This document shows, piece by piece, positions 1 through 64,000 of a stretch of DNA of 64,000 nucleotides. Numbering within the stretch: position 1 is the stretch's first letter; the number at the start of each line of letters is the position of its first letter. A program made the position numbers and the translations under genes. The stretch is from Halobacteriales archaeon YIM A00010. Its GTDB lineage: Archaea; Halobacteriota; Halobacteria; Halobacteriales; Haloarculaceae. The stretch is taken from NCBI GenBank assembly GCA_025041175.1, contig JAKCFJ010000001.1, positions 2,621,526-2,685,525 on the forward strand. The letters are read 5' to 3'. The notes beneath the pieces were generated by a model that saw only the letters and a list, made by a program, of their open reading frames with translations, searched no databases and had not been told where the DNA came from.

Positions 1-1
1 G

Positions 2-844
2 GCGATCGACCGGGAAGCACCATCCACGCCGGACCGGTCGGTCAGCGGGTTCGAGCGCGGTGAGCGCACCGTCTCGGCAGTCGTGGATGACGCTCGGGTG
101 GTCGTCGGTCACCCCGATTCGTTCGACGCCGACGAGTGGACGGTTCCTGATTCCATTCACGACGCCGTTGAAACGGCATACCAGTCGGGTGTTCATCCGA
201 CGGCGGTCGGCTGGAACGACACTGTTCGGGGCGTTATTACGGTACGCGATACCCCCCGCGAGGAGTGGGAATCGGTAGTGACCGAGCTATCGGAGGACGA
301 CCGGGAGATTGTCGTTCTGACGGGCGACGACGAGCGGCTCGCACGGCGTTTTGGGGATCATTCCGCCGTCGATCACGTCTTTGCGGGTGTGCGTCCGGAA
401 TCGAAAAAGGCGATCGTGAGCGGGCTGTGCGAGCGGGGCACGACGACGATGGTTGGTGACGGTACCAACGACGCACCCGCGCTGGCGAGTGCGGATCTGG
501 GGATCGCGGTGGCGAGCGGCACGGAGCTGGCGATCGACGCTGCCGACGCGGTCATCGTGAACGATTCGCTGACAGCGGTCCCCCGGATCTTCCGACTGGC
601 CCGGGCAACCCGTGGGCGGATCAAACACAATCTCGTCTGGGCCGGGCTGTACAACGCGGTCGCCATCCCGATCGCCATTGCCGGACTCATCACGCCGCTG
701 ATCGCTGCCGTCGCTATGGCAGTGAGCAGCCTTCTAGTCGTTTACAACTCCAAACGACGGCTCATCCCCAAACGGAACGAGGATCGCTCGGGGTCGGCCG
801 ACGGCGAGGTGTCGGGGTACGACGTTGACTCACAGCCGGTGTGA
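2..844 (+). CDS. copA: Copper-type P1B ATPase, C-terminal part (partial at window edge)
   Basis: The reading frame is open from base 2, so the gene begins before the window; only the last 280 or so residues are here. The HAD-type P-domain hinge GDGTNDAPALASADLGIA is intact, followed by the two C-terminal membrane helices. These carry a YN pair (YNAVAIPIA) and an M-x2-SS motif (MAVSSLLVVYN), the signature of Cu(+)-exporting P1B-1 pumps. It would extrude copper(I) across the cell membrane at the cost of ATP. The phosphorylation loop (DKTG) and metal-binding N-terminus lie upstream of the window. The next gene is on the opposite strand and its decayed tail reaches the end of this one. Confidence 0.9.
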   Translation, partial: AIDREAPSTPDRSVSGFERGERTVSAVVDDARVVVGHPDSFDADEWTVPDSIHDAVETAYQSGVHPTAVGWNDTVRGVITVRDTPREEWESVVTELSEDDREIVVLTGDDERLARRFGDHSAVDHVFAGVRPESKKAIVSGLCERGTTTMVGDGTNDAPALASADLGIAVASGTELAIDAADAVIVNDSLTAVPRIFRLARATRGRIKHNLVWAGLYNAVAIPIAIAGLITPLIAAVAMAVSSLLVVYNSKRRLIPKRNEDRSGSADGEVSGYDVDSQPV

Positions 845-1369
845 AGAGGTTTTGTCGGCCCGTTGGATGGAACTTTTTCGTATATGGCTCCCGGTAATCA
901 CGAAGCAGTCTCTCGATCGCGGTGTAATCGTGGAGGTTCGGATTCAGATCGAGCACGGCCTGTCGGAAGTCGTGTGGAGCTTCGATCCATCCGCGTTTGG
1001 TGACTGGCAACGTGTGTCGATGTCGAGTCGTTCGTCCGGATTTCGGGCACCAGCTATCGTCACACATTTCGCTACGTTGACCGAGCGTTCGTCTCGTGGC
1101 CCAACGTCGATCCACGATGGACCGTACTCTAGCTCGATGATGTATCTCTCTCCGGATATTGGTACACCGATCGATTCGAGCAGTTGGAGCACGATACTGC
1201 ATGCCACCCCGGTCACTTCGTACTCCACGTTCCAGAGATCCGTTCCGCCAACCGTGACACCGATAACCATCCAGCTATCCGGGTACTCCTCCTCGATGAT
1301 CTGCTGACGATGCTTCTCATCGTAATACAGCTCGATCGTTGCGGTTTCGGAAGGGATGTTGTCCGCCAT
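845..1369 (-). pseudogene. Decayed immunity-like paralogue (frameshifted copy of the 2050-2601 gene)
   Basis: Starting at the ATG at 1369 the protein (MADNIPSETATIELYYDE...) closely follows the 183-residue product of the gene at 2050-2601 for about 119 residues, through RNPDERLDIDT. The frame is then lost near base 1012: the continuing homology (LPVTKRGWIEAPHDFRQAV, then LDLNPNLHDY) lies in a different minus-strand frame that stays open past base 845 into the ATPase end. In the annotated frame the product stops at 944 after a meaningless tail. A single small indel explains this. I read it as a former or orphan immunity gene of the toxin locus. A sequencing error is the alternative. Confidence 0.75.
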
Positions 1370-1436
1370 GTCGTTTTACTGTGGCTCTCGTTCATTCGTC
1401 CTCGGAGGTGGCGGTGAGTAAGTCATATATTTATGT

Positions 1437-1901
1437 TCACGTTTGGACACACTCGTTGAGATCTAGTCGGGACGAGTGGAGGTACAAACTACGCTTCAGG
1501 GTACCGATCTCGTTCGCCATCTCCTTCATCTCCTCAGTCATCGGAGTATACACGGTCCCACAGCTGATATCGAGCGGTACCGGTCCGGCAGTCAGCTCCT
1601 CTGCGATGATTTCACCGATGATATCGTGACTCCACTCGCTCAGTTGTTCTGTCGGTGGATAAACGCCAACGGGTTTAACAGTCCAACTCGCTCCGTCGTT
1701 TGCTGGTAATAGACTGACCTCTGCCTGAAGGTTTTTCCCGATCATATCATCAGTGGTCGATATCGGTGTCAAATCGAACAACGATACTGGTGTCCCGTCT
1801 TGTAGGCGGGCGATCACCGTCTGGTCATACACCGTGCCTTTGTAAACTGCGCACGGCTCGATCGCTACGATTTCGATCGGAAGTTTGTTTTTGGCTGTCA
1901 T
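1437..1901 (-). CDS. Small hypothetical protein in the toxin/immunity locus
   Basis: A 154-residue protein (MTAKNKLPIEIVAIEPC...) with no signal peptide or membrane segment. The N-terminal half alternates hydrophobic and polar residues in a pattern suggesting a beta-rich fold, followed by a helical acidic tail. I do not recognise the family. It lies on the same strand as the toxin and its immunity-like gene, between the intact immunity gene and a decayed paralogue of it, with a gap of 148 bp to the upstream gene. By position it could be a second immunity protein for another toxin tip, or an accessory factor. Its GC content is visibly lower than that of the flanking core genes, as is usual for exchanged immunity cassettes. 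Confidence 0.7.
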   Translation of the reverse strand: MTAKNKLPIEIVAIEPCAVYKGTVYDQTVIARLQDGTPVSLFDLTPISTTDDMIGKNLQAEVSLLPANDGASWTVKPVGVYPPTEQLSEWSHDIIGEIIAEELTAGPVPLDISCGTVYTPMTEEMKEMANEIGTLKRSLYLHSSRLDLNECVQT

Positions 1902-2049
1902 CGACTACAGTATCTGCCCGTATCGTTGTGTAACAATCATATACGGCACGTGTTGGTCTGATCGTCGTCCACGAACCATCCGTTCCCGAGTATCTTGATA
2001 TCGGCTGTCGATCCGTTTCTACCTGTAATGACTGGCTTGCAACGCGTAA

Positions 2050-2601
2050 TTACGGATCGGACGACGGATCAAGATCGAACCCCCCTGCTACGAGTGCTTC
2101 GGCTCGCTTTATTTCTTGGTGTATATCTTCGATCACAGCATGGTTGTGGAGGTCTGGATTCAGATCAAGAACCGCCTCTCGGAAGTCGCGCGCCGTTTCG
2201 ATGACGGCGTTGGCCCACCCCTGTTTCGTGATCGGGTGATCCGTGTCAATATCGAGTCGTTTCTCGGGATTTTGTGCACCCTGTAAAGTCGCACAGTTGA
2301 CTATGTTGATTAGATCATCTTCCCATGGTTCAACGACCAACCAGGATGGACCTGACTCAAACTCGATAATGTATCGTTTGTCAGAAAAGACTGTGTCCAC
2401 CGATTCCAATAATTGGAGTGTAATACCAGATGCAGAGCCGGCAACTTCGTAGCCCGAATGACCGTATATTTGTGTATCACCAACTACTATCGTGACCTCA
2501 AGCCAACTACCGAGATATTGCTCTTCAATGACTCTCTTCCGGTAGTTCGAATCGTAGTGCAACTCGATTGTCGCTGTCTCAGTCGGCGGAGTGTCTGTCA
2601 T
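2050..2601 (-). CDS. Putative immunity protein, partner of the upstream toxin
   Basis: A cytoplasmic-looking 183-residue acidic protein (MTDTPPTETATIELHYDS...). Its ATG overlaps the stop of the toxin gene by 4 bp (ATGA at 2598-2601), so the two are translationally coupled, the standard arrangement of a toxin and its cognate immunity protein. It has a beta-rich first part and a helical C-terminal part (DFREAVLDLNPDLHNHAVIE). A frameshifted paralogue occurs 700 bp further downstream at 845-1369. I do not recognise a named Imm family. Immunity function is inferred from coupling, size, low GC and the paralogue array, not from a motif. Other possibilities are a chaperone or a secretion adaptor for the toxin. 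Confidence 0.7.
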   Translation of the reverse strand: MTDTPPTETATIELHYDSNYRKRVIEEQYLGSWLEVTIVVGDTQIYGHSGYEVAGSASGITLQLLESVDTVFSDKRYIIEFESGPSWLVVEPWEDDLINIVNCATLQGAQNPEKRLDIDTDHPITKQGWANAVIETARDFREAVLDLNPDLHNHAVIEDIHQEIKRAEALVAGGFDLDPSSDP

Positions 2602-4364
2602 GCTGTCTCAACAAATCCACCCTGTCCTCCGTTTAGTCCCGACACCCATTTTTTGACAGCAGGTCCGCTACGGGGGAAGGCCGTCTCGATCTTACCGTTT
2701 GGTTCTACAATGACAGTCATCTTATCTACACCACTATCTGAGTAGCCTTGTTTTGATGGTTCAAAGTAATATTTCGTTTTCTCACCATAGGGGGTACTTT
2801 CACCCTTCTTTACAGCGTCGTAGATCATCCTCTTCACTTCGTTCTCTGATAGGGTATTGGGGAGCTTTGTTCCTTTGACTGTTTGACCAACCGGGAATAG
2901 GCTTGTTGCCTCTCTCTCATCGATTTTATATGTCCCCTTGATATGTCTTTTGCTAAGGTGTTCCCATCCGACTTCATTGGTTCCTTTTTCGAGCCATGCG
3001 ACGTTATCACCGTCCTCTGATTTTTGCGATGGAGAGACGGCCATCATCGTCTCGTCCACGTTGCCCTCCTCTTCGATATGCCGGTAGTTGGCATCGGTCA
3101 GGTCGTCGTCCACGTATCGCTTGTTCCCGATCGTCTGTTTGACCTCGGCCGTCGATCGGCCGCCATCAGTGACAACCCGCTTCCCATCGTTGGGGTTCTC
3201 ATCGAGAGTGCCCTTTTTCGTCCGTTCGATGATCGTATCGACGGATTTTCCCTGATCTTTGAGGTTACTCGCTTTCCCGTCGGTGAAGATGTCGATCAGT
3301 TCGATGGTAAGCTTCTCGGGCATGTGGGGGGCGACGTGTTTGGCGAGCAGCGAGGCGATGTCGCCACCCTTGCTGGGGAAGCGTTTGATCCAGATTTTGG
3401 CGAAGTTGGTGGCTTTGGCACCGTCAAAGTACGAGCCGATGACGGGGAGCGCAGCCAGCGAGGAGACCGCCGCTTCCCCGTATTTCTCGTTTTTGACCTG
3501 TTGGTGGGCGTCCCGTACATCCGCAAGATCACCCAGTCCGGGGACAAACCCCAGCGCCAGCTGTCCGAGCACGTAAAACGGCGAGGAGGCCGAATCCTGG
3601 GGATCGGCTCCGTCCGACAACCCGCGGTCACCGTAGATCATGCCGTCCACGAACGCATTCGCGTCCGATTCGCGCAGAGTGATCCCCTCGATCGTCACCG
3701 TCGCCTCCTCGTCGGCGTCACTGTCGGTCTGCTCCTCATCAGCACCTTCCTGCTCCCCGTCTCCGTCCGCGTTTTCGGTCTCCTCTTCGGGCGGTGGTGC
3801 GTGGTCCCCTGGTCCGCCAGTGTTCGCTTCGGTACCGTCCGAGACACCCTCCACGTCGCTGTCAGCGTTGATGATGAGCTGTGTGTCGAGCTGGTCGGCG
3901 CCAGTGTCGGTGGTATCGATAGTGAGTCCGACGTGGACAGTGTCGCCGGGGGCGAGTTGGACGGCGTTGCCTTTCCCTTCGAGCGAGCCCCCGCCCGCGT
4001 GCTCGAAGGCGATGTGGTCGTCGGTATCGGCCAACCAGACCCCGACCGATTGCGCGCCCTGGTTGGTGATGGTGAACACGCTGGTGATCGCCGTTTCGGC
4101 CTCGCGATTGACACCGCCACCGCGGGGCGCGTCCTCACCCCCGAGCGCGCCGTTCAACTGGAGCTGTAGCTTCCCGTTCTGATACGTCGTATACTCGCCG
4201 TTCTCTCCCGGTGCAAGCCCGAGATAGCCCGCCTTATCCCCCGCGACCTGCACGTTCGCGTCCCGAGAGGTACTCAAACTCGAAAATGCGCCCGTCGCGT
4301 AGACGGCGCTCGTTACCAATCCGATAGCAACCAAGACGATCGCAAGACGACGAAGTCGTGACAT
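2598..4364 (-). CDS. Secreted polymorphic toxin-like protein (DUF1102-type surface region, pre-toxin segment, nuclease-like C-terminus)
   Basis: 588 residues. Residues 1-27 form a basic-hydrophobic Sec signal (MSRLRRLAIVLVAIGLVTSA). About 28-175 resemble haloarchaeal DUF1102/SipW-type surface proteins (STSRDANVQVAGD, AGYLGL). About 178-222 is a Glu/Asp-rich linker. About 262-330 holds a hydrophobic helical segment (LGQLALGFVPGLGDLADV) typical of pre-toxin regions before toxin tips. About 410-588 is a soluble C-terminal domain with W-E-H-L-x3-H at 467-474, F-P at 490-491 and a final strand pair ending in T-A-F-P at 561-564, the pattern of Barnase/EndoU/colicin-type (BECR) nucleases. The DNA for this last domain is visibly poorer in GC than the 5' two thirds, suggesting an exchanged tip. 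The downstream gene overlaps by 4 bp and is the likely immunity gene. Target and nuclease type are inference. Confidence 0.72.
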   Translation of the reverse strand: MSRLRRLAIVLVAIGLVTSAVYATGAFSSLSTSRDANVQVAGDKAGYLGLAPGENGEYTTYQNGKLQLQLNGALGGEDAPRGGGVNREAETAITSVFTITNQGAQSVGVWLADTDDHIAFEHAGGGSLEGKGNAVQLAPGDTVHVGLTIDTTDTGADQLDTQLIINADSDVEGVSDGTEANTGGPGDHAPPPEEETENADGDGEQEGADEEQTDSDADEEATVTIEGITLRESDANAFVDGMIYGDRGLSDGADPQDSASSPFYVLGQLALGFVPGLGDLADVRDAHQQVKNEKYGEAAVSSLAALPVIGSYFDGAKATNFAKIWIKRFPSKGGDIASLLAKHVAPHMPEKLTIELIDIFTDGKASNLKDQGKSVDTIIERTKKGTLDENPNDGKRVVTDGGRSTAEVKQTIGNKRYVDDDLTDANYRHIEEEGNVDETMMAVSPSQKSEDGDNVAWLEKGTNEVGWEHLSKRHIKGTYKIDEREATSLFPVGQTVKGTKLPNTLSENEVKRMIYDAVKKGESTPYGEKTKYYFEPSKQGYSDSGVDKMTVIVEPNGKIETAFPRSGPAVKKWVSGLNGGQGGFVETA

Positions 4365-4480
4365 AGATGTGGGTGTGGATGTGATCGAACCCGCACCGAC
4401 ATCGACTTCTCACCGATCGACCGACGGCGGTGCGGTGTCTCTCCCCACCCCACGGCCTGGGGGAACTTTGTATTGGTGTG

Positions 4481-4496
4481 CTTGAAAATCTTCAAG
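4481..4496. promoter_or_regulatory. Inverted repeat upstream of the toxin gene
   Basis: A perfect 6-bp inverted repeat CTTGAA-aatc-TTCAAG lies about 117-132 bp upstream of the toxin start, with a further half site GCTTGAAA just beyond (4501-4508). It could be an operator for a dimeric regulator of the toxin. There is no other evidence. Confidence 0.3.
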
Positions 4497-4730
4497 CTCT
4501 GCTTGAAACCAGAGTTTTCACTGTTCACGACCGTTCAACACCGAATCACCAATATATACACACCAGATTATTCCACGAAAACCTCTAGAAGCGACTGGAT
4601 ACGTATCGATATCCTGTAAACTATCGATACGTTCAAATACGAGCACTCGGCCGGGATCGACTTTGCCGTGCGGACGAGGAGGTCGCCGGAACCTCCGATC
4701 GGCCGGCCACTCCGTCCACGCCATGGATTT

Positions 4731-6752
4731 ATGTCCGCCGTGTCCGTAGCCGAAGGCGTGAATACCCGCGCGAGTGCACTCGAGGCGGTCGTCTTCGGGA
4801 TTGACATCCAGAGTGGCGACGTGCGTGGTGATGCGCCCTCCTACGCTGTCGTCGCGTTCGACGGCGAACAGATCGACCGTGACGTGGTGTCGTTTCGAAA
4901 GCTCCGCCGGCTCATCGACCGCGAGGAACCGGCCATGGTTGCGACGGACAACATGTACGAGCTGGCGGCGGACAAAGACCAGCTCGTTCAGTTTCTCCGC
5001 GAGCTTCCGGCCGGAACGAAGCTGGTGCAGGTCACCGGCGACCAGCGACCCGAACCGCTCTCTCGGGTTGCCTCCCGGCACGGCGTTCCCTACGGCAAAA
5101 AACCGATGAAGGAGGCCGAAGCCGCTGCACGCCTCGCGGCCGCGAACGTCGGCCAAGCGGTGCGTGCGTTCTCGGATACGACGACCGTCAAGGTCGCCCG
5201 TGGCCGATCGACCGGCAAGGGCGGCTGGAGCGAGGACCGTTACACCCGGCGGATCCACGGCGCGGTCAAAACCACTGCTCGGGAGGTCGAATCGGAGCTT
5301 CAAGACGCCGGACTCGACTTCGAGACCGAGCGAACCGAGAAGTACGGCGGTCTCTCCCGGGCCGTGTTCACCGTCGAGAGCCGCCCCGAAGAGCTTCCGG
5401 TCTCGTCGATGCGCTCGGGCGACGTTCGCATCGAGATCGAGCGAGAACGACGCGACGGCATCGAGTTCCAGCCGCTCGCCAAGCGGCGCGACCACGTTCT
5501 CGTTGGGATCGATCCCGGAACCACGACCGGCGTCGCCATCGTCGGACTCGGGGGGACTGTGCTCGACGTGTACTCGACGCGTACCGGCGACACCGCCGAC
5601 GTCACCGAGTGGATCATCGAGCGCGGTCGTCCGATCGTCGTCGCCGCGGATGTGACCCCGATCCCCGAGACGGTCGAAAAGATCCGCCGGAGCTTCGACG
5701 CCGCCGCGTGGACGCCCGACCGGGATCTCCCGATCGATCGCAAACAGCACCGAACGCGGGAGATCGGCTACGACAACGACCACGAACGGGACGCGATGGC
5801 TGCAGCGCTGTTCGCCTTCGACGACCACGAGGATCAGTTCGACCGGATCTCCCAGAAAATCCCGGCGCAGCTGAGTTTGGGAACGGTCACCGCGCGAGTG
5901 GTTGCGGGCGGGGAATCCGTCGAAACCGTCGTTTCGGACCTCACCGACGACGACGGGAGCGAGGACACCGAATCCACCGACGAATCCACTGAACGCTCTC
6001 CTGAAGAAAAGGAGATCAAACGACTGAACGAACGCATCGACCGGCTCGAATCGCACATCGAGACGCTCGAAGAAACCATCGAATCGAAGGACGAACGCAT
6101 CGAGGAGTTCGAGCGGGAACTGAGCGATGCTCGTCGTGCAGAACGGCGAAAAGCCCGTGAAGACGAGGAGATTACCCGGCTGGAGCGCAAAACCGAACAG
6201 CACCAGCAGACGATCGAAACCCAGCGCGAGGAGATCGACTCTCTCGATAACAAACTCGAACGACTCAAGGAACTCTGGAAGGTCGATCACTCGAACTTCG
6301 CGGACGTCTCCGAGGAAAAACAGGGCCTGGTCCCCGTAAAGACCGTCGACCAGTTCACCACTCGGGCGATCGAGCGCGCGGACGAACAGTACGGACTGAT
6401 CCCCGACGATGTGGTCCTGCTTCGAGACGCCAGCGGTGCGGGAAAAAGCACTGCAGAACGGTTGGCCACCTGTGAACCCCGTATCGTCCTCCGTCAAGGT
6501 GGACTGAGCGATGTCGCAGATGAGGTGCTGTTCGACCACGGTATCCCCGTCGCGCCCGCCGATGAGGTGACCATTCAGGAGATCGACGAGCTGGCGGTCG
6601 CGCGCGAACGGGAGGTGTCGGCGGCTGTCGAGGGGTGGAACGAGCGCGCACGCACCCGCAGACGAACCAAGAAATCCGAACTCGTCGACAAACTCATCAG
6701 CGAACACCGCGCAAACCACGAACCCGAGTACGGCGAACCGACCAGCGGCTGA
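4731..6752 (+). CDS. DUF460 / COG2433 protein (RNase H-like nuclease domain with coiled coil)
   Basis: About 673 residues from the ATG at 4731; an upstream in-frame start at 4668 is less likely because its first 21 residues look untypical. The first ~130 residues and a second block around IDPGTTTGVAIVGLGG form the RNase H-like fold of this archaeal family, with acidic residues at the strand ends. After an acidic linker (DDDGSEDTESTDES) there is a long coiled coil (about residues 425-530, repeats such as RLESHIETLEETIESKDE). The C-terminal part is a GAGKST-containing segment (DASGAGKSTAERLAT) and a basic tail. The family is widespread in archaea and presumed to act on nucleic acids; its substrate is not established. 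It is divergent from the toxin locus and stands alone. Confidence 0.85.
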   Translation: MSAVSVAEGVNTRASALEAVVFGIDIQSGDVRGDAPSYAVVAFDGEQIDRDVVSFRKLRRLIDREEPAMVATDNMYELAADKDQLVQFLRELPAGTKLVQVTGDQRPEPLSRVASRHGVPYGKKPMKEAEAAARLAAANVGQAVRAFSDTTTVKVARGRSTGKGGWSEDRYTRRIHGAVKTTAREVESELQDAGLDFETERTEKYGGLSRAVFTVESRPEELPVSSMRSGDVRIEIERERRDGIEFQPLAKRRDHVLVGIDPGTTTGVAIVGLGGTVLDVYSTRTGDTADVTEWIIERGRPIVVAADVTPIPETVEKIRRSFDAAAWTPDRDLPIDRKQHRTREIGYDNDHERDAMAAALFAFDDHEDQFDRISQKIPAQLSLGTVTARVVAGGESVETVVSDLTDDDGSEDTESTDESTERSPEEKEIKRLNERIDRLESHIETLEETIESKDERIEEFERELSDARRAERRKAREDEEITRLERKTEQHQQTIETQREEIDSLDNKLERLKELWKVDHSNFADVSEEKQGLVPVKTVDQFTTRAIERADEQYGLIPDDVVLLRDASGAGKSTAERLATCEPRIVLRQGGLSDVADEVLFDHGIPVAPADEVTIQEIDELAVAREREVSAAVEGWNERARTRRRTKKSELVDKLISEHRANHEPEYGEPTSG

Positions 6753-6755
6753 GCC

Positions 6756-6944
6756 TTATACCATTCCGCTCATTCCCATCGCGTCCAGCGCGGAGGTGAG
6801 CAAGCCCCGAATAATGAGAGCCATTCCCACGAGCACGAGCCCGATGCCTCCAGCGATCACCGGATCGACCAGGGCAATGAGTGCCAGTCCGGCAACGACG
6901 ACCACTACACCAACGATTCCGCTACGACCGAGTCGATTGATCAT
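6756..6944 (-). CDS. Small two-helix membrane protein (DUF7470-type)
   Basis: 62 residues from the ATG at 6944 (MINRLGRSGIVGVVVVVAGL...), matching the usual start of this small haloarchaeal family; a start further upstream would add an untypical polar leader. It has two hydrophobic segments separated by a short turn (ALVDPVIAGG) and ends in a Gly/Met-rich tail (AMGMSGMV). The stop is 3 bp beyond the stop of the convergent DUF460 gene. The function is unknown; the family is commonly seen as a stand-alone small inner-membrane protein. Confidence 0.75.
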   Translation of the reverse strand: MINRLGRSGIVGVVVVVAGLALIALVDPVIAGGIGLVLVGMALIIRGLLTSALDAMGMSGMV

Positions 6945-7009
6945 ACCCACGGTAACAGACGATTCCGTGATAAATCCTGAGATACGCCCAGCACACACCG
7001 CAACTCCTG

Positions 7010-8077
7010 TCAGAATTCGTTACAAACAGGGATGCCCACCGTGTCGAACTCGTCCATCGACGCGACCTTCTCCGGAACCGCATCCAAGGCAATTGTCTCG
7101 CTGACAATCGCTCCGGGATCGATCGTTCCGGATTCCATCATACTGAATATTTCGTCGTATTCGTGTGGCGGCATTCCATACGAGCCGTAGAACTCCCGCT
7201 CGTCTTGGACCATCATATCGATGGGCAGCGGTACCTCCCCGCCCTCCTCTGCAGTGGTCAGCCCGATTTGGAGGTGTTGCCCGCCCTTACAGAGTGAATT
7301 AACCGAATTTCGACACGTCTCTGTGATGCCCAGCGCATCGACGCTCACTTCGACGCCACGGCTACTGGGCGTAAACGATTTGACGGTCTGTGGCACGTCC
7401 TTGACTTCGGTCGCGTTGATCGTCTCCTCTGCGCCGACCTCTTCGGCCATCTCGAGGCTGCGGTCGTCGAGATCGACGGCGATGACCCGCCCACCGAGCG
7501 CGTTCGCGGTCATGATGGCCGAGAGACCGACGCCACCACACCCGTGCACTGCGACTGTGTCGCCCGGCTCGATGTCTACCCGGTGAGCGACGCCGTGGAA
7601 CGCGGTCGCAAACCGACAGCCCAATCCAGCGACGTTCACGGGATCGAGTCCGTCCGGCACTTTGATCGCGTTCTGATCGGCGACGCGCACCGGGAACTCC
7701 TCTGCGTACGCGCCGGGCTGGAAATCCAGAAAGCCCATCGGAACCGAGCGCTCACAGATGTTCGCACGGCCGCTCATGCAGTGGCGGCAGGTGCCATCGC
7801 TCATGTTGAACGGGGCGGTGACGCGGTCTCCCTCCCGAACGCTCTCGACTTCGTCACCGACCTCCACAACTGTGCCACACGGCTCGTGACCGAAGATCAA
7901 CCCCGGCGTCATCATCAGTCCGAGCCAGTCCCAGTCACCCTTCCACGCGTGCCAATCGGAGCGACAGACGCCACACGCCTCGGTCTCGACGACGATGCCG
8001 TCGTCGTCACAGTCTGGACGATCAACCTCCTCGACCGCCATCGGTTCTTCAGGCCCCTGAAACACCACTGCTCTCAT
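7010..8077 (-). CDS. Zinc-dependent medium-chain alcohol dehydrogenase
   Basis: 355 residues. The catalytic-zinc residues are visible in ACGVCRSDWHAW and GHEPCGTVVEVGDEV. Structural cysteines occur as C-x2-C-x7-C (TCRHCMSGRANIC), one fewer than the usual four. The Rossmann motif is VHGCGGVGLSAI, with an acidic residue after the second strand (VIAVDLDDRS), which favours NAD(H). Products of this type oxidise alcohols or polyols. The start at 8077 is preferred to a GTG at 8092 because a TATAAA box lies 27-30 bp upstream of it, as for a leaderless mRNA. The substrate cannot be told from sequence. It has no operon partner. Confidence 0.85.
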   Translation of the reverse strand: MRAVVFQGPEEPMAVEEVDRPDCDDDGIVVETEACGVCRSDWHAWKGDWDWLGLMMTPGLIFGHEPCGTVVEVGDEVESVREGDRVTAPFNMSDGTCRHCMSGRANICERSVPMGFLDFQPGAYAEEFPVRVADQNAIKVPDGLDPVNVAGLGCRFATAFHGVAHRVDIEPGDTVAVHGCGGVGLSAIMTANALGGRVIAVDLDDRSLEMAEEVGAEETINATEVKDVPQTVKSFTPSSRGVEVSVDALGITETCRNSVNSLCKGGQHLQIGLTTAEEGGEVPLPIDMMVQDEREFYGSYGMPPHEYDEIFSMMESGTIDPGAIVSETIALDAVPEKVASMDEFDTVGIPVCNEF

Positions 8078-8104
8078 TGTGACCGTACTCACCAGTTACA
8101 CCAG

Positions 8105-8110
8105 TATAAA
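8105..8110 (-). promoter_or_regulatory. TATA box of the alcohol dehydrogenase gene
   Basis: TATAAA on the plus strand (TTTATA read from the gene), centred about 30 bp before the ATG at 8077. It fits a leaderless transcript and decides between two possible starts. Confidence 0.5.
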
Positions 8111-8233
8111 TCATTGGTGTGGCATATCATACACCGGACGTTCACGGCCGTATGCTTTTGTGTGGTATTTTATTTTGAAATGTAGCGTTGTGTGTGTCTA
8201 TCCACCGACGGATAGATCCCGGCGATGGGAGAG

Positions 8234-8240
8234 ACTTAAC
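8234..8240 (+). promoter_or_regulatory. TATA-like box of aIF-1A
   Basis: ACTTAAC centred 27 bp before the ATG at 8264, the haloarchaeal spacing for leaderless mRNAs. Confidence 0.5.
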
Positions 8241-8263
8241 CGTCCGCCAGCCGAAAGACCGGT

Positions 8264-8554
8264 ATGAGCGATAGTGGGAGCCACAAAAGCCTGCGAATGC
8301 CCGACGAGAACGAAGTGTTTGCAGTCGTGACAAATATGCTCGGTGCGAACCGGGTGCGGGTACGCTGTATGGACGGCAAAGAGCGCACTGCACGCATTCC
8401 GGGACGGATGCAAAAACGCATCTGGATCCGCGAGGACGACGTTGTGCTCGTCGAGCCGTGGGATTGGCAGGACGAGAAAGCCGACGTGGAGTGGCGCTAC
8501 AACAAACAGGACGCAGACCAACTCCGTCGGGAGGGACATATTCAGGAAATGTAA
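8264..8554 (+). CDS. eif1A: Translation initiation factor aIF-1A
   Basis: 96 residues with the S1-type OB fold of eIF1A/IF1: [20 protein letters not shown], then [20 protein letters not shown] and [11 protein letters not shown]. The factor binds the small ribosomal subunit A site during initiation. The length is normal for the family. It heads a cluster with a RIO1 kinase (8839) and a KH-domain protein (10015), a conserved archaeal ribosome-biogenesis neighbourhood. Here the genes are pushed apart by hairpin-rich repeat arrays. Confidence 0.95.
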
Positions 8555-8578
8555 TATGGATTTCTACCTTTTTCTTCA

Positions 8579-8780
8579 CCCACCTTTTTCCGCTCGGGTG
8601 TGCTACAAAAGACGCTTCGCGCCTTTTGGCATCTCGCAAGAGCGTTGCTCTTGCGGACCTCGCGGAGGCTCCCTCCGCTCAGTAACGAAGGATCTTCGAT
8701 CTTTGGAACCAAGCAAAGCGCACCGCTCGCTCGGAAACGCTGCCGCGAGAACGAAGCGCTCGCGGGAACGGATTTCTGGT
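8579..8780. repeat. Intergenic hairpin array a
   Basis: This fills the gap between aIF-1A and RIO1. It opens with the motif CACCTTTTTCCGCTCGGGTG shared with arrays at 10585, 11890 (inverted) and 61235. It contains a perfect hairpin at 8635-8655 (9-bp stem CGCAAGAGC, loop GTT) whose reverse complement recurs at 61464-61484. Next comes a segment around 8656-8690 that matches 61434-61463 in reverse complement apart from a small rearrangement. A further hairpin around 8690-8706 (GGATC, loop TTC) resembles the GAA/TTC-loop hairpins found inside tnpB. Confidence 0.75.
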
Positions 8781-8838
8781 CTACCGTCCTCGTCACCACC
8801 GTCTTCTGGTCGGGTACGAGGAAGGGAGGGGGTGACGT

Positions 8839-9735
8839 ATGACTGAAGAGTACGGCCTGCTCGACACGGATGTAAACGACGCGCCGGGTGACGAGTGGGA
8901 AGAAATCGACGTGGAGGACACGGCAGCCGACCGCATCGCTCGACAACAAGACCGAGAGTTTCTCTCGTTTCGCAAGCGCATCAAAGACGCCGACCAGTTC
9001 AAGGTCGAGGCGTCGGTGTTCGACGACGCGACGTTTGCGGCGATCTACAAACTCGTTCAGGACGGCTACATCGACGCGTTTGGCGGACCGGTTTCGACGG
9101 GCAAGGAGGCGTCGGTGTACACCGCGCAGGTCGGCTCGGAGACGGTCGCGGTCAAGATCTACCGCATCAACGCCAGCGATTTCCAACAGATGCGGGCGTA
9201 TCTCGACGGTGATCCCCGGTTTTCCGGCATCGGAAACGACAAGAAGAAGGTTGTGCTTTCGTGGGTGAAAAAGGAGTTCTCGAACTTACAGCGGGCGCAC
9301 GAGGCGGGCGTGAACGTTCCGAAACCGATCACGACCGAGCGCAACGTGCTCGTGATGGAGTATCTCGGCGGCGACACGCGGGCGTTGCGGCTCGCTGAAG
9401 TGGAGATCGAGAATCCACAAACCGCCTACGAGGTCGTTCGGGAGTACACCCGGCGGCTGTACGCCTCTGGGTTGGTGCACGGCGATTTGAGCGAATACAA
9501 CGTCGTCGTCCATAACGGGGAGCTGTACGTCATTGATCTCGGTCAGGCCGTCACTGTCCACCATCCCAACAGCCGGGAGTTTCTCGAACGGGACTGTCAC
9601 AACGTCGCGCGCTTTTTCTCCCAACTCGGGGTCGACGCGACCACGGAGGAACTGCTGGAGTACGTTGTTCAGGACGAGGAGACGACCGAAACCGACTCCC
9701 CGTTTCCCAGACACCACCCCTCCGGTTCTCACTAG
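8839..9735 (+). CDS. rio1: RIO1-type serine protein kinase
   Basis: 298 residues. The N-terminal winged-helix region is followed by the RIO kinase domain: flexible loop STGKEASVY, catalytic lysine in VAVKIYRI, catalytic loop VHGDLSEYNVVV and metal-binding IDLGQAV. RIO1 acts in late maturation of the small ribosomal subunit. The tail after residue 280 is acidic then His/Pro-rich. The gene lies in the aIF-1A / RIO1 / KH (Dim2-like) order typical of archaea. No TATA box was found just upstream; the 285-bp gap to aIF-1A is occupied by a hairpin array, so co-transcription through the array or a promoter within it are both possible. Confidence 0.95.
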   Translation: MTEEYGLLDTDVNDAPGDEWEEIDVEDTAADRIARQQDREFLSFRKRIKDADQFKVEASVFDDATFAAIYKLVQDGYIDAFGGPVSTGKEASVYTAQVGSETVAVKIYRINASDFQQMRAYLDGDPRFSGIGNDKKKVVLSWVKKEFSNLQRAHEAGVNVPKPITTERNVLVMEYLGGDTRALRLAEVEIENPQTAYEVVREYTRRLYASGLVHGDLSEYNVVVHNGELYVIDLGQAVTVHHPNSREFLERDCHNVARFFSQLGVDATTEELLEYVVQDEETTETDSPFPRHHPSGSH

Positions 9736-9983
9736 TGTACTACCCGCTGGCGGTGATGGTTGTGACCCGACTCGTCATACACGTCACTGAGCGAACTGAT
9801 CGCGTCGGTTCCATTACAGTTAACTGTGCTCCCATCCTCGGTAGTCGTGGGTCGCGTGATTAGTCAACACACGACTCCCCCCCGAACGTGTCAAATCACG
9901 TTTGGGAAGACCAATCATGGGTTTTCTTACTCTGGTGAGTTTATTCTGATAGGATTTCGTGGTGTACAGTAGCACCACCGAAT

Positions 9984-9992
9984 AGTTAAAAC
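9984..9992 (+). promoter_or_regulatory. TATA-like box of the KH-domain gene
   Basis: AGTTAAAAC centred 27 bp before the ATG at 10015, giving a leaderless start. Confidence 0.5.
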
Positions 9993-10014
9993 GTTCCCCA
10001 CTACTACACCAACT

Positions 10015-10563
10015 ATGCAGCACGTGACGATTCCGCAGGACCGCATCGGCGTGCTCGTCGGTGAGGGCGGCGAAACGATGCGGGAGATCGAGTCGAAGTC
10101 CGAGGTTCGGCTCGACATCGATTCGGAAACCGGATCGGTCGCCGTCGAGACGGTCGGAGACCCCGTACTCGGGTTGAAAGGCCCGGAGATCGTCAAGGCG
10201 ATCGGACGGGGGTTCCGGCCCGACGACGCCCTGCGGTTACTCGACAACGACGTGATGATGTTCGAGGTCGTCGATATCGATGCCGCTTCGCGTAACAAAA
10301 ACGATCTTCGCCGACAGAAAGGCCGGCTCATCGGTGAGGACGGTCGCACGCGCGAACTGATGGAGGAACTTACCGGTGCCTCGGTCGTCATCTACGGCAC
10401 GACGCTCGGCATCATCGGTCGACCCAAAGAGGTGAGCGCCGTCCGCCAGGCCGCCGAGATGATTCTCGACGGTGCACCGCACGGTTCGGTCTACTCGTTC
10501 CTCGAACGACGGCGCACGGAAATGAAACAACACGAGCTCAGCTACCACGAGTTCACTGGGTAA
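10015..10563 (+). CDS. KH-domain RNA-binding protein (Dim2/Pno1-like)
   Basis: 182 residues with two KH domains: the first contains IGVLVGEGGETMREIE, the second GRLIGEDGRTRELMEELT (GxxG loops in both). Archaeal homologues of Dim2/Pno1 help process the 3' end of small-subunit rRNA. The C-terminus (SFLERRRTEMKQHELSYHE) is the family's usual basic helix. It has its own TATA box 27 bp upstream and sits downstream of RIO1, its expected functional partner. It is followed directly by hairpin array b. Confidence 0.9.
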   Translation: MQHVTIPQDRIGVLVGEGGETMREIESKSEVRLDIDSETGSVAVETVGDPVLGLKGPEIVKAIGRGFRPDDALRLLDNDVMMFEVVDIDAASRNKNDLRRQKGRLIGEDGRTRELMEELTGASVVIYGTTLGIIGRPKEVSAVRQAAEMILDGAPHGSVYSFLERRRTEMKQHELSYHEFTG

Positions 10564-10584
10564 TAGCCACCCACTTTTTTGATC

Positions 10585-10870
10585 CACCACCTTTTTTCCG
10601 CTCGGGTGCGCGGAGCGCACCCTCGCCTGGCGAGTCGGTCGCTCACTTCGTTCGCGCTACGACTCGCTGGTTCCCACTCGCTGCGCTCGCGGGAACGCAA
10701 AAAACGTGGGCGAAAAAAAGCCGCTCACTCCGCTTCACTCCGTTCGCGGTGAGCGTACTCACCGCTACCGCCACCGCTCCGCCTCCGCTACCGCCACCGC
10801 TCCGCCTCCGCTACCGCCACCGCTCCGCCTCCGCTACCGCTTGCGGAGAGGGCCACTCGCTCTTTCACCA
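10585..10870. repeat. Intergenic hairpin array b
   Basis: It begins CCACCTTTTTTCCGCTCGGG and contains a perfect hairpin at 10604-10622 (8-bp stem GGGTGCGC, loop GGA). The module GTGGGCGAAAAAAAGCCGCT is followed by a palindrome (GCGGTGAG-cgta-CTCACCGC, about 10745-10764), then 23-bp tandem repeats. Array c at 11890-12062 carries the same modules in reverse orientation, so the two form imperfect inverted repeats around a 1-kb segment. The runs of T and A beside GC-rich stems could also terminate transcription after the KH gene. Confidence 0.75.
10763..10840. repeat. 23-bp tandem repeat, 3.4 copies
   Basis: Three exact copies of a 23-bp unit beginning CGCTACCGCCACCGCTCCG (10763-10785, 10786-10808, 10809-10831), then 9 bases of a fourth. 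There are no spacers, so it is not CRISPR. The first half of the unit also occurs in array c. Confidence 0.9.
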
Positions 10871-11040
10871 CTTCGGAGTGACTCCCCGACGGAAGTTCAC
10901 TTCAATCAGTAATAACGCCCGTTTCCAGTGATTCGTTTCCTACCTCCCAGCAACTGCCGGCAGAACGAGTTGTTAGTAGAATATAATATTTCTCATTCCG
11001 TCAGTAACTTTATGTATGATGGAGCAGGCAACGATAAACG

Positions 11041-11128
11041 AGGACGCCAGCGTGTCCCGACCGCGCGTTCGTTGAAACGCGCCGGGTGTAGGCGCACCCG
11101 ACGCTGGGGTTCTCACCTGTTAGAACCC
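11041..11128 (+). ncRNA. Putative structured 5' leader or small RNA
   Basis: A TATA-like box CTTTATGTA (11008-11016) predicts a start near 11039, about 90 nt before the ATG at 11129. The interval folds by eye into a three-way junction: P1 11047-11053 with 11101-11107 (7 bp), P2 11063-11069 with 11076-11082 (7 bp, 6-nt loop), P3 11083-11088 with 11095-11100 (6 bp, 6-nt loop). A separate hairpin P4 follows (11108-11113 with 11122-11127) ending one base before the ATG. All pairs are Watson-Crick. Most haloarchaeal mRNAs have no leader, so this is unusual. Which ligand or protein it would bind is unknown. Confidence 0.5.
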
Positions 11129-11275
11129 ATGATGGGGAACGAATCAGAGACACGTAACGGTGTCGCATCGTATCAGGAAACCGAACAGCGCACGCGCTGC
11201 CCAGTGTGTGGTCGGCCGGTTCGTACGCGGCTCGACCACCGGATGGGCTGCCCGCAGGGGCGGTGGTGGCGATGA
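11129..11275 (+). CDS. Small zinc-finger protein
   Basis: 48 residues from the ATG at 11129 (or 47 from 11132). The C-terminus has CPVCGRPVRTRLDHR and MGCPQGRWWR, a C-x2-C ... H ... C arrangement likely to bind one zinc ion. Such tiny zinc-finger proteins are common in haloarchaea and mostly uncharacterised. Its stop overlaps the ATG of the next gene by 4 bp (ATGA at 11272-11275), so the two are coupled. It is preceded by the structured leader at 11041-11128. Confidence 0.6.
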   Translation: MMGNESETRNGVASYQETEQRTRCPVCGRPVRTRLDHRMGCPQGRWWR

Positions 11276-11880
11276 CGTTGCCGTTGTTCCAGTTTCGGAA
11301 TCGGCAGGGCGAGGTCGTGAACCTCTCGGCCGCCACGGATCGGGCGGTGGTGTCGAAAGCGGAGCTGTACCACAGCATCGATGTCGGGGAAGGATTATGG
11401 TGTCGCCGAGCGAAGCTCGGCTGCTAACCAGAAATCTTCGATTTCTGGTGATGTCGCCCGTGTCAGAGCACTGGCTGTGCCCACGCCACGCAGATCGAGC
11501 AGATACTGGCGACCGCCGGGCTTGGCAGGACCACAACGGGCGGCTACGACGAGTTGCCGGGAATTGCGCGGTTCACGCGCTACGCGGCCACCGGTGAGAC
11601 CGTGATCGAATGCTGGTTCGATAACGGCGCGTGCGTGCGCTTTCACGAACAGCGTGATGGCACAGTTGTGCAGTCGGTATTCACGCCCGAGGAGTCACGC
11701 GAACCGGCCGAGATGACCGAAAAACCGGATGTCGACAGCGCGCCCGCCTGTCTGGTCGACACGCTGGTGACCTACTGCCAATATCGACAGCGCGGCGATC
11801 TCGCTGGGTTACGCCAGCGCCACCCCGAGCTGGCGTGCGTCGTCGTCGGTCCCAACGCTGGACACACCGCCGACGACTGA
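11272..11880 (+). pseudogene. Unrecognised gene interrupted by a hairpin insertion element
   Basis: The frame opens at 11272 (MTLPLFQFRNRQGEV...) and meets stops at 11425 and 11449, both inside the hairpin element. It then continues in the same frame to the stop at 11880 (RFTRYAATGETVIECWF...). Removing 51 bp (the 44-bp core at 11406-11449 plus one 7-bp flank) leaves 558 bp, 186 codons, with no stop. I do not recognise the protein; the middle would contain a Cys-rich stretch (WCRPCQSTGC), so it may bind zinc like its upstream partner. As it stands it cannot make a full protein unless the second half starts internally at 11554. Confidence 0.6.
11406..11449. repeat. Two-hairpin insertion element E6
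   Basis: A 44-bp core: hairpin of stem GCCGAGC with loop GAA (11405-11421), linker TGCTAA, hairpin of stem CCAGAAATC with loop TTC (11428-11448). It is flanked by GGTGTCG on the left and GATGTCG on the right. It is identical to the element at 50765-50808 inside tnpB except that the second loop is reversed (TTC here, GAA there). The insert adds TAA and TGA in the host gene's frame. Confidence 0.85.
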
Positions 11881-11889
11881 CAGACAACT

Positions 11890-12062
11890 GCAGCGTGCGG
11901 TGGCGGTGCAGTGTGGTGACTGTCGCGGGGCGGAGCGGTGCGGTGGCGGTAGCGGTGAGTACGCTCACCGCGAACGAAGTGAGCGGCTTTTTTCGCCCAC
12001 GTTTTTTGTGTGAGCGGTGCGCGAAGCGCACCCGAACACAAAAAAGGTGGTGGGGAATCGTA
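11890..12062. repeat. Intergenic hairpin array c (inverted relative to array b)
   Basis: Read on the minus strand it shows the order of array b: CCACCACCTTTTTT, hairpin GGTGCGC / loop / GCGCACC (12016-12032, loop GAA on plus), then GTGGGCGAAAAAAGCCGCTC, then the GCGGTGAG palindrome (about 11957-11975) and CGCTACCGCCACCGC. It ends just before the glmM-like gene at 12101. Confidence 0.75.
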
Positions 12063-12100
12063 ACGATCGCTTTTTTTCTTCGAGCGTCGAGAGGACGAGC

Positions 12101-13402
12101 ATGTTCGGAACGAGTGGCATTCGTGGCCCGGTCGGTGAGGAGGTGACCGCAGAGCTCGCGCTCGCCGTCGGGCGTGCAGTCGGTGTCGACGCGGAACTGA
12201 TCGTGATGGGACGGGACGCGCGCGAAAGCGGGACGATACTCGCGGACGCGTTCGCCGCGGGGGTTCGTGAAGTCGGCGCGGACATCGTGGATCTCTCGCT
12301 GGCGGCGACGCCCACCGTCGCGCGCGCCGTCGGCTGGTACGACGCCGACGCGGGCTGTTCGATCACCGCTTCTCACAACCCGCCAGAGGACAACGGACTG
12401 AAGCTCTGGCAGCCCGACGGACAGGCGTTCGATGCGGACCTGCGCGAGACGATCGAAACGCGCGTTCGAGAGGGTGTTCCGTCCGAACTCCGGGGATGGA
12501 ACGAACAGGGCACGCAAACCACGGCCGACGCCACCGAGCGCCACGCCGAGGCGCTCGTGGACGCCACGACGATCGCCACTGCTCCCCACGTCGTGGTCGA
12601 TCTGGGCAACGGAGCCGGCGGCGTCACTGTCGACGCGCTGGTCGAACTGGGCTGTCACGTCGAAACGCTCAACGCACAGCCCGACGGCCGGTTCCCCGGC
12701 CGCCCGAGTGAACCGAACGCCGACACGCTCACCTCCCTGTGTGCGATCGTGGCGGAAACAGACGCGGATCTTGGGATCGCTCACGACGGCGACGCAGACC
12801 GGATGATGGCCGTCGACGGAACGGGACAGTTCGTCCCGAAAGACGCGCTGCTCGCGCTGCTCGCCGGAACGTCGACAGAAGCCGGGGATCGGGTCGCCGT
12901 TCCAGTCGACACGAGCCTCGCTGTCGAGGACCACCTCGACTCCCAGGGCGTCGATGTCGAACACACGCCCGTCGGCGACGTGTACGTGGCGGAGGCAGTC
13001 GGGGAGGGCGTCCCCTTCGGCGGCGAACCGAGCGGCGCGTGGATCTGGCCCGAACAAACCCGGTGTCCCGACGGCCCGCTCGCGGCCTGCCGGCTCGTCG
13101 AACTCGCTGCCGAGCGTCCGATCGAACAGCGCATCGAGTCGATCCCGCGCTACCCGATCCGGCGCACGAACGTCGAAACCGAAGACAAGAACGCCACGAT
13201 GGCGGCGGTCCGCGAGCGGGTGCGCTCCGAATACGACGGAACGGCCGTGACGACGCTCGACGGCGTCCGGGTGGATCTCGGTGATGCGTGGTTTCTCGTC
13301 CGCGCGAGCGGAACACAGCCCCTCGTTCGAATCACCGCAGAAGCGCGGGACGAACAGAGAGCAGAAACAGCCTTCGAGCGCGCAACAGAGGTAGTAAATT
13401 AG
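12101..13402 (+). CDS. glmM: Phosphoglucosamine/phosphohexose mutase
   Basis: 433 residues, starting at the ATG at 12101 (MFGTSGIRGPVGEEV), the classic N-terminus. It has the phosphoserine loop ITASHNPPEDNG, the metal loop DGDADRMM, the sugar-binding loop GGEPSGAW and the C-terminal phosphate loop RASGTQPLVRI, all intact. It interconverts glucosamine-6-P and glucosamine-1-P or a related hexose phosphate, feeding nucleotide-sugar and N-glycan synthesis. Distinguishing GlmM from other alpha-D-phosphohexomutases needs a tree. It follows hairpin array c and converges with the small zinc-finger gene at 13399, overlapping its end by 4 bp. Confidence 0.85.
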   Translation: MFGTSGIRGPVGEEVTAELALAVGRAVGVDAELIVMGRDARESGTILADAFAAGVREVGADIVDLSLAATPTVARAVGWYDADAGCSITASHNPPEDNGLKLWQPDGQAFDADLRETIETRVREGVPSELRGWNEQGTQTTADATERHAEALVDATTIATAPHVVVDLGNGAGGVTVDALVELGCHVETLNAQPDGRFPGRPSEPNADTLTSLCAIVAETDADLGIAHDGDADRMMAVDGTGQFVPKDALLALLAGTSTEAGDRVAVPVDTSLAVEDHLDSQGVDVEHTPVGDVYVAEAVGEGVPFGGEPSGAWIWPEQTRCPDGPLAACRLVELAAERPIEQRIESIPRYPIRRTNVETEDKNATMAAVRERVRSEYDGTAVTTLDGVRVDLGDAWFLVRASGTQPLVRITAEARDEQRAETAFERATEVVN

Positions 13403-13557
13403 GTACGTCGCGTCGAGCGAGCCTCGCGGACGCTTGCTCCGTCCCGAATCTTGTCCTCGCAGTTCGGACAGACCCGGGGATTCTGGACGCCAATTGGGGT
13501 GAACACGCGTGCATACGCTCGGGTTACGAACGCACCACAATTCTGGCATTCCGGCAT
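13399..13557 (-). CDS. DUF7563-type small zinc-ribbon protein
   Basis: 52 residues from the ATG at 13557: MPECQNCGAFVTRAYARVF ... NPRVCPNCEDKIRDGA. Two C-x2-C knuckles (CQNC and CPNC) form a zinc ribbon. The family is small, conserved in haloarchaea and of unknown function. An upstream in-frame start at 13656 would add a long untypical leader. Its stop overlaps the end of the convergent glmM-like gene. Confidence 0.75.
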   Translation of the reverse strand: MPECQNCGAFVTRAYARVFTPIGVQNPRVCPNCEDKIRDGASVREARSTRRT

Positions 13558-13874
13558 ACGGCACAGAATACGGTCGCGTTTTACATAACGGTGGTGTGGT
13601 AGGTATGAACACGCTACCCGGCTCGAACCCTGTACTCGACCGGTATGAACAATCACTCAAAGATCGAGCATCGATAATACAGTAGATATAAACTTACAAT
13701 TTTATTATTATACAGGATGCACACTCCAGAACCACACCCAGGAGAACGCCTCAAAATAGACATAATATGATATGAATGAATACTGGTGTGTTGGGTCGCA
13801 GTAGGTAGCTTCCCCTGATTCCCGCGCGCAGGGAACACCGGCACGCTGACTACGTCCCTTGTGTAACGGGGGAC
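13558..13874. other. Intergenic region, no gene seen
   Basis: 317 bp, AT-rich in the middle (13670-13770), with no supported coding frame. Near the end (13812-13837) there is a weak hairpin (TTCCC...GGGAA). Nothing more can be said. Confidence 0.5.
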
Positions 13875-14756
13875 ATGGAGATTCTAGTGTTCGGTGCGGG
13901 GAGCCTCGGAAGCCTCGTTGGAGGGCTGCTCGCCCGCGAACACGACGTGACGCTCGTCGGTCGGGAGCCACACGTGATGGCAGTGCGCGAGGGGGGATTG
14001 ACCATCGAGGGAGCGATAGAAGCCACAGTGACGCCCGACGCACGGACGGCGGTGCCAGCGGGCGCAGACATCGATCTCGCGGTCGTCGCTGTCAAATCGT
14101 TCGATACGCCGGAAGCGGCGCGGTCGCTCGCGGCGTGTGCGCCACACAGTGTGTTGTCGCTCCAAAACGGACTCGGCAACGAAACGACCCTCTCCGAGCA
14201 CCTCGGCGGCGTCCTCGCAGGAACGTGTACCTATGGAGCGACCCACGAACCGGGACGTGTGCGGTGTACCGGCGTGGGTGAGATCGTGCTCGGGCCGCCG
14301 TCAGGCGGTCGATCGGAGCGCGCCGATCGGGTTGCCGGCGCGTTCGAGGCGGCCGGACTCGTGACGACCGTGGCCACGGACATGCCCCGGCGGCTCTGGG
14401 AGAAGCTCGCTGTCAACGCGGGGATCAACGCGACGACAGCGCTCGCGCGCGTCGAAAACGGGGCGCTCGACGACGGTCCGGCGACCGAAACCGCCCGTGC
14501 GGCCGCGCGCGAAACGGCTGGAGCCGCCCGACAGGACGGCGTCGAACTCTCCGATGGGGAAGCCGTCGACGCCCTCACGCGAGTCGTCGACGCGACGGCC
14601 GACAACAGCTCCTCGATGCTCCAGGACGTGCTATCCGGAAAACGAACCGAAATCGATGCCATCAACGGCTACGTGGCACGGTACGACGACACACCGGTGA
14701 ACGCGGTGCTCACCGGACTGCTCAGAACGTGGGAACGAGAACGAAAACTCCGCTGA
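13875..14756 (+). CDS. Ketopantoate reductase family protein (2-dehydropantoate 2-reductase)
   Basis: 293 residues. The N-terminal Rossmann fold shows GAGSLGSLVGGLLA and a basic residue after the second strand (VGREPH), which fits NADPH. Motif AVKSFDTPEAARSL and SLQNGLGNE are family hallmarks, and the C-terminal helical domain has the catalytic lysine context LWEKLAVNAGINATTAL and the ending SSMLQDVLSGKRTEIDAING. The reaction reduces 2-dehydropantoate to pantoate in coenzyme A synthesis. Haloarchaea often carry several members, so the pathway role is likely but not certain. It converges with the NifU-like gene 6 bp downstream. Confidence 0.85.
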   Translation: MEILVFGAGSLGSLVGGLLAREHDVTLVGREPHVMAVREGGLTIEGAIEATVTPDARTAVPAGADIDLAVVAVKSFDTPEAARSLAACAPHSVLSLQNGLGNETTLSEHLGGVLAGTCTYGATHEPGRVRCTGVGEIVLGPPSGGRSERADRVAGAFEAAGLVTTVATDMPRRLWEKLAVNAGINATTALARVENGALDDGPATETARAAARETAGAARQDGVELSDGEAVDALTRVVDATADNSSSMLQDVLSGKRTEIDAINGYVARYDDTPVNAVLTGLLRTWERERKLR

Positions 14757-14762
14757 GCCGGT

Positions 14763-15125
14763 TCAGAAGGGCGCTTGTGGGCCTTCGTCGCCCTCTTCGT
14801 CACCGGTCATTTCGCCGGGGAACGAGGGGGAGGTGGAGGTGGAGTGACCGTCGTCCATGCCGCCCATGCCGGTTTCTGCGTTGACCGTCGTGATCTCGGG
14901 GATCTCCGAGACCATCCGGCTTTTGATCGCCTGGATGGTCATCGGGGAGATTCCACACCCGCTGCACGCGCCACCGAGCGCAACAGTCACTTCACCCTCC
15001 TCGGCGTCGAGATACTGGATCGCTGCGCTCCCGCCGTGCATCTGGATCTGAGGGAAGTTCCGGCGCAGGAAGTTCGTCACTTCCTCTCGGAGCTCGTCGT
15101 CCGACCGTTGGGTTTCCGTGCTCAT
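14763..15125 (-). CDS. NifU-like iron-sulfur scaffold domain protein
   Basis: 120 residues from the ATG at 15125 (MSTETQRSDDELREE). The NifU C-terminal domain is clear: LRRNFPQIQMHGGSA, then GACSGCGISPMTIQAIK with the C-x2-C that binds a 4Fe-4S cluster for transfer to apoproteins. The last 35 residues are Met/Gly/Asp-rich and disordered-looking. The next gene upstream on the strand is a DUF5783 protein, 36 bp away, possibly co-transcribed. Confidence 0.9.
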   Translation of the reverse strand: MSTETQRSDDELREEVTNFLRRNFPQIQMHGGSAAIQYLDAEEGEVTVALGGACSGCGISPMTIQAIKSRMVSEIPEITTVNAETGMGGMDDGHSTSTSPSFPGEMTGDEEGDEGPQAPF

Positions 15126-15160
15126 GGTGAGCGGTAGCGGCCGAGCACGCTTATGGCTTT

Positions 15161-15499
15161 TCACGCCGTTTCATCTTTCGTGTCGGTCTCCTCGAGATCG
15201 AACACCGCTGTTAACTCCCCACGAAGCTCCGTAACGTACCGGTCGAGGACCTGCTGGAGCTTCTCGTCCGACACGACGACGCCGCTCACGCGCTCGGTGG
15301 GATTCTCCGGCAACTCGATAACGAACCCGTCGTCGTAGAACGGCTCGGATTCGTTGAGCACCTGCTGGTCGATGGCGTGAATCAGCTGGGAGTCGTACTC
15401 CTCGTTCATCGTCTCGAACGCGCGCTTGTACGCCTCCTGTAGCTCCGGGAAATAGTTGGCGTACTTGTCCTCGAACTGCTCCGAATCGAACTCGGTCAT
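15161..15499 (-). CDS. DUF5783 family protein
   Basis: 112 residues, soluble and highly acidic (MTEFDSEQFEDKYANYFP...). The pattern ELQEAYKRAFETMNEEYDS and the central LNESEPFYDDGFVIELPE are typical of this haloarchaeal family of unknown function. It is followed after 36 bp by the NifU-like gene on the same strand, a neighbourhood I believe is conserved in haloarchaea. Confidence 0.8.
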   Translation of the reverse strand: MTEFDSEQFEDKYANYFPELQEAYKRAFETMNEEYDSQLIHAIDQQVLNESEPFYDDGFVIELPENPTERVSGVVVSDEKLQQVLDRYVTELRGELTAVFDLEETDTKDETA

Positions 15500-15609
15500 G
15501 GGTAATCATTGCTCGAACCCGGTAAAAGTCGGACGGTCCGGAATGAATCGTATGCCGATATACTGAACCGGGGGAACTCGGAGGACCACAGTTTTGGAGT
15601 GTGGGTTGT

Positions 15610-15714
15610 CTGAGGACGGCTAGGTCGATTTGTCATACATAGACATCTGCGAAATTTAGGATGGCAGGGTTGGTGTACCCACGGTGCATCAGATATCTAT
15701 CTGCCCGACTTCAG
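15610..15714. mobile_element. MITE family 2, copy a
   Basis: About 105 bp. The left end CTGAGGACGGCTAGGTCGAT and right end ...CTGCCCGACTTCAG are imperfect inverted repeats. CGAAATTT near position 15650 is shared with the other copies (15781, 16505, 26124, 28051, 28238). The ends match those of the IS4-type remnant at 26209. The rest of 15500-16052 holds only this copy and copy b; no gene is seen. Confidence 0.65.
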
Positions 15715-15780
15715 GTCCCACCCGTTTATCTCCTCGATGATGAACGCCCGAACCAGTTTCGCCATCGAATATGATCCTGA

Positions 15781-15949
15781 ATCAGAAGTCGGCTAGGTGG
15801 ATTCATCATGTATAGATACCTCTGGAATTTATACACCTGACGAAGGGCAGGTAATATTCCTAATGCATAGAAGTATGTGAAAATTGTACTTTCAGGCTAT
15901 ATTTCATGACCAACCGTGTATTAGGAATCGTAGATAGCCGACTTCTGAT
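15781..15949. mobile_element. MITE family 2, copy b
   Basis: 169 bp with perfect 15-bp terminal inverted repeats ATCAGAAGTCGGCTA. Longer than its relatives, so it may contain an extra internal segment. The AT-rich interior has no coding potential. Confidence 0.7.
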
Positions 15950-16052
15950 CTTATGTTTTATACTGAAGGATGAATAGGGTGATCGGAAGAGCGTGTGGAC
16001 ATCCCCTATTCCATTCGGTCATCAACGTCCTCCTCGTCCGCTCCGGCGAAGA

Positions 16053-16060
16053 TTATATAA
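16053..16060 (+). promoter_or_regulatory. TATA box of the DUF5518 gene
   Basis: TTATATAA centred 30 bp before the ATG at 16087. Confidence 0.5.
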
Positions 16061-16086
16061 TTGTTCCCGATCATTTCTAGGGGCGA

Positions 16087-16518
16087 ATGTCTCCGTCGCC
16101 TCTCCGCACCGTCCCACCTGCGTGGCGATTCGCGCTCATTGGCGCACTCGCTTCACTTCCCGTCACAGTTCTCATAAACTGGCTTCCGAATTCCGAAGCA
16201 GACTTTGAGGCTGGCATCACGATTTTCGGTGCGTTCATCGCAGGGAGTATCGCCGCACTACGCTCAACAGACCCAGATGCCGCTGGATATCGTGCCGGAC
16301 TTCTCGGTGGAGTCATGGCACTACTCACACTTTTCGTGGCGGCGGTTAGGTACGCCATTGAGAATATTGCGATAGCATGGCCCTTACTGTCCAGTGTGGT
16401 GATTCTCGTCGTGGGTAGTACATTCATACTCGTTTTTGCTCCACTAGTCGGGTCGGTGTGCGGTCGAATCGGTGGCTGGGTGGTGACCACCCTTACCACT
16501 CGATCTGAGGTCGGCTAG
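16087..16518 (+). CDS. DUF5518 membrane protein
   Basis: 143 residues with four hydrophobic segments (about 13-33, 43-60, 70-92, 100-130), as in the haloarchaeal DUF5518 family. The function is unknown. The final residues (RSEVG, stop) are encoded by the left terminal repeat of MITE 2c at 16505, so the mobile element has replaced or shortened the native C-terminus. The gene has its own TATA box 30 bp upstream and no operon partners. Confidence 0.8.
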   Translation: MSPSPLRTVPPAWRFALIGALASLPVTVLINWLPNSEADFEAGITIFGAFIAGSIAALRSTDPDAAGYRAGLLGGVMALLTLFVAAVRYAIENIAIAWPLLSSVVILVVGSTFILVFAPLVGSVCGRIGGWVVTTLTTRSEVG

Positions 16519-16613
16519 GTCGATTTGTCATGCGTAGATCTCCACGAAATTTAATTTTTCGAGACAAGGTTCTCCACCAGTCGCGCATGAGAAATCCACC
16601 CACTTGACTCCAG
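16505..16613. mobile_element. MITE family 2, copy c
   Basis: 109 bp. The left end CTGAGGTCGGCTAGGTCGAT and the right end GAAATCCACCCACTTGACTC(CAG) are imperfect inverted repeats. It overlaps the last 14 bp of the DUF5518 gene and supplies its stop codon. Confidence 0.7.
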
Positions 16614-16630
16614 ATAAAATGATGTCTACT

Positions 16631-17311
16631 TCACACAATTATCGACTGGATAATCTTCGCTTCTGCCCGCCGAAGATGATCCCCAATCGTTCCCCGTGAC
16701 AGTCCAAGCTCGGTGGCTACATCGCGTTGTGTTGCGCAACGAGGGATCTCATAATATCCTGCGGCGAGTGCTGTCCGGAGGATTTCTTTCTGCCGGTCGG
16801 TGAGTTTTCCCGCTGGGTCATCCATGTCCGGCTGATACTCTCCTGCGCGTTCGAGAGTCACGTCTATTTCGTCAGGGAAGCCAGCGATCAGTTGCTGAAG
16901 GGCCGCATCCTCACCGAAGAGCGTGACTTGCAGCCCATCATCAGTCTCCCTCATCGGCCAGTCGATACTGATCGCTTCGGTATCGATACGTTCGAGAAGG
17001 ACTGTTTCAACCTCGTCAGGCTCGTAGTGCATATACGCCAGCCACGTCTCACCACCTGTCACAGTACAGGATATGATTTCCGGAATCTCCTCTTCTATCG
17101 TTGCGAGCCGATCAGCATCGCCTCTGAACCGTGCAACCCCAACAACGGTCCCATCATTGAGAAGATTGATATACTGTATCGCTTCCTGTGTCGCGACGAG
17201 CGTGCCATCAATCCAGACCTCTCTCGGATCGTTGATGCCTCTCTGCATCTGTTGATCGTTCTTCGACCGAATGGATTCCTCTAAGACTATGACGACGGTT
17301 ATGTATCTCAT
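16631..17311 (-). CDS. HTH-10 (bacterio-opsin activator-like) transcriptional regulator
   Basis: 226 residues from the ATG at 17311 (MRYITVVIVLEE). The N-terminal ~150 residues form the sensor-like domain common to these haloarchaeal regulators. The C-terminus carries the HTH-10 helix-turn-helix: LTDRQKEILRTALAAGYYEI followed by TQRDVATELGLSRGTIGDHL. Such proteins regulate single operons; the target is unknown. An in-frame GTG 9 bp upstream is an alternative start. The DNA is lower in GC than core genes nearby. Confidence 0.85.
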   Translation of the reverse strand: MRYITVVIVLEESIRSKNDQQMQRGINDPREVWIDGTLVATQEAIQYINLLNDGTVVGVARFRGDADRLATIEEEIPEIISCTVTGGETWLAYMHYEPDEVETVLLERIDTEAISIDWPMRETDDGLQVTLFGEDAALQQLIAGFPDEIDVTLERAGEYQPDMDDPAGKLTDRQKEILRTALAAGYYEIPRCATQRDVATELGLSRGTIGDHLRRAEAKIIQSIIV

Positions 17312-17482
17312 TATTGTCACTGTTCACGTACTCGGTCGTACTGTTCGGTTCGTCTCGAATCGTGTCTCAGGATGAAGTGCTATTGCCGCCATCATACAAG
17401 GGTGTGATACTGTAGTCAGTGATAAAGATAGGGTGCATGCTCGGCGTTAAACCCGAGGATAAACGGCTACTCTTCCTCTCTG

Positions 17483-17734
17483 ATGGAGAATCGAAATATC
17501 CACACGTGGAACACGAAAGCGACTGTATTAACGATCTTCGGCGTCATCGTGGCGCTTCTCGGGATGTTATGGGTGGTGCAAGGCCTCGGAATCATCCAGA
17601 TAGACCCCATTTTGTGCGTCGGAGACTGCGAACCGATCACTGGAAAATCAGTGCGGTGGACGGTCGTCGGTGCGATAACGTTGTTCGTGGGAAGCGTCAG
17701 TGTGTGGGCAGGGCTGAAGCGCGTAAATCCATGA
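17483..17734 (+). CDS. Small membrane protein with two transmembrane helices
   Basis: 83 residues. Two hydrophobic segments (VLTIFGVIVALLGMLWVVQG and VVGAITLFVGSVSVWAGL) flank a loop with two cysteines (CVGDCEPITGK) that would lie outside and could form a disulphide. I do not recognise a named family; similar small two-helix proteins occur across haloarchaea. It is divergent from the HTH-10 regulator, 172 bp away, so regulation by it is conceivable but unproven. Confidence 0.65.
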   Translation: MENRNIHTWNTKATVLTIFGVIVALLGMLWVVQGLGIIQIDPILCVGDCEPITGKSVRWTVVGAITLFVGSVSVWAGLKRVNP

Positions 17735-17908
17735 CACCAGTGAGACACACCGAGACTGACAGCTGAATCGTGCTCAGAGAGAACATAGTGCCGCGATAAG
17801 TGGCTCGTTCACCAATACAACTCTCATCTGTAGCTATGCATGAGAAAACTAGCTAGCCCACTTCTGGACATGGAATCTCTGCGTGAGAGATGTCGACCAC
17901 TCAATCAC

Positions 17909-18937
17909 TTATGTTGAATTGTGCGGCTCCCAGACGACATTTTTGAGACGCGTACCACGCGCAATTCGAGTGATATTCTCACCAATAACGGACCATCTGT
18001 GGGTTGTCGTGCCGTCGCTCCACCCAGCGACGTGAGGTGTCATGAGAATATTGTCAAGATCGCTTAGCGGAGTTCTCGATGGGAGTACTGTTTCTCCTCC
18101 CGTGGTGGGATACTGATACCACGTGTCGATTCCTGCACCTCTAATCTTGTCGTTTAAGAGGGCGTCATACAGGCTGTCTTCCTCTACGACGGGGCCACGG
18201 GCGACGTTAATTAAGAGAGCGTTATCACCCATCATTGTGAATTCTGACGCACCGATCAGTCCTCTTGTTTCATCTGTGAGTGGGACAGTCAGCACAATCG
18301 CATCAGCCTCTTGCAATATGTACTCAAGATCGTCTGGACCGCCGATAAACTCGACACCCTCTGGCGGTGATCTAGTTGGTTTGTGGCTTCGATTTGCGAT
18401 GACATCCATTCCAAACGCTCGGGCTAATGGAACCATTGCTTGTCCAATTTCTCCGAAGCCGATGAGACCGAGGGTCTGACCACGGAGCTCTTGGAATCGC
18501 CCGGCTGGATCTCGCTCCGGGAAGCTTTCGCCCCAGTTACCGCTGCGAAATGCTGAATCCATCTGTCGGAGGTCGCGCTTGAGTGCCAGGAGGAGCATAA
18601 ACGTGTGTTCTGCCACGGCGTGGCCGTGACCGTAGAGGTTACAGAGATACGCCTGTGGTGGGAACCGGTCGCGTTTGAATGGCTCGACACCTGCTCCCAT
18701 ACTTTGGACGAGACGAATCGATGTGTTGTCGCTGGCATCAATGGGGAGTCGGCCAACAATGACAGTTGCTTCAGCCGCTGCTGTAATGAGGTCCGATTCG
18801 TCAATGGGATCTCTCACCGAAGTATACTTTATTTGAATGTCGACATTATCTTCTATCCGCGATGCAGCATCTGCTGGAGTTGTTCCTACAAAGAGGACGT
18901 TAATCTGTGGGGGTTGCTCTGGGGAGCTCGTACTCAT
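17909..18937 (-). CDS. D-isomer-specific 2-hydroxyacid dehydrogenase
   Basis: 342 residues. The NAD-binding Rossmann motif is LGLIGFGEIGQAMVPLARAF. The catalytic Arg lies in LLINVARGPVVEEDSL, the Glu in the segment before it, and the His in MTPHVAGWSDG. Members reduce 2-keto acids or oxidise D-2-hydroxyacids (glycerate, lactate, phosphoglycerate). The substrate cannot be assigned. The basic residue after the second strand (VIANRSHKPT) suggests NADP(H). GC is lower than in core genes; the gene stands between two long gaps. Confidence 0.85.
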   Translation of the reverse strand: MSTSSPEQPPQINVLFVGTTPADAASRIEDNVDIQIKYTSVRDPIDESDLITAAAEATVIVGRLPIDASDNTSIRLVQSMGAGVEPFKRDRFPPQAYLCNLYGHGHAVAEHTFMLLLALKRDLRQMDSAFRSGNWGESFPERDPAGRFQELRGQTLGLIGFGEIGQAMVPLARAFGMDVIANRSHKPTRSPPEGVEFIGGPDDLEYILQEADAIVLTVPLTDETRGLIGASEFTMMGDNALLINVARGPVVEEDSLYDALLNDKIRGAGIDTWYQYPTTGGETVLPSRTPLSDLDNILMTPHVAGWSDGTTTHRWSVIGENITRIARGTRLKNVVWEPHNST

Positions 18938-20003
18938 AGGCCTCCTTGTGGACCATACACAATCAAACTATCGGAATTAAAATGAATAAAGAAACCACCA
19001 TTTATGTGAAAATTGCGTATACTGCCTCGAACGCATCCGCCGAGACCACCCTCGTCGCCGTACTCTCGAATCGTGATGTGGAGATGATGGTCGCGTGCCG
19101 TCCTGGTTACGTGCGGTCTACAGTGGTCTGTGTCGCGGAGAGCGTGGTGCACGGGCAACTGCGTGGTCGACGGACTGTGTCCGACAGTATCAGTAAACCG
19201 GATCGCTTTTCTTCACTGTCGGTTGGCGTATCGAAGATGTTTTGGAACGATCCAATCGTGATTATCGATTTACACTATCTGCAGGACGCTCAAATTATTG
19301 TTCGATTCGTCACCGGCTGAGCGATCCGATCGGGGAGTCTCGCTGTGCCTGACCAGGGAGCAGAGGCCGCGTGCTCATGGATCTCGCTCTACCGGCGTGG
19401 ATTCCTCGACCGGACGTTTCGGGGAACGGCACACACCGTCGTGTAAAACGGCTCCCTTAGCGCCGTACGCGACGGTTCGTACCCGACAGCCGCCGGAAAA
19501 CGGGTCCTGTGCGGCGTGGTTCGTTCCCGAAACGAGGAACTGATCGCCGTGATCGGCCGGACGCCAACGGCTGCGCCGCCTATCCCTGCCGCTGCGGTCG
19601 TCAGACCCACGGCGACGAACTGACTACCGAATAATATAATATATCCAATATTATATGGAAAATAATTCAATACATTATGTTTATTTCGTGTAAACGAGGA
19701 TGTGAGTGCGATGGTGGATCACGGTCGGCTGTGCCCCGGTGTGGACACGGCTGTCGGGACGGGAACGGAACACGATCTGCTGCTCCGATCCGACGGAGAC
19801 AGAGGATGACACACGGGACGTGGCAACGGTCGTCACTCACTCGCAGTATGTGACAAAACGAAAGCAATCAGCAGTGTTTCCTCGCCCGCGTTCGAGAGAC
19901 GAAGCGTTGGAGACTGGCTCGGCCACTCTCCCTATGGGTGTGAATATTCGGGCTAAAGTGTGGCGCTAAGAAATGAACACTTATTCGTATTGAGGACGTT
20001 ACG
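18938..20003. other. Long intergenic region, no supported gene
   Basis: About 1.07 kb. Open frames exist on both strands (for example 18946-19320) but none has a recognisable protein pattern or plausible start context. 19320-19620 is GC-rich and may be eroded coding DNA. At 19630-19665 there is an AT-rich inverted repeat (AATATAATATATCC / CCAATATTATAT). Confidence 0.5.
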
Positions 20004-20012
20004 GTGACTAGA

Positions 20013-20696
20013 ATGAACGACCAAGGGGATGGGACCGATTCTGATGATAAGGAATCAGACAAGTCACATACCACCAGTAAAGTCGGACGCGTTCTGGTCG
20101 AGTACGATTTGGACGGTCTCGGAGAGACGATGGAGGCGCGGTGGACAGGGAACAGTGAGGAGCGATACAGCCTTCGCGAGCTCGCGGATTGGCTGAACAA
20201 ACACCTCCTCGAAGTAGCGATGACGCGAGCTGGACGCCAACCGATCGACGGGGAAGTAGACAACGTTTACCGGCTACTCACGGGCGACGACGTCAGCAGC
20301 GGTGTCCGCACGCAGGCCCGGAACGATCTCAAACGCGACGGCGTGTCGATCGACAAGCTCGAACGGGATTTTGTCTCTCACCAGGCGGTCCACACGTATC
20401 TCACGAAATACCGGGGGGCACGGCACTCGTCCCCAACGACCGACGACAACGACCGGATCGAAAGCGTGACACAGGCGATCCAGCGCCTTTCACACCGAAC
20501 GCTCCGCGTCACCGAGGACAACCTCTCGACGCTCGAAAACACCGATCGCCTCCGGATCGGAGAGTTCGATGTCCTTGTTGATGTGACTGTTACGTGCCAG
20601 GACTGTGGGACCAGATACAGCGTGGTAGAACTCCTCGAACAGGGGCACTGTGATTGTGTGTCAACGGAGGATAACGCTGTTGAACCGCTCGATTGA
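20013..20696 (+). CDS. rdfA: Rod-determining factor RdfA
   Basis: 227 residues from the ATG at 20013 (an in-frame GTG lies 9 bp upstream). The central region (YSLRELADWLNKHLLEVAM, then DVSSGVRTQARNDLKRDGV) and the C-terminal zinc-ribbon-like CQDCGTRYSVVELLEQGHC are characteristic. RdfA was reported in Haloferax volcanii as needed for rod-shaped cells. It is followed 103 bp later by the archaea-specific SMC-related gene, its usual neighbour, which has its own TATA box. Confidence 0.85.
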   Translation: MNDQGDGTDSDDKESDKSHTTSKVGRVLVEYDLDGLGETMEARWTGNSEERYSLRELADWLNKHLLEVAMTRAGRQPIDGEVDNVYRLLTGDDVSSGVRTQARNDLKRDGVSIDKLERDFVSHQAVHTYLTKYRGARHSSPTTDDNDRIESVTQAIQRLSHRTLRVTEDNLSTLENTDRLRIGEFDVLVDVTVTCQDCGTRYSVVELLEQGHCDCVSTEDNAVEPLD

Positions 20697-20766
20697 GCGA
20701 CCCGTTACGAAATTACATCTGTAACTCCCGTGCTGCAGCGTCTCTACCCGTCGGTGAGTCTGAGGA

Positions 20767-20774
20767 GTTAAATA
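20767..20774 (+). promoter_or_regulatory. TATA box of the SMC-related gene
   Basis: GTTAAATA centred 28 bp before the ATG at 20799; supports that start and a leaderless mRNA. Confidence 0.5.
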
Positions 20775-20798
20775 GGTGGCTCTCTGAGGGGTACGTAT

Positions 20799-22754
20799 AT
20801 GGGAGCATCGCAGATTGGGACGGAAAAGATGCAACTCTCCGTAGAGAACATCGGCGGTATCGATAGCACGACTGTCGAGTTCACACCGGGAGTCACCACA
20901 CTCGCCGGTCGAAACGCAACTAATCGCACCTCGTTGTTACAGGCGATCATGGCCGCGTTCGGCAGTGATCGCGTCTCGTTGAAGGGCGACGCCACCGAGG
21001 GTAGCGTCGAGATGACGATTGGCGACAGAACGTACAATCGAACGTTAGAGCGACACAACGGGACGATCATCGCGGGTGGAGAGCCGTATCTCGAAGACAC
21101 TGAGCTGGCAGATCTGTTCGCGTTTCTGTTAGAGTCGAACGAGGCCCGACAGGCAGTGGCTCGGAGTGATGATCTCCGAGAACTTATCATGCGGCCAGTG
21201 GATACGGACGCGATTCAGGCCGAGATCGAGCGGCTCGAAGCGGAGCAGCGCGAGATCGAAACCGAGCTCTCCGATCTCGACACGCTCGCGGACCAGCTCG
21301 TCGAGTTGGAGGAGCGTCGGACATCGCTCACACAACAGATCACGGAGAAACAAGAGGAACTCGACGCCAAAGAGGAAGAACTAGCTGAGGCCGACGCGGA
21401 TGTCGAGGATAGCCGGGCGGACAAACGCGAGTTGGAGGGAGCGCTCGATGAGCTTCACGACGCGCGGGCGTCGCTGGACGACACCCGGTTCGAGCTGGAC
21501 ACCCAACGCGAAAGCCTCGAAGCCCTCCGCGATGAGCGATCGGAGATCAAGACGGATCTCGACGACCTCCCGGACACGCCCGTTGGAGACGTCGAGGAGA
21601 TCGATACGGAGATCGGACGGCTGCGCGATCGGCTGCGATCGATCGATTCGACGGTCAACGAGCTACAGACGATAATCCAGTTCAACGAGGAGATGCTCGA
21701 TGGGACGAGCCGCGAGATAGTCGACCCGCTTCGGGGTGAGAGCGATGCCGAGGCGGAAGCGCTCACCGATCAGCTGGTTTCTGACAGCGAGAGCGTCGTC
21801 TGTTGGACGTGCGGGAGCGAGGTGCCGAAGTCTGATATCGAGGAGACGCTCGATCGACTCCAGCAGTTCCGTTCGGAACGGTTCGAAGAGCGCAACTCGC
21901 TCCGGAGCGAGATCGACGAGCTACAGAACGAGAAAAACACCCTCGAACAACACCAGCGCGAGCGCAACCAGCTCGAACGCCGGCTCACACAGATCGAAAC
22001 CGAGCTCGAAGAGCGCGAGACCAGAATCGAGGAGTTGCAATCGGAGCGTGAAGAGCTCGAATCGGAGATCGAACAGCTCGAAGACGACGTTGATGACCTC
22101 CAAGAGGAGGATTACAGCGATATCCTCGATCTGCACAAGGAAGCGAACCAGCTCGAGTTCGAACTCGGCCGGATACAGAGCCAGCGCGAGTCCGTCGAAT
22201 CAGAGATCGACGACATCGAAGCCCGGATCGAACAGAGCGACGAACTCAAACACCGACAGGAGACGATACAGGAGGAGCTTTCTGATCTCCGCACGCGGAT
22301 CGAGCAGATCGAAAAACAGGCGATCGAACAGTTCAACGACCACATGGAAACCGTGCTCGATCTGCTCGAATACGCCAACCTCGAGCGCATCTGGATCGAA
22401 CGGACCGAACACGAGGTTACCCAGGGACGACGGACCGTCTCCGAGCGCACGTTCGATCTCCACGTCATCCGCAGCACTGACTCGGGGACCGCCTACGAGG
22501 ACACCGTCGATCACCTCTCCGAAAGCGAACGCGAGGTCACGGGGCTGGTGTTCGCGCTCGCGGGCTATCTCGTCCACGAGGTCCACGAATCAGTGCCCAT
22601 CATGCTGTTGGACTCCCTCGAAGCGATCGACTCCGACCGCATCGCCGCGCTCATCGAGTACGTCGCCGACTACGCCGAATTCCTCGTCGTCGCGCTACTC
22701 CCCGAGGACGCGGCCGCTGTCGATCAGGAGTACCAACGCGTGACCGAAATCTGA
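20799..22754 (+). CDS. Archaea-specific SMC-related ATPase
   Basis: 651 residues. The N-terminal half ATPase has a Walker-A-like GRNATNRTS at 37-45. Two long Glu/Arg-rich coiled coils (about 140-320 and 350-540) flank a zinc-hook-like CWTCG near residue 335, followed by a C-terminal half ATPase with Walker B MLLDSLEAID. It differs from true SMC/Rad50 by its short arms. It is found in haloarchaea next to rdfA and may act with it in cell shape or chromosome organisation (inference from the neighbourhood). Confidence 0.9.
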   Translation: MGASQIGTEKMQLSVENIGGIDSTTVEFTPGVTTLAGRNATNRTSLLQAIMAAFGSDRVSLKGDATEGSVEMTIGDRTYNRTLERHNGTIIAGGEPYLEDTELADLFAFLLESNEARQAVARSDDLRELIMRPVDTDAIQAEIERLEAEQREIETELSDLDTLADQLVELEERRTSLTQQITEKQEELDAKEEELAEADADVEDSRADKRELEGALDELHDARASLDDTRFELDTQRESLEALRDERSEIKTDLDDLPDTPVGDVEEIDTEIGRLRDRLRSIDSTVNELQTIIQFNEEMLDGTSREIVDPLRGESDAEAEALTDQLVSDSESVVCWTCGSEVPKSDIEETLDRLQQFRSERFEERNSLRSEIDELQNEKNTLEQHQRERNQLERRLTQIETELEERETRIEELQSEREELESEIEQLEDDVDDLQEEDYSDILDLHKEANQLEFELGRIQSQRESVESEIDDIEARIEQSDELKHRQETIQEELSDLRTRIEQIEKQAIEQFNDHMETVLDLLEYANLERIWIERTEHEVTQGRRTVSERTFDLHVIRSTDSGTAYEDTVDHLSESEREVTGLVFALAGYLVHEVHESVPIMLLDSLEAIDSDRIAALIEYVADYAEFLVVALLPEDAAAVDQEYQRVTEI

Positions 22755-22870
22755 TCCCGCTCGACGCAACGACAACGAAAATAATTGTATATTCCCACAC
22801 GAGGAGTAGCAGTCATGACATGGTTGGAAGACGTTTGTAGGAGGCGGTCCGATGCAGGGAAAAGGCACGG

Positions 22871-22878
22871 CTTATAGA
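22871..22878 (+). promoter_or_regulatory. TATA box of the beta-helix lipoprotein gene
   Basis: CTTATAGA centred 27 bp before the ATG at 22901; decides this start over an in-frame start at 22886. Confidence 0.5.
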
Positions 22879-22900
22879 CCGGGCGGTGGGTGACGTTGGT

Positions 22901-24040
22901 ATGTGCGACGGTGATCGGGCTGGGTCGGGAACGCCGGCCGTGAGCCGGCGGGGTGTGCTCGCGCTCGCCGCTGGGATCACGGGCATCTCGGGTGGCTGTC
23001 TCTCGCTCGCGGGTGTCGAACGGAACGAGCCGCTCGGATTCGTCGCTCGCGAGGGACGGATCACGCGAGCGGACGCAACCCACGTGGTCGAGACGGTTTC
23101 TGACCTCCGGGGGGCGCTCTCGACGCCAGGCGCGACGGTCTGGCTGCCGGGAGGGACGGATCTTCGTCTCGAGGAATCGATGCCGATTCCGATCGCGGCG
23201 AACGTCACGCTCGCCAGCGACCGGGGAATCGAGGGATCGGGGGCACGGATTTCAGTGCCAACGAACGAGTCGACCGTCTTTCGGACCACGGAGCCGGGGA
23301 TCAGGGTGACGGGGATCCGGGTGATTGGACCCGAAACGGGGTATTTCGATCCGCGATCGAAGCCACGGCCGGCGTCGGCGTACTACGCGCGCGCGTTCGA
23401 ATTCACCGGTGACGAGATCGAGATCGATCATTGTGAGCTGGCGGGGTGGACCCACACCGCGGTCAGCTTCGGAACGGGGGACGCGCCGACCGGCTCGCAC
23501 GTTCACCACAACGCGATCCACCACAACCAGATGGACACTCTCGGCTACGGGCTGGACCTGCGAAACGGCACCCACCTGATCGAATGGAACTACTTCGATC
23601 ACAACCGGCATTCGGTGGCTGCCTTCGGCCACCGGGAGAACGGGTACGAAGCGCGGTTCAACGTGGTCGGACCCCACGCCGTTAGACACGCGTTCGACAT
23701 GCACCGGCTCAGCGAGAACCTTGAGGACCGCGACGGTCCGTTGGCGGGAACGTACCTGCGCGTTCACCACACCGTTTTCGAGACGACGGACGCGGCCGCC
23801 GTCGTGCTTCGGGGGGAGCCGACCGACGACTCGTGGGTGCGGAACAACTGGTTCGGGGCGGTGCCGCTGCTCGAACGCCGGGGCCGCGAGTCGGTCGTTC
23901 ACCAGAGCCGGGGCGACTCACGGTTTCGGGTGGAGAACAACGGGTACGGCCCACGGGCGATCGACCGCGGGCGGGAGTGGCTCCGGGAGAACGCCTCAGA
24001 GCACGGGACCGAACCCCTGTCCGACCCGCTGTCGGTGTAG
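22901..24040 (+). CDS. Tat-exported lipoprotein with right-handed beta-helix fold
   Basis: 379 residues. The N-terminus has a twin-arginine motif (SRRGVLALAAG, Arg 16-17) and a lipobox ISGGC with Cys33, so it is probably exported folded and lipid-anchored. The body has repeated short strands with stacked Asn/His/Gly residues (GSHVHHNAIHHNQMDTLGYG, IEWNYFDHNRHSVAAFGH), as in parallel beta-helix polysaccharide-active proteins. A role in surface polysaccharide binding or cleavage is likely but no catalytic residues can be named. A truncated, divergent-family lipoprotein gene fragment follows on the opposite strand. Confidence 0.8.
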   Translation: MCDGDRAGSGTPAVSRRGVLALAAGITGISGGCLSLAGVERNEPLGFVAREGRITRADATHVVETVSDLRGALSTPGATVWLPGGTDLRLEESMPIPIAANVTLASDRGIEGSGARISVPTNESTVFRTTEPGIRVTGIRVIGPETGYFDPRSKPRPASAYYARAFEFTGDEIEIDHCELAGWTHTAVSFGTGDAPTGSHVHHNAIHHNQMDTLGYGLDLRNGTHLIEWNYFDHNRHSVAAFGHRENGYEARFNVVGPHAVRHAFDMHRLSENLEDRDGPLAGTYLRVHHTVFETTDAAAVVLRGEPTDDSWVRNNWFGAVPLLERRGRESVVHQSRGDSRFRVENNGYGPRAIDRGREWLRENASEHGTEPLSDPLSV

Positions 24041-24287
24041 CCGACGGTGACACCGGTTGCTCGGTGTCGAGATCGTGCACCGATAGCTCGACCGACCGCT
24101 CGGTCGCTGCGTCGTTCACGATTCGTACCATTCCGTTTATCGGTCCATCACACTCGTGATCGATGGGAGGGGAGTCCGTCTCGGTAATCGCCGGAGATTC
24201 CCTCGATTCGGAGAACGAGACGCCGTCGAGACAGCCAGCACCGCCGACGAGACACCCCAACACCACGAGAAAACCGCGACGATCCAT
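24041..24287 (-). pseudogene. Truncated lipoprotein gene (5' part only)
   Basis: The start at 24287 gives MDRRGFLVVLGCLVGGAGCL, a short signal with lipobox GGAGC. Then comes a plausible mature region with DHECDGPINGMVRIVN and VELSVHDLDT, i.e. the beginning of a small haloarchaeal lipoprotein domain. After about residue 82 the frame runs antisense through the beta-helix gene to 23709 with an Arg/Pro-rich sequence that looks non-coding. I therefore read it as a gene cut off by the beta-helix gene's arrival or a deletion. Confidence 0.55.
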
Positions 24288-24347
24288 GGCTTATCTATCG
24301 TACAATATATTAAATATTTTATGATGCTATCGATAGCGGATAGGGGA

Positions 24348-24504
24348 TCAATCGAATCGATCGATGGCGAACGGATCGATTGGGTGATCCGTCTCTCCTT
24401 CCACGGCGAGATCGGCGAGGATCTCACCGATCGATGGCGAACTTGAAGCCGTGACCGGAAAAGCCCGCACCCACGACGACGGTCTCGTGGTCAGGGTTCT
24501 CGTC
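24348..24504 (-). pseudogene. Remnant of a sarcosine-oxidase-like FAD oxidoreductase (C-terminus)
   Basis: Read on the minus strand: DHETVVVGAGFSGHGFKFA, then after a 4-bp slip IGEILADLAVEGETDHPID and a stop at 24348-24350. The GFSGHGFKF motif and the following helix are the C-terminal signature of SoxA/SoxB-type amine oxidases. Only the last ~50 residues remain; the slip looks like a duplicated GATC/ATCG. The gap 24041-24539 holds only this and the lipoprotein fragment. Confidence 0.65.
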
Positions 24505-24539
24505 CTACTATCTATATATTATTGTAGACACCGATTCGG

Positions 24540-25988
24540 TCAGAGATACCCGAGTTGCTGAAGCTGGTTTTCGACCGATTCGTCGAAGGCGAGATCCTGC
24601 GTGTCGGCAGCCGCCTGCCGTTTGTACTCCTCCAGCTCTTCTTCGAAGAGGCGCGTCGCTTGCATGGCTGGTTTTACGTCATCATCGATCCGTCGCTGCC
24701 ACGACGGACGATCCGGATCGAGTTCGTACTCGTCGCACTCCCCCAGCGAGTTCCACTGTATCTTCGTGCCCTCGTGGTAGACACACCGGATCATCCGGTT
24801 CCAGTAGGCGAATTCGTCGTCGGTGAACTCCCGGTCCCACGTCGGATTCATCCCGAGCAGCCCGACGGTTTCGGCGGGGATCCACTCGGACGTGAGGTCG
24901 TCGTCGAACGGCTCCTCGTGAGCGAGCCGAACGAGGAGATCGCCCAATGCGAGGTGAGAGAACAGTTCGGAAACGGTGTCGGGGTAGCCGGCCGGTGGGT
25001 TGACGATCTCACACGGCGTGTGCATGACGCCCTCGGTCATGCTCCCCGTGTGGTGAAAGAGACCGTCGTCGGCGTCGTACCCGAGGTTGTGCCCGTGGTC
25101 GGAGACGATCACGAACGTCGTTTCGCGGGCTGTCGTGCGCTGGACGTCCTCGAGCAGATCGGTGACCATCCGGTCGAGATACTCCACGGCGGCGGCGTAC
25201 AGCTGGCGGTAGTTGCGCGTGTACTCCTGAGTCGCCGCTCCGTCCTTGTTCAGCTCCCACTTGTCGATCTCGTTCGAACTCCAGTCGTTTGGCACCGAGT
25301 GCAGCGACTGATCGAACTGGAGCAGATTCCGGAGCGGCGTGTGGGCATCCATCATGTTCGCAAACATGAAGAACGGCTCGTCCGCGCTGGCCTGCTCGCG
25401 CGCCGTGCGGGCAACGTTTTGCGCGCCATCGTCGACGATCTCCGGAACGGGGAGCCGTTTCACCGCCGGGCCGACCTGCGACCAGACGCCGTTAGCGACG
25501 CTTTTCAGCGGTCGATCGTGCTCGACACAGGCCCGGAGAAAGCCGAGATACCGCTTCGTGGCGCTCGGTTCGTCGGTCTTCGAGAGGAACTCCTTGACCG
25601 CCATCCCTTCCGTGAACAGGCTCTCGTGGACGTGCGAGCCGATAGAGAAGTCGGAGAACGCATCGAACTGCGAATCGAAGCCGAACGCGCGGTTCATGTA
25701 CGAATTCGCGCTCACGCCGACCGTCCGATGCTTCGGAAGGTCACCGAGAAACGTCTCCTCGCGATCGATCGCCCCGAAGCTGAACGTCGAGTCGAAGCTT
25801 TCCGCGTGAACCCCGTGCTGGGAGGGGAGTTCCCCCGTGAAGATGCTCGTGTGACTCGGCGCGCTCCACGAACTCGCGGCGCGAGCCTGCTCGAAGGAGG
25901 TGCCAGATTCTGCCCGGAGCCGCGTCGCGTACTCGTCGAACACGTCTTTCCGAACCGTATCGAGCACGAGGAGCACAACGTTGCGCAT
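24540..25988 (-). CDS. Sulfatase-like hydrolase (alkaline phosphatase superfamily)
   Basis: 482 residues. The N-terminus MRNVVLLVLDTVRKDVFDEY carries the first metal aspartate, and SSWSAPSHTSIFTGELPSQH holds the nucleophile region (S-A-P-S, a serine-type rather than C-x-P-x-R site). FVIVSDHGHNLGYDADDGL gives the second metal cluster. There is no signal peptide, so it acts inside the cell or is exported by another route. Haloarchaeal members are usually linked to surface polysaccharide or glycan metabolism. It has no operon partner here; upstream lies the IS4-type remnant. Confidence 0.85.
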   Translation of the reverse strand: MRNVVLLVLDTVRKDVFDEYATRLRAESGTSFEQARAASSWSAPSHTSIFTGELPSQHGVHAESFDSTFSFGAIDREETFLGDLPKHRTVGVSANSYMNRAFGFDSQFDAFSDFSIGSHVHESLFTEGMAVKEFLSKTDEPSATKRYLGFLRACVEHDRPLKSVANGVWSQVGPAVKRLPVPEIVDDGAQNVARTAREQASADEPFFMFANMMDAHTPLRNLLQFDQSLHSVPNDWSSNEIDKWELNKDGAATQEYTRNYRQLYAAAVEYLDRMVTDLLEDVQRTTARETTFVIVSDHGHNLGYDADDGLFHHTGSMTEGVMHTPCEIVNPPAGYPDTVSELFSHLALGDLLVRLAHEEPFDDDLTSEWIPAETVGLLGMNPTWDREFTDDEFAYWNRMIRCVYHEGTKIQWNSLGECDEYELDPDRPSWQRRIDDDVKPAMQATRLFEEELEEYKRQAAADTQDLAFDESVENQLQQLGYL

Positions 25989-26123
25989 GCTATCGACCCC
26001 GCTCGATACCGCTCGTTCGAGGCTGATCGTCCGATCGGTCGTCCACGCCGGAGAACGTGTCCATTATAGATGTATAATGGCTAAGGGAACTTATGAATGA
26101 CGTACTACCGACGTGCTCCAGAG

Positions 26124-26208
26124 CTGATTCGGCTAGTAAGATTCCTAATGCATGGTCTAGCTCGAAATCTATACCGTTAGTCCAAATTTCGCAGGGGGCT
26201 GTGTATTA
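26124..26208. mobile_element. MITE family 2, copy d (adjacent to the IS remnant)
   Basis: CTGATTCGGCTAGTAAGATT...CCTAATGCAT and the internal block TCTATACCGTTAGTCCAAAT closely match copy f at 28238. It abuts the IS remnant's terminal repeat at 26209; the right boundary is approximate. Confidence 0.6.
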
Positions 26209-26965
26209 CTGAAGTCCGGCAGGTGGCTCAGCAATGCATAATCCAGAGATTCTTTCCAGCCATATTCTCTAACGGTGAAAATGATGCCACACCAAATCAG
26301 CTCATCATTTCGGAATCGACCGTTTTTGGCGTGAAACAAAGTAGTCAAACACAGCGTCACCGCTCACGAGTCGGGCGAACATGGGGGATTCTGGTGTCAG
26401 ACAGGTGGGTCGAGACCGTAGAACTGCTTCGCCACGGTCAGAAACTGGTTTGCGTCCACCAGCGGCTTGTAGGTCTTGCTCTCTCTGTCGAGAGCGAATT
26501 TCACCAGTAGATCAACGAGCCGCCACACTACAGTACGCACGCGAATGCGAAGTTGAAAAACCGATAGTCGCGCTCGGTCGAGGTCATCCGTATCATGAAG
26601 TGTTTTTGCTTCTTGAACCCGTTCTCGATGCCCCAGCGGTGGCGATACCGATGGATCATGCGCTCGATCATGTAGATGAACGTTTTCGCGTCCATCCGTC
26701 CGTCATCGGTGTCGCGGGCGGTCACGTATGGGTGGTTCGTCTCGAACACCACCGTCTTGGAGGTATCCACGTCCCCTTCCTGCGCTTTCTGTTTGCGTTC
26801 TTCGACTTCTTCCTCGCGGCGGATGTCCGCGAGCAGCCGCGAGAACGACATCTCCTCACAGGTCTCCATCTCCACTTCGTCGAAGTCCCACTCGCCGCAT
26901 ATCTCTGGCCACACTGCTGAGAGATCGTCGACCGCCTCTTCATCGTCAGTCGACTTCTGGTTACT
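26209..26965 (-). mobile_element. IS4-type insertion sequence remnant (right end and transposase 3' part)
   Basis: The end beginning CTGAAGTCCGGCAGGTGGCT at 26209 is the terminal repeat shared with MITE family 2. About 190 bp of non-coding end follow, then the 3' half of a transposase gene. The left end and the transposase N-terminus are gone, with the wHTH gene at 26966 directly abutting. This remnant identifies the likely parent of the six MITEs. Confidence 0.75.
26397..26962 (-). pseudogene. IS4-family transposase fragment
   Basis: The minus-strand frame runs from DDEEAVDDLSAVWPEICGEW through ...RHRWGIENGFKKQKHFMIRM to FNFAFACVL, then a stop near 26525. The homology resumes in another frame (VWRLVDLLVKFALDRESKTY, then KPLVDANQFLTVAKQFYGLD) to a stop near 26397. 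The Y-x2-R-x3-E-x6-K signature of IS4 transposases is complete (Y-R-H-R-W-G-I-E-N-G-F-K-K-Q-K). The N-terminal half with the first catalytic aspartates is missing, so it is not functional. Confidence 0.85.
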
Positions 26966-27289
26966 CTAGGACTTTTTTCGGTTTGATCGATGGGATGTTT
27001 CATGTTCGTCTACGAATCCGCTTAGTTCTTGCAGGTACGCTTGGAATGCAGTAACGCCGGATTTTGTGATGCGGTAGCGCGTTTCGAAGCCATTTTGAGC
27101 CCATGCGCGTCGATCCTCAACATACCCTGCTTGCTCTAGTTTTTCTGTATGTGAGGCAAGATTCCCATCTGTGAGATCCAGATGATTTCGGATACGAGTG
27201 TACGAGACGTCTCTGTGTTTGTATAGAACTCCCATGATTCGGAGTCTAGTTGGTTGATGGATGAGTTCGAGATCCGATGGGAGATTCAT
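26966..27289 (-). CDS. Winged helix-turn-helix transcriptional regulator
   Basis: 107 residues from the ATG at 27289 (MNLPSDLELIHQPTRLRIMG). The winged helix is clear: VSYTRIRNHLDLTDGNLASH is the recognition region, followed by the wing WAQNGFETRYRITKSG. It resembles MarR/ArsR-like regulators that archaea pair with a membrane protein. It lies 3 bp downstream of the membrane-protein gene at 27292, so the two are co-transcribed, and the regulator probably controls this pair. The start upstream at 27454 would overlap the partner gene and is rejected. Confidence 0.8.
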   Translation of the reverse strand: MNLPSDLELIHQPTRLRIMGVLYKHRDVSYTRIRNHLDLTDGNLASHTEKLEQAGYVEDRRAWAQNGFETRYRITKSGVTAFQAYLQELSGFVDEHETSHRSNRKKS

Positions 27290-27291
27290 TT

Positions 27292-27924
27292 TTACCCTCG
27301 ATACGTTATTATCCAGCCTGTGGCAAAATACGCAACTCCCTGGATGAGTCCGAGAGCAAATCCTTCCCCGGTAAGTGAGAGGTCTGCCTGGTGAATTGCG
27401 ATGCTCGCGAGGAGTATCATGGCACCGGCCAGTATCATCGGTGTCAGCACCCATCTCGCGTTGTATAAGATATAGAAGACCACACCGATGATGGCTGTGA
27501 AGACGCCACCTGTAATGCCCATGATGCTGTATATGGTTGCATCAGATCCGAGTGTAATTGAGACGCCAGCTGCGATTACGAAGAAGAGGATGGTGAATCC
27601 TATTCCCAGGGCTCCGTGGCTGAGTGAATTTTGATCCCGACCAAGTGTAATTGAGTGCGTGGACCAGAGTATTGACGTGGTGATAACTGCGCCTGCTATC
27701 CATGGTAGCCAGAGGAAGGCGAGCACGAGTGAGCCGTTATCGTGGTTGGTTAGCCACGGGTCGGCTGCTGTGTAGGAGATCGGAATCGCTGCGATCGCCA
27801 GCGCAAACACCATGAGGTTTAGGCCAAATGTGCGTGCGGTCAGCGTTTCGCTGTATCCCTCTATCTCTGAGAGTGCCTGTACTGCTTTGGTTGCGGGGAA
27901 GTTTTCGGTCGTTTCTTCCGTCAT
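27292..27924 (-). CDS. Multi-spanning membrane protein paired with a wHTH regulator
   Basis: 210 residues from the ATG at 27924 (MTEETTENFPATKAVQALSE). About six hydrophobic segments follow from residue 30 to the end, arranged as three pairs. No transporter or enzyme motif is visible. It is 3 bp upstream of the winged-helix regulator gene; such membrane-protein/regulator pairs are common in haloarchaea and unstudied. Low GC relative to core genes fits accessory DNA. A longer form starting at 28035 is possible but its first 37 residues look untypical. Confidence 0.7.
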   Translation of the reverse strand: MTEETTENFPATKAVQALSEIEGYSETLTARTFGLNLMVFALAIAAIPISYTAADPWLTNHDNGSLVLAFLWLPWIAGAVITTSILWSTHSITLGRDQNSLSHGALGIGFTILFFVIAAGVSITLGSDATIYSIMGITGGVFTAIIGVVFYILYNARWVLTPMILAGAMILLASIAIHQADLSLTGEGFALGLIQGVAYFATGWIITYRG

Positions 27925-28050
27925 CACGTCGTCCTTATCCCCACAGATAAATATTGAATTTGATCCTTTGTAAGGCAAAGATCGAAATCCTCTGAATTTG
28001 GCTCGATTGAAATCAGTCGGCGTTAGCTCAGTCATTGCAAACAGTTTAAT

Positions 28051-28154
28051 CTGAAGTCAGGCAGATGGATTTCTCATACACATCCAATTCTGAAATAATT
28101 GCGGGCTAAATTTCGCAGGTGCCATGCATGACGAATCCATCTAGCCGACCTCAG
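28051..28154. mobile_element. MITE family 2, copy e
   Basis: 104 bp. The ends CTGAAGTCAGGCAGATGGAT and ATCCATCTAGCCGACCTCAG are imperfect inverted repeats. The internal CTAAATTTCGCAGGTG block is shared with other copies. It sits in the 687-bp gap 27925-28611, which otherwise shows no gene. Confidence 0.7.
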
Positions 28155-28237
28155 GTCACAACGGACGATCGGAGAACATCTTCAGCGGGCAGAAGCAAAT
28201 ATCATCCAGTCTGTTATTATCTGAAACTAGATGGGTA

Positions 28238-28347
28238 TGAAGTCGGCTAGGTAAGGTTTCTAATGCAGGGTCTAGCCCGAAATCTATTCCATCAGTCCAA
28301 ATTTCGCAGGTGGCTATGCATTAGGAATTATATCTGCCCATCATCAG
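28238..28347. mobile_element. MITE family 2, copy f
   Basis: 110 bp. The left end TGAAGTCGGCTAGGTAAGG and the right end ...TATCTGCCCATCATCAG are imperfect inverted repeats; the interior closely matches copy d at 26124. Confidence 0.7.
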
Positions 28348-28611
28348 CTAGCAAGATCTCTTCCCTGCGCCCTCACGATTTGGATCTGCGAACGGTCGTC
28401 GCCAACGGCGTCACACGGGATCCGGAGTCTCCATCCGTATCGCGCCATACAGTGTATAGATAAACCTATCTCTCATCAATAACGTACGCCGGAGATCGTC
28501 AAATAGGACAACAAATCAATATATCTAGATCTATCGATGCTATCACAAACACCACCACACTGAGATGTCGTACCATACTATTTTTAGCTACCATATACAT
28601 TGTATGAATAA

Positions 28612-30321
28612 ATGGCTAGTCGTGATGATAACGACGAACGCCGCATCGGACGACGAACGTTTCTACAGGGCACGTCAACGATTGCTACCGCCAGTGGTCT
28701 CGTCTCGGTGCTCACAAACCGGGGACTGGCGCTTCCGGTGGACACCGTACAGCCGGCGGATTCGTCCGTGTTCACGGCCACCACCGAGCGCACGGAATCG
28801 GTGTTTCCCCAGTCGGTAGCGAGCGGCGGGCCGACACCGGCGGGGGTGCTTCTCTGGACGCGGATCGCGCCGGAGACCTACCACGGTGGACCGGTGGCGG
28901 TAGCGGTCGGGCGGGACGACTCGTTCAGTGATCCGGTCCACCGAGGAATCATCGAGCCGGCGGAGATCACGGCTGACCACGACCACACGGTGACGATCGA
29001 TCTCGACGGGGAACTGTCGCCGGACAGCGAGTACGCCTACCGGTTCGTCTACGACGGGACGGCCAGCCGGGTCGGGCGGTGTCGGACGCTGCCCGAACCC
29101 CGAGCGTCGACCGACAGCGTGCGATTCGCGGTGTTGACGTGTCAAGATTACCAGAACGGGTACTACGGCGCGTACAGCCACGTTGCCGAGGAAAACGTGG
29201 ATTTCCTCGTTCACCTCGGTGATTTCATCTACGAGTCGGCCGACGGGCAGTACGGCCCACCGGTGGGCAGCGAGTACCCGGACCGCGATCTCGAGCTGCC
29301 GAGCGGCCACGATCTGGCGCACACGCTCGCTGACTACCGGTATCTGTACAACACGTACCGCTCCGATCCCCACCTCCAGCGCGCGCTCGAACGCCATACG
29401 CTGCTCGCCGGCTGGGACGACCACGAGGTTGCAGACAACCGGTACTGGGACGACGAAACCGACAGTCCTCGGTTCCCCTCACACCCAGAGGGCGACGACC
29501 CCGACGCCACGACGCGGATCACCGCCGCGGGCATCCAGGCGTGGGTCGAACAGATGCCCGCCCGGATCGAATACGAGCCGGCCGAGGATGGAACGGCGGA
29601 CGACCTCCACGAGCGGTTTCGGCTCCAGCGGCGGTTCAGATTCGGTGATCTCGCGACCCTCGTACTCACCGACGAGCGGCTGTTTCGTGATCCGCCGCCG
29701 GCGTACGGCAACGGGGATGCCCCGGATCGAACGATGCTCGGCGACGAACAGCTGCAGTGGTTTTTGGACGCGATCGACGCTCCGGAGACGACGTGGACCG
29801 TCTGGGCCAACGAGGTGCTGACGATGCCCCTCGAGATCGGTGGGACGGGTATCGGTTCCTACCTCAACAGGGACGCGTGGGACGGCTACCGCAACGAATA
29901 CGCGACGATCGTGCGCCAGCTCGCCGGCGGGTCCAATTTCATCACCCTAACCGGAGATTTCCACACCGCGATGGCCGGCTACCAACGAACGGGGTACGAA
30001 CCCTTCGGGGACCACGAGCGGGTCGGCGTCGAGTTCATGACGCCAGCGGTGACGAGCATGAACCTCGCAGAGATCGTTCCGGGGATCGACGATCTCGGGT
30101 GGTTCGACATCACCGAACGGGCGGTCACAACCCTGAACCCACACATCGAGTTTTTCGACAGCACTGTCTGGGGGTATACCGTCGTGGAGTTCACCGACGA
30201 CGCGTGTACGTACACAGCCTACAGCGTCGATAAGAGCGTGAACGACTCCGCCGCCAAACGGCGGCTCGAAACCCTCCGCGTTCCGGAGGGCGAGGTAGCG
30301 ATCCGAACGGTCGACGACTAG
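28612..30321 (+). CDS. phoD: PhoD-type alkaline phosphatase / phosphodiesterase
   Basis: 569 residues. The twin-arginine signal RIGRRTFLQGTSTIATASG (Arg 14-15) predicts Tat export. The PhoD fold follows: N-terminal Fn3-like region with FPQSVASGGPTPAGVLLWTR, then metal sites in FVHLGDFIYESADG (here LVHLGDFIYE), LAGWDDHEVADNRYW and ITLTGDFHTAMAGY. It would release phosphate from phosphomonoesters or phosphodiesters outside the cell, using Ca/Fe. The GC is high as in core genes. Its stop overlaps the convergent DHH gene's end by 4 bp. Confidence 0.9.
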   Translation: MASRDDNDERRIGRRTFLQGTSTIATASGLVSVLTNRGLALPVDTVQPADSSVFTATTERTESVFPQSVASGGPTPAGVLLWTRIAPETYHGGPVAVAVGRDDSFSDPVHRGIIEPAEITADHDHTVTIDLDGELSPDSEYAYRFVYDGTASRVGRCRTLPEPRASTDSVRFAVLTCQDYQNGYYGAYSHVAEENVDFLVHLGDFIYESADGQYGPPVGSEYPDRDLELPSGHDLAHTLADYRYLYNTYRSDPHLQRALERHTLLAGWDDHEVADNRYWDDETDSPRFPSHPEGDDPDATTRITAAGIQAWVEQMPARIEYEPAEDGTADDLHERFRLQRRFRFGDLATLVLTDERLFRDPPPAYGNGDAPDRTMLGDEQLQWFLDAIDAPETTWTVWANEVLTMPLEIGGTGIGSYLNRDAWDGYRNEYATIVRQLAGGSNFITLTGDFHTAMAGYQRTGYEPFGDHERVGVEFMTPAVTSMNLAEIVPGIDDLGWFDITERAVTTLNPHIEFFDSTVWGYTVVEFTDDACTYTAYSVDKSVNDSAAKRRLETLRVPEGEVAIRTVDD

Positions 30322-31614
30322 CCATCGAGCTGTGTGCCGACGATGTCGTCCACGCGGTCGATGAACGCCGATTTCTCCGCAGTAGGAATCGTCGCCCCCG
30401 CGGCGATGTCGTGACCGCCGCCGTCGCCGCCGACAGCGGTGCTGGCGCGTTGCATGACAGCCGAGAGATCGAGTCCCCGACCGACGAGCGCGTGGCTCGC
30501 CCGCGCGGACACTTTCGTTGCCTCGTCGCTTTTCTCGGCGAAGGCGATGATCGGACGGTCGCGGGCGACGTTCTCGGCACCCAGCGCCATCCCCGCGACG
30601 ATCCCGACGATGGTCTCGCGGATCCGCGTCCCGGCATCGAACCACTGGACGTGGGTTTCCGTGGTGACGCCTTCGGTTTTGACCCACTGTAACCCTTCCG
30701 AGAGGTTCCGGCGGTGGTTGCCCAACAGCGTGCGTGCGCGATCGAGCGCCGCTCCTCGGTCTCCGAGACAGACGGCCAGCCCGACGTCCGCCCGGTCGTA
30801 GCGCGCCGTCGCGTTGAGCAGCGTCGAGAACTCGCTCGCGTCCCGGAGCTCGGTGCCAACGGATTCAGCCACCAACGCGTACGTCGTGCCCACGAGATCT
30901 TCGATCGAATCCGGAGCGACCCCCCGGTCGAGCGCCCGCTCGACGAGCGCGCTCACCACGGTCCGCCGTTCGTCTGCCGACAGATCGATCCACGTGCGCC
31001 ACTCGCCATCGCGCTTCAGATCGAGATCGAGATCCGACCGACGCTCGATGCCGCGCTCGACGACAGCGCGAGGCGTCAGCGCGATCGTCGCAGCACTCGC
31101 CTCGATCCTTCGGCCGATCGGTTCGCTCGCCCGACGCGAGCGCAGCGAGATCCCGATTGTCGGTGTTCCCGGTCGCAAGCGCCCGCGCGAGTGTGTAGCT
31201 CGCGCCAGCACCGGACAGCTCGCTCGCCCCGTCGATGCCCTCCAACAGCGGATTCAGGTGGTAGTCGGTGTTCGCGTCGGCGGGCTGGTGATGGTCGGCG
31301 ATCACGGGCGTGAACGCCTCCTCGTACTCCGCGATGCGATCAAGCTGGCCGCTCCCGAAATCGGTGAACAACACCGTGTCGTAGCCGGTTTCGGCGAGCG
31401 TTGCGATCCCGTCGGCGTCGAGCTGCTTTTTGAACACCGTCTCGAACGGGATCTCCGCCCGTTCGAGAGCACGCGCGGCGATGGCCGCGCTGGTGAGTCC
31501 ATCGGCGTCGATATGAGAGACGAGTAACACCTCCTCGGCTGCGCGCAGCCGCTCTGCGCACGAGCGCGCGCGGTCTTCGAGTTCCGGAACGGGCACCGCA
31601 GACGTGAGGGTCAT
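30318..31614 (-). pseudogene. DHH phosphoesterase (RecJ-like), internally deleted and frameshifted
   Basis: From the ATG at 31614 the first 160 residues show the DHH core: SHIDADGLTSA, FTDFGSGQL and VIADHHQP. After TDNRDLAALA (near 31134) the frame is lost, and the C-terminal domain continues in another frame from about 31136 (RRASEPIGRR ... FSTLLNATARYDRADVGLAV ... GGDGGGHDIAAGATIP) to 30318. Compared with haloarchaeal relatives, a stretch containing the next conserved motif (G-x-x-G-D) and roughly 50-80 residues is missing at the junction. The flanks are well conserved, so the loss is recent or is a sequence/assembly error. It follows hemD on the same strand. Confidence 0.7.
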
Positions 31615-31663
31615 GCCATCGACTACCTCCGTATCACTGATAAAGCTGACAGCCGGTGATCGT

Positions 31664-32395
31664 TCATTTGGATTCGTTCATCCGTTCCACAACGGTTCGG
31701 GCGAGCGTTTCGAAGTCGGCGCGATCGGGAACAACGTCCACCTCGATACCGGCGTCCTCGGCGGTGTTCCGGGTTGGTGGACCGATCGCACCGACCACTG
31801 CATCCGCCAGCCCGTCAATCGCCTCGCGTCGCAAGCTCCGTTCGGCCGCAGCCGCGAAGAAGTGCTCGACGGTGAGCGAAGAGGTGAACAGCGCGGCGTC
31901 GATCTCGCCTGTGGCCGCCCGCTCGGTCGAGACACCCGCCCTCGGCGGCCTGGTGAGCCGGTACAACACCGTTTCGTGGACGTACGCGCCGGCGTCCCGT
32001 AGCCCCTCGGTGAGCACCGGGGAGCCGTGGTCGCTCCGGGCCACGTCGACGCGCGCTCCATCCACGTGGTCGGAAAGCGCGTCGACCAGTCCTGTGGAGG
32101 TGAACGTCTCGGGTACGATGTCGACCGGATAGCCGTGTGTCTCGAGGCTGTCGGCGGTGCTCGATCCGATCGCACAGACGGCGCCCGGCGGCATCCACTC
32201 CGCCTGTGCGGCGAGTTCGACCCCGGTTTTGCTCGTGAGAACCGTGTACTCGGCGTCCGCTCTGGGTGTCGTCCCCGCCGGATCGACCGCGAGCATCGGG
32301 TCGGGGAGCGGCTCGGTGCCCAGCTCCTCCAACAGCTCGATCGCGCGCGTCATGCGGTCGTCGTCCGGACGGAACACCGCAACAGTGGGCGTCAT
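31664..32395 (-). CDS. hemD: Uroporphyrinogen-III synthase
   Basis: 243 residues of the two-lobe HemD fold: MTPTVAVFRPDDDRMTRAIE, TVLTSKTGVELAAQ, AIGSSTADSLETHGYPVDIV, LFTSSLTVEHFFAAAAE and AIGPPTRNTAEDAGIEVDVV. It cyclises hydroxymethylbilane with inversion of ring D, the branch point to heme, siroheme and cobalamin. The start overlaps the cobA stop by 4 bp (32392-32395), so it is coupled to the methyltransferase. It belongs to the block hemL-hemC-cobA-hemD on the minus strand. Confidence 0.85.
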   Translation of the reverse strand: MTPTVAVFRPDDDRMTRAIELLEELGTEPLPDPMLAVDPAGTTPRADAEYTVLTSKTGVELAAQAEWMPPGAVCAIGSSTADSLETHGYPVDIVPETFTSTGLVDALSDHVDGARVDVARSDHGSPVLTEGLRDAGAYVHETVLYRLTRPPRAGVSTERAATGEIDAALFTSSLTVEHFFAAAAERSLRREAIDGLADAVVGAIGPPTRNTAEDAGIEVDVVPDRADFETLARTVVERMNESK

Positions 32396-33210
32396 CGGTC
32401 GTCCTCCCGGTTTTGACCAGTCGAGCCGTTTGCCAAAAACTCACGCACGCGCTCGCGAGTTGCTGCGACCGCACCGACGACCGTGATCGCCGGCGGTTCG
32501 ATCCCCGCCCGGTCGCGCGCGTCGACAGCGGTGTCGAGGGTGCCGCACGCGATCTGCTGGGTGGGCCACGTGGCGCGTTCGACGAGCGCCACGGGGGTGC
32601 CGGGGGCCATCCCGGCGTCGAGCAACGCCCCTGTGTACTCCGGGAGCTTGCCGACGCCCATCAACACGACGATCGTTCCGCCGGTGGCCGCGAGCGCCGC
32701 CCAGTCAACCGCCGAATCGTCTTTGGTCGGGTCTTCGTGGCCCGTGACGAACGAGACGCTCGAGGCGTGATCCCGGTGGGTGAGCGGAATACCGGCCACA
32801 GCCGGTCCCGCGACGGCGGAGCTGACGCCGGGCACCACCTCGAACGGAACGCCGTGAGCAGCGAGATACTCGGCCTCCTCGCCGCCGCGCCCGAACACGA
32901 ACGGATCGCCGCCTTTGAGCCGCGCGACCGTCTTGCCCTCGCGGGCGAGTTCGACCATCCGCTGGTTCGTGTACTCCTGGGTGGTGCGCTCCCCGCCAGC
33001 GCGCTTGCCAACGTCCTCACACGCCTCGTCGGGAAGCTGGTTCAGGATCTCCGGGCCGGGAAGCTTGTCGTGGAGGATCACGTCCGCTGATTCGAGCAGC
33101 CGCTTTGCCTTCACGGTCATCAGCTCCGGATCACCCGGCCCGCTCCCGACGAGATACACCCGACCGACTGCCGTAGATTCGGATTCGGAGATAGAATCAC
33201 CCGTCATCAT
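32392..33210 (-). CDS. cobA: Uroporphyrinogen-III C-methyltransferase
   Basis: 272 residues from the ATG at 33210. Tetrapyrrole methylase motifs: VYLVGSGPGDPELMTVKAKR, ARLKGGDPFVFGRGGEEAEY, VVPGVSSAVAGPAVAGIPLT and LMGVGKLPEY. It adds two methyl groups to uroporphyrinogen III to give precorrin-2 for siroheme, alternative heme and cobalamin synthesis. It overlaps hemC (stop 33207-33209) and hemD by 4 bp each, so the three are translated as a unit. A longer frame extending to 33732 is antisense-like and rejected. Confidence 0.9.
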   Translation of the reverse strand: MMTGDSISESESTAVGRVYLVGSGPGDPELMTVKAKRLLESADVILHDKLPGPEILNQLPDEACEDVGKRAGGERTTQEYTNQRMVELAREGKTVARLKGGDPFVFGRGGEEAEYLAAHGVPFEVVPGVSSAVAGPAVAGIPLTHRDHASSVSFVTGHEDPTKDDSAVDWAALAATGGTIVVLMGVGKLPEYTGALLDAGMAPGTPVALVERATWPTQQIACGTLDTAVDARDRAGIEPPAITVVGAVAATRERVREFLANGSTGQNREDDR

Positions 33211-34068
33211 TCCTGTCGAGAGGGAGACGGTGGTGTGTCCTGTTTTGCCTGTTCGATGAGCTGTGCAGCGCCCTGCTCGCGGAGATCGTCCGCGAACTCG
33301 CGTGCCGCCGAGGGGTGGCGCTCGACCGGAAGGTCGCGCGTTTCTGCGATCTCCTCGGTGCCGTCCCGGCTGAGCACGCGAACGACGGTGTTGACGTACT
33401 CGCCCCGGAGACGGGCGTACACGCCGATCGGAGCGACGCAGCCGCCACCGAGCTCCGCGAGGATCACGCGCTCGACGGTCGAGGTGACCCGCGTCGGGGG
33501 GTGGTCCAGCGCGTCGTAGAACGTATCGGCGTTTCCTTCGAGCGCGGTGACGGCGATCACTCCCTGGGCCGGTGCCGGAACGAACTCCGTTGGAGACAGC
33601 CGCTGGTAGTCGATCTGGTGTGCGATTCCGGACCGTTGGAGTCCGGCCTCTGCGAGCACGATCGCGTCGTACTCGGTGTCGACCCCACGTTCGAGCGCGC
33701 GTCGTTCGATCTCCGACAGCGACTCGAACCACGCCTGTGCGTCGGCGTCTTCAGCGTCGTCCTCTTGGGCTTCGATGAAGCAGCTTTCGACGACGCGTCG
33801 AGTTCGCGCGCGCCAGGCTTACGCCGTCGTCGAGCGCGTGCGGAGCGAGTCCGGCGACGATCAGCTCCGCTTCGGTCCGATCGACGGTCGGATCCGAGCT
33901 GCGGTTCGTCCGGACGGTCAGCTCGTCCCGGATCTCATCGCCCCTCGTCTCGACCTCCACGAGTTCGACGGACCGCCGGCGGGTTTCGAGCGCGGATTTC
34001 ACCGCGTTCGCCTGACGGAGCGCCAGCGACGACCCCCGCGTCGCTAGCCGGACCGTGTGTGTGCTCAT
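33207..34068 (-). pseudogene. hemC: Hydroxymethylbilane synthase, internally deleted and frameshifted
   Basis: The N-terminus from 34068 is typical (STHTVRLATRGSSLALRQAN, ELVEVETRGDEIRDEL). The C-terminal half is also present in another frame from about 33810: FESLSEIERRALERGVD, then EYDAIVLAEAGLQRSGIAHQ, FVPAPAQGVIAVT and LGGGCVAPIGVYA with the dipyrromethane-cofactor cysteine. Between them the expected 90-100 residues, including the catalytic V-H-S-M-K-D aspartate segment, are missing and the frame changes near 33800-33850. The locus length (862 bp) is about 250 bp short. As read it cannot make active enzyme; because heme synthesis needs it, an assembly or sequencing error must be considered. 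Confidence 0.75.
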
Positions 34069-34133
34069 TGTATATCTACACTCCGATTCCGGGCCTGAAA
34101 AGGAGTTCTATGCGCTTGCGACCGGAATTTTTG

Positions 34134-35474
34134 TCACTCGAAGAACGCTTTGTACGCTTCGAGGGTGTCCTCGATGTCTGCCTCGGTGTGAGCGTAGCTG
34201 ATGAACTGGCCTTCGAACTGGTTCGGAGTGAGGAAGACGCCCTGTTCTTTCATCGCGGGCCAGAACAGCCGTTCCCACCGGTCGGTCTCGCCGCGGCGCA
34301 CGTCCGCGCCGGTTTTCGGGCACTCCGAAAACCGGGGACACGTCCGGTCTTGCTCGCAGCCGTCCGTGCAGTCGCCGTCTTGGATCGCAGAATCGGCCCG
34401 CGTGAAGACGGTTTTGAACATGCTGTCGGTGCCGACGACCGTGTACTCCGGGGCGCGGTCGACGAGGATGTCCCGGATACCGCTGCGGATCTGCCGGCCG
34501 AGCGCGTTCACGTGGTCGTACACGTCGTTTTCGGCCACGAATTCGAGAGTCGCCAACCCCGCCGCCATCGTGACCGGATGGCCCGAAAACGTTCCGGACT
34601 GGAACACGTCGCCCGACGGCGTGAACTGCTCGATGATCTCGGTGCGCCCGCCGATCGCGCCGACCGGAAAGCCCCCGCCGACGATCTTGCCGAACGTCGT
34701 GATGTCCGGCAACACGCCGAGTTTCCCCTGTGCGCACTGGAGTCCCCCCACCCGAAAGCCGGTGATGATCTCGTCGAAAATGAGCAACGCCCCGGTGTCG
34801 TCACACAGCTCTCGCAGGGTTTGGTGGTAGTCCTCGAGCGGCGCGACGATGCCCGTGTTGCCGAGGATCGGCTCCGCGATGACGGCCGCCACGTCGTCGC
34901 CGTGTTCGGAGAGCACCGTTCGGAGTCGCTCCTCGTCGTTGAACGGAACCGGCAGCGTGTGCTGGGTGAACGACTCGGGGATCCCCGGCGTCGAGGGGGA
35001 CGGGTCGTCGGCGTCGCCCTCCACGAGCGTCGAGGCTTGTGCGCCGTGGTAGCCGCCCGAAATGACGACGATCTTCTCCCGTCCCGTGTAGCCCCGCGCC
35101 AGCCGGATCGCCGAAACGGTCGCCTCGGTGCCGCTGTTGACGAATCGAACCATCTCGACGCTCGGCACGTTCCGGGTGACGAACTCCGCCAGATCGACCC
35201 CGATCTCGGTCGGTGCGCCGTACATCGGTCCCTCGCTCGCGGTGGACTGAATCGCCGCTTGTACGGGTTCGGGCAGCGAGTGGCCGAGCAACAACGGTCC
35301 GTACCCCATCACGTAGTCGACGTACCGGTTTCCGTCCGCGTCAATGACGTGGGCACCGTCGCCGCGCTGGACGAAAAACGGGTGCGGCCGTACTGCGCGC
35401 ACCGAGGAGTTCACCCCGCCCGGAGTCACCGAGAGGGCGCGATCGTACAGCGTCCGCGAACGCTCGTGGTTCAT
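34134..35474 (-). CDS. hemL: Glutamate-1-semialdehyde 2,1-aminomutase
   Basis: 446 residues from the ATG at 35474 ([20 protein letters not shown]). It is a class III PLP aminotransferase: [44 protein letters not shown] and PLP lysine in [15 protein letters not shown]. Near the C-terminus is a Cys-rich insert ([19 protein letters not shown]) that I know from haloarchaeal HemL. It makes 5-aminolevulinate from glutamate-1-semialdehyde. It lies upstream of hemC-cobA-hemD and would head that transcript. An upstream start at 35624 adds an untypical leader. Confidence 0.92.
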
Positions 35475-35802
35475 AAACAGGCGTTCGCCCGGTCTCCCCA
35501 AAGGTGTTTCTGGATGGGTTCTCGCAGGGCGACAGCTGTGATACACCAATGTGCTCTCATCCGCAGGTTCGAGTGTGCGCATACCGAGCGGGTTCTCCTC
35601 AGCAGATGCCTGAATGAACCTCATGAGCTGCTTCGGAAATCGATCATGCCACCCACGACCGAGGGGAGTTCACCCTAGGAGGGTGTCGTGAACTGCTCCG
35701 AAGTCAGGTGGTTCGAGACGCTTCTAGTCGTGAGTCAGGTGGTACGTAGATCGTGTCAACCAGCCGGGTCACTTTTGGTAGTTGCGGACCCACCAATCGG
35801 GT
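35475..35802. other. Intergenic region with a stem-loop
   Basis: 328 bp between divergent hemL and a methyltransferase gene. An inverted repeat at about 35668-35696 (GAGTTCAC ... GTGAACT) with a smaller inner pair CACCCT/AGGGTG could be a terminator-like or regulatory stem. CACTTTTGGTA near 35768 may be a promoter element for the methyltransferase. No gene is seen. Confidence 0.4.
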
Positions 35803-36417
35803 ATGAAATCCGACGAGCGCGAACGTGTGTACGGCCAAGAGGAGTACTACTGGGGGACCGAACCGAACGATCTGGCCGAACAAACCCTCGAACGTGCTCC
35901 CGAGGTGGACGATAGGGTGACGATCGTCGATATCGGAGCTGGCGAAGGCCGGGATGCGGTGTTTTTCGCCGAACAAGGGTGGGACGTGTACGCACTCGAT
36001 GCGTCCTCGAACGGATTGATGAAGGCAGAACGGCTCGCTGACCGCCGGGACGTGACGCTCACAACGCTCCAAGCAGATGCAAACGACAGCACGCTTCCCG
36101 AGCCGGTCGATGTCGTCTACTCCGCTGGGACGATTCAGTACATTCGTCCAGAGAACCGCCGCCACCAGTTTGCCCATTTCAAAGACGTGACCGCTCCGAA
36201 CGGGATTCACGTGATGTTCGCGTTCGTGGACCATCCCGATGTTCCGATGCCACCAGACTGGACGGCCAACGAGTACTTCTACGAACAAGGCGAACTAGAG
36301 GCGTTCTACGACGACTGGGAGACGGTTCAGCTACAGGAACTCATCTTGGACGACGAGTCGGGTGGCGAATCCCACCAGCACGCTGCGGAGGTACTCTTCG
36401 CACGGAATGCCACATGA
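35803..36417 (+). CDS. SAM-dependent methyltransferase (TehB-like)
   Basis: 204 residues from the ATG at 35803 (MKSDERERVYGQEEYYWG). Class I methyltransferase motifs: IVDIGAGEGRDAVFFAEQGW (motif I), VYALDASSNGLMKAERLA (motif II) and VVYSAGTIQYIRPEN. The arrangement resembles TehB/tellurite-resistance methyltransferases, but the substrate is unknown. It is divergent from hemL with no operon partner. Confidence 0.8.
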   Translation: MKSDERERVYGQEEYYWGTEPNDLAEQTLERAPEVDDRVTIVDIGAGEGRDAVFFAEQGWDVYALDASSNGLMKAERLADRRDVTLTTLQADANDSTLPEPVDVVYSAGTIQYIRPENRRHQFAHFKDVTAPNGIHVMFAFVDHPDVPMPPDWTANEYFYEQGELEAFYDDWETVQLQELILDDESGGESHQHAAEVLFARNAT

Positions 36418-36530
36418 GGCGCGTCCTCCACTCATCCCGATCACCTCGTATAGGGAAAATACGCGCGATAGACTAACAAACTATCTGTCTCTCTATGACA
36501 AATACAATAATATAGTAATATCGAGTTTGT

Positions 36531-37511
36531 TCAGAGCTGGTCAGCGATCGCTTCGGCGAAGTACGTGAGGATCAGGTCCGCGCCGGCGCGTTTGATCGAG
36601 AGCAGCGACTCGTGTGCGACCGCGTCGAGATCGAGCCAGCCCTTCTCGGCGGCCGCATGAAGCATGGCGTACTCGCCGCTGACGTTGTAGGCCGCAACGG
36701 GCTGATCGAAGTTCTCGCGCACCGCGCTGATGATGTCGAGATACGCCAGCGCGGGTTTGACCATTAGCACGTCCGCCCCTTGCTCGACGTCGAGGGCGAC
36801 CTCCGCCATCGCCTCGCGGGCGTTGGCCGGATCCATCTGGTAATGCCGGCGGTCGCCGAAGGCGGGCGCACCGTCGGCGGCGTCCCGAAACGGGCCGTAG
36901 AACGCACTCTCGTATTTCGCGGCGTAGCTCATGATCGCCACCGATTCGAACCCCGCCGCATCGAGCGCCCCGCGGATCGCGCCCACCATGCCGTCGGTCA
37001 TGCTGCTGGGTGCGACCATCTGCGCGCCCGCCTCGGCGTGAGAGACCGCGATCCGTGCGAGACGGTCGAGCGTCGCGTCGTTGTCCACCGTCAGCTCCGG
37101 GGATTCGCGGGCGTTATCTTCGAGGATGCCACAGTGGCCGTGGTCGGTGTACTCACACATGCACACGTCGGTAATCACGGTGGCGTCGGTTTCGCGGGTG
37201 ATGTCCCGGATGGCACACTGGACTACGCCGTCCTCGGCCCACGCGCGCGATCCGGTGGCGTCCTTCGATTCGGGGATGCCAAAGAGAACGACCGTCTCGA
37301 TACCGGTGTCGAGCACCTCCTCGACGCGGTCGACCGCCGACGCGACCGGAACGCGGTCGTGGCCGGGCATCGAGGCGATCGGAACGCGCTCGTCGGTCGT
37401 CGCGTCGACGAACACGGGCGCGATGAGATCACTCGGGGAAAGAGAGGTTTCGCTGACGATCTCTCGAACCCCGTCCCTTCGGAGACGACGGGGGCGACGG
37501 GTTGGGTCCAT
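36531..37511 (-). CDS. hemB: Delta-aminolevulinic acid dehydratase (porphobilinogen synthase)
   Basis: 326 residues from the ATG at 37511 ([20 protein letters not shown]). The zinc-site cysteines are in [15 protein letters not shown]. The two active-site lysines are in [18 protein letters not shown] and [12 protein letters not shown]. It condenses two aminolevulinates to porphobilinogen, the step between HemL and HemC. It is on the same strand as the hemL block but separated from it by a plus-strand methyltransferase gene, so it is transcribed on its own. Confidence 0.93.
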
Positions 37512-37617
37512 ACTGGAGCTTTTCGATCCACCACAAAGCCACTGTCGGCTTCGAACGCGCGTGTCGCCCATTCTGTGTCAGTTGTTCTCCAGCGCTTGGT
37601 GGCTTCGATAGTGCGTG

Positions 37618-37729
37618 TATACACCCGGACACGGATAGATCAACACGCAGGTGACCGCATCCCGGACAACAGGATTGTTCCTAGTCAATAAGGTGACATA
37701 TCGGCACATGAATCGTGTCCGGGTGTATA
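37618..37729. mobile_element. MITE-like element (family 3)
   Basis: 112 bp bounded by perfect 16-bp inverted repeats TATACACCCGGACACG (37618-37633 and 37714-37729). There is no coding content. It is the only copy in the window. It lies in the 405-bp gap between hemB and the CPBP gene, which also contains the 49-bp direct repeat and no other gene. Confidence 0.65.
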
Positions 37730-37802
37730 GTAGGCCGTGTCGACAGTCAGACAGCGCTTGGCGCTTGGCTGACTGCCGTTCCACGTCTCGTGAAAGCGGC
37801 CG

Positions 37803-37851
37803 ATCCGCATGGTGTAGGTCTGATACACTTTTTCGACGATACTCCGCTCAG
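37803..37851. repeat. 49-bp direct repeat, left copy
   Basis: ATCCGCATGGTGTAGGTCTG onward is the same as 38973-39021 with one mismatch. The two copies are 1170 bp apart and bracket the CPBP gene. Confidence 0.9.
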
Positions 37852-37916
37852 CGTGTTGATGGACCGGCAATGGAAAAAGCTATCCTCTAGCCGATAGAAC
37901 CGAATCGGAGAAGATC

Positions 37917-38801
37917 ATGATATCCGACACGAACGGCGGTCGTGGGAAAGAGGGGACGGAACGCCGGTGGAGCTTGTTCTGGCGGGTAGCCGTCGTGTTC
38001 GTCGCCACGGTGCTGTTATGGCGGTTGGTCGTGGAAGGAACCGGCCCGTTTTTCGGACCGGCTCACTCGGACCGCGTCGGCCACGCTGTACGGGCGGTCG
38101 CCGTTTCGATGGGAGCCGTTCCCCTGATCGTCCTGGCTCGCCGGTCCCTGGACCGGCGACCGTGGGCGGGGCTTCGGCTCACTCCGTTGCGGTCGGGGTG
38201 GAAACCGGCGTTGTTCGGGACGGCGTTCTGGGTGGTGGCGGCCGGTTGCGGTCTTGCGGTGACCGTCGGCTTCGGCTGGGTGCACATCGACTTCCGAGCG
38301 CCGAGCGCTGAAACCGTCCATCTCGCCCTGTACCTACCGCTGTTGGTGTTCCTCTACGAGGCGCTCCCGGAGGAACTCATCTTTCGTGGGTACTTCTACC
38401 GCAATCTCGCCGCCCGATACACGCGCTGGTCTGCGGTCGTACTACAGGCGGTGCTGTTCACCCTCTTTGGCGTCGCTGTCGGCGCGGCGGGCTCCGTCGA
38501 CCGGATCGTACTCTTTTTCACGTTCAGCATCGTTCTCGGCGTGTTGCGGGTGGTCACGGACAGCCTCTGGGCGAGCATCGGTTTCCACCTCGTTTTCCAG
38601 TGGGTGGCCCAGTTCTCCGCAGCGGCCACACGCGCCGACGTGTTGCGGATAGCGGGCCAGCCCACCTTCGAATTTGTCATGTTTTTTGTATTCCCGATCG
38701 TGATCGGGTGCGTCGTGCTCGTGGGAGCCTCGCTCATTCGCGGGCGTATCGATTGGCGAAAGCCGGATCCCGACCGTCCGGGCACGGCTTCGACTCGGTG
38801 A
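37917..38801 (+). CDS. CPBP family intramembrane metalloprotease
   Basis: 294 residues with about eight hydrophobic segments. The family's catalytic motifs are visible: EALPEELIFRGYFYRNL (E-E-x3-R type) and IGFHLVFQW (F-x3-H). CPBP proteins are membrane proteases related to CaaX prenyl endopeptidases; in haloarchaea their substrates are unknown, with proposed roles in processing surface proteins or bacteriocin-type immunity. The gene is bracketed by 49-bp direct repeats, hinting at duplication or past mobility of the segment. Confidence 0.85.
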   Translation: MISDTNGGRGKEGTERRWSLFWRVAVVFVATVLLWRLVVEGTGPFFGPAHSDRVGHAVRAVAVSMGAVPLIVLARRSLDRRPWAGLRLTPLRSGWKPALFGTAFWVVAAGCGLAVTVGFGWVHIDFRAPSAETVHLALYLPLLVFLYEALPEELIFRGYFYRNLAARYTRWSAVVLQAVLFTLFGVAVGAAGSVDRIVLFFTFSIVLGVLRVVTDSLWASIGFHLVFQWVAQFSAAATRADVLRIAGQPTFEFVMFFVFPIVIGCVVLVGASLIRGRIDWRKPDPDRPGTASTR

Positions 38802-39238
38802 CGGATTACGGGCAGCACCGCCATTCGTCTTTGCGGACGGGGATGATCCAAAGATCATCGAAAACAGTTGTACGACCGCGATGGAGGCGACAGACGGCTC
38901 TCGACCCTCCCGAGGCCCCCCGATTCGACGCTGATGGTCACAAGAAACGTAGCGGATTCCCAGTGTATGCGAATCCGCTTGGTGTAGGTCTGATACACTT
39001 TTTCGACGATACTCCGCTCAGAGTAGTCAAGGTGGCTGGTACGATCCGTCTTGGCTAACGCTGTCAGAGAGCCATCCCGTCAACGAGGAACTCCGCTTAG
39101 TTCAACCTCAATCTATCAGTGCCTCGATTCCGGTCCTATCAGGACAGATCACATCTGTGTATCTACCGTACGGCTCTGTGAGAGAGTCAGCAACTCCGGC
39201 GAACAGAGCCACAGCCACACCACGCCGCCGTCGGGCGT
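38802..39238. other. Intergenic region with right direct repeat
   Basis: 437 bp, GC-mixed. It contains the right copy of the 49-bp repeat (38973-39021). Short open frames here show no convincing protein pattern. Confidence 0.5.
38973..39021. repeat. 49-bp direct repeat, right copy
   Basis: Matches 37803-37851 with one mismatch. In one frame both read GVGLIHFFDDTPL, so they may derive from a fragment of a duplicated gene. Confidence 0.9.
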
Positions 39239-40276
39239 TCAACGCGGCCAGAAGCCGGAAAGCCGGTTCGAGAGCAGTCGGTCCGTCCACGCCGCGGCTT
39301 GCATCAGGTGTGTCTGGCGCGTTATCACGTGGTACTGTTTTGGTGTGGGGTTGAACTTCGATTTGTACCGACAGAGACGGGGGTTGTTGGCCCCGACGAG
39401 ATCGTACCGGGTGATGTCTCGTTCTTTCGCGTCGCGCATGATCCGCCAATCCAGCAGATCGTTGGCCGGGAGTGAGCCGTCGGTTTTTGCCCCACCCTGC
39501 CACCGGTAGACGGTCGAGCCGTGTTCGAGCGTGATCATGCCTCCGACGACTTCGTCCGCCGCTCGAACAGTGTACACCCGCATCATCCCATCGGGCAGCC
39601 GTTCGTACAGCTCCTCGACGAACCGGGGTGTGAGCGGGTAGGATTCGTCCTGTTCCGTGTGCCGGGTCTGGATCCCATCGATGATCGGTTCGATGCCCGC
39701 CACACCGGCCTGTCGTATCGGTGGGCGATCGCTGTCGCCCACAGCGCTCTCGCGGATCGTGCTCCGTGCGTCACGGCTGAAGTCCAGTAGGATCTCCTCT
39801 TCGTCGGGGCTGAGATCCACGACATACGTGTAGGCGGGAGAGACATCGTACCCGCGCCAGATGAACGGCCGGAGATCCCTGTACCGAACCACAGTTCGGA
39901 TGTCGACGTAATCCGGATCCGTCTCCCGGTCGATCCAATCGAGACACGTCTCCACGAACCGCCGGTGGCGACGCTCCTTTTTCCTCTGTTTGAGCTTCCC
40001 GAAGTTGAGAAACGCGGGACCGAGGGTGAACACCGCGAGTTCCGGCGGAGAAACCACCAGCCGAAACGGGCCTTCCGTCCGCTCGAACACCGGCAGAATG
40101 CCGATCGGTTCGTCCCCCGTAAAGCCCACGAGCGTGTGACACTCGGCGGCCGTCTCCTGGGCGAGGAGATCGAGAGCACCGTACCGGTGAAACGGCGTCG
40201 TTATCGGGGATCGATCCACATACTGGTTCCACTCGTCGGCGTGATCGTCACCGAACACCTCGATATCTACGCTCAT
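39239..40276 (-). CDS. FemAB/GNAT-like acyltransferase
   Basis: 345 residues with the double-GNAT (FemAB/FemX) fold: VGFTGDEPIGILPVFE in the first half, YTYVVDLSPDEEEILLDFSR in the middle, then RVYTVRAADEVVGGMITLEH and YRWQGGAKTDGSLPANDLLD in the second, with the characteristic C-terminal YDLVGANNPRLCRYKSKFNP. In bacteria such enzymes transfer aminoacyl groups to the cell wall; archaeal members sit in surface-polysaccharide clusters. The start overlaps the stop of the phosphatase-superfamily gene by 4 bp (40273-40276), so the pair is coupled. Confidence 0.8.
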   Translation of the reverse strand: MSVDIEVFGDDHADEWNQYVDRSPITTPFHRYGALDLLAQETAAECHTLVGFTGDEPIGILPVFERTEGPFRLVVSPPELAVFTLGPAFLNFGKLKQRKKERRHRRFVETCLDWIDRETDPDYVDIRTVVRYRDLRPFIWRGYDVSPAYTYVVDLSPDEEEILLDFSRDARSTIRESAVGDSDRPPIRQAGVAGIEPIIDGIQTRHTEQDESYPLTPRFVEELYERLPDGMMRVYTVRAADEVVGGMITLEHGSTVYRWQGGAKTDGSLPANDLLDWRIMRDAKERDITRYDLVGANNPRLCRYKSKFNPTPKQYHVITRQTHLMQAAAWTDRLLSNRLSGFWPR

Positions 40277-41865
40277 TGGTCCAAATACCCCGTATCCGAG
40301 AGTCTCTCTGTGACGTGTGAGTCATCGGTTGTCTCTCGATCGGTCGATTCGTACGCCGGATACGTCCGCTCGCCGACAGCATCGATGATCGGGAGAACGG
40401 CTCCGTCCATCCGGTCGCTTTTCTCGATGCCGAGCGCCCCGAGCACCGTCGGCGCGACATCGAAGACGTGGGGAGCGACCGTGGTGGCGGAAACCCGGTT
40501 GCCGGCCGCGACGAAAATCCCCTCACGCTTGTGGTTCCACGGCTGTCCCGGCGGTCCGAACGAGGAATCGAGGAGGTCTGCCGTGAGGAACTGGTCGAAC
40601 GCAGCCGGGACAGTGACGATATCGACGGCGTGCTCCGTGTATGGTCCCTCGAAATACGCCTCGCGCCTCGTGACGTCCTCGAATACGGGATTGCCGTCGG
40701 GCGTGGTTACGGAGGAAAGCAGTTCGATGAGCTCCGTCCGGACCGCCTCGTACTCCTCGGGAGACACGACGCCGTCGGGCTCGCGCCCAGCGAGATTGAT
40801 CCGAACCCCAAGTTCGATTCGCGCGCGCATGTAGGCCGTCGACGCTTGAAAATCGATCTGGCGCTGGCCCGCCCGTATCAGCCGCCGAGGAACGAGTCCA
40901 GCAACGGCCTCCTCCAATCCGACGCGATCGAGGAGCGCGCCGATCCGGTTCGTCGTGAGTCCGAGGTGTGCGGCCGCGTCGATCGCGCGCTCGATCCAGC
41001 CGCGTCCGTCCGTTTCCCCGTTACTGCCGGCCCGCAGTCGGTTATCGCGGATGGGTGCCCACGACGGCATCCCGCGCCCACCCTCCGTCGCCGTGAGGTA
41101 GCCGTGTGATTCGAGGAAGCTGTTCACGCGAAACCCGTACCCGCCGTACTCGCCGATGCCGTGGTCACTCACGACGAACACCGTTCCCGGATCGACTGTC
41201 GCCAGCGTTTCGCCGATCTCCCGGTCGACGGCCTCGTAGATCGAACGAACCAGCTCCATCTCGCCCGGCTGCTCGTGAAAGACGGTGTCGGTCTGCTGGA
41301 ACTGCACGAAGCCAAAGGCCGGATCGTACTGCTCACACAGATACCGGAACGCCTCTCCGCGCATCCGGACCGGATCGAGACACGACGCCACCTCTCCGGT
41401 CTCCGTGGGCTCGGGGTAGACGCGGTACTCCCCGATGGCGGACGTTACGTCCGCCAACACGCCGGACGGATGACAGTCTGGTGCTTCCGGAGCCGTATAT
41501 CCGGGGATGAGCGCGCCGTCGAACGCGCGTGGTGGGTGTGTTACCGGGACGTTCACGACGACGCTCGTGAGACCACACAGATCGAGCAGCTCCCAGAGCG
41601 CGTGTTCACGGACGTGGGTCGCGTTGACGACGCCCCAGTCGTACCCCTCGTAGGAAAGGAAGCTGAACACGCCGTGTTTGCCGGGGTTGACACCGGTGTA
41701 GATCGAGGGCCACATGCTCGGTGTCCACGGCGGCACGTGGGACTGGAGTGCTCCCGATACCCCGTCCTCGAACAGCCGACGGAGCGTCGGGAGCCGACCC
41801 TCCTCGAACAACGGGTCCAACACACCGGCACACGCGGCGTCGATGCCGACGAGAAGTACCCGCAT
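40273..41865 (-). CDS. Alkaline phosphatase superfamily protein (type I phosphodiesterase-like)
   Basis: 530 residues from the ATG at 41865 (MRVLLVGIDAACAGVLDPLF). The first metal Asp lies in VGIDAA and the nucleophile in PPWTPSMWPSIYTGVNPGKH (Thr/Ser). The second metal group is in VFVVSDHGIGEYGGYGFRVN. It resembles nucleotide-phosphodiesterase/phosphoglycerol-transferase enzymes that decorate or trim glycans and lipids. It is coupled to the FemAB-like gene, which suggests both modify the same surface polymer. A longer frame upstream (to 41958) has an untypical start. Confidence 0.85.
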   Translation of the reverse strand: MRVLLVGIDAACAGVLDPLFEEGRLPTLRRLFEDGVSGALQSHVPPWTPSMWPSIYTGVNPGKHGVFSFLSYEGYDWGVVNATHVREHALWELLDLCGLTSVVVNVPVTHPPRAFDGALIPGYTAPEAPDCHPSGVLADVTSAIGEYRVYPEPTETGEVASCLDPVRMRGEAFRYLCEQYDPAFGFVQFQQTDTVFHEQPGEMELVRSIYEAVDREIGETLATVDPGTVFVVSDHGIGEYGGYGFRVNSFLESHGYLTATEGGRGMPSWAPIRDNRLRAGSNGETDGRGWIERAIDAAAHLGLTTNRIGALLDRVGLEEAVAGLVPRRLIRAGQRQIDFQASTAYMRARIELGVRINLAGREPDGVVSPEEYEAVRTELIELLSSVTTPDGNPVFEDVTRREAYFEGPYTEHAVDIVTVPAAFDQFLTADLLDSSFGPPGQPWNHKREGIFVAAGNRVSATTVAPHVFDVAPTVLGALGIEKSDRMDGAVLPIIDAVGERTYPAYESTDRETTDDSHVTERLSDTGYLDQ

Positions 41866-42133
41866 TAGCGCCCCGATCGTGTCCGTGTCCCGATGTGTCC
41901 GATCGGTAGCCCCTCGACGACAGGCTCCCCACAAACCGGACCACATTGTCGGTGCCAACGAGCGCTGTTCACGAAAGCGACCATGTTACACCGTACGTTC
42001 TGCGCATTCTTTTCGCTACTGTCTCCACAACACCAATTATCAAATCAATCCGAAAAATACGAACAGGAGGAGTGTATAGATGGTTGTCCCTTCCGTCGGG
42101 TGGGGTCGTAAACACCGATGGGAAGAAAAACAG

Positions 42134-42814
42134 TCACGGAGCCACGCCGACGGTGAGCAGCGTTCCGTACTCGCGGTAGCGTTCGATCATCTCTTGGCGG
42201 GTATCCCACTCTTCGGTCGGGAACTCGCGTTCGGGCGGGATCTCGATCTCCCTGTTCGGGATGGCGTCCTGTTCTGCGACGTGAAGGCCCGCGGATCGGA
42301 ACGCCTCGCGGTACTGTTCGCGCGACCACCGGGTCATCGCCACGCTGATGAACTCCTGCCACTGGTGGGAGTGAACGTTCTCCTCGTAGAAGTTCACGGC
42401 GCAGTAGAAGGTGCCACCGGGCCGGAGGATGCGCCGGACCTCCGAGAGCGTGCCGTGTGGATCGTCGGCGTAGTAGAACGCTTCCATCGACCAGACGTGG
42501 TCGATGCTGTCGTCGGCAAAGGGGAGGGCGTCGAAATCGCCACCCACGTAGCCGATCGCCGGATCGTCGGTGTACGAACGGGCGTTACCCACCATCTCGG
42601 GCGAGCCATCGAGACCGTACGCGCGTGCGGCCCCTCCCGTTTCGCGGAGGGCGCGCCCGGCGTAGCCGCTCCCACAGCCGAGATCGAGCACCACGTCGCC
42701 GGACTCGATCGGTATCCGCGCCAGGGCGTGTTTTGCGGTGTGCCAGTGGCGCTCTTCCATCCCCTTGTCGCGGCCGTCCGCTGCCCATGCGTTGAACTCC
42801 TCTCGTACACCCAT
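42134..42814 (-). CDS. Class I SAM-dependent methyltransferase (UbiE/Methyltransf_11 type)
   Basis: 226 residues from the ATG at 42814 (MGVREEFNAWAADGRDKGME). Motif I is VVLDLGCGSGYAGRALRETG, motif II AYGLDGSPEMVGNARSY, then FDALPFADDSIDHVWSMEAF and LRRILRPGG-like EVRRILRPGGTFYCAVNFYE. The C-terminus is Pro/Glu-rich (REIEIPPEREFPTEEWDT). The substrate is unknown; a small molecule such as a quinone precursor is typical. It is divergent from the DUF2391 gene 73 bp away. Confidence 0.85.
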   Translation of the reverse strand: MGVREEFNAWAADGRDKGMEERHWHTAKHALARIPIESGDVVLDLGCGSGYAGRALRETGGAARAYGLDGSPEMVGNARSYTDDPAIGYVGGDFDALPFADDSIDHVWSMEAFYYADDPHGTLSEVRRILRPGGTFYCAVNFYEENVHSHQWQEFISVAMTRWSREQYREAFRSAGLHVAEQDAIPNREIEIPPEREFPTEEWDTRQEMIERYREYGTLLTVGVAP

Positions 42815-42856
42815 GTCACTGATTCGAACGCTGTGGACAAAACTCGTTCGGCACAG

Positions 42857-42864
42857 CTTATTTT
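42857..42864 (+). promoter_or_regulatory. TATA-like box of the DUF2391 gene
   Basis: CTTATTTT centred about 28 bp before the ATG at 42888. Confidence 0.4.
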
Positions 42865-42887
42865 GTCGATACGCGCGATGGATGGCT

Positions 42888-43310
42888 ATGATGCGTGCCC
42901 CTCGGTTCAAGGCCGCCGACACGGCCCAGCAGACGATCGGCGGTTTTCTTCTGGCCGGTCCGTTCGTCGTCACCGAAGAGGTGTGGCTGCTCGCTCACGG
43001 GATGAACTGGCTGCAAGGACTCCTCACCGCGGGAATCGTCTTTTCGATCGGGTATATGGCGCTGTATCGGGCGGACGACGAGCGCGATCCCCAACGGGAG
43101 TCGGACATCGGCGGCGTTCCACTCCGGTTCGTCTCGCTCATGGTCGTTTCGTTCGGGTCGGTGCTGTTGCTCGCGCTCCTCTTCGACGCTCCCGAAGTGT
43201 TTCTCTCCAACATCCCGCCCGAACAGCGCGTGCCTACCACGGTGAAGGCTCTCTGCCTCGGTTCGGTGTTCAGCGTCGTCGGCGCGGCTACCGCGGATAC
43301 GGTGTTCTGA
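42888..43310 (+). CDS. DUF2391 integral membrane protein
   Basis: 140 residues with four transmembrane segments; FKAADTAQQTIGGFLLAGPF and VTEEVWLLAHGMNWLQGLLT are typical of DUF2391 (TIGR02587-like) proteins. The function is unknown. Starts at 42882 and 42891 are also possible; 42888 fits the TATA spacing. The stop codon TGA lies within the left end of MITE 1A (43308), so the insertion sits exactly at the 3' end of the gene. Confidence 0.8.
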   Translation: MMRAPRFKAADTAQQTIGGFLLAGPFVVTEEVWLLAHGMNWLQGLLTAGIVFSIGYMALYRADDERDPQRESDIGGVPLRFVSLMVVSFGSVLLLALLFDAPEVFLSNIPPEQRVPTTVKALCLGSVFSVVGAATADTVF

Positions 43311-43408
43311 TACTGTCGGACCTACGGACGGATCGAGACGGACTATTCAGCTGCTGTCTGGCGATTCATCACCAGCCGATACGCAATCACCTCTGTCCGA
43401 CAGTATGA
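43308..43408. mobile_element. MITE family 1, copy A
   Basis: 101 bp with ends TGATACTGTCGGAC and GTCCGACAGTATGA (13 of 14 match as inverted repeats; TA dinucleotides inside the ends suit an IS630/mariner-type target). The interior closely matches copy D at 63403 (both contain TTCAGCTGCTGTCTGGCGAT). Confidence 0.85.
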
Positions 43409-43482
43409 GACGGTTCGGGTGTCGTTCACGAGCGTGGCAATCCCACTCGAACCCCTTCGTTTCGACTGGAACCCACTCGGTC

Positions 43483-43490
43483 CATTTAAC
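43483..43490 (+). promoter_or_regulatory. TATA box of pyrE
   Basis: CATTTAAC centred 28 bp before the ATG at 43515; decides this start over upstream GTG 43419. Confidence 0.55.
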
Positions 43491-43514
43491 ACGACACCGT
43501 TCTCATCACACGGT

Positions 43515-44042
43515 ATGACCGCTGAGAACGAGGAACTCGTCGCGGCGCTCAAAGCGGCCGACGCGGTGCGGTTCGGGACGTTCGAGCTGTCACACGGCGG
43601 GACGAGCGACTACTACGTGGACAAGTATCTCTTCGAAACCGAACCGCGCTGTCTGACGCACATCGCAAACGGATTCGCCGAACGCATCGGGAAAGCGAAG
43701 CCGGCCGGGGTCGCGCTCGGCGCGGTGCCACTCGTCGCGGCCACGGGGATGACAGCGAATCGGCCGTACGTCATCGTGCGAAAGAAGGCCAAAGAGTACG
43801 GCACCGGCAACCGCATCGAGGGCCGCCTCGAGGAGGGCGAGGAGGCCGTCGTCGTCGAGGACATCGCCACCACCGGCCAGAGCGCGCTCGACGCGGTCGA
43901 GGCGCTCCGGGCGGCCGGTGCCGTCGTGAACCGCGTGCTCGTGGTCGTCGACCGCGAAGAGGGCGCGACCGAACGGCTCGAAGCGGAAGACATCGAACTG
44001 GAGGCGCTCGTGACCGCCTCCGAGCTGCTGGATGGGGCGTAA
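43515..44042 (+). CDS. pyrE: Orotate phosphoribosyltransferase
   Basis: 175 residues. [20 protein letters not shown] and [20 protein letters not shown] are the orotate-enzyme signatures. The PRPP loop is [20 protein letters not shown]. It makes OMP from orotate and PRPP in pyrimidine synthesis. pyrE is the gene used as a uracil-auxotrophy marker in haloarchaea. It is followed 196 bp downstream by gfcR, a regulator built on the same fold. Confidence 0.93.
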
Positions 44043-44186
44043 TCTGCCCCTCGTCGTCGATCCGGCGCTCGTCGCCCACAGTCACGCGTTCTCGATTCTC
44101 ACAACGGTAAGATGAATCAAAACCGTTACGAGACCGGGGCAACAGCCCTTCCGTTCGCAGCGATTTACTCACATCCATGCCCATAT

Positions 44187-44201
44187 TTTAGAATTACTAA
44201 A
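44187..44201. promoter_or_regulatory. Palindrome upstream of gfcR
   Basis: TTTAG-aatta-CTAAA, a perfect 5-bp inverted repeat about 40-50 bp before the gfcR ATG. It overlaps a likely TATA region and could be an operator or part of the promoter. Confidence 0.35.
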
Positions 44202-44238
44202 TCGAAGTATCCATACCTGTGCATTGTGGAGCGGTCGT

Positions 44239-44952
44239 ATGAACAGGGCAGAAAAGGCGACCCTCCAGTTGCGGGCAGTGGCAGTGTTGCGGACGCTCAA
44301 AGAGACGCGGACGTACGAGGAGTTGGCCGAGACGACGGGCTTTCCGGCGGGCGATCTGAACCGGTACGTCAACGGTCACGTTCTGCCGGGCACAGAACGC
44401 GCGCGAACGCTCCTCGCGGAGGTCGGACCCGACGCGCTCGCGGGCGAGCTCGAGCGTCGCATCGCTGTGGACGACGAGGGGTACATCGACAACTCGGCGC
44501 TCGTGTTCGACCAGACGTTTCTGGACCTCACCGCGCCCGTGGCCGCCCAGGCGTTCGGATTCGACCGGCCGGACGTGGTGTTGACCGCCGCGACCGACGG
44601 CATCACGCTCGGGGCGGCGATGGCCCGGTACTTCGATGCCCGCGTCGCCTACGCGAAAAAGACCAAAGAGACCGCAGTCGAGGAGTTCGTCGAGGCGCGC
44701 TCACGGCTCGCCAGCGGGATCGAACTCACGTACTACCTCCCCGAACGCGCGCTCGAACCGGGCCAACGCGTGCTCGTGGTCGACGACCTCATCCGGTCGG
44801 GTGAAACCCAGGAACTCCTGTTGGACATCGCGTCCATCGCCGAAACCACCGTAGTCGGCGTGTTCACTCTCATCGCTGTCGGCGACGACGGGATCGAAAC
44901 CGCCCGCCAACGAACTGACGCACCCGTAGCGTCACTACTGACGGTCGAGTGA
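44239..44952 (+). CDS. gfcR: GfcR-type transcriptional regulator (phosphoribosyltransferase fold)
   Basis: 237 residues from the ATG at 44239. The N-terminal helix-turn-helix contains KETRTYEELAETTGFPAGDL. Next comes a PRTase domain with TDGITLGAAMARYFDARVAY and PRPP loop RVLVVDDLIRSGETQELLLD. This matches GfcR, reported in Haloferax volcanii to activate sugar-degradation genes. A catalytic role as an orotate enzyme is not expected. It sits downstream of pyrE, a true enzyme of the same fold. Confidence 0.85.
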   Translation: MNRAEKATLQLRAVAVLRTLKETRTYEELAETTGFPAGDLNRYVNGHVLPGTERARTLLAEVGPDALAGELERRIAVDDEGYIDNSALVFDQTFLDLTAPVAAQAFGFDRPDVVLTAATDGITLGAAMARYFDARVAYAKKTKETAVEEFVEARSRLASGIELTYYLPERALEPGQRVLVVDDLIRSGETQELLLDIASIAETTVVGVFTLIAVGDDGIETARQRTDAPVASLLTVE

Positions 44953-45038
44953 CGGCATCCCCACGATCGTGGATATTTCTACCGAGTATCGATGGAAATA
45001 CTTAACTACGCTGTTTCGATTATGCCCATTCGTGTAAC

Positions 45039-46511
45039 ATGGCACCGACCGATGGGATCGCGGCGTTCTTCGGATTCGATGAGCACGACACCGACCTCCG
45101 GACGGAGATCGTTGCTGGGCTGACGACGTTTTTGACGATGTCGTACATCGTCGTGGTGAACCCCCAGATCATGGGTCAGGCGGTGGAAGTCAGCGGCCGG
45201 ACCAGCGAGCAGACCGTGCAGATGCTCACGGTGGTGACGATCCTGTCGGCGGCGGTGGCGACGTTCGTGATGGGGGTGTACGCGAACCGGCCGTTCGCGC
45301 TAGCACCGGGGTTGGGATTGAACGCGTTTTTCGCGTTCACGGTCGTGTTGGGGCTGGGCGTCCCGTGGCAGACGGCGCTCGCGGCGATCGTCGTGGAAGG
45401 AGTAATCTTCGGGGTGTTGACCCTGATCGGCGCGCGCAGATACGTGATCGAGCTGTTTCCGACGCCGGTGAAGCTTTCAGTCGGCGCGGGGATCGGGCTG
45501 TACCTCGCCATCATCGGGTTGCAAGCGATGCGCGTCACTGCCGGTGATACGAGCACCTTCGTGGCGCTCAATCCGGTGTTCGCAACCGATCCAGTGGCGA
45601 TCATCTCCGTTTTCGGGCTGTTCGTGACGTTCGCGCTGCACGCTCGCGGGGTTCGAGGGTCGATCATACTCGGGATACTCGGAACGACGGCTATCAGCTA
45701 CCTCGCGGCCGCGCTCGGATACGACGCCGTGCCGGCAGACAACGCTCCGGAGGGAACGATCCTGAGCAGCGGCGCAGTGCTCGATCCGATCCCGGTGTCG
45801 ACGCTGTCGTCCGATCCGTTGTCGGTGGTGGCCTACACCAGCGGTGGCTACGACATCACGCCCCTCGTCGGGGCCTTTCTCGAGGGACTGGCGAACATCG
45901 ATTCGCTCGCGTTCGCGCTGATCGTGTTCACCTTCTTTTTCGTGGATTTCTTCGATACAGCGGGGACGCTGACGGGCGTCTCCCAAGCCGCTGGCTTCCT
46001 CGACGCGGAGGGAAACCTCCCCGATATCGACGAGCCGCTGTTGGCTGATGCGATCGGAACAACAGTTGGCGGCGTTCTCGGAACGTCGACGGTGACGACG
46101 TACATCGAGTCGGCGACCGGCGTCGAAGAAGGCGGTCGCACCGGTCTGACCGCGATCGTTGTCGCCGCTCTGTTTCTCGCGTCGCTGGCGATCGTGCCGT
46201 TGGCGTCGGCGATCCCGCAACACGCCTCCCACATCGCGCTGGTGGTGGTCGCGGTTCTCATGCTCCGCGGAATCGTGGACATCCAGTGGGACGATTTCAC
46301 ACACGCCGTTCCTGCGGCGCTGACGCTGCTCGTGATGCCCTTTACGTTCTCCATCGCCTACGGCATCGCCGCGGGAATCATCGCCTACCCGGTCGTGAAG
46401 GGGGCTGCCGGCGAATGGGGCGACGTCAGTCCGGGCCAACTGGCGTTACTCGCCGTCTTCGTCCTCTACTTCTACGTCCGCACGAGCGGCCTTCTCACGC
46501 AAATACTGTGA
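45039..46511 (+). CDS. NCS2 family purine permease (AzgA/PbuG type)
   Basis: 490 residues with about 12-14 transmembrane segments. Family motifs: TFLTMSYIVVVNPQIM near the start, LAPGLGLNAFFAFTVVLGLG, FFFVDFFDTAGTLTGVSQAA and GTTVGGVLGTSTVTTYIESA. It imports adenine, guanine, hypoxanthine or xanthine, probably by proton symport. GC is that of core genes. A nearby sequence ACTTAAC (about 45001) may be its TATA element. It follows gfcR by 86 bp, possibly read through. Confidence 0.9.
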   Translation: MAPTDGIAAFFGFDEHDTDLRTEIVAGLTTFLTMSYIVVVNPQIMGQAVEVSGRTSEQTVQMLTVVTILSAAVATFVMGVYANRPFALAPGLGLNAFFAFTVVLGLGVPWQTALAAIVVEGVIFGVLTLIGARRYVIELFPTPVKLSVGAGIGLYLAIIGLQAMRVTAGDTSTFVALNPVFATDPVAIISVFGLFVTFALHARGVRGSIILGILGTTAISYLAAALGYDAVPADNAPEGTILSSGAVLDPIPVSTLSSDPLSVVAYTSGGYDITPLVGAFLEGLANIDSLAFALIVFTFFFVDFFDTAGTLTGVSQAAGFLDAEGNLPDIDEPLLADAIGTTVGGVLGTSTVTTYIESATGVEEGGRTGLTAIVVAALFLASLAIVPLASAIPQHASHIALVVVAVLMLRGIVDIQWDDFTHAVPAALTLLVMPFTFSIAYGIAAGIIAYPVVKGAAGEWGDVSPGQLALLAVFVLYFYVRTSGLLTQIL

Positions 46512-46548
46512 GGCAACATCGGCCGCTGTCGATACACATCGGCGGTGT

Positions 46549-46555
46549 TTTATTA
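46549..46555 (+). promoter_or_regulatory. TATA box of the glutaredoxin-like gene
   Basis: TTTATTA centred 28 bp before the ATG at 46580. Confidence 0.5.
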
Positions 46556-46579
46556 CTCGGCCCAAACGTATCTACACTG

Positions 46580-46834
46580 ATGTCATCGATCGAGCTCTAC
46601 GAACTGGAGGGGTGCCCGTTCTGTGCGAAGGTCACACAGAAACTCGAGGAGCTTGGACTCGATTACGAATCGCACACGGTCCCCCGATCGCACGCAGAAC
46701 GCGAGGAAGTCAAGGAAGTGAGCGGACAAACAGGGGTGCCCGTGCTCGTCGACCGCGACCACGGCGTCGAAGGACTGCCGGAATCGAGCGACATCATCGC
46801 GCATCTCGAAGAAACCTACGGCGACGAAACGTAG
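46580..46834 (+). CDS. Glutaredoxin-like / GST N-terminal domain protein
   Basis: 84 residues of thioredoxin fold: MSSIELYELEGCPFCAKVTQ with redox motif CPFC, cis-proline region QTGVPVLVDRDHG and ending SSDIIAHLEETYG. Haloarchaea use gamma-glutamylcysteine rather than glutathione, so a dithiol exchange role with that thiol is plausible. The TATA box 28 bp upstream supports this start. Confidence 0.9.
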   Translation: MSSIELYELEGCPFCAKVTQKLEELGLDYESHTVPRSHAEREEVKEVSGQTGVPVLVDRDHGVEGLPESSDIIAHLEETYGDET

Positions 46835-47070
46835 GCGCAGACGAGGATCGAGAACCACGGTGGAGTACGCTCCTTGTGCACACGGAGAGACGACCCAACC
46901 CCCCACGAGGGAGACGTTTCACGTAGCGGCCCGACCGCTCCGCTCGTTCCCCGACACGGATCAATCGCCGCCGTCCATCACACAAATTTGATGTTATTAT
47001 GTTAGGACCCGCGGATATGATGGCACAAGTTTCATATTCAGTGATCTACGTTAGTTTCTGAAGAGCACCG

Positions 47071-47919
47071 ATGCGATCAGTAGACACAGGTAGTTCCCCA
47101 TTTTCCGTTCTTCTTCCGGTGTACGGTGGCGACGATCCTCAACACCTCGATACGGCGATCACGAGCGTGGCAGAGCAGACACTCGTCCCCGACGAGATTC
47201 TCGTCGTGCAGGACGGACCCATTCCCGAGTCTCTCGAAGCCGTTCTTCGAGCGTGGACGGACGACTACGAGAACACGTTCAGGGTCCACGAGATCGAGAC
47301 CAATCAAGGGCTGGGCAACGCCCTGCGCGAGGGCGTACGAGCGTGTTCTCACGATTACATCGCCCGGATGGACGCCGACGACATAAGCGTCCCCGACCGG
47401 TTCGAGACCCAGATGGCGTTTCTCAAAGACCATCCGGACGTCGACATCGTTGGCGGGTATTTGACCGAGTTCGACAGCGATCCTGAGGAGCCGCACGCGA
47501 AACGAACGGTGCCCTGTCGCCACGAGAAGATCGAACAGCGGGCCAAGTTCCGGAGTCCGATGAACCACGCTACCGTTATGTTCCGTCGGGAGTCCGTGAT
47601 GGCCGCGGGGAACTACCGGCCCGTCTCCCGGATGGAGGATTACGACCTCTGGGTTCGAATGCTCATGAATGGCTCACAGCTCCGTAATATCCCGGACGTG
47701 CTGCTGAAGATGCGTGCCGGAGACGAGTTGTACGATCGTCGGAAGGGCTACGAGTACGCTCGACGCGAGTTCGAACAGCAGTACGGATGGTATCAACAGG
47801 GATTCATCGACACGGCTCGATTCGCGTTCAACGTCCTCACCCGCGTGGGGATCCGGTTCGTTCCGAGCGCAATCAGAAAGCACGTGTACACGCGTTTCCG
47901 GGACGGGAGCAGCCCGTAG
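47071..47919 (+). CDS. Glycosyltransferase family 2
   Basis: 282 residues. The GT-A fold begins FSVLLPVYGGDDPQHLDTAI, with IARMDADDISVPDRFETQ carrying the metal-binding D-x-D, and later RMEDYDLWVRMLMNGSQL with the general base region. The C-terminal ~60 residues are amphipathic. It transfers a sugar from a nucleotide donor to a lipid or glycan acceptor, most likely for surface glycan assembly. No other glycosyltransferases are adjacent, so it is not part of a visible polysaccharide cluster. Confidence 0.9.
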   Translation: MRSVDTGSSPFSVLLPVYGGDDPQHLDTAITSVAEQTLVPDEILVVQDGPIPESLEAVLRAWTDDYENTFRVHEIETNQGLGNALREGVRACSHDYIARMDADDISVPDRFETQMAFLKDHPDVDIVGGYLTEFDSDPEEPHAKRTVPCRHEKIEQRAKFRSPMNHATVMFRRESVMAAGNYRPVSRMEDYDLWVRMLMNGSQLRNIPDVLLKMRAGDELYDRRKGYEYARREFEQQYGWYQQGFIDTARFAFNVLTRVGIRFVPSAIRKHVYTRFRDGSSP

Positions 47920-47948
47920 GAATGGTGGTTTGGCAATCGTACTGTTTC

Positions 47949-48169
47949 ATAGGGACTGTTGTGAGTATGTTCGGCACGGTCGTAGACTGATACTGTCGGT
48001 CATCGGTCTGTGACCACTCGGTCGCCGGTTCAGCCAGCAGCGTGCTCCACGATCCCGAAGCGTCCACTGCCGGTGTACGGAAGGATGACCGACAGTATGA
48101 CGACTGCTCTGCGGTGTCACGAACCGTTCTGTGTCGCCACAGCGGGACGGAATCACAACAGTCCCTATC
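47949..48169. mobile_element. Outer MITE-like element containing MITE 1B
   Basis: Bounded by 16-bp inverted repeats ATAGGGACTGTTGTGA (47949-47964) and TCACAACAGTCCCTAT (48153-48168). The right repeat ends within the stop codon of the deacetylase gene. The interior carries MITE 1B, so one element has inserted into another. Confidence 0.65.
47988..48100. mobile_element. MITE family 1, copy B
   Basis: 113 bp, ends TGATACTGTCGGTCATC and GATGACCGACAGTATGA. The interior differs from copies A, C and D. Confidence 0.8.
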
Positions 48170-49172
48170 AGTCACCATCGAACAGTTGCTCATGCGCCGC
48201 GTCGACGACTGAACGGCCGCTCTCGCTGACCGGCTCGTCGGGTTCGACCGGTTCGCGGCCGTCACACACGTCATTGATCATCCGGACGCCGTCCGAAAGC
48301 GATTCGAGTCCGTACCCGCCTTCGAGCACGAACGCGAGCGGGGCATCGAGGCGGTCAGCGAGCGATCGACACCGGGCGGTGAGCGCGCCAAAGCCCTCGG
48401 TCGAAACCCGCATCCGAGAGATCGGGTCGCGCTCGTGGGCGTCAAAGCCCGCGCTCACGAGGAGGAGATCCGGATCGAACCGTTCGAACGCCGGTGCGAT
48501 GGCCGCTTCGAACGCGTACAGATAGACAGCGTCGTCGCTTCCGGGCGGTAAGGGAAGGTTGAGCGTTCGGTCCGTCCCCTCGCCCGCTCCGGTCTCCTCG
48601 ATCGCGCCGGTGCCGGGGTACAGCCCCTGTTCGTGCAGCGAGGCGTACAACACGTCGCCACGGTCATAAAAGATGTCGTGAATCCCGTTGCCGTGGTGGA
48701 CGTCCCAGTCGATGATCGCAACCCGATCGACGCGCTCTAAGGCCGTCTCGGTTGCGATGGCGGCGTTGTTGAAAAAACAAAAGCCCATTGCGTCGTCAGC
48801 GACAGCGTGGTGTCCCGGCGGACGGCCGAGCGAGAACGGCGTCTCACGACCCGACGCCCCATCGAGTGCCGCATCAGCGGCCCACACGGCGGTCCCGGCG
48901 CTTGCGAGCGCGGCGTCCCACGTGTCCGGAACGGCAACCGTGTCGGCGTCCCATTGTCCTCCTCCATCGGCACAGAACTCCCGAACGCGCTCGACGTACC
49001 CCGAATCGTGAACGGTCGACACCACGTCCGGCGCTACCGACTCCGGAGAGACGTACTCGACGCCGTGCTCGCGCGACAGGGCACGACGGATCGCACGAAG
49101 CCGATCCGGTGACTCGGGATGGCGCGGGCCGGTGTCGTGTGCCAGACAGTCCTCGCGGTAGCCGAACTTCAT
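48168..49172 (-). CDS. Histone deacetylase family protein
   Basis: 334 residues with all arginase/deacetylase motifs: FSLGRPPGHHA, CFFNNAAIA, VAIIDWDVHHGNG (zinc Asp and His), LLLVSAGFDAHERDP (zinc Asp) and VLEGGYGLESL. It could remove acetyl or other acyl groups from lysines or small amines (AcuC-like). The ATG overlaps the stop of the histone gene by one base (TAATG at 49170-49174), a tight coupling suggesting that chromatin protein and deacetylase are made together. Confidence 0.92.
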   Translation of the reverse strand: MKFGYREDCLAHDTGPRHPESPDRLRAIRRALSREHGVEYVSPESVAPDVVSTVHDSGYVERVREFCADGGGQWDADTVAVPDTWDAALASAGTAVWAADAALDGASGRETPFSLGRPPGHHAVADDAMGFCFFNNAAIATETALERVDRVAIIDWDVHHGNGIHDIFYDRGDVLYASLHEQGLYPGTGAIEETGAGEGTDRTLNLPLPPGSDDAVYLYAFEAAIAPAFERFDPDLLLVSAGFDAHERDPISRMRVSTEGFGALTARCRSLADRLDAPLAFVLEGGYGLESLSDGVRMINDVCDGREPVEPDEPVSESGRSVVDAAHEQLFDGD

Positions 49173-49606
49173 TAGAAATACTGTTCGATGTCGAAATACA
49201 GTTCGATGTCCTCCGACTTGATCGTTCGACGGTCCGCGTGGCGCGCGAACGCCGCCGCCGCAGCGGCGATCGCGGTTGCGTACGATTCGAGGCGCGCTGC
49301 CAGCGCGACGCGCGCGTCCATCGAGACGCGGTAGCGATCGTCGATGTCGAGGCGGGCGATGCGATCGACAGGGGCAATCGGGAGTTCGACGTTCCTTCGA
49401 TCGGCCGCCGCAACGTCGAAATCCTCCGTCATCAACGTCTTCCGACCGTTCTCGGTCGCTCGTTCGGCTGCATCAACCGCCAACGCTGCCCCGTGTGCTT
49501 GAATACGGCGGGCCAGAACCTCGGCTGCGTCGGCGCTCACCCTGAGATTGCCAGCGTTCCGACGGATAACAGCGTCTACCGGGGCAAACGGTAGCTCGAC
49601 GCTCAT
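49172..49606 (-). CDS. hstA: Archaeal doublet histone
   Basis: 144 residues from the ATG at 49606 (MSVELPFAPVDAVIRRNAGN). Two histone folds are fused: the first about 3-66 (LRVSADAAEVLARRIQAHGA, KTLMTEDFDVA) and the second about 73-140 (PIAPVDRIARLDIDDRYRVS, RRTIKSEDIELYF). Haloarchaeal histones are acidic and of this end-to-end type. The usual role is DNA wrapping or, in haloarchaea, gene regulation. It is translationally coupled to the downstream deacetylase gene. A start at 49729 is rejected as untypical. Confidence 0.92.
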   Translation of the reverse strand: MSVELPFAPVDAVIRRNAGNLRVSADAAEVLARRIQAHGAALAVDAAERATENGRKTLMTEDFDVAAADRRNVELPIAPVDRIARLDIDDRYRVSMDARVALAARLESYATAIAAAAAAFARHADRRTIKSEDIELYFDIEQYF

Positions 49607-49797
49607 AGCCACATACCCGGCTGTCGCAGGCTTAAACTTTGCCAAGGAGTAGTCCCCGTCCCACCGTGGGTGAGGATGACTCCAACAATCAACAGAGTAC
49701 ACAAAGATTCTTAAGTGATAGCTGTCCAAGTAGAAAGATAGTGGAGCAGACGTTCAAGTATCGGGCATACCTGACAGATGAGATAGCGCGGGAAGTC

Positions 49798-49851
49798 GTT
49801 CGAAAATCGAAGATTTTCGTGATGACGAGAGACTTCGTCTCTCGAACCACG
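49798..49851. repeat. Two-hairpin insertion E1 in tnpB
   Basis: 54 bp, in frame (18 codons). Hairpin 49801-49819 (stem CGAAAATC, loop GAA) is identical to 61415-61433 in array d; second hairpin 49827-49843 (stem GAGAGAC, loop TTC). The linker contains TGATG. The exact ends are inferred by comparison with typical TnpB (EIAREV...RRHINIC). Confidence 0.75.
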
Positions 49852-50241
49852 CGCAGACACATCAACATCTGTCGGGAAGTGTATAATCATGCCCTCGGTC
49901 TCTATAATGCTGCTCCAGATGGTGACAAACCCACCTACAACCACCTGCAGAATCAGCTTCCGAGCTGGAAGCGAAAATGGAACACATGGGCATCGGTGAA
50001 CGCAAAGTGCCTGCAGATGGCCGTCCGACGCATTTTCAACAGTCTCAGCGTCCTCAAGTCCCTCAAATCAAAGGGATATAAGGTTGGGAAGTTGAAGTGG
50101 AAGACCCCGAGAGAGTACCGGAGTATTGTGTTCAATCAGTCCGGTTTTGACGTGGATAGTAACACGGGCCGCACTGACCACGCGACACTTGAACTCTCGA
50201 AACTGTGCGATGACGACGAAGTCATTGATCTCGACTATCAT

Positions 50242-50296
50242 CACCAGAAATCTCCGATTTCTGGTTAGCAGCCAGAACCTGTGGTTCTGGCGGCAT
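50242..50296. repeat. Two-hairpin insertion E2 in tnpB
   Basis: 55 bp. Hairpins 50244-50264 (stem CCAGAAATC, loop TCC) and 50271-50291 (stem GCCAGAACC, loop TGT), linker TTAGCA. Flanked by a 4-bp direct repeat CATC. It brings a stop codon and a +1 shift. The orientation is opposite to E3. Confidence 0.85.
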
Positions 50297-50764
50297 CGGC
50301 CGCTCCCCGAGGACGGAACCATCAAAGAAGTCCGGTTAAAAGAAGAGAAATCGGGAAAATGGTACGTGTCGGTCGTCGTTGATTATGATCCAGAGCACCC
50401 AGAGAAACCCCCTGTTGACAGTATTTCAGTCGAAGATACGGTTGGGATCGATCTCGGCATCCTAAAACTCGTCCACGATTCGAACGGTACCGCTGTGTTG
50501 CCGTTAGATGAGTCTACAGACCGCGAGCGCATTGAAAAGTGCCACCGAGCCCTCGCGCGCAAACAGCACGGCTCGAACAACTGGGAGAAGGCTCGCATCA
50601 AACTCGCTGAAGCCTACGAGACGCTCACGAACAAGCGGACAGATTTCATCGAGAAACTCGCACGCAGTTACACGAAACAGTACGACGCCGTGTTCTTGGA
50701 AGATCTGAACGTGCGTGGGATGCTTGAGCAGGATTCAAACGGCCGGAATATCACGGCGATGTCG

Positions 50765-50808
50765 CCGAGCGAAGCTCGGCTGCTAACCAGAAATCGAAGA
50801 TTTCTGGT
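50765..50808. repeat. Two-hairpin insertion E3 in tnpB
   Basis: A 44-bp core flanked by a perfect 7-bp direct repeat GATGTCG (50758-50764, 50809-50815); 51 bp added in frame. Hairpins: stem GCCGAGC loop GAA (50764-50780) and stem CCAGAAATC loop GAA (50787-50807). Same core as E6 at 11406 except for the reversed second loop. Confidence 0.88.
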
Positions 50809-51001
50809 GATGTCGTGGTATGAGACGTTCTCGACGTTCAAACGACACGGTGATAAAAATGCCTGTCACGTCATCACCGTCTCACCAGAAGGCACGACAA
50901 AGCGGTGCGCGCGGTGTGATGTGGCATCGAGCAAAGCGCTCTGGGTGCGCGAGCATAGTTGTCCGAGTTGTCGGTATGAAGCCAATCGAGACGAAAACGC
51001 G

Positions 51002-51052
51002 GTCGCCAGATGTAATCTGGCGGGCAGCCAGAACGCAAGCGTTCTGGCGACG
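51002..51052. repeat. Two-hairpin insertion E4 in tnpB
   Basis: 51 bp, in frame, just after the RuvC-III aspartate. Hairpins 51004-51022 (stem CGCCAGAT, loop GTA) and 51027-51048 (stem GCCAGAACGC, loop AA). Confidence 0.8.
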
Positions 51053-51219
51053 GCGTTCAACGCACAGAAACTCGGCTTGGAAGAACTGGGCATCGACTAC
51101 GAGATCGATGAACTACTAGGTCTGGGAGAGGCCGAAGATACGTCTGCGGAGACTGCGCTCCCTACGGGTGCAAACCTGAACGACAAGTCGTTGTTCTGTG
51201 TTGTGTCTGCAAAGCGCGT

Positions 51220-51269
51220 TCGCCAGAACCGCAGGTTCTGGCTGGCTGCCAGACGTAGTCTGGCAACGT
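51220..51269. repeat. Two-hairpin insertion E5 in tnpB
   Basis: 50 bp with CGT on both sides. Hairpins 51222-51242 (stem GCCAGAACC, loop GCA) and 51248-51264 (stem GCCAGAC, loop GTA). It shifts the frame within the last 15 codons. Confidence 0.82.
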
Positions 51270-51382
51270 CGTTGAAACAGGAAGCCACGGGCCACCTGTC
51301 CCGGGGTAATTCACACGTTCCGCGTTGGGCGACTGTGGATGTGACCTAGACCATAATAGATAATAAACAATATCTCGACACA

Positions 51383-52849
51383 TTACAGCACGTCCTCGGC
51401 GTCGAGCGTGTCGTCGTGCATCCGGCCGCGCACCGTGATCTCCTCGCCGAGGCGTACGTCCGCCTCGGTCGCCACTGAAAGGGTGGACTGTCCGTCGTCG
51501 AGGATCACCGGATCGCCGGTTTGGACGACGGTTCCGGTGAATTTTCGGCGTTCGGCGTCGCCCGCTGGATCGGTGCCGGTGCTGTCGGCGTCCGCGTCGT
51601 CGGCGAACGAGCCGAGCGTGCTCGTTCCCGTCGAGCCACCCGATCCCGCTGTGTCCGCCTCGGCGTCGGATTCGCTCACCAGCGACGTGATGTCGTCGAT
51701 CACCGTGACCGTCGACCGCCACCCTGCGGAGGCCTCTATGGAATCCTTCCAGCCGTCCTGTATCTCTACGTCCGCGAACAGCGCCTCATCACCCGGTGCG
51801 AGATCGAGATCGGCCTTGTCTCCCCAGAGCGCGACGCGGATATCGCCCGTCTGATCCTGCACACGGACGTTTCTGACCTGACCCTCGCTCCCGTCGTCGC
51901 GCTCGAACGTCCGTTTGGAATCAGTCGAGCGGATGACGCCGGCGAGATCGACCGTTTGGTCGAGTTCGAGCGAGTCGATCGACGTTGCGTCGGGAACGAA
52001 CTGGATCTCCTCCTCGATCGGTTCGATCGCGCCACGGTCACCGACGTGGAGCTCCAGCTGCCCGTTGCGCTCGCTGACGGAGCCGTCGATGATCTCGATC
52101 GACTCCCCCGTCGAAAGCTCCTCGGCGTTGTCGGCCTGTTCGTCCCACAACGCGACGCGCACGCGGCCCGTTTCATCGCCGAGCAGGAGGTTCGAAACGC
52201 GGCCCTCGCTCCCGTCGTCGCGGGTGAACGTATGGGGTGGCTCCGTCGTGAGCACCTGCCCCGAGATCGTGACGTCGTACTGTCCCATCGAAAGGCCCTC
52301 GATGGTGGTCCCCGGATCGAGCGTCACGTCGATCTCGGTGTCGGGAGCGGGCTCGACGCGGTTCGCGCTCACCTCGACCCCGGTGTACCCCTCTGTGGGA
52401 CGGCCTTTGATTTGGAGCACGTCACCCCATTCGAGTTCCTCGGTGGCCGCTATCGCGCGCTCGTCCCACAGAGCAACGCGGATCCGATCGGTTTCGTCCG
52501 CAACCTCGACGTTCAACACGCGGCCCTCACCGTCGTCACCGTCGCTGCCTTCCTCCTCCTCGCTGCCTTCCTCCTCGCTGCCTTCCTCCTCGCTGTCACC
52601 CCGTTCGAACGTGCGGAGTTCGCCGATGGAAGTCACCTTGCCGACGAACGTCACTTCTCGCGGACCTGGCTCGATGGCCGCAATCGAATCCGAGCGGCTA
52701 CCGGTGAATTCGTGAGCAACGATCTGCGCGGCGGTTTCTTCGTCTACGAGTCCCACCATATCTTCGGCCTTCTCCTCGACGGCCTCCCTGAACTCTTCTT
52801 CGCTGACGTCCGCATCCAACTCCTCATAAAGATCCTCGATAAGGCTCAT
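51383..52849 (-). CDS. RPA-like single-stranded DNA-binding protein with multiple OB folds
   Basis: 488 residues from the ATG at 52849 (MSLIEDLYEELDADVSEEEF). Three clear OB-fold repeats share the pattern TFxRDDGSEGxVxNxxxxDETGxxRVALWDE (around residues 65-160, 175-270, 285-370), followed by a shorter C-terminal OB-like segment after an acidic/Ser linker. Archaeal RPA proteins protect single-stranded DNA in replication and repair. A Glu/Ser run (EEEGSEEEGSEEEEGS) is encoded by a 15-bp tandem repeat near 52547-52603. No zinc finger is visible and no COG3390-type partner is adjacent. Confidence 0.85.
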   Translation of the reverse strand: MSLIEDLYEELDADVSEEEFREAVEEKAEDMVGLVDEETAAQIVAHEFTGSRSDSIAAIEPGPREVTFVGKVTSIGELRTFERGDSEEEGSEEEGSEEEEGSDGDDGEGRVLNVEVADETDRIRVALWDERAIAATEELEWGDVLQIKGRPTEGYTGVEVSANRVEPAPDTEIDVTLDPGTTIEGLSMGQYDVTISGQVLTTEPPHTFTRDDGSEGRVSNLLLGDETGRVRVALWDEQADNAEELSTGESIEIIDGSVSERNGQLELHVGDRGAIEPIEEEIQFVPDATSIDSLELDQTVDLAGVIRSTDSKRTFERDDGSEGQVRNVRVQDQTGDIRVALWGDKADLDLAPGDEALFADVEIQDGWKDSIEASAGWRSTVTVIDDITSLVSESDAEADTAGSGGSTGTSTLGSFADDADADSTGTDPAGDAERRKFTGTVVQTGDPVILDDGQSTLSVATEADVRLGEEITVRGRMHDDTLDAEDVL

Positions 52850-53003
52850 TACGCTCGATATGGTAATACTGCCGCTAAGCACTGTCGGTTGGTCAACTCT
52901 CCCCGCATACACTGTGTGGCTTTCGCTTCCGGTTTGAATGTTCGGGAGCACTCTGGTCGTGAATCGCAACGGCTTTAGGGGAATACGCGAAAGAAGGAAC
53001 TGA

Positions 53004-53076
53004 GTCCTGATAGGGTAGTGGACTATCCTCCTGGCTTGCGGAGCCAGGGACCGGAGTTCAAATCTCCGTCAGGACG
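53004..53076 (+). tRNA. tRNA-Arg (anticodon GCG)
   Basis: A 73-nt cloverleaf: acceptor GTCCTGA/TCAGGAC (53004-53010, 53069-53075) with discriminator G, anticodon stem CTGGC/GCCAG with loop TTGCGGA (anticodon GCG, reads CGC/CGU), T arm CGGAG-TTCAAAT-CTCCG. There is no intron and CCA is not encoded. Confidence 0.95.
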
Positions 53077-53186
53077 TTTCGAGCGCGTTTTTCTGTGTCG
53101 GTTTCGGCGTTCACCACGAGAACAACGATGTCTCGGTAACAGCGAGCAGACGCAGGGTTTTCGTCGGTCGACCGCCGGGATAGGAT

Positions 53187-54029
53187 ATGCTCCGCCTCGC
53201 GGTCACGACGGACGCCCAGACGTACGAGCGAATCCGCGAGCCCCTCGACGAGCGCGGGATCGCGGTCGGTCACGTGCAGGCCGACGAGCGCGTGGTCGAT
53301 CCGAGTGCAACGCCGTTCGGGTCGTTCGACGTCGGGTTCGTCTATCCGAGCCGGCTCCCCGAGGGGGGTGTCGTGGACGCCCTCCTGAACGTGCCGTGGG
53401 TCAACGACCGGGAAGCGATGCTCCGGTCCCGACACAAAGCCGAAACCATCGCCCGCCTCGAACGGGCAGGGATCCCGACGCCGAAGACGGTGATGGTGTC
53501 GAATCCGGCCGATCGGTCGGCAGTGGCGGCGGTGTTCGAACGGTTCGATCCACCGGTGGTGATCAAGCCGAACTCCGCGACCCGCGGCGCTGGTATCACG
53601 ACGGCCGCCGATCTCGACTCGTTTCTCGGCGTCATCGACTATCTCGAACTCCTTCACGAGCACCGCACGACCGCCGACAAGTCGTTTCTGGTACAGGAGT
53701 ACCTTCCCGATGCCCGCGACTACCGGGCGATGGTCGTCGACGGGGAGTACGCCGGGGGGGTCGAACGCTGCCACCCCGATGGAGACCGGTGGAAACACAA
53801 CGTCCACCGGGGCGCGCGGGCTGTGGGCGTCTCGCTCCCCGACGAGCACCGCCGCATCGTGGAGCGAACCGCAACGGCGCTCGACATCCCGTATCTCGGC
53901 GTGGATCTGCTCGTGAGCGATGACCGCGCGTTCGTTACGGAGACCAACGCGCGGCCGACGGTCGACGCGGCGTCGAAATACGAACCGGGATTTTACGACG
54001 CGCTGGCCGCCCTCATTCGAAACCAGTAG
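53187..54029 (+). CDS. RimK-like ATP-grasp ligase
   Basis: 280 residues of the ATP-grasp fold: REAMLRSRHKAETIARLERA, then PKTVMVSNP, VVIKPNSATRGAGITTAADL (ATP lysine), FLVQEYLPDARDYRAMVVDG and GVDLLVSDDRAFVTETNARP with the metal-binding Glu/Asn. RimK/LysX-type enzymes add amino acids to carboxyl groups (glutamate tails, LysW, cofactor F420). Which acceptor is used here cannot be told. The gene is 110 bp downstream of tRNA-Arg and upstream of the PUA protein. Confidence 0.85.
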   Translation: MLRLAVTTDAQTYERIREPLDERGIAVGHVQADERVVDPSATPFGSFDVGFVYPSRLPEGGVVDALLNVPWVNDREAMLRSRHKAETIARLERAGIPTPKTVMVSNPADRSAVAAVFERFDPPVVIKPNSATRGAGITTAADLDSFLGVIDYLELLHEHRTTADKSFLVQEYLPDARDYRAMVVDGEYAGGVERCHPDGDRWKHNVHRGARAVGVSLPDEHRRIVERTATALDIPYLGVDLLVSDDRAFVTETNARPTVDAASKYEPGFYDALAALIRNQ

Positions 54030-54084
54030 CGTCGGGGAACAACAGCGATCGATCGGACGGGCGACGCCGGCCCGAATTGGCCAA

Positions 54085-54092
54085 ACGTAAAG
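54085..54092 (+). promoter_or_regulatory. TATA-like box of the PUA-domain gene
   Basis: ACGTAAAG centred about 28 bp before the ATG at 54116. Confidence 0.4.
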
Positions 54093-54115
54093 GTCTCATG
54101 CGGTAAACGGCGTGC

Positions 54116-54604
54116 ATGGAGGTCAAATCACGCCATCATCTCCGGAGTGATGCGATCCAGCGCATCGAGACGGACCTCAGCGAGTCGCTCGGCATCGATA
54201 TCGAGGGTAACAGCTTCGAACACGTCGAATTCACCGACAGCCAAACGGAGCTGGTGCTCGTCGACGGCCAACCGCTCATCACCTACTTCGGTGAGAGCGA
54301 CTCCGAGCCGTTTCTCACCGTCCGGGGTGCGAACGCCTACCCGCCACAACAGCACGTCGTGACCGTCGACGCCGGGGCGGTGTCGTTCGTCTCGGACGGC
54401 GCGGACGTGATGCGTCCCGGCATCGCCGACGCCGACGAGGAAATCGAGTCCGGGGATCTCGTCGTCATCACCGAAGGATCGCACGGGAAAGCCCTCGCTA
54501 TCGGTCGATCGCGGGTCGACGGCACGGAGCTGCTCGGCGACAGCGGCAAGGTCGTCGATTCGTTACACCACGTTGGGGACGACCTGTACAACGTGACGCT
54601 GTGA
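54116..54604 (+). CDS. RNA-binding protein with pre-PUA and PUA domains (MCT-1 type)
   Basis: 162 residues. The N-terminal DUF1947 pre-PUA domain (KSRHHLRSDAIQRIETDLSE) is followed by a PUA domain from about residue 80 (QHVVTVDAGAVSFVSDGADV, MRPGIADADEEIESGDLVVI, GKALAIGRS). It is the archaeal relative of MCT-1/ligatin, which act in translation re-initiation or ribosome recycling in eukaryotes. Here it stands alone. Confidence 0.88.
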   Translation: MEVKSRHHLRSDAIQRIETDLSESLGIDIEGNSFEHVEFTDSQTELVLVDGQPLITYFGESDSEPFLTVRGANAYPPQQHVVTVDAGAVSFVSDGADVMRPGIADADEEIESGDLVVITEGSHGKALAIGRSRVDGTELLGDSGKVVDSLHHVGDDLYNVTL

Positions 54605-54723
54605 TGGCCCGGATTCACGACCCGACAGCGACGAACAACGCGTCACAACGCACACTCTGTTCCAAATTTGAGATGCATGCTATATTCGGTATGCTTATCA
54701 GCGCCGGCTACAGACAGTGAGAC

Positions 54724-55422
54724 ATGGCAGAATCGGCCGGAGTGACGGTGGGGGCAGACGAGCGAGAGGTGTTGAAGCTGCTCGCGCTCGAGGGAGCGTT
54801 GAGCAGCCGCGCACGGGTAACGTGTTCGGAGCTGGGCGATCGGCTCGACGTGTCGACACAGACGGTGTCGCGTCGGCTCCAGCGGCTCGAAGACGCGGCG
54901 CTGATCGACCGGCAGATCGTCTCGGACGGGCAGCTCGTGGGGACGACCGAGCCGGGCGAGCGGGTGCTTCGGGGTGAGTACGCCGACTACCGCCGGCTGT
55001 TCGAGCACGCCCAGGAGATCGAACTCACGGGAACGGTGACTGGTGGTATGGGCGAAGGGAGCCACTACATCTCGCTGTCGGGGTACATGCGCCAGTTCGA
55101 ATCGAAGCTGGGGTACGCACCGTTTGCGGGGACGCTGAACGTGGAGCTCGACGAGGAGAGCGTTCACGCCCGGGCGGGGATGGAGTCGATCGAACCGATC
55201 CGGATCGACGGGTGGGAGAACGACGACCGGACGTACGGGCCGGCGTTCTGTTGGTCCGCAAGCGTCGATGCCGGGGGTGAGGTGTACGAATCGGCTCACG
55301 TCATCGCTCCCGAGCGGACACACCACGCCGACGACCAACTCGAACTCATCGCCCCCGACAAGCTGCGCGACGTACTGTCGATAGACGACGGCGACGAACT
55401 CACCACCTATGTCGAAAAGTGA
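54724..55422 (+). CDS. rbkR: CTP-dependent riboflavin kinase with DNA-binding domain (RbkR)
   Basis: 232 residues. The N-terminal winged helix ([32 protein letters not shown]) is fused to the archaeal DUF120 kinase domain from about 100 on ([51 protein letters not shown]). Archaeal RbkR both phosphorylates riboflavin to FMN using CTP and regulates riboflavin genes. It overlaps ribB by 14 bp, as expected for such a regulator-enzyme operon. Confidence 0.93.
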
Positions 55423-56083
55423 GCCGGACACGCGGTGTGAGAGCGCTGTCGAGGGCGTGCTCAGCGCCTTCAGCCGCGGCGAGCCGGTGTTGATCCACGA
55501 CGCGGCTGACCGGGAGGGCGAGACGGATCTGGTGTATCCGGCCGGAGCCGTCACGCCGAGCGCGGTCGCTCGGATGCGCAACGACGCCGGGGGATTGGTG
55601 TGTGTCGCGCTGTCGGATGCGGTCTGTGAGGCGTTCGATCTCCCCTTCGCCCACGACGTGATTGACCACCCTGTGGGCACGGAGCCGGATCTGGAGTACG
55701 ACGACCGGTCGTCGTTCTCGTTCACGGTCAACCACCGCGACACGTACACCGGGATCACCGACGCTGACCGGTCGCTGACGATCTCCCGGCTCGCGGCGGC
55801 TGCCACGTCGCCCGAGTCGTTCGATTTCTCCGCGCAGTTCCACGCGCCGGGCCACGTTCACCTCCTCCGGGCCGCCCCGGAGCTGCTCTCTGACAGACAG
55901 GGCCACACGGAACTTGGGGTGGCGTTGGCCCAGGCTGCGGGACAGCCCCCCGCAGTCGTCGTCTGTGAGATGCTCGACGACGACACTGGCACGGAACGCT
56001 CGCCAGCGAGTGCGCGCGCGTACGCCCAACGCAACGGCCTCGTCTACGTCGAAGGCAGCGATCTCATCGAGCGGCTCGGGTGA
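55409..56083 (+). CDS. ribB: 3,4-dihydroxy-2-butanone-4-phosphate synthase
   Basis: 224 residues. The signature [20 protein letters not shown] carries the acidic metal site. Later [20 protein letters not shown] and [20 protein letters not shown] match the archaeal RibB fold, with the active-site loop near the N-terminus. It turns ribulose-5-phosphate into the four-carbon unit of lumazine. The start lies inside the 3' end of rbkR, so they form one transcript. Confidence 0.93.
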
Positions 56084-56099
56084 AACAACAGTCCGCCGA

Positions 56100-57347
56100 T
56101 CAGTCGGTGAGTTCGTCCAGCCGTATGGGGGCGAACGGCACCAGTTGTTCGTGGGGATGGAGACCGCCGTGCATGCCGGTGTGTTGTAGCTCCTCTCGTT
56201 CACCACCGTGCCACATACAGCCCTCGTGCGGAATGAGCAGGACATCGCCACACTGCCGGGAGAACGTCCCGCTCGGATCGCCCGGACCGAACAACCCAGA
56301 CGAAATCGCTTCCTCGCGCAGCACCACGAGCGCCTCGCCTTCCCCGAACGCACCAGCGAGGTCGTCCCGGACACGCTCGGGATCGTTCGTGTACAGATGG
56401 ACGTTTCTCGGTCCACCACCGAGCAGCGGCGTGCCGTGGGCGTCCGTCCCGACCGCATCCGTGATCACGTCGTACTGAAGTAGGTCGACGTTCCCCTCAG
56501 GTGTGGTATCAACGTGTCCGTGATCGGCGGTCACGACCAACAGCGTCCGCTCCGCAGTCGTCTCCGCAACGCCCCCGATCGCTCGCTCGAGCGCAGCGGA
56601 CACCTCGTGAAGCACCGACCGGTACCCTGTTCCGCTGGTACCGACTTCGTGGGCCACCGTATCGACGTGGGGGAGGTACGCGTGGACAAATCCACCATCG
56701 GCGTCCTGAATCGCCGCCCGGAGCTGCCCCGAGAACGCATCGAGGTCGTCGTAGGACAGTTGTGTGACCGACGGGACAGCCGCGTCGCCGGTAACGATCG
56801 ATTCGGGGACGACCTGTTGCGTCTCGAGGCCCGCGTTGTGGAGTTGTTCTGCGATCGACGTTCCCTCCCGAAGCACGTCCCGCTCGATTCCGAGAGCCTC
56901 ACCGGCGTCCGTCCCGTCTTTCGTCTCGAACGGCAGCGACTCGATCACGGTGTTTTTTATGGGTATATTCCAGCCGATGAGCCCGTGCTCGACCGGCATT
57001 CGGCCCGTCATATAGGTGCTCATCGCTGTTGCAGTCTCGGACGGAAACACGGTCGTGAGCGGCCACACCGGTGTCCGGTCAGTCATGCGCGCGAAAAACC
57101 CGTGATCAGCGTGGTGGCGCTCGTACTGCTCGAAGCCAAAGCCGTCCACGACGACCACCACGACCGTCTCCACGCGTTCGAACGGAACGATCTCCGACGA
57201 AAGCGGCTGTCCGTCGAGATCGACGCCCAACAGCGACCCGACCGTGGCGGGGACGTTCCCGAATGAGCGACCTTCGTAGGCGGGACGAACGTAGCCGGGG
57301 GCGATTTCGTCATCCAGTAACCGATCGGCGGCTGCTCGGCGGAGCAT
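56100..57347 (-). CDS. Alkaline phosphatase superfamily protein (nucleotide pyrophosphatase-like)
   Basis: 415 residues. VVVVVDGFGFEQYERHHADH gives the first metal Asp, VWPLTTVFPSETATAMSTYM the Thr nucleophile, MTGRMPVEHGLIGWN follows it, VHAYLPHVDTVAHEVG and LLVVTADHGHVDTTPEGNVD complete the two-metal site. There is no signal peptide. It resembles archaeal phosphodiesterases/phosphoglycerate-mutase relatives of unknown substrate. It converges with ribB 17 bp downstream. Confidence 0.85.
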   Translation of the reverse strand: MLRRAAADRLLDDEIAPGYVRPAYEGRSFGNVPATVGSLLGVDLDGQPLSSEIVPFERVETVVVVVVDGFGFEQYERHHADHGFFARMTDRTPVWPLTTVFPSETATAMSTYMTGRMPVEHGLIGWNIPIKNTVIESLPFETKDGTDAGEALGIERDVLREGTSIAEQLHNAGLETQQVVPESIVTGDAAVPSVTQLSYDDLDAFSGQLRAAIQDADGGFVHAYLPHVDTVAHEVGTSGTGYRSVLHEVSAALERAIGGVAETTAERTLLVVTADHGHVDTTPEGNVDLLQYDVITDAVGTDAHGTPLLGGGPRNVHLYTNDPERVRDDLAGAFGEGEALVVLREEAISSGLFGPGDPSGTFSRQCGDVLLIPHEGCMWHGGEREELQHTGMHGGLHPHEQLVPFAPIRLDELTD

Positions 57348-57438
57348 ACATCTCTAATTGCCACCAAGAAGATAAATATTAGTGATGAATGAGTCTATTC
57401 TATTCGATCACCGCTGGATATTCGCGCCCAGCGCAGCG

Positions 57439-58002
57439 TTACACCGAGCGATCGGGTCTGTGGGTCCACGCGGGCGCGGGACCGTACAGCCGTTCGTCGG
57501 CTTCTTCGGTGTACGGCATCTGCTCGGGCGCTTCGAGCAGTTCGAGGTAGAGTCCCCATTCGACCCGGCAGTAGACGTAGGTGAGACCGGCTGTCGGTCC
57601 CTCCTCGTTCGTCTGTGGACCGTCAAGCACCGTGACGTCGTCTCGATCGGCCAGCGCACTGACGGCCGGAGAGATCTCCTCGACCTGAAGAGCGAGATGC
57701 ATCGCGCCGACATCCGAACTCTTCGAGGGAGTTTCGTTCTGGTCGGGTGCATCCCACTCGAACAGTTCGAGGTTCGTCGTCGGTCCACAGCGCAACATCG
57801 CCAGTGACGCTGTGGCGTCCGGATGCACGTCGAGTCGCCGCTCCATCGAATCCCCCTCGGGATCGCCGAACGGACCCTTTCGGTACAGCTCCTGACAGCC
57901 GATCGCTTCGACGAAAAAGTCCACGGCTCGGTCGAGGTCCGGAACGGTCAGCCCGACGTGGTGGACGTTGCGTGCCGTCGGGAGGTGCTGGGTGTCGGTC
58001 AC
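57439..58002 (-). CDS. VOC family protein (glyoxalase/dioxygenase fold)
   Basis: 187 residues from a GTG at 58002 (TDTQHLPTARNVHHVGLTVP). The double beta-alpha-beta VOC fold is visible: HHVGLTVPDLDRAVDFFVEA with the first metal His, LELFEWDAP, MHLALQVEEISPAVSALAD, and YVYCRVEWGLYLELLEAPE with a C-terminal Glu. It could be a lyase, isomerase or dioxygenase; the substrate is unknown. A start at 58053 is possible, but a TATT-type box lies about 28 bp before 58002. Confidence 0.75.
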   Translation of the reverse strand: MTDTQHLPTARNVHHVGLTVPDLDRAVDFFVEAIGCQELYRKGPFGDPEGDSMERRLDVHPDATASLAMLRCGPTTNLELFEWDAPDQNETPSKSSDVGAMHLALQVEEISPAVSALADRDDVTVLDGPQTNEEGPTAGLTYVYCRVEWGLYLELLEAPEQMPYTEEADERLYGPAPAWTHRPDRSV

Positions 58003-58272
58003 ATCGCGCCCGTCGAACGGACACACAATAACGATTGGCTTCCTCTGTGCCAAACTGAGAACGTCGTGAGTAACATGTGATTTCTGAGATGAAGGCAGTA
58101 TCGGTTCGTGAGCCCATACAATAAAACTAGACCGATGATTCCTATAGAACGGATGCAGTGTCCAGCAACCCGGATGCTGAACGGTCGACCCGACTTGCCG
58201 GAAATCGTCCGTGGAGGTCGAGCTGTGTTTACGTAAGAAATTTTCGCCCTTCGGATGATAATAGAGTTGGTG

Positions 58273-59508
58273 TCAAGACGACACAAGTGACGCGATTAGG
58301 TTGTGGAATTCGGGACGGAAATCGAATATCCCATAGTTTTCACGGGACGGATGGACTCGGTTGGTCAGTGTGACGACGGCAATATTTAGTCGAGGCGCGA
58401 ACCAGATCGATGTTCCCGTGAATCCATTGTGACCGAACGTCCTTTTGTCGAACGGGACACCGTGGTCCGAGTGTCCAAATATCTCGGTTAAATCCCATCC
58501 GAGACCACGATCTCCTTCGAGACTAGCAGTCCAATTTATCGCCATCATCTTAACGGCCAGTCTCGAAAGGATTCGCGTCTCATTCGTTTTCCCACCGTTG
58601 AGCAGTGCAGTAGCGAACCTGGAGAGATCGTCGATAGTCGAGAACAGCCCGGCGTTACCGCTGACGCCGCCAAGGAAGGCAGCATTTTCATCGTGGACCT
58701 TGCCGACGACGACCTCGTCGTAGTACGCACTTCGTTCCGTCGCCGCGTAGTTGTGGTCGTCTGAGAGTGTGTCGAGTGGATTGAACGCAGTCGTTTCCAT
58801 CCCGAGCGGCTCAAAGATATTCTTGGTAGCGTATTTGTCGAGGGGAGTCCCAGTAACCCTCCGCACGATGTCGCCGAGCAAGATGTAGCCGAGACCGCTG
58901 TAGACGACTTGGGTTCCGGGTTCGGATTCGAGTGGTGTGTCACGAAGGATATGGTCGATCGCTTCGTCGGGATTGTCGACCTCCTCCCAGAGGGGTAACC
59001 ATGACGCATAGCCCGACGTATGCGTGAGAAGATGCCCGATAGTTATGTCACATTTATCATATTCTTCAGTGGGAACGCCGTCATAGAAGTCACAGAGTGA
59101 ATCGCTGAGGTTGATCTCGCCTCGGTCGATCAATTGGACGATTGATGTAGCCGTCGCAACCGTCTTCGTCACTGACGCAAGATCGAAGACAGTGTCTTCA
59201 GTCAAGTCCCGCATGACTGGCACGGTTTGTGCCTTTCCGACAGCCTTCCGATACAGCGGACCTTCCTCGCCGACGACCGCCACAGCCGCACCAGGAAACG
59301 TTCCGTCAGCAACGTGTGTTTCGAGAAAACTCGTTATCCTCTTCCGATCCTTCTGATTCAGCGGTACTGGTAGAGTATCTTCCGACCGGGTATCTTCTAA
59401 TGATTCATAATCGTTCCTCTCGTTGGTTTCAAGCGCTTTGCCTGTAGATATGAATGTGCCTATTCCGATAGTACCGGTAATTGCTTGCAAATATGCTCGG
59501 CGTTGCAT
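58273..59508 (-). CDS. Serine hydrolase of the beta-lactamase/esterase (class C) family
   Basis: 411 residues. The N-terminus MQRRAYLQAITGTIGIGTFI is a Tat-like signal (RR, hydrophobic core) without a lipobox. Catalytic S-x2-K lies in FDLASVTKTVATATSIVQ. The second motif region is VVYSGLGYILLGDIVRRV, and the third TFGHNGFTGTSIWFAPRLN resembles H-x-G. Such enzymes act as esterases, D-aminopeptidases or beta-lactamase-like proteins. GC is clearly lower than the genes around it, suggesting acquisition. Confidence 0.85.
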   Translation of the reverse strand: MQRRAYLQAITGTIGIGTFISTGKALETNERNDYESLEDTRSEDTLPVPLNQKDRKRITSFLETHVADGTFPGAAVAVVGEEGPLYRKAVGKAQTVPVMRDLTEDTVFDLASVTKTVATATSIVQLIDRGEINLSDSLCDFYDGVPTEEYDKCDITIGHLLTHTSGYASWLPLWEEVDNPDEAIDHILRDTPLESEPGTQVVYSGLGYILLGDIVRRVTGTPLDKYATKNIFEPLGMETTAFNPLDTLSDDHNYAATERSAYYDEVVVGKVHDENAAFLGGVSGNAGLFSTIDDLSRFATALLNGGKTNETRILSRLAVKMMAINWTASLEGDRGLGWDLTEIFGHSDHGVPFDKRTFGHNGFTGTSIWFAPRLNIAVVTLTNRVHPSRENYGIFDFRPEFHNLIASLVSS

Positions 59509-59900
59509 ACTATCAGTTCATCAGAATGGATGGAAATAGTTATATTCGTATCCTATTTATTTAGGGCGAGGATTTCACAGACACGACGAAGCGAACATCT
59601 GATACTGTCGGACAGAGATGCTTGAATATCAGATGTTGGTGAATCGCCAGTCAGCAACTGGATATTCCGTCTCATTCCGTACGTGGCTCTGTCCGACAGT
59701 ATGAAGACAGGCAGGTAACTCTCTCATGCGTGACGGATGGTGAAAGCGACCGGTGGCATAAATTTCTCAGAGGGTTGTGGATAACGAATCCGTATAGCCG
59801 GCTTCTGTCGTGAGAGAACGGAACGGGCGTCGATACGACCCGACTAACGCAATCATATATCTTCTTGGAGAGGACAGCATAAAAAATCGGAAGTATCCGA
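59509..59900. other. Intergenic region with MITE 1C
   Basis: 392 bp; apart from MITE 1C (59600-59704) it is AT-rich and shows no gene. Around 59795-59805 a TAGCCGGCTTCTG block resembles a MITE family 2 end. Confidence 0.5.
59600..59704. mobile_element. MITE family 1, copy C (inverted)
   Basis: 105 bp with TGATACTGTCGGAC / GTCCGACAGTATGA ends. The interior matches copies A and D in the reverse orientation (GACTGGCGATTCACCAACAT on the minus strand). Confidence 0.85.
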
Positions 59901-61184
59901 TCACCGCCGAACGTCTGCGCCGATCCCATCGAGCACGTCGAAGAAGCCGGGAAAGGAGACATCGACGTGTTCCGCGCCCTCGACGGTCGTCTCGCCCCCT
60001 GCGAGCAGCCCCGCGATCGAGAGCGCCATGATGACGCGGTGGTCGTCGTAGCCGGCGACGCGCGCCCCCCGAAGCTCCGAATCGCCGCCGTGGATCGTGA
60101 GCGCGTCGCGTTCTTCGGTGACGCGCACGCCCAGTTTTTCCAGCTCAGTCGCCATGGCCGCCACGCGGTCGGTCTCCTTGTACCGGACGTGCTCGCAGTT
60201 CACGATCCGTGTCTCGCCCGTGGCGGCCGCGCCGAGCACCCCGATCGTCGGGAGGAGATCGGGCGTATCACCCACGTCCACCTCGATACCGGTGAGTGCC
60301 GACCGGGAAACGCTGATGCGACCGCCGTCTCGGTCCCAGTCGATGTCAGCGCCCATCCGTTCGAGGATCTCCACGATCGCGGCATCACCCTGCGCACTGG
60401 GGAACACTCCCTCCACGACGAGCGATTCCTCAGCAGCCAGCGCCCCCGCCGCGAGGAGATACGACGCAGAGGAGAAATCCCCCGGAACGGTGTACTCACC
60501 CTCCCCGGGCCGGTAGGTCTGCCCGCCCGGAACCGCAAAGCCCGTCTCGGTCCGTTCGGTTTCGACGCCGAACGCCTCGAGCAGTTCCTGGGTGATGGCG
60601 ACGTAGGGGGCGGACTTGAGTTCGGTTTCGAGACCGATCGTGACGCCCTCGGCGGTGACCGCCCCGGCCATCAACAGCGCGGTGACGTACTGAGAGGAAA
60701 CGTCCCCCGGAATCGAAACGGTCCCCCCCTCGATCGGGCCACGGATCACGAGCGGCGCTTGCCCGTTGTTCCGGGTGCTTTCGGCGCGCCCGCCGAGCTG
60801 TTCGATGGCGTCGAGCAGCGGTCCCTGGGGCCGCGAGCGCAGCGATCGATCACCGGTGACGACCGTCAACCCGTCGGCCAGCGCCGCCGTCCCCGTGATC
60901 AACCGCGTCGTCGTTCCGCTGTTCCCACAATCGATAACGTCCGCGGGGACGGACGGACGGCCGTCGAACCCGGCGACCGTCACTGAGGACTCATCAACGT
61001 CCACAGCACCGCCGTAGCGCTCGACGGCCCGCATCGTCGCGCGCGTGTCAGCGCTCACGAGCGGCCGGTGGATCGTCGCGCCGTTGGCGTACCCCGCCGC
61101 GAGTATCGCACGGTGGGTGTAGCTTTTCGAGGGGGGCGCACGAACGCGACCCGACACAGGAGAGCGCGAAATCGTCACATCCAT
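59901..61184 (-). CDS. aroA: 3-phosphoshikimate 1-carboxyvinyltransferase (EPSP synthase)
   Basis: 427 residues from the ATG at 61184 ([20 protein letters not shown]). EPSP synthase motifs: [20 protein letters not shown] (shikimate-phosphate lysine), [20 protein letters not shown] and [20 protein letters not shown]. It joins shikimate-3-phosphate and phosphoenolpyruvate in aromatic amino-acid synthesis. The frame stays open upstream to 61382 through hairpin array d, but that leader (Arg/Ser-rich) is not protein-like. The start at 61184 is 50 bp from array d, so the array lies in its promoter region. Confidence 0.93.
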
Positions 61185-61234
61185 GTCCGTCGGTTGTTCT
61201 CCGCCGGTATACGATTTGCGAGCTACCACGTTTT

Positions 61235-61560
61235 TTGCCCTCCCACCTTTTTTCCGCTCGGGTGCGCTGCGCGCACCCTCGCCTTTGCGAGAGCAAGCTC
61301 TCGCAGTCGTCGGGCGCAGCCCGACTGCTTGAGGCGCGTCGCGCCTCTCTGGCTCCCACTCGCTCCGCTCGCGGGAACGCAAAAAAGATGGGGCAAAAAA
61401 AGCCGCTCGTGGTCCGAAAATCGAAGATTTTCGTCACTGAGCGGAGGGGACCTCCGCGAGGTCCGCAAGAGCAACGCTCTTGCGAGATCACGAAACGGCT
61501 TCGCCGTTTCGAACGACTCCGCTTCGCTACGCTCGCGGTGAGTGTACTCACGTCCCGCTC
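61235..61560. repeat. Intergenic hairpin array d
   Basis: It opens CCACCTTTTTTCCGCTCGGG and holds at least eight perfect hairpins in a row: 61261-61277 (GGTGCGC, loop TGC), 61286-61305 (TGCGAGAGC, loop AA), 61309-61325 (GTCGGGC, GCA), 61331-61347 (GAGGCGC, GTC), 61415-61433 (CGAAAATC, GAA; identical to the unit in tnpB E1), 61448-61464 (GGACCTC, CGC), 61464-61484 (CGCAAGAGC, AAC; reverse complement of 8635-8655) and 61491-61511 (CGAAACGGC, TTC). It also carries the GGGGCAAAAAAAGCCGCTC module of arrays b and c. It lies upstream of aroA. Confidence 0.85.
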
Positions 61561-61723
61561 CGCTCGCACAAACACGCTGTCTCGCTCAATCATATTTCTA
61601 TCTGAGTATAAAATAGCCGATTTTCCGACTGTATGATCGAAATAAGGCATAGAATGTGTGGTTTGACACGCTACTGGTCTGATTCGATGAAATCAGTGTG
61701 GAATGAGTCCGAATCTCACGCAA

Positions 61724-61733
61724 CGTTTATGAT
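61724..61733 (+). promoter_or_regulatory. TATA box of the 61756 gene
   Basis: CGTTTATGAT centred 28 bp before the ATG at 61756; supports this internal start. Confidence 0.5.
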
Positions 61734-61755
61734 ACGAACGGCAATTATTACACCT

Positions 61756-61965
61756 ATGGACGCCAAACGTCCCATCGCAGACCGTATCGGAAACGATCGT
61801 AACAAACTCGGTACGTTCCGATTTGCGACAGGGATGTTTATGGGGACCACCGTGACACGGCGCAACACAGAACGGTTCGACGCGTTCTCCAACGCGACGG
61901 CTCGTCTGCGCCCACGGTATCGTGACGGACACACCCCGGCCAGTGGTCATGGCTATCGAGCCTAA
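61756..61965 (+). CDS. Small basic hypothetical protein
   Basis: 69 residues (MDAKRPIADRIGNDRNKLGT...), Arg-rich, without membrane segments. I do not recognise it. It has a TATA box 28 bp upstream and its stop is 3 bp before the next gene's ATG, so it is the first gene of a pair with the DUF5794 membrane protein. A longer frame beginning at 61633 is less likely because of that TATA box. Confidence 0.55.
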   Translation: MDAKRPIADRIGNDRNKLGTFRFATGMFMGTTVTRRNTERFDAFSNATARLRPRYRDGHTPASGHGYRA

Positions 61966-61968
61966 TAA

Positions 61969-62850
61969 ATGAGTACGTCACGTCATCCGGTCGCGCTCCG
62001 CTTAGAGCGCCACGTCGGTCCCGGTACGAAGCTGTTGACGACCGTTCTTGCGCTGCCGCTCGTGGACGGGATTTTTCCCGCGCTCGTCATCGCCGGCGCG
62101 GTCAACACGATACCAGGTATTCTCGAAGTCGGACTGCTCGTGTTCGGCGGCAGTGCGACGCTGTCGGTCGTGCTCGCCGAAATGGACGGCACGCGCCGCG
62201 AACAGGTCTCTTCGATCCTCCTCGTGGGCACGGGCATCATCGTCCTCGCAGCCATCGAAGCCGCGCTTGCGCCGACCATCAGATCGCTGCTCGTCCTCGA
62301 AACGTTCGAGCGGTTCGCTGCGCTGGTCATCCTCGCTATCGCCGCGAAAACCGCAAGCGCAACCGTCGGGGAGTATCTTCCCAGTCCGGGAGTCATTATC
62401 GGGCTTGGACTGCTCGCAAGCCTCGATCCGGCCAACGCCGAGCTAGTGTTCACGACCGATACAGGGTTGATCGCCCGCAGCGTCGCGGCAGCCGTGGTGG
62501 GAGTCGGGTTCACTCTCTGCGTGGCGCTCGCCGGAAACACCCTGCGAGAACTGGTTTCACTCGATTATTTCCGCTTTGGCAGTGCAGTCGCGCTCGGGGT
62601 GCTCTCGCTGTCGGTGTTGGGCGTCATCTCTGATCAGATCCCGCTCGCGCTGGCGGTGCTGGGCGTGACGGCGCTGTTCTCGCTCGATCCGAACCCGGGC
62701 GCCGAACCGGACCCCGTCCAAACGAGCGGGGAGAACGCCCACGCGAACGACGACTCCGACACCGAAGGGCACAGCCCCGGATCAGCCTCGGAGTCGGAGC
62801 CCGAACCAGAACACAACCACAAACCGGAGCCGGATGCGCCGTGGATCTAG
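61969..62850 (+). CDS. DUF5794 membrane protein
   Basis: 293 residues with about seven hydrophobic segments between 20 and 240 (for example LLTTVLALPLVDGIFPALVI, IPGILEVGLLVFGGSATLSV, LAVLGVTALFSL). The tail of about 50 residues is Glu/Pro/Ser/His-rich (SESEPEPEHNHKPEPDAP). It matches the haloarchaeal DUF5794 family of unknown function. It is coupled to the small basic protein upstream. Confidence 0.85.
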   Translation: MSTSRHPVALRLERHVGPGTKLLTTVLALPLVDGIFPALVIAGAVNTIPGILEVGLLVFGGSATLSVVLAEMDGTRREQVSSILLVGTGIIVLAAIEAALAPTIRSLLVLETFERFAALVILAIAAKTASATVGEYLPSPGVIIGLGLLASLDPANAELVFTTDTGLIARSVAAAVVGVGFTLCVALAGNTLRELVSLDYFRFGSAVALGVLSLSVLGVISDQIPLALAVLGVTALFSLDPNPGAEPDPVQTSGENAHANDDSDTEGHSPGSASESEPEPEHNHKPEPDAPWI

Positions 62851-62863
62851 CACCGAGGAAAGT

Positions 62864-62871
62864 CTTTAGGG
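62864..62871 (+). promoter_or_regulatory. TATA-like box of the IS630-type gene
   Basis: CTTTAGGG centred about 26 bp before the GTG at 62893. Confidence 0.4.
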
Positions 62872-62892
62872 ATCGAATGGAAAGCGTGAGTA

Positions 62893-63405
62893 GTGAGCCG
62901 AAACCGCCGCAAGGAGATCACGCGCCACCTCTCTGAAGACGAACTCGATCGCCGGCTCGCGGAGACGAACGACCCCGATATCGTCTGTCGACTCATTTTT
63001 ATCAAGAATCTCTATGCAGGGGATACGCTCGAAGACGCCGCCAACCGCGTTGGAAAGTCCGCCTCGACCGGCAGTCGGTGGGCTCGCCGCTGGAACGAGG
63101 GCGGACTCGAACGGCTAACACCGGATTCCGGAGGCGGTAGACCCCCGAAGCTCGGTGTAGAAGAACGAAAGGCACTCGTAGAACGCCTGGAGAACCGACA
63201 GCCCTGGGAACCCAACGAGATCAAACAGCTCCTCAGCGAGGAGTTTGGTGTCGAGTATCATCCCGCCTACCTCAGCGAATTCCTGCGGAACCTCGGCTTG
63301 TCGTACTCGATCTCCCGCGCGGAGCGATCGTTTCCGGTCGACGTGCACGACGCGTCTGCGGACGAACGGCTCCCCGAACAGAACGGTGGTACTACCCGAG
63401 ACTGA
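62893..63405 (+). pseudogene. IS630-type transposase, N-terminal HTH part only (truncated by MITE 1D)
   Basis: A 170-residue product from a GTG start. The helix-turn-helix region is clear: LYAGDTLEDAANRVGKSAST, GSRWARRWNEGGLERLTPDS, then GGGRPPKLGVEERKALVERL and EFGVEYHPAYLSEFLRNLGL, as in the N-terminus of IS630-family transposases. The DDE catalytic domain that should follow is absent: the frame ends at a TGA contributed by the left end of MITE 1D at 63403. Either the MITE interrupted the gene with loss of the rest, or the HTH part has been kept as a solo DNA-binding protein. Confidence 0.75.
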
Positions 63406-63503
63406 TACTGTCGGACCTACGGACGGAGTACGACGGAATATTCAGCTGCTGTCTGGCGATTCACCAGCATCCGATAGTCAACCACTGCTGTCCGACAGTA
63501 TGA
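63403..63503. mobile_element. MITE family 1, copy D
   Basis: 101 bp with TGATACTGTCGGAC / GTCCGACAGTATGA ends and an interior close to copy A. It abuts the truncated IS630-type gene; its TA-flanked ends fit that family. The rest of 63504-63689 is AT-rich without a gene. Confidence 0.85.
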
Positions 63504-63689
63504 CGTCCCGACGCAACCGTTGATTGGAGCACACTGCCGGTGAGCGACACAACTCCTGCCATCCAATAGCATACGTTTCGAACATAGCAATTTTACTATA
63601 ATAATGACAGAGATAAATATAGATAAGTATTATCTAGTAACCTACCAAAACATATAATTGATAGGAAATCAAACAGAGAACCCGAGTCG

Positions 63690-64000
63690 ATGAATCGAAT
63701 TGTTGTCACGGAAGACATTCGACGCATAGGAATCGAAAATCCGGTCGGCTGCCTCATTAGTGGGCTTAACGTACAGTCTGGAACGTCCGAGCTGGATGAA
63801 CATGTTAGAGAACTTGAAAGAAGGATCGACTCGAACAGCGAGGAAATACTTAGTAGAGAAGAAGTTACTGCATACCATGATGTTTTCGAAGCAGTCGGGC
63901 ATCCGGGGCAGGAGCCGGCGGGCGAGCAGCTCGTGCGTCTCGTCGAACAGCAGGGATTGAATCGCCACAACAACGTGGTTGACGCGTACAACATTGCGAG
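63690..64000 (+). CDS. B3/4 domain protein, 5' part (runs off the window)
   Basis: From the ATG at 63690 the frame is open to the window end (over 100 residues): MNRIVVTEDIRRIGIENPVG ... YHDVFEAVGHPGQEPAGEQL and RLVEQQGLNRHNNVVDAYNI. The last part is the conserved core of the B3/4 domain of phenylalanyl-tRNA synthetase beta and its solo relatives, which hydrolyse mischarged aminoacyl-tRNA or related substrates. The remaining sequence is outside the window. GC is lower than in core genes. Confidence 0.8.
   Translation, partial: MNRIVVTEDIRRIGIENPVGCLISGLNVQSGTSELDEHVRELERRIDSNSEEILSREEVTAYHDVFEAVGHPGQEPAGEQLVRLVEQQGLNRHNNVVDAYNIA

Follow-up and report, generated by a model that had tools for sequence, protein, structure and literature searches.

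A widespread family of very short double-hairpin DNA units in Halobacteria, apparently mobile and repeatedly inserted at one nucleotide of a multicopy gene

The 51-bp insert that interrupts a 558-bp protein-coding gene of Halobacteriales archaeon YIM A00010 (genome G000) is probably, judging from sequence comparison, a member of a Halobacteria family of minute, non-autonomous mobile DNA elements, which would be moved as single-stranded DNA by a nuclease acting in trans. The anatomy of the unit, its copy number, its empty sites, its repeated insertion at identical nucleotides, and the covariation of its stems are all observed directly in the genomes compared. The family looks like a set of tiny mobile elements that has apparently not been described before; a search of the open-access literature on haloarchaeal REP-like or in-gene palindromic elements returned only the Haloquadratum work on PATEs and SMRs and no earlier description of the unit. 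Positions below refer to the window, the whole 64,000-nt stretch of DNA that was analysed.

Anatomy of the unit

The insert consists of two adjacent hairpins set between short linkers and ends.

11401–11451, + strand: double-hairpin unit, 51 bp, reading TGTC, hairpin 1, TGCTA, hairpin 2, GA (covariance model, 61.2 bits)
11405–11421, + strand: hairpin 1, triloop GAA on a 7-bp stem (GCCGAGC GAA GCTCGGC)
11427–11449, + strand: hairpin 2, triloop TTC on a 10-bp stem (ACCAGAAATC TTC GATTTCTGGT)
11452–11456, + strand: TGTCG, the right target flank, which is host sequence and is present as a single copy in those empty paralogues that have it (in YIM A00010, TGTCG in 4 of 5 carriers and TGCCG in the fifth, versus TGTCG in only 5 of 25 intact copies)

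As the preliminary description had it, the unit brings two stop codons into the otherwise open frame 11272–11880, namely, TAA at 11425–11427 and TGA at 11449–11451. The same description had recognised a 44-bp core at 11406–11449 that recurs at 50765–50808 save for a 3-nt loop. The identity holds, the difference being the loop of hairpin 2 (TTC at the first site and GAA at the second, mutual reverse complements), while the element itself extends beyond this core to the full 51 bp. Neither site is a product of chance, given the covariance-model E-values (6e-21 for the 11401 unit and 4e-20 for the 50760 unit, both rough) and the excess of double hairpins with stems of at least 6 in the window, 14 where 20 first-order Markov shuffles averaged about 1.

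The collected copies follow a common plan, with GATGTC, a 10- or 7-bp stem with its triloop, TGCTA, a second stem with its triloop, and then GATG, and they range from 45 to 57 bp in length. In tandem arrays, hairpins and linkers alternate without interruption; one such array in the YIM A00010 genome (L008, C3:609745-610012) holds at least five units with differing stems and constant linkers. Intergenic hairpin clusters of other linker classes, GACCTC, TCACTGA, AGATCA, and TGCTT among them, lie at 61240–61560 and 8570–8720 of the window, and these are similar to what follows the 558-bp gene copies on their downstream side.

Recurrent insertion in a 31-copy gene family

The interrupted gene belongs to a multicopy family that is repeated together with its upstream elements.

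11046–11118, + strand: conserved structured leader, repeated upstream of family copies
11132–11275, + strand: small zinc-ribbon-like open reading frame, which overlaps the beginning of the interrupted gene and recurs alongside it (DUF7575, E 0.006, below its cut-off)
11272–11880, + strand: interrupted family member, 184–185 aa, with a CxxC...CxH motif; insert between W43 and the invariant C44

A segment of about 1.4 kb comprising promoter, leader, small reading frame, and 184-aa gene is repeated 31 times, at 10928–11880 and at about 30 other places on contig C1. The leader is a candidate structured RNA with several helices, one of them variable in sequence (fold z-score -2.1). All 31 YIM A00010 copies lie on the main chromosome, and the family was not found on plasmids or other replicons; among the 59 genomes searched it is confined to the genus of the window, with about 20 copies in several relatives. 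Searches of the interrupted gene against Pfam, PHROGs, and NCBIfam gave no usable match, and a structure predicted for the family with AlphaFold (mean pLDDT 67) matched nothing in the PDB at E < 0.001.

Twenty-six of the 31 copies are uninterrupted; the remaining five all have a 51-bp unit inserted at one and the same nucleotide. In a sister species (G005), 5 of the 9 complete or near-complete copies have a 55-bp unit with other stems at that nucleotide. All 5 + 5 carriers of the two species have the insert between W43 and C44, and across their paralogues this one nucleotide is occupied by three or more different combinations of stems. The uninterrupted paralogues read across the insertion point and contain TGTCG there once or not at all. 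Homologues thus span both halves of the gene, and most of them are without hairpins; since some paralogues do carry them, the hairpins reflect repeated insertion and are not something the gene had ancestrally. In two other copies (L075 and L077), a different, hairpin-rich insert of about 165 bp lies between the small reading frame and the gene body, the copies being otherwise intact.

The junctions define which bases belong to the element. Sister-species carriers have TGTCG on the left and TGYAA on the right, with no duplication beyond TG, and the left TGTC is therefore element-borne and not a target duplication. The earlier suggestion that the flanking bases belong to the element is accordingly borne out on the left, whereas the TG(TCG) on the right belongs to the target in the host. 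Its companion suggestion, mobility with a target preference, is upheld by empty sites in the 26 paralogues, in acetyltransferase orthologues, and in TnpB homologues, together with repeated insertion at one nucleotide.

Of the three forward frames of the unit, the one used in the 11272–11880 copy is the only one to contain two stops, the other two each offering 17 readable codons. Inactivation of this copy by the insert is very probable. Loss of function is expected of the carriers because of the two stops in YIM A00010 or the frameshift in the sister species, and loss of this copy would be tolerable given the 26 intact ones.

Insertions in other coding genes

A second concentration of inserts is found in a TnpB gene of the window (about 49740–51349), which contains five double hairpins relative to its Natronosalvus and Halolamina homologues; these homologues represent the empty sites and read across.

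49801–49844, + strand: double hairpin of linker class TGATGA in the N-terminal part of TnpB, about 17 extra residues
50241–50295, − strand: 55-bp unit in TnpB at His147, frameshifting
50760–50810, + strand: the unit of 11401–11451 again, its second-hairpin loop inverted (GAA); lies in frame in TnpB and contributes 17 codons
51001–51052, no strand assigned: related double hairpin, 17-codon in-frame TnpB insert
51218–51268, no strand assigned: related double hairpin close to the C-terminal end of TnpB, arranged likewise in the sister species (L214)

Two of the five are clear 17-codon in-frame inserts, and one is a frameshift. The His147 codon provides another case of recurrence, as the same nucleotide is occupied by the 55-bp unit of the window TnpB and, in a second and divergent TnpB of this genome, by a 53-bp unit. 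A double hairpin also occupies what appears to be one shared place in several TnpBs of the genus and in a related sequence from a different genus (L192 at residue ~119, L214 at 1314–1364, L198 at 1408–1458, and L199 at 1412–1462), which may be a further insertion site, either recurrent or inherited.

Beyond TnpB, where the inserts can be in frame (17 codons), a GNAT acetyltransferase gene holds a 57-bp unit with a TGA, and its orthologues in five genomes (G017, G008, G020, G001, and G002) read across; here, as in the 558-bp gene family, the insert brings in a stop. In-frame units further occur in a C2 gene and in the annotated Halocatena marina ABC protein WP_264556347.1, where the right flank is GG, not TG. 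Homologues without the insert were compared for TnpB; the C2 gene and the ABC protein are known from the carrier alone.

Distribution

The preliminary description had placed the same unit at two unlinked coding sites. It is indeed present at both, but the total is far from two: a covariance-model search of the YIM A00010 genome gave 145 strand-wise matches, corresponding to about 70 distinct clusters. Matches were found in 49 of the 59 Halobacteria genomes searched, and the carriers identified in a scan of named genomes include Halocatena, Halolamina, Halalkalicoccus, and Halobium. Judging from those matches and from Halocatena marina plasmids, the genus of the window is probably Halocatena. 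Five of the 13 named-genome matches (Alistipes, Planctomycetota, Leptolyngbya), which are without the two flanking hairpins, were discounted as chance matches. Viral contigs did not contain the exact unit pattern, and an Rfam scan of the region gave no match above threshold.

Perfect stems and DNA-type triloops

Despite strongly varying sequence, the stems of 74 collected units are almost entirely Watson–Crick paired (1248 of 1264 positions, with 9 G-T and 7 other), and even the outermost pair switches between GC and AT (93/54). Among 12 units of equal length, both sides have changed in 9 of 20 pairs, and the covariation score (0.387 vs. 0.125 in shuffles) is far above both controls. The loops are equally distinctive: GNA or TNC accounts for 107 of 140 triloops, and for 57 of the 89 distinct stem-loops, where 12% would be expected, with a C-G closing pair in 48 of 52 distinct stems. 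The sequence cGNAg forms an unusually stable DNA triloop. Ten stems, moreover, are found with the loop in either orientation.

These features, namely, variable stems kept in Watson–Crick pairing, GNA/TNC triloops, perfect arms, and inverted loops, favour a structure that would be maintained at the level of DNA. Template switching within inverted repeats is reported to leave perfect arms and inverted loops (PMC8794818, PMC8604942), and the pattern points to the unit consisting of DNA hairpins that may be held perfect by this process.

Proposed mode of movement

Read on the minus strand, the junctions take the form CA of the host, then TC-hairpin-TAGCA-hairpin-GACA, then YC of the host, in which the element end GACA is fixed and the host target is variable. 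The ends of IS200/IS605-type elements are asymmetric in the same manner, the element-borne end being fixed and the flanking target varying. From this match we infer that the unit may move as single-stranded DNA, inserting between CA and YC on its minus strand. A hairpin-recognising nuclease would act in trans, which we hold as a working hypothesis that may be wrong, and template switching inside the hairpins would then keep the arms perfect and flip the loops. The CA-YC target is too short to account for one site being hit so often.

The identity of the enzyme is constrained by the distribution of candidate transposases. YIM A00010 has four matches to PF01797 (Y1 transposase), each within about 2 kb of TnpB. 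The PF01797 search came up empty in several genomes with 14–41 matches to the unit, and unit-rich genomes of this kind are G016, G034, G001, and G037. The enzyme may therefore be something other than an IS200/IS605 TnpA, or else it has been lost. Unit count and Y1 transposase count are weakly correlated across genomes when the relatedness of the genomes is ignored (rho 0.32, p 0.014).

Alternative explanations

Recurrence at one nucleotide could also arise from a single insertion per species that spread to paralogues by gene conversion, with no targeted insertion. The family evolves in concert, the carriers are scattered over the within-species gene tree, and four YIM A00010 carriers have the same stems, three of them being identical over all 51 bp, all of which such spreading would produce. 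We nevertheless regard it as unlikely, for the carriers have no flank haplotype in common even within 12–30 bp (a weak excess appears only at 120 bp in YIM A00010, p 0.04), those of the sister species resemble one another less around the insert than randomly drawn sets do, the shared nucleotide is occupied by three or more stem combinations, and two TnpBs too far diverged for conversion show recurrence as well. A different challenge concerns the separateness of the family, in that the units might be IS605-type transposon ends left by internal deletion, that is, terminal-only PATEs. A 52-bp terminal-only PATE with strain-specific insertions is on record in Haloquadratum (PMC3119063), and 12 of the 70 clusters in the YIM A00010 genome lie within 2 kb of TnpB versus 1.6 expected; units near TnpB, however, are often inside the gene and not at its ends, and hairpins near some IS605 copies (nearby hairpins, not mapped ends) differ in sequence and loops, which leaves this origin rather doubtful.

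More radically, the insert could be skipped in translation by a ribosomal hop of 51 or 55 nt that starts at TGT and ends at TGY, or be cut from the mRNA, with the full protein still made. Translational bypass has precedents in T4 gene 60 and the mitochondrial byp elements, and by analogy the unit would be an archaeal chromosomal counterpart of byp, the repeated ends of a mobile unit supplying take-off (element TGT) and landing (target TGY) codons, an idea to which we give very little credence. When the unit is removed in silico, the frame is open throughout in 9 of 10 carriers (one of which a contig end truncates), five of these nine having a frame-changing insert of 55 nt; sister-species carriers show no increase in downstream dN/dS (0.092 vs. 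0.107 in the others); and TGT/TGY codons match on either side of the insert. Recent insertion accounts equally well for the open frames, given that the units differ much less among themselves than the genes that host them do, and the matched codons are an automatic product of the repeated ends of the unit. Moreover, the L067 carrier has an extra stop, dN/dS is slightly higher in YIM A00010 carriers (0.195 vs. 0.135), and the unit lies in other frames in the acetyltransferase and TnpB, so that skipping or excision of the insert is highly improbable. Were bypass true, the units would be tolerated thanks to ribosomes hopping over the insert.

Significance

A family of about 50 bp that is mobile in appearance, is present in most Halobacteria genomes sampled, and can strike a single nucleotide of a multicopy gene again and again offers a compact system for studying both minimal hairpin DNA movement in archaea and the enzyme that recognises such DNA. 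The DNA-type triloops, perfect stems, and flipped loops constitute a natural record of template switching. Genome annotation is also affected, as some units add 17–19 codons to proteins and others create apparent pseudogenes.

Comparison with known systems

The closest precedents come from Haloquadratum walsbyi, whose PATEs include 52-bp terminal-only forms and have palindromes matching the ends of IS605-type transposons (PMC3119063). Like PATEs, the unit is haloarchaeal, has palindromes near both ends, lacks terminal inverted repeats and target duplication, and is of similar minimal length, too short for a transposase and suspected of mobilisation in trans. Unlike in PATEs, its stems vary freely between copies while its linkers are fixed, and these linkers are absent from the IS605/TnpB-locus hairpins examined (nearby hairpins, not mapped element ends). 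SMR-A of the same genus is likewise small, frequent, and found in IS605-type elements; it is about 110 bp long, has terminal inverted repeats, lies mostly outside the transposase reading frame, and has an unknown mobiliser (PMC3119063). The unit departs from SMR-A in its size of 45–57 bp, its two internal hairpins in place of terminal inverted repeats, and its frequent location inside reading frames.

The mitochondrial double-hairpin elements, repetitive hairpin-forming sequences whose mobiliser is unknown, resemble the unit in their adjacent hairpin pair, tandem arrays, presence in genes, and paired stem substitutions (PMC2800124). They are organellar and differ in linkers and base composition, with no evidence of common origin. 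With IS200/IS605-type elements the unit shares a fixed element-borne end, a short variable target opposite, and hairpin ends.

REPs are mainly intergenic, carry a GTAG-type tag, and are associated with a lone RAYT gene. The unit recalls REP/BIME sequences (TnpA-REP, or RAYT, systems) as a dispersed palindrome with a proposed single-strand hairpin substrate, but its hairpin feet are GATGTC and TGCTA rather than GTAG-type, its coding insertions are common, and no lone Y1 transposase was found in YIM A00010. Rickettsia palindromic elements (RPEs) are longer and of conserved sequence; they resemble the unit as short palindromic insertions in frame in unrelated protein genes with homologues lacking them, whereas the unit is archaeal and made of two short variable-stem hairpins. 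On the best reading of these comparisons, the unit is an element of the same general sort as PATEs, REPs, and RPEs.

Follow-up and report, generated by a model that had tools for sequence, protein, structure and literature searches.

A tnpB gene in this haloarchaeal genome is broken by five short palindromic segments, which raises the question of whether the segments entered the gene as mobile elements or belong to its ancestral sequence, and, if they moved, what they are. We analyzed the gene within a 64-kb stretch of DNA, hereafter the window (genome G000, contig C1, 2621526-2685525), and compared it with related TnpB genes and with genomes across the order.

Architecture of the interrupted tnpB gene

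Insert edges were set by comparison with uninterrupted TnpB genes. With these edges the five inserts add 54, 55, 51, 51 and 50 bp, and removing the resulting 261 bp from the 1569 bp of the gene leaves 1308 bp, or 436 codons, which reproduces exactly the values in the initial annotation. That annotation had also described each insert as two perfect hairpins with stems of 7–10 bp and loops of 2–3 nt, and we found this hairpin-linker-hairpin structure at all five positions (Table 1). Three inserts (54, 51 and 51 bp) keep the reading frame and two (55 and 50 bp) do not, as had been proposed, and the TnpB motifs expected after their deletion appeared as three Pfam matches on the insert-free protein (PF01385, PF07282 and PF12323, corresponding to OrfB_IS605, Cas12f1-like_TNB and HTH_OrfB_IS605). 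As it stands, the gene is a predicted pseudogene, with frameshifts and a TAG within insert 2.

The elements in tnpB proper comprise 47–54 bp, each consisting of two back-to-back hairpins. The 64-kb window has 13 adjacent pairs of perfect hairpins, whereas dinucleotide shuffles gave 0.15 on average, and folding as single-stranded DNA gave exactly two hairpins per insert (z from −2.9 to −8.4). The Rfam search returned nothing at the elements, the sole match being a tRNA gene (RF00005, 53.6 bits). The insertion sequence (IS) with tnpB lies between histone-like and RPA-like genes, and genomes G003 and G005 have no IS there.

Table 1 Interrupted tnpB gene, its inserts and related features. Positions refer to the window unless a locus is named; bracketed units are hairpins.
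Feature	Position	Strand	Layout	Remarks
tnpB (IS605 OrfB / Cas12f1-like)	49741..51309	+		five double-hairpin inserts; Pfam on insert-free protein, ORFs
Insert 1, family B, 54 bp	49796..49849	-	TCGTT-[CGAAAATC.gaa.GATTTTCG]-TGATGA-[CGAGAGAC.ttc.GTCTCTCG]-AACCA	hairpin core 49801-49844; at G^C, without target duplication; empty in G004, boundary rule
Insert 2, family A, adds 55 bp	50241..50293	+	TC-[ACCAGAAATC.tcc.GATTTCTGGT]-TAGCA-[GCCAGAACC.tgt.GGTTCTGGC]-GG	hairpin core 50243-50291; CA either side (50239-50240 / 50294-50295)
Insert 3, family A, adds 51 bp, in frame	50763..50810	-	C-[GCCGAGC.gaa.GCTCGGC]-TGCTA-[ACCAGAAATC.gaa.GATTTCTGGT]-GA	hairpin core 50764-50808; TGT either side (50760-50762 / 50811-50813)
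Insert 4, family A, adds 51 bp, in frame	51003..51050	+	T-[CGCCAGAT.gta.ATCTGGCG]-GGCA-[GCCAGAACGC.aa.GCGTTCTGGC]-GA	hairpin core 51004-51048; CGG either side (51000-51002 / 51051-51053); absent in G004
Insert 5, family A, adds 50 bp	51220..51266	-	TC-[GCCAGAACC.gca.GGTTCTGGC]-TGGC-[TGCCAGAC.gta.GTCTGGCA]-A	hairpin core 51222-51265; CGT either side (51217-51219 / 51267-51269)
IS with tnpB	49640-51387			
tRNA gene	53004-53076			
Family B, four-hairpin variant, 107 bp	61410..61516	+	TGGTC-H-TCACTGA-[GCGGAGG]-GAGGTC-[CGCAAGAGC]-AGATCA-H-AACGA	second double hairpin within linker of first
Array of four hairpins	61260..61347			family A short type and others; same intergenic region as 61410..61516
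Intergenic modules	61240-61420		CCACCTTTTTTCCGCTCGGGT ... GCAAAAAAGATGGGGCAAAAAAAGCCGCTCG	hairpins and T-runs
Family A copy	11404..11451	-		inside member of multi-copy gene; TGT either side; other gene copies empty
Multi-copy gene, ~210 aa	~10.6-11.9 kb; L021 14730-16055			
Double hairpin	8635..8678	+	[CGCAAGAGC]-GACCTC-[GCGGAGG]	type nested in 107-bp variant; free or within family B linkers, giving the 105–107 bp four-hairpin form
Family A, long			[ACCAGAAATC]-TAGCA-[GCCGAGC]	
Family A, short			[GAGGCGC]-AAGCA-[GTCGGGC]	
Family B, core			[CGAGAGAC]-TCATCA/TGATCA-[CGAAAATC]	
Family C			[GGGAAATC]-GTATCCA-[GCAAATCGC]	
Family C in tnpB tail	L031 19358; L042 8965; L143 2686; L154 2269; L155 4059			

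Empty sites and recurrent targets

The segments could be ancestral pieces of tnpB, or of the omega RNA that overlaps it, with empty copies having lost them, and the initial annotation had named shared segments at shared sites in close relatives as the sign of such an origin. The closest relative, the tnpB of the same-genus genome G004 (72% DNA identity), divides on this point: it is filled at sites 2, 3 and 5, with an extra insert beside site 5, but lacks inserts 1 and 4. The site of insert 1 is empty in every other TnpB gene compared except L031, and L295 is empty at the sites of inserts 3 and 5, the latter being filled in L040 and L043 as well as in G004. When the flanks of 253 distinct clusters were joined and searched against all collected DNA, 103 proved to have an equivalent without interruption. 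The filled and empty pairs, at inserts 1 and 4 relative to G004 and many elsewhere, bear out the proposal of tiny mobile palindromic elements, and at the level of sequence the empty sites confirm that the inserts are true insertions and not ancestral gene sequence. These elements had further been called active, of which mobility holds, while present activity may be read only from species-level polymorphism.

Sites shared between genes were hit repeatedly. Among ~30 TnpB genes compared, L156, from the same genome, and L160, from G002, carry inserts at site 2 as well; both belong to other TnpB clades, in which their closest relatives lack an insert at this site, and site 2 represents independent insertion at the same nucleotide in three TnpB lineages. 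At the C terminus, several genera have TnpB genes with an insert at the site near aa 398, as an ancestral segment would lead one to expect, but this site holds family B elements in some genes and family A elements in others. Hits on identical nucleotides recur in tnpA and tnpB of IS200/IS605-type elements, which indicates that the sites shared by related tnpB genes, sites 2, 3 and 5 of G004 included, reflect recurrent targeting and not ancestral sequence. Between G000 and G004, insert 3 differs at three positions and insert 5 at one, far fewer than in the flanking codons (dS ~1.7), and the two site-2 inserts have different second hairpins, such that parallel insertion, or local conversion, is the better reading of the inserts in common than shared descent. 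In addition, the same elements occur in intergenic DNA, in tnpA and in an unrelated gene family, and filled copies are nested inside clades of empty ones. The empty sites and nested phylogeny largely refute an ancestral origin, which we consider very improbable.

The ratio dN/dS was 0.11 between the G000 and G004 copies of tnpB. With dS at saturation, and with insertion recurring at the sites in common, this value gives no firm indication of function once the inserts are in place, and we rejected it as proof that the interrupted gene is under selection.

Element families, insertion rules and distribution

DNA searches of the same genome gave numerous short matches, all of them to the inserts. 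Clusters of two to six hairpins occurred in forty 20-kb pieces of this genome, several of which were picked for holding insert matches, and the clusters sorted into groups by conserved linkers and ends. Inserts 2–5 belong to family A, with TC..GA ends and direct repeats of 2–3 bp derived from the target (CGG, TGT/ACA, CGT/ACG and CAG, and only CA at site 2), and insert 1 to family B, the full form of which is TSGTY-hairpin-TSATSA-hairpin-RACGA with a length of 52–58 bp (96 copies). The single palindromic family originally proposed is thus palindromic as described but comprises at least two families with different insertion rules.

In 35 of 44 family B cases with an empty counterpart, exactly the 5 + 5 end bases outside the hairpins were removed together with them; the junction was G^C in 24 of 25 distinct empty sites, the remaining one being gapped, and nothing was duplicated, the element being TSGTY...RACGA. 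Distinct targets were G^C in 31 of 33 cases compared to a background of 8.2% GC dinucleotides, with C and G favored at positions +4 and +5. Family C likewise inserts at G^C without duplication. We did not retain palindromic targets as a general rule: the tendency was suggestive in one set, whereas complementarity of family B flanks was not above chance over distinct targets, although several sites are palindromes. Copies within tnpA or tnpB accounted for 19 of the 96, while matches to these genes covered 4.1% of the bases searched, and within Y1 tnpA a recurrent target is located immediately before the HUH motif. The in-frame length of 54 bp was found in 16 of 18 copies inside tnpA/tnpB versus 39 of 78 elsewhere (p = 0.003, from about six independent targets). 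Family C was observed at one spot in the C-terminal tail of tnpB (GGAAG^CCCC) in many paralogs, and this stretch may encode the omega RNA.

Local origin through replication or repair errors, with template switching creating palindromes and no element moving, would account for every hairpin being a perfect palindrome and for stems that change as whole blocks. The 54-bp consensus, linkers and ends nevertheless recur across genera, at unrelated sites and with fixed junctions. For family B this common sequence at unrelated sites refutes template switching, and we give such an origin almost no credence.

Elsewhere in the window, neither G003 nor G005 has the hairpin arrays found at 61260-61517, and in both genomes the intergenic region that here holds the 107-bp variant measures ~113 bp and is free of elements. 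The intergenic modules with T-runs recur in the same genome and its relatives, and they could act as terminators or form a repeat family of their own. The multi-copy gene of ~210 aa, which has no Pfam match and is flanked by inverted repeats of ~80 bp, is present at numerous loci in G003, G005 and the same genome; in the last of these, one family A element occupies an identical position in several copies and is missing from others.

Family A- and B-type elements are widespread across Halobacteriales and largely undescribed. Covariance models detected family B in 77 of 97 genomes of the order, spanning 41 of the 47 genera sampled (model R3; per-genome counts are lower bounds, with at most 54–55 candidates taken per genome, and both strands may match one copy) and the long type of family A in 52 of 97 genomes (model R2). 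Scanning 84,980 prokaryote species for the exact family B pattern gave 99 stretches, and haloarchaea alone were among the matches listed, which include Haloquadratum, Halorubrum, Haloarcula, Natrinema and Halorussus. Phage and viral collections, IMG/VR included, contained no element match, and a plasmid search with insert 2 found nothing. Sequence comparison thus shows insertion, fixed ends, precise targets, recurrence at identical nucleotides, order-wide spread and the frequency of IS200/IS605-type targets, and from it we infer that the elements move in trans as folded DNA. The known range of small transposase-free mobile DNA in haloarchaea accordingly extends beyond a single genus to the greater part of the order, with exact ends and target rules now available, and recurrent insertion at identical nucleotides can mislead both annotation and phylogeny of TnpB.

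Folded structure, mobilization and known small repeats

Stem pairs of family B in the same genome and ~30 others comprised 602 Watson–Crick pairs, one G-T pair and five mismatches, and hairpin 1 in 96 further copies, a set whose selection allowed up to one mismatch, gave 788, two and four, respectively. Stem sequences differ between copies as whole blocks and vary in length. Three-base loops were GNA or TNC in 143 of 188 cases in the 96 copies (12.5% expected), and d(C-GNA-G) minihairpins are stable. In the alignment of the short type of family A, 9 of 14 pairs had changed at both bases and no pair at a single base, among copies chosen for perfect stems. Pairing counts are inflated in general, as copies were found through perfect stems or a covariance model. 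The few wobble pairs favor constraint or copying at the level of DNA and not RNA, which suggests that the hairpins are kept as a DNA structure, a claim partly shaped by pairing-based detection.

We propose, with a probability of roughly 0.78, that the inserts are tiny (~47–58 bp) non-autonomous mobile elements consisting of little beyond two hairpins, recognized as folded DNA and moved in trans. Recognition in folded form would explain stems that stay Watson–Crick perfect, with GNA/TNC triloops, while their sequences change. The folded double hairpin would be the form recognized, and a trans-acting recombinase or transposase would connect a GC site with the two element ends, TSGTY and RACGA. 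The leading, though weak, candidate is an IS200/IS605-type HUH (Y1) transposase or a similar hairpin-reading enzyme. Y1 transposition involves hairpin ends and no duplication, which fits family B, but uses a fixed target 5′ of the element, whereas the ends and target of family B are symmetric. Y1 transposase genes were detected in 50 of 97 genomes and their counts correlated only modestly with family B counts (ρ = 0.37), but 19 of the 47 genomes without detected Y1 still have at least five family B matches, a distribution that does not support Y1 as sole mobilizer. Target duplication in family A and its absence in family B imply that one mechanism may not serve both. We rejected a MITE of a known IS, as 2.3 Mb of sequence contained no element of greater length that shares these ends, and the search for an autonomous parent over these 2.3 Mb yielded no convergent pair of half-elements 150–4000 bp apart. 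It is doubtful, though conceivable, that the elements constitute an order-wide class, exceptionally small among prokaryotic mobile elements, that move as folded double hairpins, insert cleanly at G^C without duplicating the target and, through repeated hits on identical nucleotides in tnpA and tnpB, naturally hold IS200/IS605-type transposons in check.

The elements might instead be REP/BIME-like units whose spread depends on a RAYT-type tyrosine transposase and which may have RNA roles as terminators or transcript stabilizers. REP/BIME and the GTAG- and CGTC-tagged repeats consist of tagged hairpin pairs, form arrays and are in some cases intragenic, CGTC types have no known transposase, and some dimers are inserted in palindromes (PMC3733652). 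Hairpins and linkers alternate here as well, in arrays of up to seven, CGTC/GACG adjoins the stem as in CGTC-tagged REP dimers, and Y1 genes are present in about half of the genomes. However, in CGTC REPs the stem begins with A/T pairs, the loop has 4–5 nt and there is a CCA tail (PMC3733652), whereas our elements place CGTC/CGTT by a CGA stem with a 3-nt GNA/TNC loop and have no such tail, a departure from the REP consensus; many element-rich genomes also have no Y1 genes, and scarce G-U pairs argue against RNA constraint. We therefore view a REP/BIME-like nature as unlikely. No haloarchaeal family with G^C insertion was found described in that study, which classed the Rickettsia conorii elements RPE-4 and RPE-6 as CGTC repeats (PMC3733652). 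The initial comparison with Rickettsia palindromic elements, short palindromic inserts in ORFs that are often in frame, is fair as regards behavior, and the in-frame bias here comes from about six independent targets.

That annotation knew of no such elements in haloarchaea, yet small mobile repeats (SMRs) and PATEs had already been described in Haloquadratum, and the literature examined yielded nothing else close in haloarchaea. PATEs, which include 52-bp terminal-only IS605 remnants, are of similar size, palindromic and haloarchaeal, but have near-terminal palindromes and no terminal inverted repeats, whereas the ends of family B are inverted and enclose two hairpins (PMC3119063). SMR-A of Haloquadratum walsbyi are transposase-free, insert into IS605 and PATE elements without target duplication and measure ~110 bp, and the question of their mobilizer has been raised (PMC3119063). 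SMR-A and SMR-B share with our elements a haloarchaeal host, terminal inverted repeats and lack of a transposase, and their strong preference for IS605-type elements resembles the enrichment of family B in tnpA and tnpB, but they are longer (~110 bp, or 80 bp in HqIRS41, compared to 52–58 bp) and were reported from Haloquadratum only and with no description of a double-hairpin plan (PMC3119063). SMR sites lie mostly outside the transposase ORF, whereas many copies here are inside tnpA or tnpB. SMR-A prefer near-terminal palindromes.

Our elements could thus be SMR-A or direct relatives, possibly a defense against IS605/PATE. Family B has inverted ends unrelated to known transposons and no duplication, as SMR-A do, occurs in Haloquadratum MAGs and includes a rare four-hairpin variant of 105–107 bp, close to the SMR-A length. 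The Haloquadratum copies are nevertheless 54-bp two-hairpin forms, SMR-A families were reported without sequence similarity and are compared here by description only, and the 2–3 bp repeats of family A depart from SMR-A. We hold this identity tentatively, at somewhat less than even odds. The questions raised for Haloquadratum SMRs, namely their mobilizer and the disabling of IS605-type elements, become directly testable.

In structural plan, the elements belong to the double-hairpin class, being two stem-loops with a short linker, in genes and spacers, and mobile. Double-hairpin elements of Allomyces mitochondria have two adjacent hairpins, lie in genes, cause no duplication and show signs of mobility between close species (PMC2800124). 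They are fungal and mitochondrial, family A here has 2–3 bp repeats, and the likeness is one of structural plan. Set side by side by description, Haloquadratum small mobile repeats and these Allomyces elements appear to be the closest described counterparts of the double hairpins in tnpB.
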